Positions 1 to 41,701 of a stretch of DNA of 41,701 nt are shown in pieces. The notes below the pieces were generated by a model, which worked only from the letters and a program-made list of their open reading frames with translations, searched no databases and had not been told where the DNA came from. This DNA is from Candidatus Hydrogenedentes bacterium ADurb.Bin170 (GTDB lineage: Bacteria > Hydrogenedentota > Hydrogenedentia > Hydrogenedentales > CAITNO01): the NCBI GenBank assembly GCA_002070275.1, contig MWCY01000026.1, positions 1 to 41,701 on the forward strand, written 5' to 3'. Each line of letters opens with the position of its first letter. Positions within the stretch are counted from its first letter, which is position 1. The translations under genes and the position numbers were made by a program.

Positions 1-123
1 CTTGTGTAAAATGGTGTGGGGACATTGTGTACTCCTTCGGTTGTTTTGTTGAAAATCTTATTCTACCGAAAAGAGCCGCAATGTCTCCTTTTTTGTTTCT
101 CAATAATTGCGTTTCGAATTTGA

Positions 124-543
124 ACCCGCGCTTTTGACGGAGACAATCTCTTTTTCTACATGGAAACGGCGGATCCCATTACACCGCATAACGATCCTTA
201 TTGGATGCTTTTACTGATGGATGCTGACCGGAACGGTACTACCGGATGGCTGGGCTATGATTTCATTATTAATCTGGAGATTATGGACAGCGGACGCACT
301 ACAGTAAAAATGCGGCGAAATGACGAATGGCATACCATAGGAGATGCGCATTACGCTGTACAGGGCAACAGAATGGAGCTGTCTGTCCCCCGTAAACTGG
401 TGAATCAGTCGGAGAGCACGCCTTGCTTTGATTTTCACTGGGCAGACAATATTCAAAGCTTCGACAGCGTGGCGGAACTGGGGCTGAATGGCGACCATGC
501 ACCCAACAGGCGTTGGAACTACCGATTTCAGGTCGCGGACTGA
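124..543 (+). pseudogene. Broken gene remnant: C-terminal DOMON/CBM9-like beta-sandwich domain
   Basis: The reading frame is open from 124 to the TGA at 541-543. The first ATG is at 160, but the conserved part starts before it: in-frame codons 130-159 already read A-F-D-G-D-N-L-F-F-Y, which runs straight into METADPIT. The pattern LFFYMETADPIT, then WM(x)LL(x)DAD, GW(x)GYDF, FHWADN and a final LNGDHAP(x)(x)R(x)NYRF is what I recall from a roughly 150-residue C-terminal beta-sandwich domain (DOMON/CBM9-like) in secreted sugar-active proteins of Lentisphaerae, Planctomycetes and relatives. No start codon or ribosome site covers the conserved beginning. The same frame is interrupted by TGA at 121-123, and upstream of that stop the frame continues I-I-A-F-R-I, which could be the preceding strand. 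I read this as a fragment left by a nonsense or frameshift mutation. A sequencing error, or a parent gene cut by the left window edge, is also possible. Confidence 0.55.
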
Positions 544-656
544 CTTTCACCCAGATGGTTTTTCAGCGTGCTTTATCTGTAACGGTAAAGGCAGCATCCG
601 CTCAGCATTTTTAAATAAGCCTCTTTCAGATGCTGTTGAAAAGCCGTCTCCTTTTT

Positions 657-1514
657 TCAGTTTTGCGCTTTCTCTTTCAGGCACTCTGTAAAGCGTTTCG
701 GCTCATCGGTTGCAAACCAGCGGATTCCAAGATCAAGCAAGGCACTCAGGCTCGCACAATCAAACTCGAAGGGGAGGACTTCCAGATCAATGCCATGCGC
801 CGCTGTTCTTTGCATCGCTTCCTGCAGAAATTCAATCGGCATCAGATATTCGATTGAATCCGCCACCTCTTTGTTTCGATGCAGATGAAGCTGTACCTGA
901 TTCAGCCCTTTAAAGCCTTCATCAGCGACAGTATTAAATTTTTGCCGGATCTGGTCTACCTTGCCCCCTATCCAGAGCATGGTACGCAAGCCCGGTACCG
1001 CTTCCGCCATGGTTCGGCAGTTTTCCTCTTTATTGTGGCAGAAAATGATGCGTTCGGCAGCGTCATACTTTGCAATAAGGGCGGCAAGCTGTCGGAGATC
1101 CACATTTTTCAGATCCAGATAAATGGAAGCCGTGTCGTGCTTCATCATCTCAGCCAGCACCTCTTCGAGTGTGGGCACTTTCTCCCCCGCATATTCAGGT
1201 GAAAACCAGGAACCGGCATCCCACTGGCGAATTTCTTCAAAGGTCAGTTGTGACACCGGCACATCCTGTTTTTCAGTGGCATTGGTTGTACGCTTCAGGG
1301 TGTCATCATGCAGGCAGATGATTATTTTGTCAAGGGTAGAACAGATATCCACTTCGGGAATGGCACCCAGGCTCCAGGCATAACGATAGGCGGCGAGGGT
1401 GTTTTCCGGCACTTCACGCAGACCGCCCCGGTGCGCCTGAAAAAACACTTCATCGGGCGAAAAGGCAGAGACAGACATAGCCACGAGCATATACAATGAC
1501 AAGCACAAATTCAT
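657..1514 (-). CDS. Secreted glycerophosphodiester phosphodiesterase family protein
   Basis: This 285-residue protein has a hydrophobic N-terminus (about residues 1-18) that looks like a signal peptide, so it probably acts in the periplasm or outside. The GDPD TIM-barrel signatures are all present: H28-R29-G30, PENT at 36-39, E54 and D56 in EVDIC, and H69-D70 in LHDDTLKRTTN. These are the metal-binding and catalytic positions of the family, which splits glycerophosphodiesters to glycerol-3-phosphate and an alcohol. The substrate here is unknown; many secreted GDPD-like proteins in these bacteria act on phosphodiester- or sugar-containing polymers. The ATG at 1514 follows an AAAGGAAA ribosome site about 6 nt upstream. 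It lies downstream of the sialidase-like gene on the same strand with a 97-nt gap. Confidence 0.85.
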   Translation of the reverse strand: MNLCLSLYMLVAMSVSAFSPDEVFFQAHRGGLREVPENTLAAYRYAWSLGAIPEVDICSTLDKIIICLHDDTLKRTTNATEKQDVPVSQLTFEEIRQWDAGSWFSPEYAGEKVPTLEEVLAEMMKHDTASIYLDLKNVDLRQLAALIAKYDAAERIIFCHNKEENCRTMAEAVPGLRTMLWIGGKVDQIRQKFNTVADEGFKGLNQVQLHLHRNKEVADSIEYLMPIEFLQEAMQRTAAHGIDLEVLPFEFDCASLSALLDLGIRWFATDEPKRFTECLKEKAQN

Positions 1515-1535
1515 TCAAATTTCCTTTACTGACTG

Positions 1536-1571
1536 CTGCGGTTACAGTTTGTTTAAAAAGAGTAACTGCAG
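1536..1571. repeat. Inverted repeat between the sialidase-like and GDPD genes
   Basis: Arms CTGCGGTTAC (1536-1545) and GTAACTGCAG (1562-1571) pair over 10 positions, one of them G-U in plus-strand RNA (A-C in minus-strand RNA), around a 16-nt AT-rich loop. There is no T tract after the stem on either strand, so it is not a standard terminator. It sits 21 nt upstream of the GDPD start and could be an operator or an RNA hairpin in the leader. Confidence 0.4.
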
Positions 1572-1611
1572 GGAAGAGGCTTTTTATTTCTAGATGTCTG
1601 CTAAAGGAGCG

Positions 1612-2793
1612 TCACTTTTTCGGAAGATCGAGAAAAGTCCCTGCTATGTGGCTGACATTGTTCTGATCATGGAAATAATACACCACAAGAATTCTTCCGT
1701 CAGCCGTCATGGTTGCCCAGGGATATCCCAGATCTGTGTTTAATCCGTCCGCACGAAGAACAATTTCATCGGCTGTTGCCGCATCCGTGCATTCAGCGTT
1801 CAGGACACGGGCACGAATACCCCAGGGATCGTGCCTGTAGCCGTACACCAGAAGAACCCGGTGATCGGGCAGAGGAAGCGCAAAATGAGGATGGCCCTGC
1901 CAACCGGTATCTTCCAGAGGGAGAAAACTTTTACCGCCATCAACAGAACGGGCAAGTACGGTGTGATCGTCCATGGATTCTGTCCGCATAAAGGCAATCA
2001 GCGTTCCTTCGGGGCTTTCATACATTGATGTTTCGTTGAAGGCGACCTTCTCATCAGAAGCAATCGGGCAGGCGTAGTCCCAGTTCAGCCCCCCGTCCGG
2101 AGATATCATCAGGTGAGTTGCCGTCCGGCGGGTATCTGTGCCCGACTGACCTGCCACTGCCCAATAAATACGACCATCCTTCCCTTGAATCGGTGCCCCG
2201 CGGTTATATGCGGGAACGGGTTTGCTGAAAGCGGAAACAGCGGTATCTCCAGGGAGAGGCGGCGGCAGGATGGCATTGCTCCATTCATGCCCTCCGTCTT
2301 CAGAGCGAACAATATAACCACCCATGAATACAAAGGCGCCATGACGAAGCGAAGCACTGAAGTTCTCTTTGACTGAATCATCCACCCTTGCCCATCCGTA
2401 ACTGGTGCAAAGCAGCGTGCCATCTGTCAGTTGAAGCAGGCAGGGATCCTGAGAACCACCGAAGGGGTGAGCATAAATCAGTTCCGGTTCGCGACTCCAG
2501 GTTCTGCCGTTATCCGTGGAACGCACCAAAACCAGGTAGCTGTTGGGATCGGTGTGGCTATTGCCCTTTTCGCCGAAGACTCTGCGGTCGGGCGCCCGCC
2601 TGAAGGCACAGATCAGCTCACCGTCGGTGCGCTGCACTATAGAAGGAAAAGCGGCATAAAACTGCGGGTCGTGATAAAGAATAATGTTTTCTGCCGGAAC
2701 CGGATCCCCCGTTTCCAGACCCGGGCTGTCTGAACTTCCCGCAAAAAAGCCTGCAAGCAAGAGGAAGCATAAAGAGCAAATAACTTTATTCAT
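1612..2793 (-). CDS. Secreted sialidase-like (BNR/Asp-box) exo-hydrolase
   Basis: With the ATG at 2793 the protein is 393 residues and begins MNKVICSLCFLLLAGFFAG, a good signal peptide. A longer open frame exists upstream but adds charged residues ahead of that signal and has no ribosome site, whereas 2793 is preceded by GGAAAGGG at suitable distance. Four Asp-box motifs (S-x-D-x-G-x-T-W type) are visible: STDNGRTW, SEDGGHEW, SPDGGLNW and SVDGGKSF. With the ICAFRR segment near the N-terminus they indicate a six-bladed beta-propeller of the exo-alpha-sialidase superfamily. The family removes terminal sialic acids, but many members in environmental bacteria act on other sugars or are uncharacterised, so the substrate is open. 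It starts 95 nt after the end of the electron-transfer operon and may have its own promoter. Confidence 0.82.
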   Translation of the reverse strand: MNKVICSLCFLLLAGFFAGSSDSPGLETGDPVPAENIILYHDPQFYAAFPSIVQRTDGELICAFRRAPDRRVFGEKGNSHTDPNSYLVLVRSTDNGRTWSREPELIYAHPFGGSQDPCLLQLTDGTLLCTSYGWARVDDSVKENFSASLRHGAFVFMGGYIVRSEDGGHEWSNAILPPPLPGDTAVSAFSKPVPAYNRGAPIQGKDGRIYWAVAGQSGTDTRRTATHLMISPDGGLNWDYACPIASDEKVAFNETSMYESPEGTLIAFMRTESMDDHTVLARSVDGGKSFLPLEDTGWQGHPHFALPLPDHRVLLVYGYRHDPWGIRARVLNAECTDAATADEIVLRADGLNTDLGYPWATMTADGRILVVYYFHDQNNVSHIAGTFLDLPKK

Positions 2794-2888
2794 GAGAAAG
2801 ACCCTTTCCTGGTCGCAGAAGCGCAACAGAACAAAAACAGCGTATCTATACCTACAAAAACGCGCCGGGATGCAACAGGAGTTTTTCT

Positions 2889-4355
2889 TCAATTGTTTTT
2901 CGTCGACGGAAAGACAATATCTTCACCGCGCACATATCTGTTGATGGTCGCAGCCGCCGTTCGCGCCTGGCCCATGGCACTGATTACAGTTGCGGCACCG
3001 GATACTATATCTCCGGCAGCAAAAACGCCGGGAACAGAACTTGCCATCGTCTCTTCATCAACCAGGATTGTTCCCCAGCGGGAGACGGCAAGATCCGGCA
3101 TGCTTCGTGGAATCAGAGGATTCGGGTTGTTTCCGATTGCAATCACCACGGTATCCGCTTCGATAACAAACTCAGATCCCTCCACAGGTACAGGTCTGCG
3201 GCGTCCTGAAGCATCGGGTTCGCCGAGCTCCATCTGAATGCACTCTATCCCGGTTACCCGGTGCTGGTCATCTCCGATGATTCTTTTGGGATTGGTCAGT
3301 AATTTCATATGCACGCCTTCTTCTTCGGCGTGGTGAATCTCTTCGATTCGTGCGGGCATCTGTTCTTTTGCACGGCGATAGACGATATGCACATCCCCGC
3401 CCAGGCGCAATGCAGTTCGGGCTGCATCCATGGCAACATTACCCCCGCCGACAACTGCCACACGCTGTCGCCGGATCGGGGGCGTATCATATTTGGGGAA
3501 AAGATAGGACTTCATCAGGTTTGATCGGGTCAGATATTCATTGGCGCTGTAAACGCCCACCAGATTTTCTCCGGGAATACCAAGAAATGCGGGCAGTCCA
3601 GCACCGCTTCCGATGAAAACAGCGTGATATCCTTCTTCCGTAAGCAGCTCCTGAATGGAAGCATTTCTGCCCACTACGAAGTCCATGACAAACTCGACGC
3701 CTAGTTTGCGAAGATAATCAACTTCTGCCTTGACAATTTCTTTGGGAAGCCGGAACTCGGGAATACCATAAATAAGCACCCCGCCCGGTTCCTGAAGTGC
3801 TTCAAATACTGTAACGGCATGCCCCATGCGCACGAGATCTCCGGCTGCTGTCAGCCCCGCCGGACCGGCACCAATCACGGCTATGCGCTTCCCTGTAGCA
3901 GGCGGAAGTTCAGGTATCGCCACTGCGCCTGCGTTGCGTTCGTAATCGGCAACAAAGCGCTCGAGTCGCCCCACAGCGACCGGCTCATTTTTTATACCGA
4001 TAATACAAAGGCTTTCACACTGCTCTTCCTGAGGACACACGCGTCCGCAGATGGCGGGCAGCGCATTCTGTTCTTTCAGGTGCTGCGCAGACTCTACAAA
4101 TTTACCCTGCTGAATGAGGCGGATGAAGCCGGGGATATCCACATGCACCGGGCAGCCTTCCACACATTTGGGCTTTTTGCAGTCGAGGCAGCGGCTTGCT
4201 TCGACCATCGCCATTTCCGGTGTGTACCCGTAGGGCACTTCACGGAAATTCCGGGCACGATCTTCCGGCGCCTGCTCGGGCATGGGCTGCCGTGGAGGCC
4301 GGACTTTTTTGGGCTTCGGTGCAGCAGCATTCTCTTGTTTTTCCATTTCTGACAT
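2889..4355 (-). CDS. gltA: NADPH-dependent FAD/Fe-S oxidoreductase, GltA / NfnB (NfnL) type
   Basis: This 488-residue protein matches the small glutamate synthase subunit / NfnB family in length and motifs. Two [4Fe-4S] clusters are indicated by C56, C59, C64, C68 and by C103, C107, C113, C117. The second group lies in ICGRVCPQEEQCE, whose P-Q-E carries the glutamate that ligates a cluster in characterised NfnL proteins. FAD binds at VIGAGPAG (about 160-167), NADP(H) at VVGGGN (about 301-306), and GVFAAGD is the second FAD contact. In NfnAB this subunit holds the bifurcating FAD that links NADPH to ferredoxin and, through NfnA, to NADH. The next gene upstream is a NuoG-NfnA fusion with only 20 nt between them, so an NfnAB pairing is likely. 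An isolated role in glutamate synthesis is less likely because no large GltB subunit is nearby. The ATG follows AGGAAAG about 6 nt upstream. Confidence 0.88.
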   Translation of the reverse strand: MSEMEKQENAAAPKPKKVRPPRQPMPEQAPEDRARNFREVPYGYTPEMAMVEASRCLDCKKPKCVEGCPVHVDIPGFIRLIQQGKFVESAQHLKEQNALPAICGRVCPQEEQCESLCIIGIKNEPVAVGRLERFVADYERNAGAVAIPELPPATGKRIAVIGAGPAGLTAAGDLVRMGHAVTVFEALQEPGGVLIYGIPEFRLPKEIVKAEVDYLRKLGVEFVMDFVVGRNASIQELLTEEGYHAVFIGSGAGLPAFLGIPGENLVGVYSANEYLTRSNLMKSYLFPKYDTPPIRRQRVAVVGGGNVAMDAARTALRLGGDVHIVYRRAKEQMPARIEEIHHAEEEGVHMKLLTNPKRIIGDDQHRVTGIECIQMELGEPDASGRRRPVPVEGSEFVIEADTVVIAIGNNPNPLIPRSMPDLAVSRWGTILVDEETMASSVPGVFAAGDIVSGAATVISAMGQARTAAATINRYVRGEDIVFPSTKNN

Positions 4356-4375
4356 GGCTTGCTTTCCTATTATGT

Positions 4376-6916
4376 TCAGGATCTGCCGCAGCCGCAGCCG
4401 CCGCTGTGGGCATGGTGGGCATGAGCAACAGGTTCTGTTGTAAGGAGAGAGTTCAGTTCAGCATCCGTATAAGCATTCCGGCGGTCTTTCAGTTCATCCC
4501 AGTCTATCTGGTGCGCATCAAAGAAGGGGCCGTCAACACATGCAAATTTAGTCTCGCCCTGCACTGTGACACGGCAGGCGCCGCACATCCCTGTACCGTC
4601 CAGCATAATGGGATTGAGCGCCGCAAACATGGGCAGCCCTGTTTCTTTAGTTTCTTTGGATGCCACCATCATCATGAAGGGACAGCCGACCGTAATGGCA
4701 CGGTCAATCCGTGCACCTGACTGCATCCGGCGAAGCAGGGCATCAATGGCGTGGCCTTTAATGCCGTTGGAACCGTCAATGGTCGTAACAATTAATTCAT
4801 CTGCTACCGCCGCCAGCTCTTCCAGATAATAATGAAGATAATGGCTCCTTGCCTCCATAATGATCAGCACTTCGTTACCCGCCTCTTTCAATGCCTTGGC
4901 GTTGGCGATATGAGCACCGATTCCATAGCAGCCGCCCAGAAGAGCAACCGTGCCGAAATTCTGAATATCCAGAGGTGTGCCCAGGGGTCCGACTATATGG
5001 GCGGCACATTCGCCTGCCTGCATCAGCGCCAGTTTGCGGCTGCTTCTGCCCTTTTCCTGTACCACAAGCGTGATGGTTCCCGCCTCTGCATCCCAGTCAC
5101 AAAGTGTATAAGGAACCCGTTCTGATTTTTCATCTGCCATCACGATAACAAACTGCCCTGCCTGGGCTTTTTTCGCCACAGACGGCGCATAAAACACAAT
5201 CTCATGGTTATTGGGGGCTACTTCGCGCTTGCGAATAATCTGGAAAAGCTGCGGAGGCGCAGCAGGATCTCTGTTATCGGATGGAAGAGGCGCCGGTTTT
5301 TCTTCAAAGGAGGATCCGTCCTCCAAACTGCGCAATCCCCCTATAAGGCCGGGGAGGTAGCGTCCTCTGAACCAGTCCCTGCGCAGAGACGGATCAGCAG
5401 CGGCTGGCGGCACAGTTTTGCGGATACATTGCAGAACAGGATCCCCTGTTGCTTTCAGCGAAGCGGCAAGTTTTTCTTCAAGATCGGAAAGCACGGTTTC
5501 GTGCATTGCTCCTGCAAGATCCATCACTATTTGTCTGTCAGACCTGGCTTTTCCTGGCGGAACAGTGGCAGCAAACAAAGGCCGTGCCGTTCCTGAAGCA
5601 TCGACGGTTGTTCCGGCAACTTCCGTAAACATGGCAGCCGGAAAAACAACGGATGCCTTTTCGATGAGTGCGCCGGGATACACATCCTGCAGAATAAGGA
5701 GCTCAAGACCTTCTGCTTCTGCGGGATCAATGAAACTGCCTAAAGAAAGAACCGCTTTAACTCCGTGAGGCAGTACAACCTTGGCTTTCCCTTTTGAATC
5801 GGGGACTGCTTCCAGCGCATGGGGAGACTGCATCACCTGCTCTGTAAAGGCTTTAAGATAGAACTTATCTTCCAGAGGCAGGGCACTGTCAAAGACAAGC
5901 GCAAAGGTCTCCCCTTTCCAGGGAAGCAGTTTCTCCCCTGCTCCGGCAAGCGCTTCATCCCAGGAGACTTCGCGCAATGAGTCTTCCACACGGAGCTGAG
6001 GCACAGAAAGCCTGTCAAAGCCGTTCATAAAAGGCGCAACAGCAAAACGCCCCAGCACACAGAGGGGCTTGTCGGGGTCCACAGCCTGCGCATGAACCAC
6101 TTTTCCTTGCTGTATACCCAGAGAAAGCGCACAACCTTCATCACAAAAAAGACAGGTCGTTTCTGCGGTGCTTTCTGCTTTGCCAAACCATTTTGCATAG
6201 CGGTCGGCAAGGCTGCCTGTCGGGCATACATCCACACAGGAGCCACAGAAGCGGCAGTCCGCTTCGAGCAGTGTCCGGCCGAAGGCTTCCCCAATTCTCG
6301 AAATACTGCTTCTTCCAACAAATTCTATAATGGAAGTGCCGTGCTGATGCTTGCATACCCGGACGCATCTGCCACAGAGAATACACAGGTTCAAATCACG
6401 GTCGATAAAAGGATCAGATCGTTCTATGGGCCGGTGGTGATACAGGGGAGGAACCGGCAGTTCGGAAAAACCCAGTTCTTCGGAAAGGCTGCGGACCTCG
6501 CAGACTTCCTTATTGTTACAGGTATGGCAGCCTGTGGTGCGTCCCACTTTCTCCGCCTGCGGCCGGAATTCATCACAGAGATCCCGACGGCCGCATAACA
6601 GGCATGCGCTCGGATGTTCCAGCATCATCAGCCCGAGAATATTGCGGCGCAGCTCCTGCAATGCCGGCGTATCGGTACGAACGACCATGCCGGATGCAGC
6701 AGGCGTGGTACAGGAAGTCGGAAACCCGCGCATGCCCTCCACTTCGACCATGCAGATACGGCAGGCACCGTAAGGAGGCAGGCTCGGATGGTTGCACAAA
6801 TGCGGAATCTCAATGCCGTGCCTCAAGGCACATTTCAGGAGGGTTTCCCCTTCTTCGGCATGTACAGAATTTCCGTTAATGGTAAGTTCAATCATTGCTG
6901 GATTCCTGTCATTCAT
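4376..6916 (-). CDS. nuoG: Fusion protein: NuoG-like Fe-S subunit plus NfnA-type FAD/NAD reductase
   Basis: 846 residues in two parts. Residues 1-300 are a ferredoxin chain: [2Fe-2S] C41, C52, C55, C69; a His-Cys cluster H101, C105, C108, C114; an extra triplet C130, C133, C139; two [4Fe-4S] motifs C178-C181-C184-C188 and C221-C224-C227-C231; and a molybdopterin-oxidoreductase-type cluster C255, C258, C262, C286. Residues 310-470 are a short NuoG-like remnant with no molybdopterin site and no H-cluster. From about 556 the protein is an NfnA/SudB-type reductase: RVPYTL for FAD, GGCYGIG for NAD(H), then GTGMCGAC and FACVDGPFFD with C778, C781, C793 for a [2Fe-2S] cluster. The tail is His- and Cys-rich (HAHHAHSGGCGCG). 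The start overlaps the nuoF stop as ATGA and follows AGGGAG at 7 nt; an internal ATG at 6895 also has a ribosome site. It probably passes electrons between the NuoEF flavin and the NfnB subunit encoded next. Soluble. Confidence 0.88.
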   Translation of the reverse strand: MNDRNPAMIELTINGNSVHAEEGETLLKCALRHGIEIPHLCNHPSLPPYGACRICMVEVEGMRGFPTSCTTPAASGMVVRTDTPALQELRRNILGLMMLEHPSACLLCGRRDLCDEFRPQAEKVGRTTGCHTCNNKEVCEVRSLSEELGFSELPVPPLYHHRPIERSDPFIDRDLNLCILCGRCVRVCKHQHGTSIIEFVGRSSISRIGEAFGRTLLEADCRFCGSCVDVCPTGSLADRYAKWFGKAESTAETTCLFCDEGCALSLGIQQGKVVHAQAVDPDKPLCVLGRFAVAPFMNGFDRLSVPQLRVEDSLREVSWDEALAGAGEKLLPWKGETFALVFDSALPLEDKFYLKAFTEQVMQSPHALEAVPDSKGKAKVVLPHGVKAVLSLGSFIDPAEAEGLELLILQDVYPGALIEKASVVFPAAMFTEVAGTTVDASGTARPLFAATVPPGKARSDRQIVMDLAGAMHETVLSDLEEKLAASLKATGDPVLQCIRKTVPPAAADPSLRRDWFRGRYLPGLIGGLRSLEDGSSFEEKPAPLPSDNRDPAAPPQLFQIIRKREVAPNNHEIVFYAPSVAKKAQAGQFVIVMADEKSERVPYTLCDWDAEAGTITLVVQEKGRSSRKLALMQAGECAAHIVGPLGTPLDIQNFGTVALLGGCYGIGAHIANAKALKEAGNEVLIIMEARSHYLHYYLEELAAVADELIVTTIDGSNGIKGHAIDALLRRMQSGARIDRAITVGCPFMMMVASKETKETGLPMFAALNPIMLDGTGMCGACRVTVQGETKFACVDGPFFDAHQIDWDELKDRRNAYTDAELNSLLTTEPVAHAHHAHSGGCGCGRS

Positions 6917-9900
6917 GATACCGCTCCCTGCCGATTAAGATCGTCGCCGCAAAAGTCACAGCGCAGACAACGGGCTGCCTGCCCGGCAGCAATTTCTTCT
7001 GTAAAAGGCAGAACCAGTTCTTCAAAACTGTCTTTATCTTTTTCAATCATCTGCCTGTCAACCACCATCCTCTTCGTCAGCGTCAGATCTGCTTCCGGAT
7101 CAAAACGTATATCCAGCGTATGCCTTTTCCGCCAGAAAGCGTGTTCGCCACCGCACAGAAAACGGTCGATGGCTACGGCAGCCCGCTCGCCCTCCGCTAC
7201 GGCTGAAATGGCAAGTCCCGGACCGGTCACCACTTCACCACCTGCAAAAATCCAGGTTTCCCCGATAACAGATGCACGGGAATCCGTTTTAATAAATCCG
7301 GACGCATCCCGTTCCAGCGATGCAATTTCTCCGGACAGAGAAGGATCGGCTTCACGCCCAACAGCAAGAATAACCAGATCGGCATCGAGATCAAATTCTG
7401 ATTGCTCGACAGCCCGCGGTATCCGGCGTCCGCTGATATCGTGTTCCATCAGTTCCATGCGGACACAACGCAGTGCCGTGACATATCCAGACTTGCCAAG
7501 TACTTCCACAGGGCTGACCAGCGAATAAATTCTGATACCTTCCTGCTCGGCAATCTCGAGGTACTCATCCCGCGCTGTCATTTCACGGCGGGTGCGCCGG
7601 TAGAGGAGCGATACTTCTGCCGCACCTTCCTGCTTTGCCCGCCGTGCAGCATCAACTGCCGCATCATTTCCGCCTACAACAAGAACCCGTTTTCCTGCCG
7701 CTATCCCTTGCTTCTTTTCACTGTCGCTCAAATATGTCAGCGCTTCCACAACACCATCGAAATTTTCTCCGGGGATTTTCAGCCCGGCGCCGGAAGCAGC
7801 ACCGCAAGCCAGAAATACCGCTTCACAGCCTTCTGTCCGAAGGGATTCCAGTGAAAAATCTCTGCCCAGGCGCTGTCCTGTCCGCACTTCAACGCCGAGA
7901 CTGCAAATCATCTCTATTTCCCGGCGCAGCGTTTCTTTGGGAATCCGAAAGTCGGGAACAGCACTGAGCAGCAGACCGCCCGGCTCTTCACCTGCTTCAT
8001 AAAGCACGGGCTTGTATCCAAGGCGCGCCAGAAAATAGGCGCAGGACAAACCGGCAGGGCCGCCGCCTACGATCGCCACGCTGCGCTGCGCATTTTCAGG
8101 GTTCACCTGAACAGACGGTGCCATCGGAGCAGACTCATGGGCAAGAGCAGTACGGCTTATCCCCTGTATGGAAACGGACGCATCAGTCAGGCGGCGCTCG
8201 CATCGGTTTTCACAAGGATGGGTGCAGATACTCGCGCAAACAGATGCGAAAGGATTACGCTCCCGATGCAGCTGCAACGCTTCATCATAGCGTTGCTGGC
8301 TGGCAAGGGCAAGCATGCCGGGAATATACACGCCTGCCGGGCAGGCGCTCATGCAATTTGTCCGGGTCAGCGCCGCACAGACACCGGCGGGACAGCGTTT
8401 TTCCAGGATATGTGCTTCGTATTCTTCGCGAAAATACTGCAACGTGCAGAGAACAGGATTAGCCGCTGTCTGGCCCAGCCCGCAGAGAGAGCCCTGCTTC
8501 ACCGTCCGGGCGATACTTTCCAGTGTGGCGAGATCCTGACTGGTGGCGCGCCCTTCGGCAATGCTTGTAACAATGGCAAGCATTGCCCGGGTACCTACCC
8601 GGCAGGGCGGACATTTTCCGCAGGACTCGTTTTGAGTGAAGGTAAGAAAATAGCGGACGAGATCAACTATACATGTCTGTTCGTCGAGAACAATCATGCC
8701 GCCGGAGCCCATGATGCTCCCTGCTTCCGCCAGCGCCTCATACTCGACAGGAAGATCAAATTTTTCGGCAGGGAGACATCCGCCGGAGGGTCCGCCCGTC
8801 TGCACGGCTTTAATGGCACGCCCCATAGGCGCACCGCCGCCCACATCATAAATGATGTCTTTCAGCGTCATGCCCAGCGGAACTTCAATCAGACCGGGAT
8901 GCCGTATGCTGCCTGCCATGGAAAACGAACGGGTTCCTTTGTTGTTTTCCGTACCGCATTCGGTATACCAATCCGCACCGTTGCGCAGGATCAGAGGCAG
9001 GTTGCCCAGCGTTTCCACGTTCTGTATGTTCGTGGGATATCCCCAGAGACCGCTTGCCGCTGGAAAGGGCGGCCTGGGCCGGGGCATGCCTCTCCGGCTT
9101 TCTATGGCGGCGATGAGCGCCGTTTCTTCACCGCACACATAAGCCCCCGCTCCTCGTTTCACAATAATATCAAAAGAAAAATCGCTGCCCCCGACAGCCT
9201 CGCCCAGAAGCCCGTGTGCACGCATCTGATCGATGGCTGTATTCAGGCGATTGAATACCGTCGCATATTCCACACCGCAATACACATAGCCTGCCGTGGC
9301 ATTCATGGCATATCCGGCAATCAGCATACCTTCCAGTACGGCATGAGGATCGCCTTCAATAAGGCTTCGGTTCATGAAAGAGCCAGGATCGCCTTCCGAG
9401 CAGTTGCAGATGAGAAAGCGTTTTTCTCCCGGAGAATTTTTGCAGAACTCCCATTTTTTAAAGGTGGGGAAACCTGCGCCGCCTCTGCCCCTCAGACCGG
9501 AACGCCGGACTTCATCCAGCGTTTTTTCTCTGCCAATTTCCAGCGCATGCAGAAATCCCCGGTAACCGCCCCGGGCAAGATAATGATTAAAATTCTCCGG
9601 ATCGATTATACCGCAGTTGCTGAAAATACGGCGTACCTGCCGTGCCATGACCGGGTGCTCAGACAAGGGAGCGATACCGTCAACTTCGGCGTCGTCAAGA
9701 GTACCCAAAGCCCATTGTCTGCAAACATCGTCTCCTTTGAGGAAGCGGGCGACCAGCCCCTCCATTTCCGCAATGCCAATATTTCCGTAGCAGATACGGG
9801 GCATCCCCGGCTTCTGGACAATAACCAGCGGCTCCAGATAGCAGGGGCCCAGACATCCCACTTCAATGATCTGAGCGGTCAGTTGTCCAACAGTGACAGC

Positions 9901-10044
9901 ATCACAAAGATAATCAATCACCGCTCCTGCACCGGCTGCTCTGCCGCAGGTAGCGGCACCAACATAGATAACAGGATGTGCCGCTGCTCTCAGATCCTGC
10001 CATTCTTTACGGGCTGCTTCATAGCGGGTATTTAAAAAAGTCAT
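6913..10044 (-). CDS. nuoF: Fusion protein: NuoF/HydB-like NADH-binding subunit plus GltD-like flavoprotein
   Basis: 1043 residues in three parts. Residues 1-100 form a thioredoxin-like [2Fe-2S] domain with C33, C64 and C68; a fourth ligand is not obvious. Residues 150-540 are the NuoF core: SGLRGRGGAGFP (about 182-193, FMN/NADH), NCSEGDPG, RGAGAYVCGEETAL, and a [4Fe-4S] site C475, C478, C481, C521. Instead of the usual ferredoxin tail, residues 550-1043 are a GltD-like module: C564, C568, C603, C607, C611, C615 for Fe-S, FAD site VGGGPAGL (about 659-666), nucleotide site VVGGND (789-794), AGGEV near 934, and a closing C1026-x2-C1029-x2-C1032. The protein oxidises NADH at FMN; the fused flavoprotein could bind a second nicotinamide nucleotide. 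It starts 17 nt after nuoE with AGGA 8 nt before the ATG, and its TGA overlaps the next start. NuoF-GltD fusions occur in other anaerobes. Confidence 0.9.
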   Translation of the reverse strand: MTFLNTRYEAARKEWQDLRAAAHPVIYVGAATCGRAAGAGAVIDYLCDAVTVGQLTAQIIEVGCLGPCYLEPLVIVQKPGMPRICYGNIGIAEMEGLVARFLKGDDVCRQWALGTLDDAEVDGIAPLSEHPVMARQVRRIFSNCGIIDPENFNHYLARGGYRGFLHALEIGREKTLDEVRRSGLRGRGGAGFPTFKKWEFCKNSPGEKRFLICNCSEGDPGSFMNRSLIEGDPHAVLEGMLIAGYAMNATAGYVYCGVEYATVFNRLNTAIDQMRAHGLLGEAVGGSDFSFDIIVKRGAGAYVCGEETALIAAIESRRGMPRPRPPFPAASGLWGYPTNIQNVETLGNLPLILRNGADWYTECGTENNKGTRSFSMAGSIRHPGLIEVPLGMTLKDIIYDVGGGAPMGRAIKAVQTGGPSGGCLPAEKFDLPVEYEALAEAGSIMGSGGMIVLDEQTCIVDLVRYFLTFTQNESCGKCPPCRVGTRAMLAIVTSIAEGRATSQDLATLESIARTVKQGSLCGLGQTAANPVLCTLQYFREEYEAHILEKRCPAGVCAALTRTNCMSACPAGVYIPGMLALASQQRYDEALQLHRERNPFASVCASICTHPCENRCERRLTDASVSIQGISRTALAHESAPMAPSVQVNPENAQRSVAIVGGGPAGLSCAYFLARLGYKPVLYEAGEEPGGLLLSAVPDFRIPKETLRREIEMICSLGVEVRTGQRLGRDFSLESLRTEGCEAVFLACGAASGAGLKIPGENFDGVVEALTYLSDSEKKQGIAAGKRVLVVGGNDAAVDAARRAKQEGAAEVSLLYRRTRREMTARDEYLEIAEQEGIRIYSLVSPVEVLGKSGYVTALRCVRMELMEHDISGRRIPRAVEQSEFDLDADLVILAVGREADPSLSGEIASLERDASGFIKTDSRASVIGETWIFAGGEVVTGPGLAISAVAEGERAAVAIDRFLCGGEHAFWRKRHTLDIRFDPEADLTLTKRMVVDRQMIEKDKDSFEELVLPFTEEIAAGQAARCLRCDFCGDDLNRQGAVS

Positions 10045-10061
10045 GGTGGTGATCCTGTTCC

Positions 10062-10535
10062 TTATTGATCCTGATAGGCCGCAAGAATGGAAGGCAGTTG
10101 GCGAACGGAAACACGGGGGTAGAACTTGCCGTCTATGGCGATAACCGGCTCAAGCGCACAACAGCCGAGACAGGCAATACGCACAAGTCCGAATTTCCCG
10201 TCAGCCGTCACTTCGCCCACTTTAATGCCCAGCAACCGTTCCAGTTCGGCCAGAATTTTTGCGCCTCCCCTCACATGGCATGCCGTACCCAGACACACCT
10301 GAATGGTATGCTTCCCGGGCGGGCTAAATTTGTAAAAACTGTAAAAGGTAGCCACGCCGTACAGTTCATTGACGGAAACGCCGGAGCAGCGTGCCAGTTC
10401 ATCCAGTGCTTCAGGCGAAAGACAGCCTTCCCGTTCCTGGATTTTCTGCATAATTGTAAGGGTTCCCCCTTTGTGCTCCGGGTATTGCGCCACCAGTTCC
10501 TCAATGTAGGAAAGATCCTTTGTTGCTGTGCTCAT
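10062..10535 (-). CDS. nuoE: NuoE/HydC-like thioredoxin-fold [2Fe-2S] subunit
   Basis: First gene of the electron-transfer operon, 157 residues from the ATG at 10535. A GTG at 10544 is also in frame, but it would leave only 3 nt between GGAG and the start, while 10535 leaves 12. The [2Fe-2S] ligands are C81-x4-C86 (CLGTAC) and C122-x3-C126 (CLGCC), the standard NuoE/HydC spacing. The segment ELYGVATFYSFYKF is the family signature. In complex I and in bifurcating hydrogenases this subunit pairs with the FMN subunit and holds cluster N1a. No membrane complex I genes are nearby, so the complex should be soluble. Confidence 0.92.
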   Translation of the reverse strand: MSTATKDLSYIEELVAQYPEHKGGTLTIMQKIQEREGCLSPEALDELARCSGVSVNELYGVATFYSFYKFSPPGKHTIQVCLGTACHVRGGAKILAELERLLGIKVGEVTADGKFGLVRIACLGCCALEPVIAIDGKFYPRVSVRQLPSILAAYQDQ

Positions 10536-10639
10536 TTGAACCACTTTCTCCGGGCATAAAAAGAAAGATGCGGGTGTTAGATTGTATTGCAGTAAATTAT
10601 TACCGTTTTCACCCGCCTGGAAAGCAGGACTCCATAGTT

Positions 10640-10669
10640 AGAATACCACCGCTTCCCCTCTCTTTTCAA
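10640..10669 (-). promoter_or_regulatory. Candidate promoter of the nuoEFG-gltA operon
   Basis: On the minus strand a TTGAAA (10664-10669) is followed after 18 nt by TATTCT (10640-10645), with TGG directly before it as an extended -10. The start would be near 10632, about 100 nt before nuoE. The rest of 10536-10825 holds no gene that I can support; it contains only short GC-rich inverted repeats. Confidence 0.45.
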
Positions 10670-10825
10670 AGCATCGTGCCTGCAAAACAGCACGGCGGCG
10701 CAGACTCCTGCGGTTGCCCGGTTTTTTCTGTTCCGACGGCATGGCTCCGGAATACATAGATCCAGTGTAAAAATCCGGATGCTGAGAAGGTGAATCGGTC
10801 GGGCGGGTGTGAAGCCGGAGGGGAT

Positions 10826-11290
10826 TTATCGCATGGAACGATTAAATTGCTGCAAATGATGCTCAAAATGCAGCATATGGAGTCTGTCCCATTCATCAAT
10901 GGTCAGCCTGCCATATCTGGGATGGGGTGCTGGTTCCAGATCTCCCGTCTGCACCAGATCCAGATACTCCTCCATGAGCGCCTGAAGCGTTTCAAGATCT
11001 CCCGTTTCCTGATCGCTAATTCCCTGTTTGCAGAGATGTGCCGGCAGACACCTGTTTTTGGGCAGTGCCCGCACGCCGGAAAGCACCAGTTTCTTCGACA
11101 GTGTCCGGGAAAGAAAAGTACTGTAATCGGGTACCAGAAAAGAACGCCCCATGGAATGACGTATCATCCAGATGAAATGATTTATCATCGCCGATTTTGT
11201 TAGCGTGCCCCAGCGCGGCAGGGCATCTTCCTCAATACTGTGCAAGGCATTGCAGAGTCTGGTAATGCAGGTGGAATCGAAATGATCCAT
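10826..11290 (-). CDS. DUF1569 protein (DinB-like helical bundle)
   Basis: 154 residues. The N-terminal WGTLTKSAMINHF and the C-terminal HPRYGRLTIDEWDRLHMLHF, followed by EHHLQQF, are characteristic of DUF1569, a member of the DinB/YfiT-like four-helix metalloenzyme superfamily. In that superfamily histidines bind a divalent metal, and several members are thiol-dependent transferases; the function of DUF1569 is not established. The ATG lies 2 nt after the TAA of the pseudouridine synthase gene, so translation is probably coupled. It is the last gene of the aroF-scpB-rluB operon, and no clear terminator follows it. Confidence 0.75.
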   Translation of the reverse strand: MDHFDSTCITRLCNALHSIEEDALPRWGTLTKSAMINHFIWMIRHSMGRSFLVPDYSTFLSRTLSKKLVLSGVRALPKNRCLPAHLCKQGISDQETGDLETLQALMEEYLDLVQTGDLEPAPHPRYGRLTIDEWDRLHMLHFEHHLQQFNRSMR

Positions 11291-11292
11291 GG

Positions 11293-12033
11293 TTATTGTT
11301 TTTCACTGCAGGCTGCGACGCACTGGCGCAGTGCTTTTATTTCCAAGTCGCTGAGTCGTCGCCATTCCCCTGGACGGAGCCCGGTCGCTTTGATATCGGC
11401 AAAAGTCGTTCGGTGCAGTTTTTCCACCGGATAACCCACCGCTTTGAACATACGCTTGACTTCCCGTTTTCTGCCTTCGTGGATAGTCAGTTCAACCAGT
11501 GATACTCCCTTTTTATTTTTTAATAATGAAGCTTTTGCCGGCGCCGTGAAGCCGTCTTCCAGCGATACGCCCTCGCGCAGCCATTGCAGCGCCTCTTCAG
11601 ATATGTGCCCCTTCACCCAGGCATGATAGGTTTTGTGAACCAAAAACTTGGGATGCGCGAGCTGATAGGCGAGATCACCATCGTTGGTAAAAAGGAGTAC
11701 ACCGCTTACGTCCTGATCAAGACGACCGACAGGAAAAACCCGTTCGTCAAGTCCCTGAAGACAATCCATGACCGTCCGGCGTCCGTGGGTATCCTTCACC
11801 GTAGTAATGACATGGGCGGGCTTGTTCAGCACTATATACACTTTTTCCGCTTCATCCTGCTCCAGCGGCATGCCATTGACAGTGATTTTCTGGCGCTCCG
11901 GCTCAATCTGCTGCCCCACTTCAGCGACGCTGCCGTCCACCGCCACCTTCCCTTCAAGAATCATTCTTTCACAGGCGCGTCGGGATCCCAGTCCTTTTTC
12001 TGCGAGATATTTTTGCAAGCGGATAAGTGCCAT
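11293..12033 (-). CDS. rluB: RluB/RsuA-family rRNA pseudouridine synthase
   Basis: 246 residues from the ATG at 12033. A TTG six bases upstream is in frame but overlaps scpB and is a poorer choice. An S4 RNA-binding domain fills residues 1-65 (RLQKYLAEKGLGSRRACE). The catalytic region VFPVGRLDQDVSGVLLFTND contains the conserved aspartate of GRLD, which attacks the uridine. The C-terminal KREVKRMF and VEKLHRTTFADI segments are typical of RsuA-family enzymes. The family modifies 23S or 16S rRNA; RluB targets the 23S peptidyl-transferase region in E. coli, and the scpB neighbourhood favours RluB. Its start is 2 nt after the scpB TGA. Confidence 0.9.
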   Translation of the reverse strand: MALIRLQKYLAEKGLGSRRACERMILEGKVAVDGSVAEVGQQIEPERQKITVNGMPLEQDEAEKVYIVLNKPAHVITTVKDTHGRRTVMDCLQGLDERVFPVGRLDQDVSGVLLFTNDGDLAYQLAHPKFLVHKTYHAWVKGHISEEALQWLREGVSLEDGFTAPAKASLLKNKKGVSLVELTIHEGRKREVKRMFKAVGYPVEKLHRTTFADIKATGLRPGEWRRLSDLEIKALRQCVAACSEKQ

Positions 12034-12035
12034 GG

Positions 12036-12617
12036 TCAATCCATGATTTTTAGTTCGTCAAGCGAGGGCAGTTCCTTCAGGCTCTGCAGCCCGAAAGCCA
12101 TCAGAAATTCCTCGGTCGTCCGATACAGTTTGGGACGTCCAGGCAGATCCGCCACACCGCTGATCCGGATGAAGCGTTTTTCCTGAAGCTGATCAAAGGC
12201 ATACGATACACTTACGCCGCGGATTGCTTCCACTTCAGCACGGGTAACAGGCTGTTTATAGGCAATCACAGCCAGTGTTTCCAGCAATGCCTTGCTCATG
12301 CGGTTGCTTTTTTTGATCTGGAAAAACCTCCGGATGTAGGGGGCATATTCCGTTTTGGTAATGAGCTGGTACCCTCCGGCAATCTGCTGGAGCGAGTACG
12401 GGAGCTCTTCGCGGCTGTTCAGTTCCTGCATCAGTTCATTGAGCAGCACACCCGCCATTTCCTCATCCATGTCTCCCAGCGCTTCCGCCAGACGTTTAAC
12501 ACCAACAGGCCTGTCACTTACAAAAAGCAGAGCGTACAGCGTCCGGCGCGATTCTTCACGCCCCAGCGACTCCACAATCTCCGGAAATTCGTCTTTCTCC
12601 AGCGGTTCCTGGCTCAT
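12036..12617 (-). CDS. scpB: Segregation and condensation protein ScpB
   Basis: 193 residues with the two winged-helix domains of ScpB. The core ALLETLAVIAYKQPVTRAEV and the later IRGVSVSYAFDQLQEKRFI with GRPKLYRTTEEFL are diagnostic. ScpB binds the ScpA kleisin, which bridges the heads of SMC to form the chromosome-condensing complex. The usual upstream partner scpA is absent; an aroF gene stands in that place, 19 nt upstream. The ATG follows AAGGAG at 6 nt, a strong site. Confidence 0.93.
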   Translation of the reverse strand: MSQEPLEKDEFPEIVESLGREESRRTLYALLFVSDRPVGVKRLAEALGDMDEEMAGVLLNELMQELNSREELPYSLQQIAGGYQLITKTEYAPYIRRFFQIKKSNRMSKALLETLAVIAYKQPVTRAEVEAIRGVSVSYAFDQLQEKRFIRISGVADLPGRPKLYRTTEEFLMAFGLQSLKELPSLDELKIMD

Positions 12618-12636
12618 CTAATCTCCTTCCAACCGT

Positions 12637-13653
12637 TCAGGATATTTCTTTTTTCATGACGGCAAGAAGCGGTTTGAGCGTTTCCACCAGCCGTTGGAAT
12701 TTTTTCGGACGCAAAGACTGCTGCCCGTCCGACAATGCCACTTCAGGATTGGGATGCATCTCGACTATGATTCCGTCCGCACCGGCTGCCACAGCAGCGC
12801 ACGCCATGGGAATAATGATGTCCCAGCGTCCGGCGGCATGGCTCGGATCCACAATCACCGGAAGGTGGCTGTGCAATTTAACAACAGGAACCGCCTGTAT
12901 GTCCAGCGTGTTTCTGGTTTCAGTCTCAAAAGTGCGAATACCCCGCTCACACAGAATCACATGGGGGTTGCCCTCGGAGAGAATATACTCGGCGGACATC
13001 AGAAATTCATTGATCGTGGACATCATACCCCGCTTAAGCAGCACGGGTTTGCCTGCCTTGCCTGCCGCCCGGAGCAAGCCGTAATTCTGCATATTTCGGG
13101 CGCCGATTTGAATCATGTCGGCATACTGCGCCACAACAGGGATCTGCTCAGGCGTGGTTGCCTCTGTCACAAAAGGCATATGATAGGCATCTGCCGCTTT
13201 TCGAAGGGCACGCAGCCCTTCCATTTCCATGCCCTGAAAACTGTAGGGAGAGGTCCGCGGTTTGAATGCGCCGCCGCGAAGAATATTGGCTCCGGCTTCT
13301 TTGGCAATGCGCGCCGATTCCATGATCTGTTCTTCAGACTCTACTGAGCACGGCCCCGCCATCAGTGCAAAATGATTTCCGCCTATGAGAACGCCGGCGC
13401 ATTCTATGACGGTATTTTCCTGCTTCACTTCCCTTCCGGCAAGTTTAAAAGGTTTTAATATTCTGATGACCTGCTCAACATAAGGAAGAGATTCAAGAGA
13501 GGTTAACCGCTCTTTGCCGCGCTCGTCGCCGACAGCGGCTACCACGGTACGCTCTACACCGTAAATGACATGAGGCTTATATCCGAATTCTTCGACGCGG
13601 GCAACAACATGATCAACATCTTCCTGCCGTGACGTGGACATGACAATAATCAT
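12637..13653 (-). CDS. aroF: 3-deoxy-7-phosphoheptulonate (DAHP) synthase, AroF/AroA type with regulatory domain
   Basis: 338 residues. The first ~70 form a ferredoxin-like domain, which in Thermotoga-type DAHP synthases mediates feedback control by aromatic amino acids. The catalytic (beta/alpha)8 barrel carries MAGPCSVES, LRGGAFKPRTSPYSFQG, IGARNMQN, LLKRGM and HLPVIVDPSHAAGR, which bind phosphoenolpyruvate, erythrose-4-phosphate and metal. The enzyme makes the first dedicated intermediate of the shikimate pathway. It starts the aroF-scpB-rluB-DUF1569 operon; the ATG follows CAGGAAAA at 7 nt. A structured leader and a good promoter lie directly upstream, so control at the RNA level is possible. 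Confidence 0.93.
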   Translation of the reverse strand: MIIVMSTSRQEDVDHVVARVEEFGYKPHVIYGVERTVVAAVGDERGKERLTSLESLPYVEQVIRILKPFKLAGREVKQENTVIECAGVLIGGNHFALMAGPCSVESEEQIMESARIAKEAGANILRGGAFKPRTSPYSFQGMEMEGLRALRKAADAYHMPFVTEATTPEQIPVVAQYADMIQIGARNMQNYGLLRAAGKAGKPVLLKRGMMSTINEFLMSAEYILSEGNPHVILCERGIRTFETETRNTLDIQAVPVVKLHSHLPVIVDPSHAAGRWDIIIPMACAAVAAGADGIIVEMHPNPEVALSDGQQSLRPKKFQRLVETLKPLLAVMKKEIS

Positions 13654-13659
13654 GACTAT

Positions 13660-13780
13660 TTTTCCTGTTTAGTATGGGATTTACACCCGGAAGTTCGTGT
13701 CAGCCGCTTTAGTGCTGCTGCCGTGTTGAGAGAGCAGCACGTTGCGGCTATCCCCTTCAAGCGCAGATACACGTCCCTAT
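13660..13780 (-). ncRNA. Structured 5' leader of aroF, candidate cis-regulatory RNA
   Basis: Read on the minus strand, the leader folds by eye into a three-way junction. A closing helix pairs GGGAT (13750-13754) with ATCCC (13676-13680). A long arm pairs AGCCGC (13744-13749) with GCGGCT (13702-13707) and then GTGCTGCT (13733-13740) with AGCAGCAC (13712-13719). A short arm pairs ACAC (13697-13700) with GTGT (13683-13686). The closing helix ends 22 nt before the start codon and about 11 nt before the ribosome site. Upstream, CCCT and AGGG can form another hairpin. I do not recognise a known riboswitch consensus, and no leader peptide with an ATG exists. Confidence 0.45.
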
Positions 13781-13821
13781 AACAGGGCAATACACCCTGC
13801 GGCGACGCCGTTTGCCTCTGA

Positions 13822-13851
13822 ATTATACTATTTCAGCCGTACCAATGTAAA
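13822..13851 (-). promoter_or_regulatory. Promoter of the aroF operon
   Basis: On the minus strand TTTACA (13846-13851), an 18-nt spacer and a perfect TATAAT (13822-13827) make a strong sigma-70-type promoter. Transcription would start near 13814, giving a leader of about 160 nt. The promoter begins about 30 nt after the end of the upstream glycosyltransferase gene. Confidence 0.65.
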
Positions 13852-13881
13852 AGATGAGAGAGAAAGGGATAAGCAGATGTC

Positions 13882-15465
13882 TTACTGCTGTCGCTGCTCC
13901 AACTGACGGCGCATTTCATCACGTACACCCTGAATAGCGATGATTTCCGGAGCGCGCTCTACGGCTTTCTCGTACTGCTCCAGTGCCTCCTGCCGTCTAT
14001 TTTTACTTTCGTAGGCACTGCCAAGGTTGAAATAATCATTCCAGCGCAAAAGCAGCGTATCATCACGGCTTTTCAGAAGGACACCACCACAGCTCCACAA
14101 AAGCAGCAGCAGCAGGATCATTGCCACAGGGCGCATGCTTCTTTTTACCCGGGCTTCTCTGCATAAATCATGCATTTGCGATAGGGCGCCTGCCGCAAAA
14201 ATAGTCAGCACTGCCAGAGCAGGCATACGAAGTCTTGCCAGCACAAAAACCAGCACAATACCTGCCATATATACGGCAAAAAAAACGCCGAGAATCAGTA
14301 CGGGATCCGTCCAGGAAAAAGTCTTTTTTCGGAGCACCGTCCAGAAAAAACCCAGAATACCCAGAGGTGAGATCATACCCCAATACAGCGGTATCCGGAG
14401 AAAAGGCGAGAACGGCTTTTTCAGATAGACATTGATATTATGCGGAATTTCGCCGCTCTGCCAGAAAAGTCTAAATTTCAGCCAGAGGCTGCGCGGCAGC
14501 AGGAGGGGATCATCCAGCAGCGCTTGCCTCATATAGCGGGACCAGTTAATTTCAAGATCAGGCTTTTTCTCTTCTGCGCGGATTTTCTGCATGGAAGGAG
14601 GCGACCAGAAAACGCCGGTACCGTCCGGTGCATTGCCGATGTAGAGGTTGAAAGGACCGCTCCAGCTCACCAAAGCAAAATGCTTTCCTGCAAAGTAATT
14701 GGCGCATGTGGCGGGAAGAATACATGCGACAGCGGTAAAGGTAAACAACACGGCGGCGGACGTCTTTGTTTTCCAGGTCTTCTTCACACTGACCCAAAGC
14801 CATAAAGCAATGACAGGTATCAGGATAAGCGCATTGGGTCGACCCAGAGCAGCCACTCCCGTTGCAAGCCCAAGCAGAAACCAGGCTTTTTTTGTCTGAC
14901 TTTCAGCCGCATGAAAAGCAGCCCACAACAGCAGGAGATTCGTAAATAAAATCAGCGTATCGGAAAGAATCTCGCACTCGTATAAGAGAAAAATAGGACA
15001 GAAAACAGCAATAATCCCGGCAATCCATCCCGTTTTTTGATTGAAGGCCTTCCTTGCGAGATAGAAGACCAGGACGGCGCTGAGCGAACCGATTCCGTGC
15101 TGCATCCACGCCGCCGTCAGAGGCGAATATCCGAAGCGAAGGTAAAACAGACCCAGAACATAGGGATACAGGGGACCATGAAAAAATGGGGTGCGATCCC
15201 AACCCAGCCAGAAGGTTTGAGATATTTCCAGCGCCCATCGGTCAAAGGTATGATTGTCGCCGCCGGTGAGCAGGTACCCGAACATGGGATCGTTTTGCTG
15301 AATAAACCACTGATGTACTGCACGCACAAAAAGAGCAAGAAAAAAAATCACCCAGCCGGGCAGTGCCTCCCGTGAAAAAAGCCCGGTCAGCCATGCCGGA
15401 TGTTTTATGTGTTCAGTCAATTGTGTCTGCTGTTTTTTACTCATTTTTAAGAACTGTCTCGTCAT
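13882..15465 (-). CDS. Membrane glycosyltransferase (GT39/GT83, PMT/ArnT-like) with C-terminal TPR
   Basis: 527 residues. About ten hydrophobic segments run from residue 36 to 460. The first periplasmic loop contains GGDNHTFDRWA and FFHGPLYPYVLGLFY, the acidic-loop pattern of ArnT/PMT-like enzymes that transfer sugars from polyprenyl-phosphate donors. After the last membrane segment (about 450) a single TPR-like unit (WNDYFNLGSAYESKNRRQEA) ends the protein. The acceptor is unknown. The start overlaps the TGA of the cyclase gene (ATGA), so the two are translationally coupled. A second ATG seven codons in lacks a ribosome site. Confidence 0.8.
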   Translation of the reverse strand: MTRQFLKMSKKQQTQLTEHIKHPAWLTGLFSREALPGWVIFFLALFVRAVHQWFIQQNDPMFGYLLTGGDNHTFDRWALEISQTFWLGWDRTPFFHGPLYPYVLGLFYLRFGYSPLTAAWMQHGIGSLSAVLVFYLARKAFNQKTGWIAGIIAVFCPIFLLYECEILSDTLILFTNLLLLWAAFHAAESQTKKAWFLLGLATGVAALGRPNALILIPVIALWLWVSVKKTWKTKTSAAVLFTFTAVACILPATCANYFAGKHFALVSWSGPFNLYIGNAPDGTGVFWSPPSMQKIRAEEKKPDLEINWSRYMRQALLDDPLLLPRSLWLKFRLFWQSGEIPHNINVYLKKPFSPFLRIPLYWGMISPLGILGFFWTVLRKKTFSWTDPVLILGVFFAVYMAGIVLVFVLARLRMPALAVLTIFAAGALSQMHDLCREARVKRSMRPVAMILLLLLLWSCGGVLLKSRDDTLLLRWNDYFNLGSAYESKNRRQEALEQYEKAVERAPEIIAIQGVRDEMRRQLEQRQQ

Positions 15466-17120
15466 GCCTGATTCGGGCGTTTGACTGTAAGTATTTCATA
15501 AGATTGCACAGGATGCTGTTTTCCTTTCAAGGCGACAGCTCCTAAAGGCTTTGCCTGTGCACGGTCATGAATTTTCTGCCACACATCTTCTCCGACCACC
15601 ACTTTACCCGGTCCCGCCATATCGCAAAAGCGTTTTGCCGTATTTACTTTGTCTCCAATCACTGTAAAGTCCATGCGTTTGGGCGAACCGATAAATCCGG
15701 CGATCACCACTCCTACATCAATCCCTATGCCTATCTGCAGCGGGAACCGCCCTTCGGACTGGCGCACTGCATTGAGTCGCACGTTACATAGCTGCATTTC
15801 CACAGCAGCACAGACGGCGCGGAATTCTTCGTCTCCGGTCGGGAGGGGTGTGCCGAAGATCGCCATGATTTCATCGCCTATGTATTTATCCAGTGTGCCG
15901 CCGTATGCAAATACAATTTCAGTCATGGCGGTAAAATGTTCATTCAGCAGCGTGACAAGTTCCTGAGGCGACAGCTGTTCCGCTATATGGGTGGAACCAC
16001 GGATATCACAGAAAAGGGTTGTCACTCTTGTTTTATTGCCTCCGAGCGTCAGTGCTTCGGACTGATTCATCAATTTTTCCACAAGCGGCCCCGGCAAAAA
16101 TCGGGAGAGTTCCCCCCTTTTCCTCTCAAACTCCACGGTCTGTTCGTGAAGCCGCACATTTTCGATTGCCAGTGCCGCCTGGGCTGACAGAGATAAAAAT
16201 AACTCCAGATCTTCTTCATTGAAATTGACATTATCCTGATCGGTATCCACATAAATGGAACCCAGCAGCTGTTCTTTTCCCCGTAAAGGCACGCACATGG
16301 CGCTTGTAATCTTATTGGCAATAATGCTTTGCCGTCCGCCGAACTCCATACAGTCCTGCCGGTCTTTCATCAGTACGGGCTCTCCATCGAAGGCTGCCCT
16401 TCCGGCAATCCCCATACTGGGAGCGCTGGCATTCAGTTCCGTTCCCATTTGAAGCGACACTTCTACCTGCAGCGTGTGATTCTTTTCATTTCGCAGCAGC
16501 ACAAACCCACGGCATGCGTTCAGCGTCGTCATCATGATCTTGAGCATGCCGGTCAGGCGCGTCTTCAGGTCAAAATTGGAGGCAACAGCCTGTCCTGCCC
16601 GGAATAGTGCATCAAGCCTTCGGTAGGCATGGCTCATGCGGGCAACCTCACCCGGCGACATTGTAAAAGCACTGGCATCCCCCATCAGTGTTGTGTCTGT
16701 CTTCTGTTGCTGCTCCTTCATTTGCGCCACATGCTTGTCTACCTGCTGCATTTCGCTTCGAATATGGCGAATGCTCTGGGCGAGACGCTCCTTGATCTCC
16801 TGCGATGAAGCAACGGGAACAGGCTGCGTCTCATCATCCCGGTAGACAATCCGGCACTTGCTGCCCAGCCAGACTTCATCCATATGGCGGGCAATGCCGG
16901 TAGCGATCCGCTGCCGGTTTATGTAAGTACCATTCAGGCTTTTGAGGTCAGTAACAACACATTGCCCGTCCACTATGGCAAAGGTCGCATGATGCCGTGA
17001 CACTTCTTCAGCCGTGAGCGTAATATCATTATTTTCCGCTCTTCCGAGGCGGATCTCCCCTGTAGACAGTACGGCAGTAACAGGAGCGACTCCCGGCTGC
17101 TCAATAATAATCTGCTTCAT
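15462..17120 (-). CDS. FHA-GAF class III adenylate/guanylate cyclase
   Basis: 552 residues from the ATG at 17120, which follows GGAAAGAG; the frame runs 21 codons further up without a ribosome site. Domains in order: FHA at about 1-95 (IRLGRAENND, SRHHA, LNGTYINRQ, the phosphothreonine-reading residues); a coiled-coil linker (KHVAQMKEQQQK); GAF at about 190-325; class III cyclase from about 365. The cyclase has metal aspartates in FCDIRGST and GDEIMA, the purine-contact lysine in LDKYIGDE, and FTVIGDKVNTAKRF. It should make cAMP or, less likely, cGMP, in response to a phosphoprotein and a small ligand. It is soluble. Translation is coupled to the membrane glycosyltransferase downstream. Confidence 0.9.
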   Translation of the reverse strand: MKQIIIEQPGVAPVTAVLSTGEIRLGRAENNDITLTAEEVSRHHATFAIVDGQCVVTDLKSLNGTYINRQRIATGIARHMDEVWLGSKCRIVYRDDETQPVPVASSQEIKERLAQSIRHIRSEMQQVDKHVAQMKEQQQKTDTTLMGDASAFTMSPGEVARMSHAYRRLDALFRAGQAVASNFDLKTRLTGMLKIMMTTLNACRGFVLLRNEKNHTLQVEVSLQMGTELNASAPSMGIAGRAAFDGEPVLMKDRQDCMEFGGRQSIIANKITSAMCVPLRGKEQLLGSIYVDTDQDNVNFNEEDLELFLSLSAQAALAIENVRLHEQTVEFERKRGELSRFLPGPLVEKLMNQSEALTLGGNKTRVTTLFCDIRGSTHIAEQLSPQELVTLLNEHFTAMTEIVFAYGGTLDKYIGDEIMAIFGTPLPTGDEEFRAVCAAVEMQLCNVRLNAVRQSEGRFPLQIGIGIDVGVVIAGFIGSPKRMDFTVIGDKVNTAKRFCDMAGPGKVVVGEDVWQKIHDRAQAKPLGAVALKGKQHPVQSYEILTVKRPNQA

Positions 17121-17248
17121 AATTCGTCTCTTTCCTGTGCCTGCATCATGACGCTTTAATACTGCAACAAAAAAGTTTTGCACTGCCCAGTCGTTTACAC
17201 TTCAAATCTGGCGGACATTTTTCCGACCGTGCGTCCAGGTCTCATTCA

Positions 17249-17278
17249 ATTATCAGTATATATAACTTCGATTGTCAA
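17249..17278 (-). promoter_or_regulatory. Promoter of the cyclase-glycosyltransferase pair
   Basis: On the minus strand a perfect TTGACA (17273-17278) is followed after 18 nt by GATAAT (17249-17254). The start would be near 17241, about 120 nt before the cyclase ATG. It is divergent from the candidate promoter of the GHKL gene. Confidence 0.6.
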
Positions 17279-17284
17279 TTTAAT

Positions 17285-17314
17285 TTGTGCGTTCCGCTGT
17301 GTAAATGGTATTCT
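17285..17314 (+). promoter_or_regulatory. Candidate promoter of the GHKL ATPase-leuS pair
   Basis: TTGTGC (17285-17290), an 18-nt spacer and TATTCT (17309-17314), preceded by TGG as an extended -10. The start would be near 17321. The same TGG-TATTCT core appears in front of the nuoE operon. Confidence 0.4.
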
Positions 17315-17406
17315 TTTACGGGGTGAACTCATTATTTTCCGTTGCGGCAGCAGAGTGTTTCAGCCGTATCGACATACTGATTCAATAGCGGTTTGGGAGA
17401 CAACAG

Positions 17407-18690
17407 GTGAAAACAATTACCGTTGAAGTACGGGAAGACCATCTGGAGACACTTGCCCAGACAAAGCCCATGGCGGCACTGTCTGAGCTGATCTGGAATG
17501 CCCTTGATGCTGAAGCCACGGAAGTGCGTGTTGCGTTTATAGAAAATGAGCTGACGGGTCTGGAAACGATCCGCATCAGCGACAACGGACACGGGCTCCA
17601 TTATGACGATGCGCTTCTTGTCTTCAGAAACCTGGGCGGATCCTGGAAACGCCATGGCTCCCGAACCCATGAGCGTAAGCGTGTGTTGCACGGGAAATTC
17701 GGAAAAGGCCGCTTCCGCGCTTTTTCTCTCGGCAACAGTGTCTGCTGGCATTCTGTTTACAAAGATGGTGCCGCACAGGCTTCATTCAAGCTGAGCGGAC
17801 ACGCTGCCAAACTGGGAGAATTTACTGTTTTCGACCGGAAAGGTCAGGTACAGCAACCTTCAGGCATGACTGTTGAAATTCAGGATGTCAGAGACACGTC
17901 CAATCTGCTCCGCGGCGTAAAGGCAATGGAAGAAGTAACCAATGTGTTTGCCCTCTATTTACGCCAGTATCCGGATACGCACATTATTTACGACGGCATA
18001 CCTCTGGATCCTTCCAATGCCGAGACCCGATTTACCACTTACCCCCTGGGAGAGATGGTGACGGAGGACGGGAAGCGCATTGAAGCAACTCTGGACGTGG
18101 TGGAATGGCGTCTCCCCGGGAAACGCGCCCTCCTGCTGTGTGATGAAAACGGATTTATGCGCATTCAGGCTCAACCTCGTATATATTTTCGCGGATTCAG
18201 CTATTCCGCTTATCTGAAATCGGCACATATCGCTGCACTGGACAGTGAAGGCTTTCTTGAAACAGGGGAACTTCATCCCGACATCCGCCAGCTGCTGAAC
18301 GCATCACGATTAAAACTACGTGAACACTTCGCTCTTCGCGAAGCGGAATCGGCAATTGAAGTGCTGGACTACTGGAAAGAAACCGGACTTTATCCGTACA
18401 GCGGCACGCCTGCAGACAATCAGGAAGCGAATGAACGGCGGATTTTTGATATTTATTCAACTCATCTGGAACGAATTTTTTCCGACTTTTCCGGTGCCAC
18501 CCTTCGCACCAAGCGGCTTGTTCTCCGGTTGATGCAGGAACTGGTGCACAGTGATCCTGTTCGGATGGCAGGCATTCTGGACGAACTGATCACTTTCACG
18601 GAAGAAATGGAAGAGCAGATTCTGGAACTGGCAGGTGCCGCAGATGCGGACGAGACAGAAAGCAGACAAAGGGAGACTTCGCAGGAATGA
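17407..18690 (+). CDS. GHKL (MutL/MORC-like) ATPase of unknown function
   Basis: 427 residues starting at a GTG that follows GGGAG at 7 nt. The GHKL (Bergerat) fold is clear: N-box [15 protein letters not shown] with E27 (general base) and N31 (magnesium); G1 box ISDNGHG (57-63); LGGSWKR; and the lid [12 protein letters not shown] (95-106). This lid form, with two Lys-Gly steps and RFRAF, resembles prokaryotic MutL/MORC-like ATPases, not histidine kinases or gyrase. The C-terminal 200 residues are helical and acidic, ending in an EEMEEQ-rich stretch, and I recognise no nuclease or DNA-binding domain. Related bacterial proteins are often longer and some occur near restriction or defence genes, but none is visible here. 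Its TGA overlaps the leuS ATG by 4 bp. A nucleic-acid-linked conformational ATPase is likely; the role is unknown. Confidence 0.75.
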
Positions 18691-21209
18691 CAGCAGCATA
18701 CGAACCTCAGGCGATAGAACTGAAATGGCAGAAATACTGGCTGGAAAACAAAACTTTTAAATCCGTAATCGACCACAGCAAGCCCAAATATTACGTACTG
18801 GATATGTTCCCCTATCCGAGCGGCGACGGGCTGCATGTGGGACATCCGGAGGGGTATACCGCCACCGATATCATCGCCCGTTATAAACGGATGCGCGGGT
18901 TTAACGTACTGCATCCCATGGGCTGGGATGCTTTCGGTCTTCCGGCGGAACGGCACGCAGTTCGCACAGGCGAACATCCCGCCATCATTACCAACAGCAA
19001 CTGCGACACCTTCCGCCGCCAGATCCAACGGCTGGGACTTTCTTACGACTGGGATCGCGAGATCAACACTACCGACCCCAAATATTACAAATGGACGCAG
19101 TGGATTTTTTCCATTCTGTATGAGCGCGGCCTGGCTTATGAAATTGAAGCACCGGTAAACTGGTGCCCGGCGTTGAATACTGTGCTTGCCAATGAGGAAG
19201 TGAAAGACGGGCGGTATGTGGAAACGGGTGACCCTGTGGAAAAACGCCCGCTGCGGCAATGGATGCTTAAAATCACTGATTATGCCGAACGCCTCCTTGC
19301 CGATCTCGATCTGCTTGACTGGCCCGAAGGGATCAAGGCAATGCAGCGTGAGTGGATCGGGCGCAGCGAAGGGGCGGATGTCAATTTTACAGTCGCCGGC
19401 TCGGGTCAGGTCTTCACTGTGTTCACCACCAGACCGGACACTCTTTTCGGTGCGACATACTGCGTGCTGGCACCGGAACACCCGCTGACTCTTGAAATCA
19501 CCACACCTGAGCAGATGGATGCGGTAAAAGCCTATGTGGAAGCCGCCTCGAACAAAAGTGCTCAGGACAGGATGAAAGAGGAGAAAGAAAAAACGGGTGT
19601 GTTTACCGGATCCTTTGCTGTCAATCCTGTGAATGGCGCTCTTGTACCCATTTGGACAGCAGATTACGTGCTGGCGGAATACGGCTACGGTGCCATTATG
19701 GCCGTGCCTGCCCACGACACGCGCGATTACGAGTTTGCAAAACGCTTTGATATTCCTGTGATCGAAGTCATTTCCGGCGGCAATATTGAAAAAGAAGCCT
19801 GGACAGGCGATGGCGTGCTCGTAAATTCACCCCTGATCAACGGGCTCCATGTGGACGAAGCGAAAAAGACCATTACCGCCTGGCTGGAAGAAAAAGGACT
19901 GGGCAAGGGAACTGTCAACTACAAATTACGGGACTGGCTTTTTTCCCGCCAGCGGTACTGGGGTGAACCCTTCCCCCTTATCCGCCTTCAGGATGGCACA
20001 ATCAAGACGCTTCCCATGAAAGACCTGCCGCTGCTTCTGCCTGAACTGGACGACTACAGACCGACTGCGGACGGAGCGCCGCCCCTTGCCCGGGCTGCAG
20101 CATGGGTCAACACAACCGATCCTGAAACCGGACAACCCGCTATCCGTGAGACCAATACAATGCCTCAATGGGCGGGTTCCTGCTGGTATTTCCTGCGTTT
20201 TTGCGACCCGACCAATGAAAACGAAGCCTGGTCGGAAGAAGCGGAACGTTACTGGATGCCTGTGGATCTGTATGTCGGCGGTGCGGAACATGCCGTACTG
20301 CATCTGCTCTACTCACGATTCTGGCATAAAGTGCTGTACGATGCCGGATATGTGCACACCAAAGAACCGGCAACAAAACTGTTCAATCAGGGCATGATCC
20401 TCGCCTATTCTTTTAAAGACAGCAACGGCAAATACCATTATCCTCATGAAGTGGAGCGGGACGGTGACCACTGGCGGCTGAAAGCCACAGGCGAAATGGT
20501 GGAAACGCAAATCGAAAAGATGAGCAAGTCCCGGTATAACGTTGTTAATCCCGATGATGTAGTTAAAAGCTACGGTGCAGATGCCATGCGTCTTTATGAA
20601 ATGTTCATGGGGCCGCTGGATCGCGACAAACCCTGGACCGATGAAGGCGTACAGGGCGTTTATCGCTTTTTGCGTCGGATATGGTCGGCTTTCGTCAATG
20701 AGGACGGAAAGCTGCATCCCCGAATTCAGGATCAGGCAAGTGACGACGCTCTGCTCCGTGAATTGCACAAAACCATCAAAGCGGTTACCGATGGCATCGA
20801 GTCTCTTTCCTTCAACACCGCTATTGCACGCATGATGGAATTTGTAAATGCTCTTTTAAAAACCGCGTCCTTCGACAGGAAAAGTGCGGAATCGTTTCTG
20901 CTTCTGCTGGCTCCTTTCGCTCCGCATCTGGCGGAAGAACTCTGGGAAAAAATGGGCAAAGACACCACACTCGCCTATGAAAATTGGCCTTCTTTTGACC
21001 CTGCCCTGCTGGTGGAAGACAACATTGAAATACCGGTTCAGGTGCTTGGAAAATTACGCGGACGCATTATGGTTCCGGCAAGTGCGCCTGAAGCCGACAT
21101 TTTGACTGCTGCAAAAACCGATCCGAAGATTGCGCCTCATCTGGAAGGAAAAGCCGTGGTTAAAGAGATTTATGTGCCCGGAAAGATGGTCAATCTGATT
21201 GTAAAATAA
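18687..21209 (+). CDS. leuS: Leucyl-tRNA synthetase
   Basis: 840 residues, the usual bacterial length. The HIGH motif is HVGH at 50-53 (after FPYPSGDGL), and KMSKS is at 611-615. The CP1 editing domain carries [20 protein letters not shown] and [14 protein letters not shown], which remove mischarged amino acids. [11 protein letters not shown] and the zinc-free insert [15 protein letters not shown] are typical. The enzyme charges tRNA-Leu in the cytoplasm. It is translated from within the end of the GHKL ATPase gene (ATGA overlap), so it probably depends on that promoter, which is unusual for an essential gene. It converges with the acyltransferase gene; no terminator stands out in the 86-nt gap. 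Confidence 0.98.
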
Positions 21210-21295
21210 TCGGATCCGACCTGAAAGCCAATGCTCTTTCCCCTGTGACTGCCCGTCATAGTGTCGTTGCGGCGTGGAAGCCCCTCCGCAGTGCA

Positions 21296-21892
21296 TTACT
21301 GTCTGAAGCAGACAGGCGTTCGCTTTTCCGGATGGCGTGGTGTAATCGTTTCATAGAAGTCACTTATATACGCAAGATCTTTTTGTACGTCCCCAGTGCA
21401 CTCATAAAGAGGGCCGAACCCGCCTGCTTTCCGGCGATAATCAAGATAGGCCAGCGCTACGGGCACTTGCGCCCGGCAGGCGATATGGTAAAAGCCGGAT
21501 CGCCAATACCCCTGGCGGGCTCTGGTACCTTCCGGCGCCAGTGCAAATATCAGGGCATCACGCGTGTTGAACTCATGAACCGCCTGCCCGACCAGATTGT
21601 TATGATGCTTCCTGTCAACAGGAATTCCTCCGGTCCCGCGAAAAAGCCACCGCAGTACAGGCCACCTGAAAATCTCTTCCTTGCCCAGCCACGCCCCTTT
21701 CATTCTGTATTTCCAGGAAATCAGCAGTGCGATGGGATAATCCCAGTTGGATGTATGCGGCGCCACAATCACAACGTATTTCGGTGCAGCGGGCGGTGTG
21801 TTTTCAACTTTCCAGCCCAGCAGCTTCAGCAGCAGCGAAGCAAGCAGGTACAACAGAAAGTGTACTTTTCCAGGCTCTTGCAATTTCATCAC
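21296..21892 (-). CDS. Lysophospholipid acyltransferase family protein (PlsC-like)
   Basis: 198 residues with an N-terminal hydrophobic segment (about 10-26). The acyltransferase motif I is APHTSNWD (H-x4-D catalytic pair). RGTGGIPVDR is motif II and LAPEGTRAR is motif III (EGTR, phosphate binding). This set is found in short PlsC-like enzymes that acylate lysophosphatidate or lipid A-like acceptors; the HTSNWD form is common in a small subfamily often annotated as 1-acyl-glycerol-3-phosphate acyltransferase. It is a membrane-associated protein on the cytoplasmic face. Starts at 21892 and 21889 are both possible behind GAGAAAGAG. Confidence 0.82.
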   Translation of the reverse strand: MMKLQEPGKVHFLLYLLASLLLKLLGWKVENTPPAAPKYVVIVAPHTSNWDYPIALLISWKYRMKGAWLGKEEIFRWPVLRWLFRGTGGIPVDRKHHNNLVGQAVHEFNTRDALIFALAPEGTRARQGYWRSGFYHIACRAQVPVALAYLDYRRKAGGFGPLYECTGDVQKDLAYISDFYETITPRHPEKRTPVCFRQ

Positions 21893-22053
21893 TCTTTCTC
21901 TTCATTTTACCGGCCTGTTCCCTCTTCTCCTCTCCATGATACCTGAACGGCCTTTAATTTTCAATATTGTTAGGACTCAAACAGTCTTTTCCAAAAACTT
22001 TATTTCTTTAAGGAAAATGTATAACAATAGGAAAAACCTCAGGAGACTTAATC

Positions 22054-23364
22054 ATGGCATCAAAACACAATTCTTTATCCCGGCGCAGTTTTATGAAACA
22101 GGCAGCGGCCGCAATTGCCCTTCCGGCCGTCATTCCGGCATCTGCACTCGGCAGAGACGGCCACACGCCCCCAAGCGAGCGTATTGTCATGGCATCCATC
22201 GGCGTGGGCGGTCAGGGCATGTACGACACCCGGGGGCTTATGAGCATCGGGGATGTGCAATATGTTGCTCTGTGTGACGTGGACAGAAAACATTGCGCTA
22301 ATGCGAAAAAGGAAGTTGAAGCCTTTTATCAGGGCAAAAAAAACAGCGATTCTTTCAAAGGTATCACGGCTTATCATGATTTCAGGGAAGTGCTCGCCCG
22401 GGACGACATCGACGCGGTCATGATCGCCACCCCCGATCACTGGCATGCTCTGATCAGCATTGCTGCCGCTCAGGCAGGCAAAGACATCTATTGCGAAAAA
22501 CCGCTCGCCAATTCCATCCCGGAAGGGCGCGCCGTAGTCAATGCAGTCCGTCAGTACCAGAGAGTATTCCAGACCGGCAGCCACGAACGCTCCCGGGACA
22601 ATTCGCGCTATGCCTGTGAACTGGTGCGTAACGGCAGGATAGGCAAGCTTCATACAATCCGGGTGCAGATGCCGGTAGACCACGACTATGGCATCATCTA
22701 CCCTGAAATGCCCGTGCCTGAACATTTTGATTATGACTTCTGGCTCGGCCCGGCGCGGGAAGCACCTTATACAGAAAAACGCTGCCATTTCTATTTCCGC
22801 TACATTCTGGATTACAGCGCCGGAGAGATGTCCGACCGCGGTGCCCATATTTTGGATCTGGGTCAGCTCGGCAACGGTACCGATGACACCACGCCGATCA
22901 GCGTGGAAGGCACGGGTGAATTTCCGAAACAGGGTCTTTTTAATACAGCCTATGCCTACAATTTCGCTTTTGAATATGCCAACGGCGTCCGGCTGGTAGG
23001 CGACAACCGGGGCCCGCGCGGGATCCGGTTCGAAGGTGATGAGGGCTGGGTATTCATTCATGTGCACGCGGGCACACTTGAAGCCGAGCCCCAGTCTCTG
23101 CTGAGGGAAGTGATCGGACCCAATGAGATCCATCTGGGCCGCAGCCGGGGGCATCACAACGATTTCATCGAATGTGTCAAGTCCCGGGGTGAACCGAAAG
23201 CGCCGGTAGAGGTGGGCCATCATACGGCAGTCATGTGCCACATGGCGAATATCGCCATGCGCCTCGGCAAAAAACTGAAATGGGATCCTGCAACGGAGCG
23301 CTTCGATGATGACACGGCGAACCGCATGATGCAGCCTTCCATGCGCGCTCCCTGGACCCTCTAA
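22054..23364 (+). CDS. Tat-exported Gfo/Idh/MocA family oxidoreductase
   Basis: 436 residues with a twin-arginine signal SRRSFMKQ followed by a hydrophobic stretch ending near ASALG, so it is exported folded with bound nucleotide. The Rossmann fold has MASIGVGGQGMYD for NAD(P). ATPDHWHA and the catalytic-lysine motif CEKPLANSIPEG (EKP at 148-150) define the family. The C-terminal domain contains DYSAGEMSDRGAHILDLGQ with the conserved histidine region. Tat-exported members are frequent in Planctomycetes-like bacteria and some oxidise or rearrange sugars as glycosidases or dehydrogenases; the substrate here is not known. AGGAG lies 8 nt before the ATG. It heads a plus-strand group with the HEAT-repeat and metallophosphoesterase genes. 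Confidence 0.9.
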   Translation: MASKHNSLSRRSFMKQAAAAIALPAVIPASALGRDGHTPPSERIVMASIGVGGQGMYDTRGLMSIGDVQYVALCDVDRKHCANAKKEVEAFYQGKKNSDSFKGITAYHDFREVLARDDIDAVMIATPDHWHALISIAAAQAGKDIYCEKPLANSIPEGRAVVNAVRQYQRVFQTGSHERSRDNSRYACELVRNGRIGKLHTIRVQMPVDHDYGIIYPEMPVPEHFDYDFWLGPAREAPYTEKRCHFYFRYILDYSAGEMSDRGAHILDLGQLGNGTDDTTPISVEGTGEFPKQGLFNTAYAYNFAFEYANGVRLVGDNRGPRGIRFEGDEGWVFIHVHAGTLEAEPQSLLREVIGPNEIHLGRSRGHHNDFIECVKSRGEPKAPVEVGHHTAVMCHMANIAMRLGKKLKWDPATERFDDDTANRMMQPSMRAPWTL

Positions 23365-23421
23365 CCCTTATTTCAGTAAAACAACCCGTTGGGCATTTCA
23401 CTGCGGGAAAGGATACATCTT

Positions 23422-26016
23422 ATGAGAACCTCTATCCAAGCCATCCTCAGCGTTACCTTTGTTGCTGCTGTATTTTTTTCAGCGGGCATGAACAGTGCGG
23501 CGGAAGAATCTTCCTTTGCTGATGATCTGAAAGAAGTAGCCTCTTATGCTTTCGGACAATCCGACGCCGCTCTTCGGCGCATTGAAAACCGGCTTTATCA
23601 TGCTGCCGGTGAAGAACAGGCAGCTCTTCTTGCTGAATATGAAGCGCAAATTCTCTCTCTGCTTCAGGCAGAATGCAGCCCGGAAGGCCGTAGCTTCCTC
23701 TGTCGTTTCCTTGCCGATATTGGCGGAAAAGCCTCCATCCCTGTGCTGGGCTCCATGCTTTCCGATGCCGATCAGTTCCAGTTGGCCGTATCTGCTCTGG
23801 AAAAAATCACCGATGACGCTGCAGCCCGAACTCTGGCAGAACGCCTTGCTGATGCCAGCGAAAAAGACCGTATCACTCTGTTGGAAGCATTGGGGCGGCA
23901 GAAAGCGGCATCCTCGGCGGCGGCTGTACGGCCGTATCTGGCAGGTTCCGCACAGGAAAGTCTGGCTGCGGTCAATACATTGGCAGCTATAGGCACAACG
24001 GAAAGCTGCGGATTAGCAGCTGCTGCCATAAAAAATGCCACTCCGGAAAAACAGATTCTCTGGGCTGACGCCGGTCTCAAATGTGCTGAACAGCTGGGCA
24101 GTACCGGTGATTTTTCCCTGCTGGAAATATATAGGGGAACAGCCTTTCCCGTCCAGGTGCGCATTGCCGCATTGCACAGTCTGATTCGCATGCAGCCGGA
24201 CAAAGCAGAAGATTATGTAGTAGAGGGACTTCAGGATGGAGATGCCGATCTGGCATCGGACAGCCTTTCTCTGGCACGCACAGTAAAGGGCGAAAAAATC
24301 ACGGACTGCCTGATCGCTCTGCTTGATGCGGCACCGGACACGCAAAAGCCCGCATATATTGAAGTGCTTGGTGTGCGGGGCGGACAGAAAGTGCTTGATA
24401 AAGCCGTAACTTTTGCAGGCTATGCGCACCTCAACACCCGCCTCGCCGCTTTAAAAACTGTGGGCGCACTCGGAGATGCCTCTTTTGTTCCTTTTTTCCT
24501 CCAGCAAATTACAGCAGGAGGCGCGGAAGAGCAGCGCACTGCCAAAGAAATGCTGACAGTCATGCAAGATGGTCAGACGGATCGGACACTGCTTGACACG
24601 GCAGTTTCGGGAGAAGATGTTAAACTTCGTGCGGCAGCCATTGAAATGCTTTCAGAACGGCGTGCTGTAGACACAGCCGACACCCTGTGTGCCCTCGCCT
24701 ATGATGCTCCGGCAGAAGTACGCAGCGAAGCCGTTCATGCTCTGCGCATTCTTGGAAAGCCCTCAATGACGGGACAAATGCTTTTCCTGACTTTGATTCC
24801 CGGGCTTTCAGAAGTGAAACCTGTACTTCCGCAAACGATAGCCGCACTCATTCAGCGTGGTTCATCGGTCGCTGAAACGCAGAGTGCTGCTGAAAAGGAT
24901 GCGCCTGTTACCCGTTTTTATAACGAATTGAAAGAACTGCAGAAAAAAGGCGAACTCCCTGCAGACACCCTTCGCGGTGCCGTATGCCTTGTTCTGGATA
25001 CTTTTGCATTGCTTGGAGACGACCTATCCTTTACCCATGTGCAGGAAGCGCTGGACGACAGCGACACAGAAGTGCGGAAGGCGGCACTGGGCGCCATCAC
25101 TAAATTCCAGCGTGCTGATGCGCTCGACGCATTGCAGCGCCGGATCACTGAAGAAAAAGAAGACGGGCTGCGCTCTCTTGCTTATTCAAGCTACCTGAGT
25201 GTATTGAAAAATGCGACGGTGCTGCCGGGTCGTGTTATAGATGCGCATCTGGATTATGCTTTTGAGCATGCGAAAAACGTTTCTGAACGCAGGGAATTTC
25301 TTGCTGCCGTAGCAAAGACGCCCTCTATCCGTGCGCTGCAACTGGCAGAAAGTCTTCTGAAAGATCCTGAAACGGCAGGTGAAGCAACCCGCGCCACCGC
25401 CACATTGGCAATAGCGCTCTGCGGTGCCTGGCCTCAGGAAGCTGCTGTTCACCTGAATGCCATCGCTGCATCGGATGCCCCGGCTGCGCTTAAAACAAAT
25501 GTTGAAAAAGCCCGCGCACTCATGGCTCATTTCGGCAATTATCTGATGGCCTGGGAATACGCCGGTCCTTACTTTGAAGAAAATCTCATGGCCACCCATC
25601 TGTATGAAAAGGAACTTCTTCCCCAAAAAGATGCCGAAAAGGCACCCTGGAAAACGCTGCCCATGCTCATCGATTCTCCACTGCCTGTGGCGCTGGAATT
25701 CGACCGTATCTGGGGCGGTGAAGAGAGAGTCGTGTTCGTTAGAACGCTTCTTAAAACCGCAACAGATCAGGATCTGATTCTGGCGGTGGGCAGTAATGAC
25801 GGGTGCAGGATATGGCTGAATGGAAAGGAAATTTTTGCCATTGCCGATGGGCGGCCTCTTGTTCCTGATGAAAACAAAATACCTGTCCATCTGTCAGCAG
25901 GAGAAAACAGGCTGATGATGGCGGTCTACCAGCAGGGCGGTGCCTGGCGTGCAACAGCGCGCCTTACTGACCTTTCAGGCGCCCCGGCACAAGGCGTTGA
26001 AGCAAAAGTCCAGTAA
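23422..26016 (+). CDS. Large secreted HEAT-repeat protein with C-terminal beta-sandwich
   Basis: 864 residues from the ATG at 23422 (AAAGGA 8-9 nt upstream); the frame extends 11 codons upstream but without a ribosome site. MRTSIQAILSVTFVAAVFFS is a signal peptide. Most of the chain (about 50-700) is a string of HEAT/PBS-like helical repeats, for example ALEKITDDAAARTLAERLAD, AAIEMLSERRAVDTADTLCA and DSDTEVRKAALGAITKF, which normally make a curved binding scaffold. The last ~110 residues read VGSNDGCRIWLNGKEIF then LSAGENRLMMAVYQQGG, the pattern of PA14-like or galactose-binding-like sandwich domains in glycosidases of these phyla. No catalytic residues are evident. It lies 57 nt after the Gfo/Idh/MocA gene and 66 nt before the metallophosphoesterase pair, so they may share an exported pathway. 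Confidence 0.8.
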   Translation: MRTSIQAILSVTFVAAVFFSAGMNSAAEESSFADDLKEVASYAFGQSDAALRRIENRLYHAAGEEQAALLAEYEAQILSLLQAECSPEGRSFLCRFLADIGGKASIPVLGSMLSDADQFQLAVSALEKITDDAAARTLAERLADASEKDRITLLEALGRQKAASSAAAVRPYLAGSAQESLAAVNTLAAIGTTESCGLAAAAIKNATPEKQILWADAGLKCAEQLGSTGDFSLLEIYRGTAFPVQVRIAALHSLIRMQPDKAEDYVVEGLQDGDADLASDSLSLARTVKGEKITDCLIALLDAAPDTQKPAYIEVLGVRGGQKVLDKAVTFAGYAHLNTRLAALKTVGALGDASFVPFFLQQITAGGAEEQRTAKEMLTVMQDGQTDRTLLDTAVSGEDVKLRAAAIEMLSERRAVDTADTLCALAYDAPAEVRSEAVHALRILGKPSMTGQMLFLTLIPGLSEVKPVLPQTIAALIQRGSSVAETQSAAEKDAPVTRFYNELKELQKKGELPADTLRGAVCLVLDTFALLGDDLSFTHVQEALDDSDTEVRKAALGAITKFQRADALDALQRRITEEKEDGLRSLAYSSYLSVLKNATVLPGRVIDAHLDYAFEHAKNVSERREFLAAVAKTPSIRALQLAESLLKDPETAGEATRATATLAIALCGAWPQEAAVHLNAIAASDAPAALKTNVEKARALMAHFGNYLMAWEYAGPYFEENLMATHLYEKELLPQKDAEKAPWKTLPMLIDSPLPVALEFDRIWGGEERVVFVRTLLKTATDQDLILAVGSNDGCRIWLNGKEIFAIADGRPLVPDENKIPVHLSAGENRLMMAVYQQGGAWRATARLTDLSGAPAQGVEAKVQ

Positions 26017-26082
26017 CGTGTGATGCTCTAAAAAACACAAACTACCGCTGCGGCAATTGCTGCGCCGAAACAGGAAATAACG

Positions 26083-27105
26083 ATGAAACACCCGTCCTTT
26101 TCACGACGTCAGTTTATGGGAGCCAGTGCAGCAGCTGCCGGATCCGGGTTCTTTTTTCACGGGACGGGTATTGCCGCTGCTGCTGACGGGTTTCCGGGCG
26201 AACGTATTCTCACCGTACCTGAAAAAGATCAGCTCCGTCTCCTGCAGTTTACTGATCTCCATTTCTTTAACGCTATCAACAAATATCCCGTGCGGGAGGA
26301 ATATCTTCGTTTAAAAACAATTGGGATTATGAGGCGTCTGGTGGATCATGCCCGGCCCGATCTGATTATCGCAACCGGAGATCTGTGGCACGAGAATACG
26401 GACGGGCGCGGTATGGAATTCATGCACTGGGCTGCTGATCAGATTGCGGCACTGGGCGTACCCTGGACTTTGACCTGGGGTAATCATGATGATGTGGATG
26501 ACCAAGCGGCTGCGCACCGTTTTCTCACTACAGCTCTTCATTCAGTTTATGATGGCGAAGCCAATCAGGGGCACCATGTCGTCGCTGTAGAAATGTCCGG
26601 CGGAAAACGTATTCTTGAACTGTTCTGTCTGAACAGCGGGGACACCGGCATTAAAGCGGATGCATTGGATTTTCTAAGCCGCTATGCGGAAGCGTATACC
26701 TATGCAGACGGAGAAGCACCGCTGCGCATGAGCGCATTTCATATTCCCCTGAAGCAGTATCAGGATCGATGGGACGACGGCACTGCCCGGGGACTTCTGG
26801 GTGAAAAAGTCTATTTTGAATCGGAAGATGGAAGTGCTCTTTCCGGATTCGTCAAAGCCGGTATCTCTGCCATCTTCTGCGGTCATGATCATGAAAGTGA
26901 CTACTCTGCCTTCTCGGACGGCATAGAACTGATTTACGGACGAGCCACCGGGTACAACGGCTATGGGGCAGAAACGCTGGACAAGGGTGCAAAGTTGTAC
27001 GAAATTGATACCCGCACCCGCACCTACCGCTGGAAAACCCTGTTTCCGGACGGCACAACCTGGCAGCCGGGAAAAGATGAACATCTGGACATCAGCGAAG
27101 AGTGA
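26083..27105 (+). CDS. Tat-exported metallophosphoesterase (first of a tandem pair)
   Basis: 340 residues with a twin-arginine signal SRRQFMGASAAAAGSGFFF. The calcineurin-like dinuclear-metal motifs are in order: LLQFTDLHFF (D-x-H), IIATGDLWHEN (GD), TWGNHDDVDD (GNHD), and CGHDHESDY (GHDH). This arrangement matches the Dcr2/Siz1-like purple-acid-type phosphoesterases that cleave phosphomonoesters or diesters outside the cytoplasm. AGGAA precedes the ATG by 6 nt. It is roughly half identical by eye to the protein encoded 72 nt downstream, across the whole chain, so the two arose by tandem duplication. Confidence 0.88.
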   Translation: MKHPSFSRRQFMGASAAAAGSGFFFHGTGIAAAADGFPGERILTVPEKDQLRLLQFTDLHFFNAINKYPVREEYLRLKTIGIMRRLVDHARPDLIIATGDLWHENTDGRGMEFMHWAADQIAALGVPWTLTWGNHDDVDDQAAAHRFLTTALHSVYDGEANQGHHVVAVEMSGGKRILELFCLNSGDTGIKADALDFLSRYAEAYTYADGEAPLRMSAFHIPLKQYQDRWDDGTARGLLGEKVYFESEDGSALSGFVKAGISAIFCGHDHESDYSAFSDGIELIYGRATGYNGYGAETLDKGAKLYEIDTRTRTYRWKTLFPDGTTWQPGKDEHLDISEE

Positions 27106-27177
27106 ACGGCGGCATCCTCTGCCTCTCACAACCTGCCCGGATAAAGCACAATTTTTCCACAAAACAAAGAGATAACC

Positions 27178-28188
27178 ATGCCTGAAACGACTTGTTCACG
27201 AAGAGAATTTCTGGCGACCGGCACGACGGTGCTTGCCGGTACAGCCTTGCTTGGACACATTTCTACAGCAGTGGCTTCCTCTTCAGGAACGTCCATGATT
27301 GCAGCCAACAGCTCGGAAATCCGGCTCCTCCAATTTACTGATCTGCATTTTTTCGCAGGGATCAGCCATGAACCTGAAATTTCCGAAATACAAAGGCAAC
27401 AGACTTTCGACGATATGCGCCGCCTCGTAGACCTTACCCGGCCGGACCTTCTGGCTGTCACAGGTGACTTCTGGCATGAAAATCCGGACGGAAGGGGTCT
27501 GGAATTTCTTCATTTTTCTGTGGAAAAAGTAGCGGACTTAGGGATCCCCTGGGTTTTTACGTGGGGAAATCATGACCATCTGGACGATTACGACAAAGGA
27601 CATAAAGCCCTGGCGCAGGCACGCCATTCCCTGTATGGCGGCACAAGCAAAAACGGGGGACATTATGTGACCCGGATAAAAGACCGAAGCGACAGGATAC
27701 TGTTTGAGCTTTTCTGCCTCAATACAGAGGAACGCGGTGTTGGCGAAGGCATCAAGAATTTTCTCAGGCAGATGCTTAGCCAGGAACAAAGCGATCAAAA
27801 ACGTCCTATGCGTCTCGGTGCTTTTCATATCCCCCTGCGTCAGTATCGGGATGTATGGGAAAACGGCAATGCATTCGGCGTAAAAGGAGAAGAGATTTGC
27901 TTCGAAGAGGAAGACGGCTCCGCATTGCCGCTTTTACGGGAAGCCGGAATTCAGGCTGTCATTTGCGGACATGATCATACAAACGATTATTCCGGTTTTG
28001 CCGAAGGGATTGAACTGATTTATGGCCGTGCCTCCGGCTACAACGGCTACGGAAATCAAACGCTCAAAAAAGGCGCAAAGCTGTACAGAATCGACCCGGC
28101 AACTGCCGCATTGCACTGGGAATCATATCTTCCCGATGGAACCCGCTGGCATCCCGGTCCAACGGAACGCCGCAGCATCGCCCCGTAA
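27178..28188 (+). CDS. Tat-exported metallophosphoesterase (second of a tandem pair)
   Basis: 336 residues; Tat signal SRREFLATGTTVLAGTALLG. Catalytic motifs LLQFTDLHFF, AVTGDFWHEN, TWGNHDHLDD and CGHDHTNDY match those of the preceding gene, as do ELIYGRA(S/T)GYNGYG and the C-terminal PDGT(R/T)W. The two differ in the middle region around the substrate pocket (one has an SQEQSDQKR insertion), so the copies may prefer different phosphoesters. The ribosome site is weak (AAGAGA). The gene ends convergent with the Gfo/Idh/MocA gene at 28240. Confidence 0.88.
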   Translation: MPETTCSRREFLATGTTVLAGTALLGHISTAVASSSGTSMIAANSSEIRLLQFTDLHFFAGISHEPEISEIQRQQTFDDMRRLVDLTRPDLLAVTGDFWHENPDGRGLEFLHFSVEKVADLGIPWVFTWGNHDHLDDYDKGHKALAQARHSLYGGTSKNGGHYVTRIKDRSDRILFELFCLNTEERGVGEGIKNFLRQMLSQEQSDQKRPMRLGAFHIPLRQYRDVWENGNAFGVKGEEICFEEEDGSALPLLREAGIQAVICGHDHTNDYSGFAEGIELIYGRASGYNGYGNQTLKKGAKLYRIDPATAALHWESYLPDGTRWHPGPTERRSIAP

Positions 28189-28239
28189 ATCTTTTCCTGC
28201 AGGAAACCCCGGCCGATACTCTTATCTGCTCTCTGTCTT

Positions 28240-29424
28240 TCAGTGCCAAGTCGCAAGCGGGTGGTTTCGCTCCTGAAGCGGAAACGCCACCCGTCTGCCT
28301 GCGACGTGTGATGCAAATACAGCCTGAATCATCTCCGTCGCAGCCAGAGCATCCTGTATGCTCACCGCCGGATGTCTATCCTGCACTATGGCATCCATCA
28401 GGTCATCAATGATCGGCGCATACTGGCTGACCGCTCCCGGCGACCGCAGCGGCGCAACAGGCATATCCGGCAAAGCCTGCCAGACTTCTTCGGTTCCGCA
28501 CGATGACCATCCGGGCTCAGGCAGGTAGCTGATGATCGGATCACGATCCACCCGGATGGATGCGGCTCCTTTGGTGCCGTAAATATCCATGCCATATCGG
28601 TCGGCATCATTTGATGCCCCTTTGACCGACGTGAAATAACCGCGCCTGCCGTTTTTAAAACCGAACTGGGCAAAAATGGTATCTCCGACAATCGGACCCA
28701 GCCCTTCTGTCGCTTCATGAACATCAGCGGGAAGAGCCGGGCGGCCTTCTGTCAGAATCTCCGCCTCACACCACAGGGGCTTCCCGAGGAAATAAATCAT
28801 GAGGTCAAAGAGATGAATACCCAGCACAATCAGATCTTCTCCGCCGGAACGATGATCTTCTTTGCCGCGGGCACGCACTTCAAGAACGCTGCCAATCAGC
28901 CGCTCATTGATGATTGATCTTTTTGCATGAAAAATCCCTGGAGCTGCACGAAAATTAAAACCGGCTGCCCACTTTAAATTCTTCGCTTCCAGTGCCGCAA
29001 CGGCAGCATCGCCGCCCGTGAGGTCAGGAGTCAGCGGCTTTTCCATAATGCCGTGTGCACCGATAGCAGCGCACGCTTCCAGATATTCCTGATGACAGGT
29101 TGTCCAGCGGGGGGCAACAGAAACCAGATCCGGTTTCTCTTTTTCCAGCATCTCCCGGTAGTCCGTATAAATCCGCTTCGCCCCGGCTTCTTCCCCGTGC
29201 TTGCGTGCCCCCTCTTCATCGGGATCTGCCAGCGCAACAAGCTCCACATCATTCCGCAGTCCCCAGATCAGATGAAAGCCGTGTCCGTAGCGGCCCCGCT
29301 GGCTGTCACCGATCACGCACGCCCGATAGGTCTGTTTTTTCTCCTGCGCAGCCCATGTTGCAAAAGGGCTTAGCGATGCTGCAGCAGAAGCATAAAGAAA
29401 AGAACGTCTGTTGATGAAAAACAT
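28240..29424 (-). CDS. Tat-exported Gfo/Idh/MocA family oxidoreductase
   Basis: 394 residues. NRRSFLYASAAASLSPFATWA is a short Tat-type signal. The Rossmann domain (ACVIGDSQRGRYGHGF) is slightly unusual in having G-D-S-x-R-G in place of the common G-x-G-x-x-G. The catalytic-lysine motif is IMEKPLTPDL, preceded by VSVAPRWT. The second domain includes GEDLIVLGIHLFDLM. It is one of four Gfo/Idh/MocA genes in the window, and shares the D-DLMDAI and VAGRRV C-terminal pattern of the same subfamily. AAAGGG lies about 8 nt before the ATG. A TGC-TATTCT extended -10 element at 29447-29452 may be its promoter. Confidence 0.87.
   Translation of the reverse strand: MFFINRRSFLYASAAASLSPFATWAAQEKKQTYRACVIGDSQRGRYGHGFHLIWGLRNDVELVALADPDEEGARKHGEEAGAKRIYTDYREMLEKEKPDLVSVAPRWTTCHQEYLEACAAIGAHGIMEKPLTPDLTGGDAAVAALEAKNLKWAAGFNFRAAPGIFHAKRSIINERLIGSVLEVRARGKEDHRSGGEDLIVLGIHLFDLMIYFLGKPLWCEAEILTEGRPALPADVHEATEGLGPIVGDTIFAQFGFKNGRRGYFTSVKGASNDADRYGMDIYGTKGAASIRVDRDPIISYLPEPGWSSCGTEEVWQALPDMPVAPLRSPGAVSQYAPIIDDLMDAIVQDRHPAVSIQDALAATEMIQAVFASHVAGRRVAFPLQERNHPLATWH
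28250..28305. repeat. Imperfect long inverted repeat at the convergent gene ends
   Basis: GTCGCA (28250-28255) pairs with TGCGAC (28300-28305), CGGGTGG (28258-28264) with CCACCCG (28287-28293), and inner TTT and CGCT segments pair as well, with small bulges. The hairpin covers the last coding codons of the minus-strand oxidoreductase. It has no T tract on either side. Confidence 0.45.
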
Positions 29425-29483
29425 AGGGAGACCCTTTCTTGTCTTCAGAATAGCACAGCCCCTTTCCGTTTTTCATTAACAAT

Positions 29484-29520
29484 AAAAAAGTGCTCTCTAT
29501 CCGGAGGGACAAAGAGCACT
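29484..29520 (-). terminator. Intrinsic terminator of clpB
   Basis: On the minus strand AGTGCTCT (29513-29520) pairs with AGAGCACT (29489-29496) around a 16-nt loop, followed by a run of T (plus-strand A at 29484-29489). It lies 23 nt after the clpB stop codon. Confidence 0.8.
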
Positions 29521-29543
29521 CGGATTTAAGCTCTTACGGCTGC

Positions 29544-32144
29544 TCAGCTGTCAGCCTTTTCCTGCGGCACGGCTTGAAAAGAAAGCTCGCCTGAATCGAC
29601 CCGGACAAGAATATGATCGCCTTCTTTAATGTCGCCGGCGATAATTTTATAGGCAACAGGATCAAGCAGATACTGCTGGATAGCGCGCTTCAGCGGGCGT
29701 GCACCATAAGCGGGATCGAAACCGCGCTCCGCCAGAAGCTCTTTTGCCGCATCATCCAGATCAAGTGTAAGCCTGCGACTTTCCAGACGCTCGGCAAGAC
29801 GCTTCAGCTGAACGTCCACAATGGCACGGATATTGTCCCTGCTCAAAGGATGAAACACCACTGTTTCATCGATTCGATTGAGAAATTCAGGACGGAAATG
29901 AGCCCGCAGGAGAGCACGAACCGCGTCACTCTTCTCAGCATCGGTGTTGTCGCTCTCATTAAAGACTGTGCTACCGATGTTGGAAGTCATAATCACGACC
30001 GTATTCCGGAAGTCCACAGTACGGCCCTGATTATCCGTCAGTCTGCCGTCATCGAGCAGTTGCAGGAGGATATTGAAAACATCGGGATGCGCTTTTTCAA
30101 TTTCATCCAGAAGAATCACACTGTACGGCCTTCTTCGAACGGCTTCCGTTAATTGTCCGCCTTCCTCATAACCCACATACCCGGGTGGCGCTCCGATCAG
30201 GCGGGACACGGCATGTTTCTCCATATACTCGGACATGTCAATGCGAACCATGGCATTTTCATCATCAAACATGCTTTCAGCCAAAGCCCGGGCAAGCTCT
30301 GTCTTTCCAACGCCCGTAGGCCCGAGAAAGATAAAGGAACCGATAGGACGATCGGGCTCTTTCAGTCCGGCACGGGCACGACGCACCGCTTCGGAAACTG
30401 CCTTGATGCCGTCACTCTGTCCGATTACACGCTGTCCGATCTCTTTTTCCAGAGAAATCAGCTTCTGCATTTCGCTTTCCATAAGCCGATCAACCGGAAT
30501 CCCCGTCCAGGATGAAACAATTTTGGATACATGTTCTTCTGTTACTTCTTCACTCAAAAAACTGCCATTTTTCTGTATGTCAGCCAGGCGGGCATTCTGT
30601 CCGGCAAGTTGTTTCTGCAGCTCATTGAGCGTGCCGTAGCGGATTTCAGCCACTTTATCCAGCTGACCCTGCCGCTCGGCAATTTCCTCCTGACGTCGCG
30701 CCTCATCAATTTTGCTCTGTATGGAACGGATTGTTTCAATACAGTCTTTTTCTGTTTTCCATTGCGCCGTCTTCGCCGACAAGTCTTCTTTCAGGTTTGA
30801 CATTTCTTTCTCGAGTGCAGCCAGTCGCTCCTGAGCGCTTTTATCCTTTTCTTTTTTCAGGGCGAGATGCTCGATTTCCAGCTGGCGAAGACGTCGGGCA
30901 ATGACATCTATTTCGTAGGGCATGCTGTCAATTTCAATACGCAGACGGCTTGCGGCCTCATCGATCAGGTCAATCGCTTTATCAGGGAGAAAGCGGTCAG
31001 CAATATAGCGATGGCTTAAGGCTGCTGCGGCGACCAGAGCATCGTCCTGAATGCGCACACCATGGTGCACTTCATAACGTTCTTTGAGCCCGCGCAGAAT
31101 CGCTATGGTGTTTTCCACATTCGGCTGATCCACAAACACGGGCTGAAACCGGCGCTCCAAGGCAGCATCCTTTTCAATATATTTGCGGTATTCGTCGAGT
31201 GTCGTTGCGCCGATGCAGTGCAGCTCGCCCCGTGCCAGCGCAGGCTTAAGCATGTTCGATGCATCCATGGAGCCTTCTGAAGCACCTGCCCCCACAATGG
31301 TATGCATTTCGTCAATGAACAGAATAATCTGTCCTTCAGCTTCCTGCACAGCGGACAGCACCGCCTTAAGGCGCTCTTCAAATTCACCGCGGAACTTTGC
31401 ACCGGCCACCAATGCGGCAATATCCAGCGAAGCAACCTGTTTGTTTTTCAGCCCTTCCGGTATGTCGCCCGCAATGATCCGCTGTGCCAATCCTTCAACA
31501 ATCGCTGTCTTACCCGTGCCCGGTTCACCAATCAGCACCGGATTATTTTTTGTGCGTCGTGACAGAACCTGAATTACCCGCCGTATCTCTTCATCTCGCC
31601 CGATGACCGGATCCAATTTCCCGGCACGCGCTAACTGGGTCAGGTCGCGGCTGAATTTCTGCAGCGCCTCGTAGGTTGCTTCGGCGTTGGGATCAGTCAC
31701 CCGTTGTGTGCCGCGCACATCTTTCAATGCCTGCAGCACAGAAGCGGTATCCATTCCCGCCCTTTTCAGCAGGGCTGCGGCCTCTCCGCCCTTTTCCAGA
31801 ATACCCAGCAGAATGTGCTCTGTGCTTAAATATTCGTCTTTCAGATATTGCGCCTGTTTCCAGGCAGCATCAAAAACTGCCGTGGCATCCCGGGAAAGGC
31901 CCGGCTGTCCTCCGCCGCTAATCCGCGGAAGCGAATCTAAAGCACGGTCGGTGTCAATCAAAATCTGTGCAGGGGCAACACCGATGCGCTGCAGGATAGA
32001 CCCCACAGCGCCCTGCTCCTGCCCGGCAAGGGTGCGAAGGAAGTGCAAAGGCGTAATTTCAGGGTTGCCCCGGTTTGAGGCAAGCTCCAAAGCTTCCGCA
32101 AGTGCTTCCTGAGATTTTATTGTCAATTTATCCATACGAATCAT
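29544..32144 (-). CDS. clpB: ATP-dependent protein disaggregase ClpB
   Basis: 866 residues from the ATG at 32144, chosen because AAGGAAG lies 7 nt upstream; the frame extends 17 codons further without a ribosome site. Order of parts: Clp N domain ([16 protein letters not shown]), first AAA+ module with Walker A GEPGTGKT (about 206-213) and Walker [10 protein letters not shown], the coiled-coil M domain (about 390-510), second AAA+ module with GPTGVGKTE and [16 protein letters not shown], and the C-terminal [10 protein letters not shown] sensor 2. It works with DnaK/DnaJ to pull proteins out of aggregates. An inverted repeat overlapping its likely -10 suggests control by a stress repressor. 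Confidence 0.97.
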
Positions 32145-32168
32145 TTTTCTCTTCCTTTCTGATCTACA

Positions 32169-32189
32169 AGTAGTATACTGATTACTACT
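32169..32189. promoter_or_regulatory. Inverted repeat over the clpB promoter, candidate repressor operator
   Basis: AGTAGTA (32169-32175) and TACTACT (32183-32189) are perfect 7-nt arms with a 7-nt spacer. On the minus strand TATACT (plus 32172-32177) would be the clpB -10 and overlaps the repeat, though the -35 is poor. It differs from the CIRCE element sequence, so HrcA is unlikely to be the regulator. Confidence 0.45.
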
Positions 32190-32338
32190 GAGCAAAGAGC
32201 ATGCCTAAACTTTTTTAGCATTTCCCTTCTATTGCAAAGGAAACATGATCCATAGTGAAACAGTCTGTACAGGTATGAAACACACTTCCCGGTTATGAAG
32301 CATATATGTCACCTGAAATACACAGGATCTCGAATAAA

Positions 32339-33232
32339 ATGAGTATGAAGAGAAAACTGAGCATTTTCGCTGCCATAGTGGCGGGAACCCTGTTTTTGGC
32401 GGCTTCTTGTCTTTTTTATCTGCTTTTCCACCGCTCGCCGGGTCAGTTTTTTGAACAGGACGGCACTCGCCTTTTCTATTCCGATACAGGCCGTGGCGAA
32501 GCTGTTATTCTGGTGCACGGCATAGCAGCACAGGGGGACCTTAACTGGCGCCGCCCTGGCGTGACACGCATGCTTGCAAAGCAGTTCCGGGTTATTACTC
32601 TGGATATGCGCGGTCACGGGCTGAGTGATCGCCCGGAAGATGCGGAACACTACGGCATTCACCTCGTAACCGATATCATCGGCCTCATGGACCACCTCTC
32701 CATCGACAAGGCTCACCTTGCAGGCTATTCTCTTGGCGGATTTGTCGCTCTTAAAGCAGTTGCGCTATATCCTGACCGTTTCCTCAGCGCAGCCATCTGT
32801 TCGGCGGGCTGGATTAATCCTGAATCACCCGGCGAGATTCCCAATCCTTATCAAGCACCGGTTAAAAACGCTGAAATCAAAACCAGCCATGCTTCTGTAA
32901 TGATGCCGGTCGCTTCTAAATCGGTTTTTCATCGGATCCGAAGCGGCGTGGGCGATATGTTGATTGACAGAAAAGTCAAGAAGGCACTTAAAGCAAGCTA
33001 TCCGGAGCTGGGCGTCCTCCGGGAGGACGTGGAAACCATCAAAACGCCACTGCTCTGCATCATCGGCACTAAAGACGGTTTCCTGCACCTTGCACGCGCT
33101 CTTTGCCAGTTCGAGTGCCCTCTGGAATGTATTGAAATTGGCGGCGCAACTCATTTCAGTGCGCCTTTCAAAAGCGAATTTAAAAAGAATCTGCTTCTGT
33201 TTTTTCAGAAAAACAGCCCCCGGCACAAATAA
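32339..33232 (+). CDS. Membrane-anchored alpha/beta hydrolase
   Basis: 297 residues from the ATG at 32339 (AGGA 11 nt upstream); an upstream in-frame ATG at 32306 adds an unlikely hydrophilic leader. Residues 4-32 form a membrane anchor or uncleaved signal (LSIFAAIVAGTLFLAASCLFY). The hydrolase fold has the oxyanion-side HG in VILVHGIAAQG, DMRGHGLSD, the nucleophile elbow GYSLGG, the acid aspartate in IIGTKDGF, and the histidine in GATHF. The substrate cannot be told from sequence; related enzymes are esterases or peptidases. It is divergent from clpB, with a 194-nt shared upstream region. Confidence 0.85.
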   Translation: MSMKRKLSIFAAIVAGTLFLAASCLFYLLFHRSPGQFFEQDGTRLFYSDTGRGEAVILVHGIAAQGDLNWRRPGVTRMLAKQFRVITLDMRGHGLSDRPEDAEHYGIHLVTDIIGLMDHLSIDKAHLAGYSLGGFVALKAVALYPDRFLSAAICSAGWINPESPGEIPNPYQAPVKNAEIKTSHASVMMPVASKSVFHRIRSGVGDMLIDRKVKKALKASYPELGVLREDVETIKTPLLCIIGTKDGFLHLARALCQFECPLECIEIGGATHFSAPFKSEFKKNLLLFFQKNSPRHK

Positions 33233-33235
33233 GGA

Positions 33236-33264
33236 AAGGGCGGATCCTCAGGGAATCCGCCCTT
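33236..33264. terminator. Likely bidirectional terminator between the hydrolase and the cysteine-rich gene
   Basis: A perfect 10-bp inverted repeat, AAGGGCGGAT (33236-33245) and ATCCGCCCTT (33255-33264), encloses a 9-nt loop. It lies 3 nt after the hydrolase stop and is convergent with the Cys-rich gene. On the minus strand a T-rich stretch (TTTCCTTATTTG) follows the stem; the plus side has only TT. Confidence 0.6.
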
Positions 33265-33326
33265 AAAACGGGTCAGGTACCGATAAGGCGTCTTTTGGAA
33301 GTCAGATCAGACAAGTCACTGTGGAA

Positions 33327-33641
33327 TCAGGAGCCTTCTTTTTCAGAAGAGCCGCTGTCAGAAGAAGAACTGTCGGACTTTTCTTTCTCTTTGCTGCATT
33401 TCTCGCTGCAGTCTTTTTTATCAACGGCTTTTTCTTTGGAGCACTCGCCACTTACCGGGCAGGCAGGCGCTGCCGCCGCTGCAACGGGACAGGACGCGCT
33501 CTTTGCACAGGCTGACTTGCAACAGCTGCCAGCTTTGGCGGAATTTCCATCTTCTGCTACTGCCATCATAGAAAAGGCAGCAACCATCATCACAACAGCC
33601 AAGACAGAGACCATGCTTACTACACGCATATTCTTTTTCAT
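33327..33641 (-). CDS. Small secreted cysteine-rich protein
   Basis: 104 residues. Residues 1-30 are a signal peptide ending at AVAED. The mature part has eight cysteines (C40, C41, C45, C51, C61, C67, C78, C82) in the order CCKSACAKSASCPV, ACPVSGECSKE and CSEKCSKEKE, and ends in a Ser/Asp/Glu-rich tail. Paired cysteines with Lys, Ala and Pro between them and few aromatic residues suggest metal binding or dense disulfides, as in metallothionein-like or small surface proteins. I do not recognise a named family. AAGGAG lies 9 nt before the ATG, and the hairpin at 33236 ends the transcript, so this is a real monocistronic gene. The 246-nt upstream region to 33887 also holds the promoter of the opposite gene and a small hairpin at 33794-33809. 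Confidence 0.78.
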   Translation of the reverse strand: MKKNMRVVSMVSVLAVVMMVAAFSMMAVAEDGNSAKAGSCCKSACAKSASCPVAAAAAPACPVSGECSKEKAVDKKDCSEKCSKEKEKSDSSSSDSGSSEKEGS

Positions 33642-33829
33642 GTTTTCTTTCTCCTTGGTTTACGCTAACAACCTTTTGTTTAGCATGCTGATCATACAAA
33701 CAACACAAACTTGGTTTTTATTCGCAAAAACTGTTTATTTGTAAAATGTTTTTTCCGTCCTCGTATAACAGTGAAACTGAGAGGATTGAAACCCCTGTCT
33801 AATGACAGGATCATATGTTTTCATGTTTT

Positions 33830-33858
33830 TTGATTCAACGGGCACAGGGTACTATAAT
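33830..33858 (+). promoter_or_regulatory. Promoter of the Gfo/Idh/MocA gene at 33888
   Basis: TTGATT (33830-33835), a 17-nt spacer and a perfect TATAAT (33853-33858). The start near 33865 leaves a 23-nt leader. A 6-bp hairpin (CCTGTC-TAAT-GACAGG, 33794-33809) lies just upstream of the -35 and could bind a regulator. Confidence 0.65.
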
Positions 33859-33887
33859 TCAGTAAGCAACTATTGAGGAGAATCAAC

Positions 33888-35345
33888 ATGCCCCCTATCA
33901 CACGCCGACAGTTCCTGCAATCAGCCACGCTCCTTGCCGGCAGCGCTCTGCTGACGCATCCTTTGAAAGTCTCTGCCCGTGTTATCGGCGCCAATGACCG
34001 CCTGCGTATCGCCGTTGCGGGGCTCAATGGCCGGGGTCAGGCGCATATCAGCGGCTGGCTTGAGCAGAATAACGTTGAAATCGCCTATCTGATTGACCCG
34101 GAAGCGCGGGTGCTTGCCCGTGCTCTGAAAGCTTTTGAGAAAAAAGCAGGCGGTCACCCTGTTCCCAAAGGGGTCGCCGATATCAGAGAAGCTTTGAACG
34201 ATCCTGAACTGGATGCTATATCCATTGCCACACCCAACCACTGGCATTCTCTGATGACCATTTGGGGCGCACAGGCAGGCAAACATGTGTATGTGGAAAA
34301 ACCGATGAGCCATGATATCGGAGAAGGCCGTGTGGTTGTCGCCGCCCAGAAGAAATACGGGGTGGTCATTCAGCATGGTACTCAGGCGCGCAGCAATCTG
34401 CATACGGCAGGACTTCACGAGGCTATTCATGCAGGAAAATTCGGTCGTTTAAAAATTGCCTACGGTTACTGCTGTAAACCCCGGGCAAGCATCAAATTTG
34501 CAGAACCTGCCGAACCGCCGGAATATCTGGACTGGAATCTTTGGTGCGGCCCGGCGAAAGTGGAACACTACCACCGCAATTATGTGCCTTATAACTGGCA
34601 CTGGTTCTGGAATACGGGCAACGGCGACCTGAACAATCAGGGCACCCATCAGCTGGATGTCGCGCGATGGGCAATTGACCCCGATCAGACCCATCCGGTA
34701 CGTGCCATGGCAATAGGCGGCCGCTTTCAGTGGAATGATCAGGGCGAGACACCCAACACCATGTTCAGCCTGGCTGAGTATCCCAATGGTCAGATGGTAT
34801 TTTTCAATGTCCGCAATGTGAATTATAGCGGCTATGAAAATCAGGTGGAAAATGAATATTATTTTGAAGACGGCGGCAAAATCATCCGGGATAAATACTA
34901 CCCAAAAGGGAGCAGCCAGGGAGAACCGATCGACGTGCCGGACGGAAAAGTGACGCCCGGAGGCAATTGGGCAAGTTTTATTACGGCCTGTCGTGCCGGT
35001 GATCCGTCTCTGGCAAACGGCAATGCGCAGGAATCCCATTACAGCTGTGTTCTGGGGCACCTGATCAACAATTCCTATCGTCTTGGTGTAAAAGCACCCT
35101 TCAATGTAAAATCAGGAAATTTCGGTGATAATAAAGAAGCCTATGAGCACTTTGCGCGGCTCCATGAAATTATGAGCAAAGGGGTCGGTATCCCCGAAAA
35201 CGGTAATGAGTATACCGTCGGGCCCTGGCTGACCTTCGATCCTGAAACAGAAACCCATACAGGCGCTTTCAGCACGGAGGCAACGGCATTGTTAAAAGAT
35301 GCCAACCGCGCGGGATTTGAAATTCCTGCCGCCGCCGAGGTGTAA
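33888..35345 (+). CDS. Tat-exported Gfo/Idh/MocA family oxidoreductase
   Basis: 485 residues from the ATG at 33888, preceded by GAGGAG at 7 nt; the TTG start five codons earlier overlaps that site and is rejected. The Tat signal is TRRQFLQSATLLAGSALL. NAD(P) binds at VAGLNGRGQAHI, and the catalytic motif is VEKPMSHDIGEG, preceded by TPNHWHSLM. The second domain has WFWNTGNGDLNNQGTHQLD, which marks the long subfamily of 430-490 residues common in Planctomycetes and Verrucomicrobia. The reaction is not known; family members dehydrogenate or epimerise sugars using NAD(P). It has its own strong promoter and is followed after 113 nt by the glycosyltransferase fusion. Confidence 0.92.
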   Translation: MPPITRRQFLQSATLLAGSALLTHPLKVSARVIGANDRLRIAVAGLNGRGQAHISGWLEQNNVEIAYLIDPEARVLARALKAFEKKAGGHPVPKGVADIREALNDPELDAISIATPNHWHSLMTIWGAQAGKHVYVEKPMSHDIGEGRVVVAAQKKYGVVIQHGTQARSNLHTAGLHEAIHAGKFGRLKIAYGYCCKPRASIKFAEPAEPPEYLDWNLWCGPAKVEHYHRNYVPYNWHWFWNTGNGDLNNQGTHQLDVARWAIDPDQTHPVRAMAIGGRFQWNDQGETPNTMFSLAEYPNGQMVFFNVRNVNYSGYENQVENEYYFEDGGKIIRDKYYPKGSSQGEPIDVPDGKVTPGGNWASFITACRAGDPSLANGNAQESHYSCVLGHLINNSYRLGVKAPFNVKSGNFGDNKEAYEHFARLHEIMSKGVGIPENGNEYTVGPWLTFDPETETHTGAFSTEATALLKDANRAGFEIPAAAEV

Positions 35346-35368
35346 GCACATCATCGGGTGAACACTTT

Positions 35369-35396
35369 TTGACAGTACATCGCACTGTAATGTAAG
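35369..35396 (+). promoter_or_regulatory. Candidate promoter of the glycosyltransferase-methyltransferase gene
   Basis: A perfect TTGACA (35369-35374) is followed after 16 nt by TGTAAG (35391-35396), a weak -10. The start would be near 35403, 56 nt before the ATG. The Shine-Dalgarno region of the gene is poor (TAAAGACACTAT). Confidence 0.4.
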
Positions 35397-35458
35397 CGTA
35401 TGCGTTTTATACGCCTTGAAATCCTTTTAACAACTTTGATTCATAGTAAAGACACTAT

Positions 35459-36727
35459 ATGAGCAGCTCTTCCACGCTGGATCTTGCCGTTGTTCTTCCA
35501 TGCCTGAACGAAGGAGCGAATCTGCGGCTCCTTCTCCCCCGCATTCAGACAGTCCTTGCCGATCTTGCGGCATCAAGCCACATCTATGTTATTGACGGAG
35601 GCAGCAGCGACGATACCGTCACGACTGCCGAGGCTTTCGGCGCCACAGTCATCATTCAGCGCGGAAAAGGATATGGCGGCGCTATCCGCACCGCTTTTGA
35701 GGATATTCAGGCGACCTGGCTATTGACGATGGATGCCGATTTTTCTCACCACCCGGTTTGCATAAAATATCTTTTTTCACGGCGGTACGATGCGGAAGTG
35801 GTTATTGCGTCCCGTCATGTGTATCAGGGCTACGGCGATATGCCTTTAAGCAGGCGTATTCTGAGCGGATCACTCAACCGGGTTTTTGCAAAAGTACTCA
35901 GCATGAAAGTTGGGGATCTCTCCAGCGGTTTCCGCCTCTATCACCGCAATGCCATTGCCGGGCTCGAACTCACCTATGAGACCTATGCCGTCCTTCAGGA
36001 GATACTGGTGCAGGCATACTGTGAAGGATTCCGTGTTGCCGAAGAGCCCTTTCACTATCTGCCGAGGCTTCACGGAGCCAGCCATGCCCGGGTGTTTCAA
36101 TTCGGCGTTGTCTATATGAAAGCCCTTCGTGCACTCTGGAAACGAAGAAATTCGTCAGACAGCGCCGACTATGAAACCCGTGCTTTTTACAGCCTCATCC
36201 CCTTGCAGCGATGGTGGCAGCGACGCAGATACAGGCTCCTGCGTGATCTCGTTGGCGACCGCATGCAGATGCTTGATGTGGGCTGCGGATCGAGCCAGAT
36301 ACTGAACTGCATGCCTCAGATGGTGGGCATTGACTGTCGCCACAGCAAGCTGAGGTTTATGCGCAGGACTGCCAGAAATCTCGCCAATGCCGACGCCGCC
36401 GCTCTTCCCTTTCGGGACAACTTTTTTGAAACCATTTTGCTGTCGCAGGTACTCATGTATGTTGAGGACCCCGCTGAAGTGATTAGGGAGCTGTTCCGAT
36501 GCCTGAAGCCTGGCGGAGAGCTGATCGTGGGGGTGCCTGACTCCGGGAAATGGCAATGGCGGCTGCTGGGAAGCATTTACGGACTTTTGCATCCGGACGG
36601 CAGAAAAGGGAAACGGTTCACCGGTGAAGAACTGAAGCGACTGCTGGGGCAAAATGGCTTTCACATTGAAGAAAGCCGGTATATTCTGGGCGCAGAACTG
36701 ATTTTGCTGGCGCGTAAAAGCGCGTAG
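35459..36727 (+). CDS. Fusion: GT2 glycosyltransferase (DPM1-like) and SAM methyltransferase
   Basis: 422 residues. Residues 8-230 are a GT2 domain of the dolichol/polyprenyl-phosphate mannosyltransferase group: VVLPCLNEGANL, VIDGGSSDDTV, RGKGYGGAIR, the metal-binding MDADFSHHP, and SGFRLYHRNA. Residues 265-420 are a class I methyltransferase: MLDVGCGSSQI (SAM loop), VGIDCRHSK, ADAAALPF and LKPGGELIVGVPD. The first part would load a sugar on a polyprenyl phosphate or a similar acceptor, and the second could methylate the product or another glycan. There is no membrane segment, so it works at the cytoplasmic face. Both domains are also found as separate proteins; the fusion is in one continuous frame with no sign of a sequencing join. 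Confidence 0.88.
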   Translation: MSSSSTLDLAVVLPCLNEGANLRLLLPRIQTVLADLAASSHIYVIDGGSSDDTVTTAEAFGATVIIQRGKGYGGAIRTAFEDIQATWLLTMDADFSHHPVCIKYLFSRRYDAEVVIASRHVYQGYGDMPLSRRILSGSLNRVFAKVLSMKVGDLSSGFRLYHRNAIAGLELTYETYAVLQEILVQAYCEGFRVAEEPFHYLPRLHGASHARVFQFGVVYMKALRALWKRRNSSDSADYETRAFYSLIPLQRWWQRRRYRLLRDLVGDRMQMLDVGCGSSQILNCMPQMVGIDCRHSKLRFMRRTARNLANADAAALPFRDNFFETILLSQVLMYVEDPAEVIRELFRCLKPGGELIVGVPDSGKWQWRLLGSIYGLLHPDGRKGKRFTGEELKRLLGQNGFHIEESRYILGAELILLARKSA

Positions 36728-36762
36728 AGCGGTCTCTAATCATCCGGATGTATCAGAGCGCT
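36728..36762. repeat. Hairpin between convergent genes
   Basis: AGCG-gt-CTCT (36728-36737) pairs with AGAG-CGCT (36755-36762) around a loop that contains the palindrome CATCCGGATG. It spans the convergent gene ends and overlaps the end of the minus-strand gene. There is no T tract, so any termination role is uncertain. Confidence 0.35.
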
Positions 36763-38981
36763 GTCAGTTCCAGGGAAGACAGTTTGACAGATACTGCTTC
36801 CGTCTTGCACAACGACACTGACATCCGGTACGCAGAGGGCACGGGGACCGGGGCAAGGTGCGCTTTAGCAGGAACAGGTGACGCCTCCGGCTGATTCGGG
36901 ACAGTGGTAAGCAGTGAGCCGGGCACTTCCAGATCAATACTGCAATCCGGTCTCAGAGAATACTTGCCCTGTTCCTGTCCCGCAATTCTCACAATCACTT
37001 CTGTTTCCGTCTGTGTATTCGAAAAATACAGTTGCAGCCGGTAATTCTTTGCCGGATCGGCCAGGGGCAGTGTAATTGTGCCCACAGACTCGACAAGAAC
37101 GTGCTCCCTTTCACCATCAGGCGCCCAGCCTTCATCGAAAAATTGCCGGCCTGTACCTGCCATGCCGCAGCTGTACAGTTTCCACGGAAGACAATTATCA
37201 AGGAGTACTCTTTTTACTCCTTTGCCTGTATAGCTGTTGCCTGTAAAAGTCCATGACGAATCATACCAGGAAAATCCCGATACGGCATATTCGTACAGAG
37301 CCCCTTTACCCCGGTTCGTGTATTCCGACGTGTAAAAATGGCGGATGCGTGGCCTGCTGCCGGGCTGTAAAAGCGATTCTCCGCCGTAGCTGCCTGCAGT
37401 CTCGAGACCTGCACTTTCCAGCAAGGTAGGCGCAATGTCAAGAAGAGATACAGGGCGGTCTGACACTTGAAAGCCTCCGCTTTGCCCCATCGGCTTAAAT
37501 AAAACAAGGGGAATAGCACGCACTTTTTTAGCAAAGCTGCCAAGGGGCGGCTCTGCCGGCTTATTACCGGCACTGTAGTTACCATAATGAATATTGCTGT
37601 TTGTCCACTGCAGACCGTGGTCGCCCACAATCATCAGGGCTGTTCTGTCGTAAATGCCCAATCGCTGCAGCGACCCGGTCATATCTTCGATTAGCTCTGC
37701 CAGTATTTCAGCAATACGACTCACATTTTCACGTGTATCCGGCACTTTCTTTCCGTCGAGATACTGAGGATCATGAAGCCCCTGCAGGTGATAGACAAGA
37801 AAACGCGGCTCCGAAAAGGCAACACGTCTCTGGCTTTTCAGGTCTTTACGAAATATATCTCTATCGAGATTGGCGGGAACATCCATAATAAAGTTTGAGT
37901 AAACAGCGTCTTTGCAGAGGTGCGGCACAGCCTGAAAAAGAGATGTCCAAAGCAGCTGCCGTACCTCTTTGCCGTAATAGGGCGTGAAGTCTTCTCCGTC
38001 GCTTTTGTAATTGTCGGCAAACGATTTCAGAAACTCCGGGCGGTACATACTTTGTGCCAGCGTAAAATAATTGTAAATGCCCACCGAGTACCCGGCATCA
38101 TGCAGCTTCGCCGGAACTGAAAAGGTTTTATAAGCGTTTTGCAGGTAGGCTGTATAGGAGCCTTCATTATTGTAGTGCTGTCCGCTCATGATTGCAGGAA
38201 GAGAACGATGCGTATAATAATCTGTGGCGAGCGCATCCGGATAATACGTAAACCCGGGCAGTTTTTTCGCGTAGTCCGGATTCTTTTCCAGATACTCATT
38301 AAAGTAATCGGACTGGAAAGCGTCAAGGATCAGCAGAATAATGTTTGACCGGCTGGAATAACTGAAGGCATTTCGCCAGCTGAGTGTTATGCTTTCAGAA
38401 GTACCTGTCCCGGCAATACGTTCGCGGGGCTGTGCTACGGAAAAAACCAGATTTCCTGCGGTGAAAAACAAAAAAACGAGAAAAACGTTTTTAAAAAGCC
38501 CTGGCTTTTTTCGGGCGATTCCGAAGCACAACGCCGCCAGGCTCAGCCAGATCAGCCCGTCAAAAGCGCGCCCGTCACGCAGATGAATCTCCAGGGGAGA
38601 ACCGTCAAAAGAGCCGTAATGCCAGCTGAGCAGCTGGCTCTGCACCCAGGTGCTGAGCAAAATGAAGGCAAGCACAGGAATCAGAAAGTTCTTTATGCGG
38701 GAGCCGGAAAAATACAGAATAAAAAAGAGCAGCACGGCTGCCGCCGCTGCTATGCCCGCCAAATAGAGAAGCATGGTACCTGATGTGCTATAAAATTCCT
38801 GCAGATTATTGAGGAATAAAAGCAGCGGCACAGAAACAAGAAGATGCAGCGGCAAGGCAACAGATGCTGCGATCAAATCTGAAAAATTGTATTTATATTC
38901 GCCTCGCCCGGCCTTTTCCTGCACCAGTTCAGTGCATTTTGCAAATTCGGTTGTATTTTTATCCACATCGCTTCTGTTCAT
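36753..38981 (-). CDS. Membrane sulfatase-fold protein (LTA synthase/phosphoglycerol transferase-like)
   Basis: 742 residues from the ATG at 38981 (a GTG two codons upstream is equally possible; neither has a clear ribosome site). Four or five membrane segments lie in the first ~175 residues. The extracellular catalytic domain has the alkaline-phosphatase-superfamily motifs: NIILLILDAFQSDYF (metal Asp), TDYYTHRSLPAIMSG with the likely Thr nucleophile, and MIVGDHGLQW (Asp-His metal pair). This layout matches lipoteichoic acid synthase and the phosphoethanolamine or phosphoglycerol transferases that modify envelope glycolipids and glycans. The substrate is unknown. The C-terminal ~130 residues are an extra beta-rich domain. 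It converges with the GT2-methyltransferase gene, which may act in the same envelope pathway. Confidence 0.82.
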   Translation of the reverse strand: MNRSDVDKNTTEFAKCTELVQEKAGRGEYKYNFSDLIAASVALPLHLLVSVPLLLFLNNLQEFYSTSGTMLLYLAGIAAAAAVLLFFILYFSGSRIKNFLIPVLAFILLSTWVQSQLLSWHYGSFDGSPLEIHLRDGRAFDGLIWLSLAALCFGIARKKPGLFKNVFLVFLFFTAGNLVFSVAQPRERIAGTGTSESITLSWRNAFSYSSRSNIILLILDAFQSDYFNEYLEKNPDYAKKLPGFTYYPDALATDYYTHRSLPAIMSGQHYNNEGSYTAYLQNAYKTFSVPAKLHDAGYSVGIYNYFTLAQSMYRPEFLKSFADNYKSDGEDFTPYYGKEVRQLLWTSLFQAVPHLCKDAVYSNFIMDVPANLDRDIFRKDLKSQRRVAFSEPRFLVYHLQGLHDPQYLDGKKVPDTRENVSRIAEILAELIEDMTGSLQRLGIYDRTALMIVGDHGLQWTNSNIHYGNYSAGNKPAEPPLGSFAKKVRAIPLVLFKPMGQSGGFQVSDRPVSLLDIAPTLLESAGLETAGSYGGESLLQPGSRPRIRHFYTSEYTNRGKGALYEYAVSGFSWYDSSWTFTGNSYTGKGVKRVLLDNCLPWKLYSCGMAGTGRQFFDEGWAPDGEREHVLVESVGTITLPLADPAKNYRLQLYFSNTQTETEVIVRIAGQEQGKYSLRPDCSIDLEVPGSLLTTVPNQPEASPVPAKAHLAPVPVPSAYRMSVSLCKTEAVSVKLSSLELTAL

Positions 38982-38993
38982 AAACACACCAAA

Positions 38994-39022
38994 TTGACTT
39001 GCCGGCCGGAATATGATAGTAT
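38994..39022 (+). promoter_or_regulatory. Promoter of the candidate small RNA
   Basis: TTGACT (38994-38999), a 17-nt spacer and TAGTAT (39017-39022). The start would be near 39029. It overlaps the divergent promoter of the sulfatase-fold gene, so the two units may compete for polymerase. Confidence 0.45.
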
Positions 39023-39040
39023 GTAGATCTGTTTAGTCAA
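39013..39040 (-). promoter_or_regulatory. Promoter of the sulfatase-fold membrane protein
   Basis: On the minus strand TTGACT (39035-39040), a 16-nt spacer and TATCAT (39013-39018). The start would be near 39005, about 25 nt before the ATG. Confidence 0.55.
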
Positions 39041-39150
39041 GATAAAGACAGGTCGTTTGGAAAAGTCATAGCACAAACCTTGTGCACCGTTCGCTGCCAC
39101 CCACAAACACGCATGCCCCACCCTTTTGGCGGACGGTGCACTCTTTTTTT
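39029..39150 (+). ncRNA. Candidate small RNA of about 122 nt
   Basis: No open frame with a ribosome site lies here, but the stretch has a promoter in front and an intrinsic terminator behind, both on the plus strand, and no plus-strand gene follows. The 3' half is a long hairpin whose 34-nt loop has two C-rich patches (CCACCC at 39096-39101 and CCCCACCC near 39116-39123). Such patches could pair with G-rich ribosome-binding sites, as in several known regulatory RNAs. It matches no RNA family that I recognise (not 6S, tmRNA, SRP RNA or RNase P). Confidence 0.45.
39082..39150 (+). terminator. Rho-independent terminator of the candidate small RNA
   Basis: GTGCACCGT-T-CGC (39082-39094) pairs with GCG-G-ACGGTGCAC (39129-39141), 13 positions including one T-G pair, followed directly by TCTTTTTTT (39142-39150). 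On the opposite strand no T tract follows, so it does not serve glyQS. Confidence 0.7.
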
Positions 39151-39196
39151 ATCTGCCGTTTCAGGGAAGCCCGGCTTGCGATAAAAAAGCTGCTCT

Positions 39197-40498
39197 TTAA
39201 AAACAGACCGGCCGGATGGAACACTGCTTTAAAATATATGCCGGGACTTCAGATACAGGCATGCGCACCTGCTCCATACTGTCCCGCTCCCTGATCGTAA
39301 CTGTGTCATTCTCTTTGGTCTCATAATCAATGCAGACACAGTAAGGCGTGCCCACTTCATCCATGCGGCGATACCGCCGTCCGATTGCACCGGCCTGATC
39401 ATAATAAGTGGTAAAGAATCCGCGCCACTTCTTCTCCAGGCCTTCGGCAATTTCCGCCAGACCGTCTTTTTTTACCAAAGGAAGAACAGCTGCTTTAATA
39501 GGCGCCAGTTTCGGATGAAAGCGCATTACCACGCGCATCTCGTCATTCACTGTTTCTTCAGAATAGGCATCACAGAGCACCGCCAAAGTTGTACGATCCG
39601 CCCCGGCAGAGGGTTCAATCACTGTCGGAAAAAAGCGTTCTTTCAGTTCTGCATCAAAGTAACTGAGGTCTTTTCCGGAGTGCTTGCTGTGCTGGGTCAA
39701 GTCGTAACAGCCTCTGTTTGCAAGCCCCTGCAGTTCTCCCCATCCGAAGGGAAAATCATATTCAACATCGATAGTCCGTTTAGAATAATGTGCCAAAGTT
39801 TCTTTGGGATGTTCAAACCATCGCAGTTTATCTTCCTTAAGCCCGAGGTTCAGGTACCACGCCCAGATATCCTTCTGCCAGCGATCAAACCAGAGTTCTT
39901 CCTCTTCTTCTTTGCAGAAGAACTCAATCTCCATCTGTTCAAATTCGCGGCTCCGGAAAATAAAATTCCGGGGATTCACTTCATTGCGGAAACTTTTTCC
40001 CACTTGTGCAATGCCGAAGGGGACCTTGACACGTGTGGAAGAACAGACATCTTTAAAGTCCACGAAAATTGACTGGCAGGTTTCGGGACGCAGATAAGTT
40101 TCCACGCCAGTATCCTCGCTCACCCCCATTTTAGTCCGGAGCATGCTGTTGAATGCCCGTGGCTCGGACAGTTCGCCTCCGCACTCGGGGCAGGTATCCT
40201 GCTCCAGATGATCCTGGCGAAAGCGTTTTTTACACTCTTTGCAGTCCACAAGAATATCATGAAACTGTTCAACATGCCCGCTTGCCTCCCAGACACCGGG
40301 ATGCATAAGGATGCTGGCATCAAGACCCACCACATCATCCCGCGAAAGCACAAAGGTATACCACCAGTGCTCTTTCAGATTACGCTTGAGTTCCACGCCG
40401 AGGGGACCGAAATCCCAGCAGCCGTTGATGCCACCGTAAATGCCGCTGGATTGGAAAATAAAGCCTTTTCGTTTGCACAGACTAACCAGTTTTTCCAC
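39197..40498 (-). CDS. glyQS: Glycyl-tRNA synthetase, single-chain class II (alpha2) type
   Basis: 433 residues. The class II motifs are present: the N-terminal RKGFIFQSSGIYGGINGCWD, motif 1-2 region IAQVGKSFRNEVNPRNFIFR with the ATP-binding arginine, and motif 3 EPSAGADRTTLAVL. A Cys-rich insert (CKECKKRFRQD then CPECGGE) is a zinc-type element. The anticodon-binding domain is at the end (PIKAAVLPLVKKDG, GAIGRRYRRMDEVGTPYCV, RERDSMEQVRM). It charges tRNA-Gly in the cytoplasm and is the homodimeric type, not the separate glyQ/glyS alpha-beta type. AGGAG lies 6 nt before the ATG. No T-box motif is seen in the leader, only a hairpin. Confidence 0.96.
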   Translation of the reverse strand: MEKLVSLCKRKGFIFQSSGIYGGINGCWDFGPLGVELKRNLKEHWWYTFVLSRDDVVGLDASILMHPGVWEASGHVEQFHDILVDCKECKKRFRQDHLEQDTCPECGGELSEPRAFNSMLRTKMGVSEDTGVETYLRPETCQSIFVDFKDVCSSTRVKVPFGIAQVGKSFRNEVNPRNFIFRSREFEQMEIEFFCKEEEEELWFDRWQKDIWAWYLNLGLKEDKLRWFEHPKETLAHYSKRTIDVEYDFPFGWGELQGLANRGCYDLTQHSKHSGKDLSYFDAELKERFFPTVIEPSAGADRTTLAVLCDAYSEETVNDEMRVVMRFHPKLAPIKAAVLPLVKKDGLAEIAEGLEKKWRGFFTTYYDQAGAIGRRYRRMDEVGTPYCVCIDYETKENDTVTIRERDSMEQVRMPVSEVPAYILKQCSIRPVCF

Positions 40499-40563
40499 GT
40501 TATGCTCCTGTCCTGATGAAGATAAATCGTTTAAGCGCTTCAGTCCGCGAAAGGTGTGGGCGG

Positions 40564-40596
40564 GATAAGCCCGATTTCTGTATGCCGGGCTTAAGT
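40564..40596 (-). promoter_or_regulatory. Leader hairpin upstream of glyQS
   Basis: In the ~104-nt leader, AAGCCCG and CGGGCTT (minus strand) form a 7-bp stem with a 12-nt loop soon after the predicted start. It is not a T-box: the conserved AGGGUGGNACCGCG sequence is absent. Otherwise 40499-40600 holds nothing that I can name. Confidence 0.35.
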
Positions 40597-40608
40597 TCAG
40601 TACAGGAT

Positions 40609-40638
40609 AGTATAAAGAGGGCTCTTGAGTTTTGTCAA
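40609..40638 (-). promoter_or_regulatory. Promoter of glyQS
   Basis: On the minus strand a perfect TTGACA (40633-40638), an 18-nt spacer and TATACT (40609-40614). The start would be near 40602. Confidence 0.65.
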
Positions 40639-40740
40639 ACCTTATTTTGGAGACATCCGATATTTTTTAGTAACAACCGTCCTTAAATCGGTTTTTACGC
40701 CGCCTTCCCTGTTTTATCTGATTCTGTACGCCTCTTTCCA

Positions 40741-40810
40741 AAAAAAAGGCCGGATGCCCAGTTTACTGCTCCCCTCTCATCGGGGAAACAAAGACTCAGG
40801 ACATCCGGCC
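40741..40810 (-). terminator. Intrinsic terminator of the right-edge Gfo/Idh/MocA gene
   Basis: GGCCGGATG (minus strand, plus 40802-40810) pairs with CATCCGGCC (plus 40748-40756), followed on the minus strand by seven T (plus A at 40741-40747). The loop of about 45 nt contains an inner CCCC/GGGG hairpin. It lies about 50 nt after the gene's stop codon. Confidence 0.75.
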
Positions 40811-40857
40811 GACACTCAGTATAAACTGTTCAAAAGAAAAGTCAGGCGACCAACTAA

Positions 40858-41701
40858 TCAGGCATCGAGAATCTCGCGACTGGCGCGGTTATAGATCTGG
40901 CGACGCCCCGTATCCGCAGCGCGCATCGCCATAATGACGGCAATAGCGTGCTGGTATCCGGCTTCAATATTTGCATTGGGCGTTTTTCTTTCACGAACGC
41001 ACTGCAGCCAGTCTTCGATATGGTCGGGCCCATTTACGTCATCGATGCGTACCCGATCTTTGGACAAAGGCGAGTCCCCGAATGCGCCTTGCGAAGAAAC
41101 ATAGACGTTGCTCCAGTCCTGCAGATCCATCACGCCCTGATTGCCCATGATCAGGAAATTATTACCGGAACCGTTGCCGAAATAGGTTGAGTAGTGCGCC
41201 GAGAATCCATCTTCATATTCCCACACAACGTTTGCATGATCAGGGCAGTCAAAGCCGTAGTCATCCTTCCAGATCTGGGTTGTGTGCATGGCAACACAGG
41301 CTTTCGGGATACCGGCACCTGTGATGGAATGCACCAGATCAATATAATGGGCGCCCCAGCTGGGCACCGCTCCATCGGAAAATTCTCTGAAGCCGTACCA
41401 GCCGCTGAAGAGAATAGGATCAAAGGGGCGCATGGGGCAATGGCCCAGAAATTCCGCCCAATCCACATCCTCTTCCCGCACATCTTCCTTCAGATAGCTG
41501 TACCAGTAGGGGCGGGCTGAATTGCGATGCTGTTCAATTCTGCCCACTTTCCCCAGAGCGCCTGTTTTGTAATATTCGCGGGCGCCCAGCATGGCGGGGT
41601 AACTGCGGAGCTGCGTGCCCACCTGACACACAATGCCATTGGCTTTTACAGCATCGTAAGCATCCCTTAGAGGGGCGAGTTCCTTCGCCAGCGGCTTCTC
41701 G
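40858..41701 (-). CDS. Gfo/Idh/MocA family oxidoreductase, 5' end beyond the window
   Basis: The frame is open from the right edge to the TGA at 40858-40860, 280 residues. A GTG at 41631 is not the true start: the upstream codons continue E-K-P-L-A-K-E-L-A-P-L, which holds the catalytic-lysine motif EKP and the start of the second domain. The rest has GTQLRSYPAM, SDGAVPSWGAHYIDLVHSI with the conserved histidine, and a C-terminal MRAADTGRRQIY. Substrate and the presence of a Tat signal cannot be judged because the N-terminus is missing. It ends at a clear terminator. It is the fourth member of the family in the window. Confidence 0.88.
   Translation of the reverse strand, partial: EKPLAKELAPLRDAYDAVKANGIVCQVGTQLRSYPAMLGAREYYKTGALGKVGRIEQHRNSARPYWYSYLKEDVREEDVDWAEFLGHCPMRPFDPILFSGWYGFREFSDGAVPSWGAHYIDLVHSITGAGIPKACVAMHTTQIWKDDYGFDCPDHANVVWEYEDGFSAHYSTYFGNGSGNNFLIMGNQGVMDLQDWSNVYVSSQGAFGDSPLSKDRVRIDDVNGPDHIEDWLQCVRERKTPNANIEAGYQHAIAVIMAMRAADTGRRQIYNRASREILDA

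Follow-up and report, generated by a model that had tools for sequence, protein, structure and literature searches.

Does the gap between a sulfatase-fold protein gene and a glycyl-tRNA synthetase-like gene in the window (the whole stretch of 41,701 nt that was analysed) encode a small RNA, and if so, by which part would that RNA act? An initial annotation had proposed at this place an intergenic unit of ~122 nt with a plus-strand promoter, no ORF, a strong terminator and a C-rich loop that might bind Shine-Dalgarno sequences. Judging from the sequence of the unit and of two homologues, the stretch very probably makes a small RNA, whereas the Shine-Dalgarno proposal was not borne out.

Layout and conservation of the unit

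The unit was compared in three genomes, namely the window's own genome (G000), a congener (G001) and a member of another genus of the same family (G004). The features in the window are the following.

36753..38987, minus strand: sulfatase-fold protein gene (PF00884), neighbour common to G001
38994..39022, plus strand: sRNA promoter, -35 TTGACT (38994-38999), 17-nt spacer, -10 TAGTAT (39017-39022)
39040..39013, minus strand: divergent promoter-like site of the sulfatase-fold gene, TTGACT-16-TATCAT, 10/12, overlapping the sRNA -10
39029..39150, plus strand: predicted transcript of ~122 nt, its start put at ~39029 from the position of the -10
39082..39095, plus strand: 5' arm of the hairpin, GTGCACCGTTCGCT
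39096..39127, plus strand: loop of 32 nt, with a 27-nt invariant block at 39096-39122
39128..39141, plus strand: 3' arm of the hairpin, GGCGGACGGTGCAC
39144..39150, plus strand: U7 tract, intrinsic-terminator tail as read from the sequence
39197..40498, minus strand: glycyl-tRNA synthetase-like gene glyS (PF00587, PF03129), neighbour common to G001

The proposed plus-strand promoter stood. It matches the consensus at 9 of 12 positions, with TG ahead of the -10, and its layout is kept in G001 (TTGACC-17-TAGTAT) and in G004 (TTGACA-17-TATAAT, 12/12), the spacer containing GAATAT in all three homologues. The distance from the end of the -10 to the stem is 60 nt in G000 and G001, and 69 nt in G004. 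The number of promoters in 901 bp around the site is not above chance (2, versus 1.0 +/- 1.0 in shuffles); sites of the form TTGACN-16..18-TANNAT are rare, with 16 in 841,701 bases of G000, both strands counted. Of the nine strict sigma-70-like sites listed within the first 442 kb, two make up the overlapping pair at 38994-39040.

Downstream, GTGCACCGTTCGCT pairs with GGCGGACGGTGCAC over 14 bp enclosing the 32-nt loop, and the 3' arm is followed by TC, then by U7. Our terminator scan permits loops of 3-8 nt only, which is why this hairpin is missing from it. The "strong terminator" of the initial annotation is thus right as to its 14-bp stem and U7 tract, and has to be qualified for an unusually long loop and a U-run that is kept in G001 (TTTTTT) but broken, merely U/A-rich, in G004 (ATTTATTATTA). 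The C-rich character of the loop was confirmed: its invariant 27-nt block is GCCACCCACAAACACGCATGCCCCACC, and it holds CCACCC (39097-39102), CCCCACCC (39116-39123), CCCCACC and the palindrome GCATGC. The fold energy of the RNA is unexceptional (z -1.11, 28 of 200 shuffles being equally good). The loop is predicted to be open, with a mean unpaired probability of 0.86-0.88 across the three RNAs.

With a 181-base query, homologues were found in 3 of 40 genomes, G000 counted; relative to G000, identity was 96% over 76 nt in G001, and 82% across the hairpin in G004. Terminator and loop, whose loss in close relatives had been named as the observation that would speak against the unit, are both retained in the congener, and the second genus shares promoter, stem and loop as well. 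Conservation is uneven along the RNA. The invariant block is identical at 27 of 27 positions in every pair of the three genomes, while the 5' segment agrees at only 23/53, 18/53 and 23/53 positions across the three pairs. Stem arms are identical between G000 and G001 (14/14 + 14/14), and match at 11/14 + 11/13 positions between G000 and G004. Standard pairs are found in all 41 of the 41 alignment cells that hold letters, none being broken, and the changes consist of a two-sided one, A-U to G-C, and of two one-sided ones, C-G to U-G and U-G to U-A. Covariation, with three sequences, did not exceed that of shuffles (156 of 500 were as good).

To judge these figures, four-fold sites of two genes serve as a neutral background. 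Identical sites numbered 61 of 154 for glyS (G000/G001), and, for ldtA, 72 of 181 (G000/G001), 45 of 136 (G000/G004) and 55 of 140 (G001/G004). Silent positions are therefore 33-40% identical, close to randomised, so that 27 identical loop bases would not be expected without selection. Taken together, an invariant loop, a diverged 5' part with diverged silent sites, and a compensated stem pair argue that the hairpin is under strong selection.

Search for targets of the loop

Pairing of the loop with ribosome-binding sites was examined on 345 start regions taken from 842 kb of G000, against a background of 8,697 internal windows. The Shine-Dalgarno sequence of this genome is AGGA/GGAG: AGGA was present in 119 and GGAG in 88 of the 345 regions, compared to 6.0% and 6.4% of the internal windows. 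The loop is unfit for such sequences. Its own complements were scarce among the 345 regions (GGGTG 3, GGTGG 1, GTGGG 0, TGGGG 0), and we rejected an anti-Shine-Dalgarno C-rich sRNA on these grounds. The target prediction that the initial annotation had suggested gave no excess over shuffled loops either. Perfect 7-mers between loop and start regions amounted to 16, versus 12.6 +/- 4.6 for shuffled loops (79 of 300 as high), and perfect 8-mers to 6, versus 2.9 +/- 2.0 (28 of 300 as high); a duplex energy of -15 kcal/mol or better was reached at 75 of 183 start regions, versus 85 +/- 12 with shuffled loops. One gene start, at C12:525 (CATGCGTGTT, 10 bp with the loop), was discarded as a target, since 37 of 300 shuffled loops paired equally well.

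The starts of the neighbouring genes did not fare better. For the sulfatase gene, shuffled loops were as good in 42 of 200 cases in G000 and in 6 of 200 in G001, and for glyS in 22 of 200 and 58 of 200, respectively. The G001 sulfatase start is unconvincing despite its 6/200, as the site differs from that of G000.

Longer complementarity was searched for in the phylum set, which comprises 68 Hydrogenedentota genomes (G000 and 67 others, many of them incomplete MAGs). No site with at least 23 of 26 complementary bases, as expected for an extended antisense target, was found on either strand of the 68 genomes. Half-loop 18-mers with up to 3 mismatches, searched in G000, G001 and G004 with the sRNAs themselves excluded, gave 13 matches versus 8 for the reversed control with one half, and 13 versus 1 with the other, whose control differs in CpG content. 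Of these 26 sites, 23 sit in a frame of at least 80 aa on the complementary strand, and on inspection no gene was noticed twice as a target. An identical stretch of 18 bases recurs at G001:C54 and G004:C442 (L094 and L102), within loop-sense frames of 516 and 448 codons that we take, from reading them by eye, to be lysyl-tRNA synthetase; this match was rejected as a target and read as shared coding sequence.

A separate observation made in G001 concerns three dispersed repeats (L078, L084 and L085, on C24, C160 and C179) that have CAACCCACAAACACGCC in common. Thirteen bases of CAACCCACAAACACGCC equal part of the sRNA loop, and the C24 copy runs on as ATTGCCCCAACC, so that it resembles the entire loop. 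G000 has no copy of these repeats within 3 mismatches.

Hfq (PF17209) was found in 0 of the 68 phylum genomes, many of which are incomplete MAGs; in a control, the same profile was recovered in 5 of 14 named known genomes. Hfq may be absent from the phylum Hydrogenedentota altogether. An Hfq-dependent trans-acting sRNA does not fit this count, from which we infer an Hfq-independent action.

Alternatively, it may be that the loop belongs to a real RNA and binds a protein (KH, cold-shock, or another binder of C-rich single strands), the product being a titrating or scaffold RNA. The CCACCC and CCCCACC boxes around a fixed core would then be paired protein contacts. Such a role would account for a block of 27 nt that shows no variation, exceeds the length of a typical seed and carries two similar C-rich boxes, and it agrees with the failure to find a complementary target or Hfq; no candidate protein was found, Hfq being the sole protein looked for. 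We rank base pairing above protein binding and regard the latter as unlikely.

Distribution and gene context

The unit was present in 2 of the 67 other phylum genomes, G001 and G004, and is single-copy in G000. A 26-mer from the middle of the loop, searched with a tolerance of 3 mismatches, was found in 3 of the 68 genomes, in one copy each and with 0 mismatches, and the reversed pattern used as control gave 0 matches in the 68. In the remaining 65, neither the loop pattern nor a strong covariance-model match revealed it; G009 and G014, both congeners of G004, are among the genomes where it was not found. An exact 21-mer hit two records only among 84,980 species genomes (G000 possibly not among them), JAAYJV010000113.1, a MAG of Candidatus Hydrogenedens sp., and SKQZ01000137.1, a MAG of Candidatus Hydrogenedentota bacterium. 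Viral contigs gave no exact match to a 23-mer or a 20-mer, and plasmids and phages gave no match.

A covariance model of the hairpin (R1) was also run on the 68 genomes, with stricter filters and at most 69 candidates scored per genome. Matches at E up to 1 were returned for 28 genomes. The three homologues scored 91-104 bits; the remaining 33 rows stayed at or below 25.1 bits, one weak locus reaching 27.5 bits on its opposite strand. A wider family was rejected upon inspection of 27 of the 33 weak rows, which showed either a hairpin lacking the loop or no hairpin of this type; two weak loci (L032 and L043) hold short fragments of loop sequence. Rfam gave no match at gathering score over the whole window. 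Within 38900-39250 the DnaX frameshift element (RF00382) was the one family matched with E up to 5; this match is on the minus strand, and we ascribe it to chance (13.5 bits for a cut-off of 35, E 1.5). Among the publications listed under Hydrogenedentes or Hydrogenedens, none dealt, by title, with sRNAs of the phylum, and a broader search without the phylum name required had the phylum named in none among the matches listed.

The surroundings of the unit differ among the three genomes. In G001 it occupies the equivalent gap between glyS and the sulfatase gene, and just downstream on the same strand, there as in the window, are only frames overlapping or antisense to glyS. In G004 it lies behind an L,D-transpeptidase gene (PF03734), on a contig that stops 235 nt past the hairpin, and no sulfatase gene is present within the 1.8 kb around it up to that contig end. 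These two gene contexts speak against the unit being the leader, terminator or antisense of one fixed gene. A riboswitch or leader is likewise not indicated: glyS is on the opposite strand in the window and G001, and the G004 contig ends too soon after the hairpin to show a gene of this kind. In G009 and G014, a different coding sequence, which from a reading by eye is presumably a dTDP-glucose dehydratase, starts a few tens of bases past the L,D-transpeptidase gene. The G004 junction is different from that of these congeners. The patchy distribution of the unit may reflect loss or transfer.

Overlap with a divergent promoter of the sulfatase gene, also claimed initially, was found in the window (39040-39013) and was lacking in G001, where the promoter scan gives none toward this gene. 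The overlap raises the question of a cis-antisense or divergent-promoter device, in which the RNA or its transcription would interfere with the overlapping promoter of the sulfatase gene or with a glyS-sulfatase read-through mRNA. The overlapping -10 boxes of the window, the position of the unit between the equivalent two genes in G001, and a glyS-sulfatase gap where the scan reports a single weak minus-strand terminator-like site (39085-39071) count in favour of such a device. It is nevertheless improbable, given the missing G001 promoter, the different upstream gene of the G004 copy with no sulfatase in the stretch examined, and the fact that interference needs no invariant loop.

The end of the G004 contig (G004:C22; L004:1589-1774) is made of a dispersed repeat of ~185 bp, some copies of which match both strands and are thus partly palindromic. 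At least 43 matches were counted in G004, where scoring covered 40 of 347 first-look candidates; G009 had 43, G014 had 21, and G000 and G001 had 0. This is a high-copy, genus-specific element.

The neighbourhood of this repeat, and a junction not seen in the congeners, would suit a DNA element (a cruciform, a single-strand hairpin site or the end of a mobile element) whose promoter and U-tract are coincidental. We give little credence to it: promoter, orientation and a similar spacing are kept in all three genomes, neither G000 nor G001 has the repeat, the unit is single-copy in G000, and phages, plasmids and viral contigs gave no match.

Still, a hairpin followed by U7 between two genes might be an ordinary intrinsic terminator with no further function. 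In the window and G001, however, both flanking genes are on the opposite strand, and a terminator does not need an invariant 27-nt loop, which makes this very improbable.

As to coding potential, the claim that the unit has no ORF holds insofar as none is convincing, and fails to the letter, a GTG frame starting at the first stem base being open in each homologue, with lengths of 70, 44 and 40 aa. A second frame across the hairpin, in G001, is 390 aa long and mostly antisense to glyS; its counterpart in the window has 34 aa, and that in G004 has 41 aa. We read these open frames through the hairpin as by-products of a fixed RNA. That the GTG frame is a short gene, encoding a peptide with RS-PPTNTHAPP, is barely credible in spite of its being open everywhere, because no AGGA/GGAG stands in the 15 bases ahead of it in any of the three, its residues diverge past the loop, and its 9 loop codons show 0 silent changes, compared to four-fold sites 33-40% identical elsewhere.

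Proposed mode of action and known systems

By its sequence alone, the unit has what is generally asked of an sRNA gene: its own promoter, its own transcript end, no gene-like ORF, and a position that is not the leader of one gene. We hold, with moderate confidence, that it is a free-standing, Hfq-independent sRNA gene acting in trans via its loop, most likely by base pairing. The vegetative-type promoter would yield an RNA of ~122 nt, ending in a hairpin of 14-16 bp with a U-rich tail. This hairpin would end the transcript and also form a rigid support on which the 27-nt loop stays open. The loop would be the working part, making the first contact and pairing, independently of Hfq, with one or several RNAs. 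Transcription, trans action and base pairing are all deduced here.

A more specific proposal, which we put forward only tentatively and hold to be rather doubtful, is that the RNA represents a new Hydrogenedentota sRNA family, independent of Hfq, with an obligate loop of unusual length whose 27 nt would be read as a unit by a dedicated RNA-binding protein or through loop-loop contact, rather than through a short seed directed at ribosome-binding sites. Two copies could kiss through the palindrome GCAUGC. Cofolding as a homodimer came out 7-10 kcal/mol better than two monomers, an uncontrolled figure that was given no weight.

A loop that is frozen where silent sites are nearly randomised offers, for a phylum in which no Hfq is recognisable, a clean entry to the study of post-transcriptional control. 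It very probably marks the sRNA as a working regulator whose general type is familiar. Being short and present in one copy, the sRNA lends itself easily to experiments.

Two known systems are worth comparing. B11 of Mycobacterium abscessus is a 6C-type sRNA, and 6C was reportedly the subject of a study by Mai et al. in 2019. B11 has two C-rich loops that are interchangeable against a G6 tract, and mycobacteria have no identified Hfq or ProQ (PMC10470900). The present unit resembles B11 by a C-rich loop borne on a hairpin, by an Hfq-less setting and by a loop that could bind a G-rich 5' UTR, and it differs by its single 32-nt loop of mixed sequence, with 27 nt fixed, and by its phylum. Membership in the 6C type was rejected: no Rfam family matched at gathering score, and a single main hairpin is present here, instead of two with C-run loops.

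In RNAIII of Staphylococcus aureus, the C-rich loops 7 and 13 touch the targets first, and repression of coa does not need Hfq (PMC2837412). Both RNAs present a C-rich hairpin loop, and the present one, judging from the missing Hfq, would likewise not need this chaperone. RNAIII has many hairpins, and its loops contact ribosome-binding sites, in contrast to the one main hairpin found here, with a loop unfit for Shine-Dalgarno sequences. The unit is real and conserved, and very probably represents a novel sRNA family, though one whose general kind is known.
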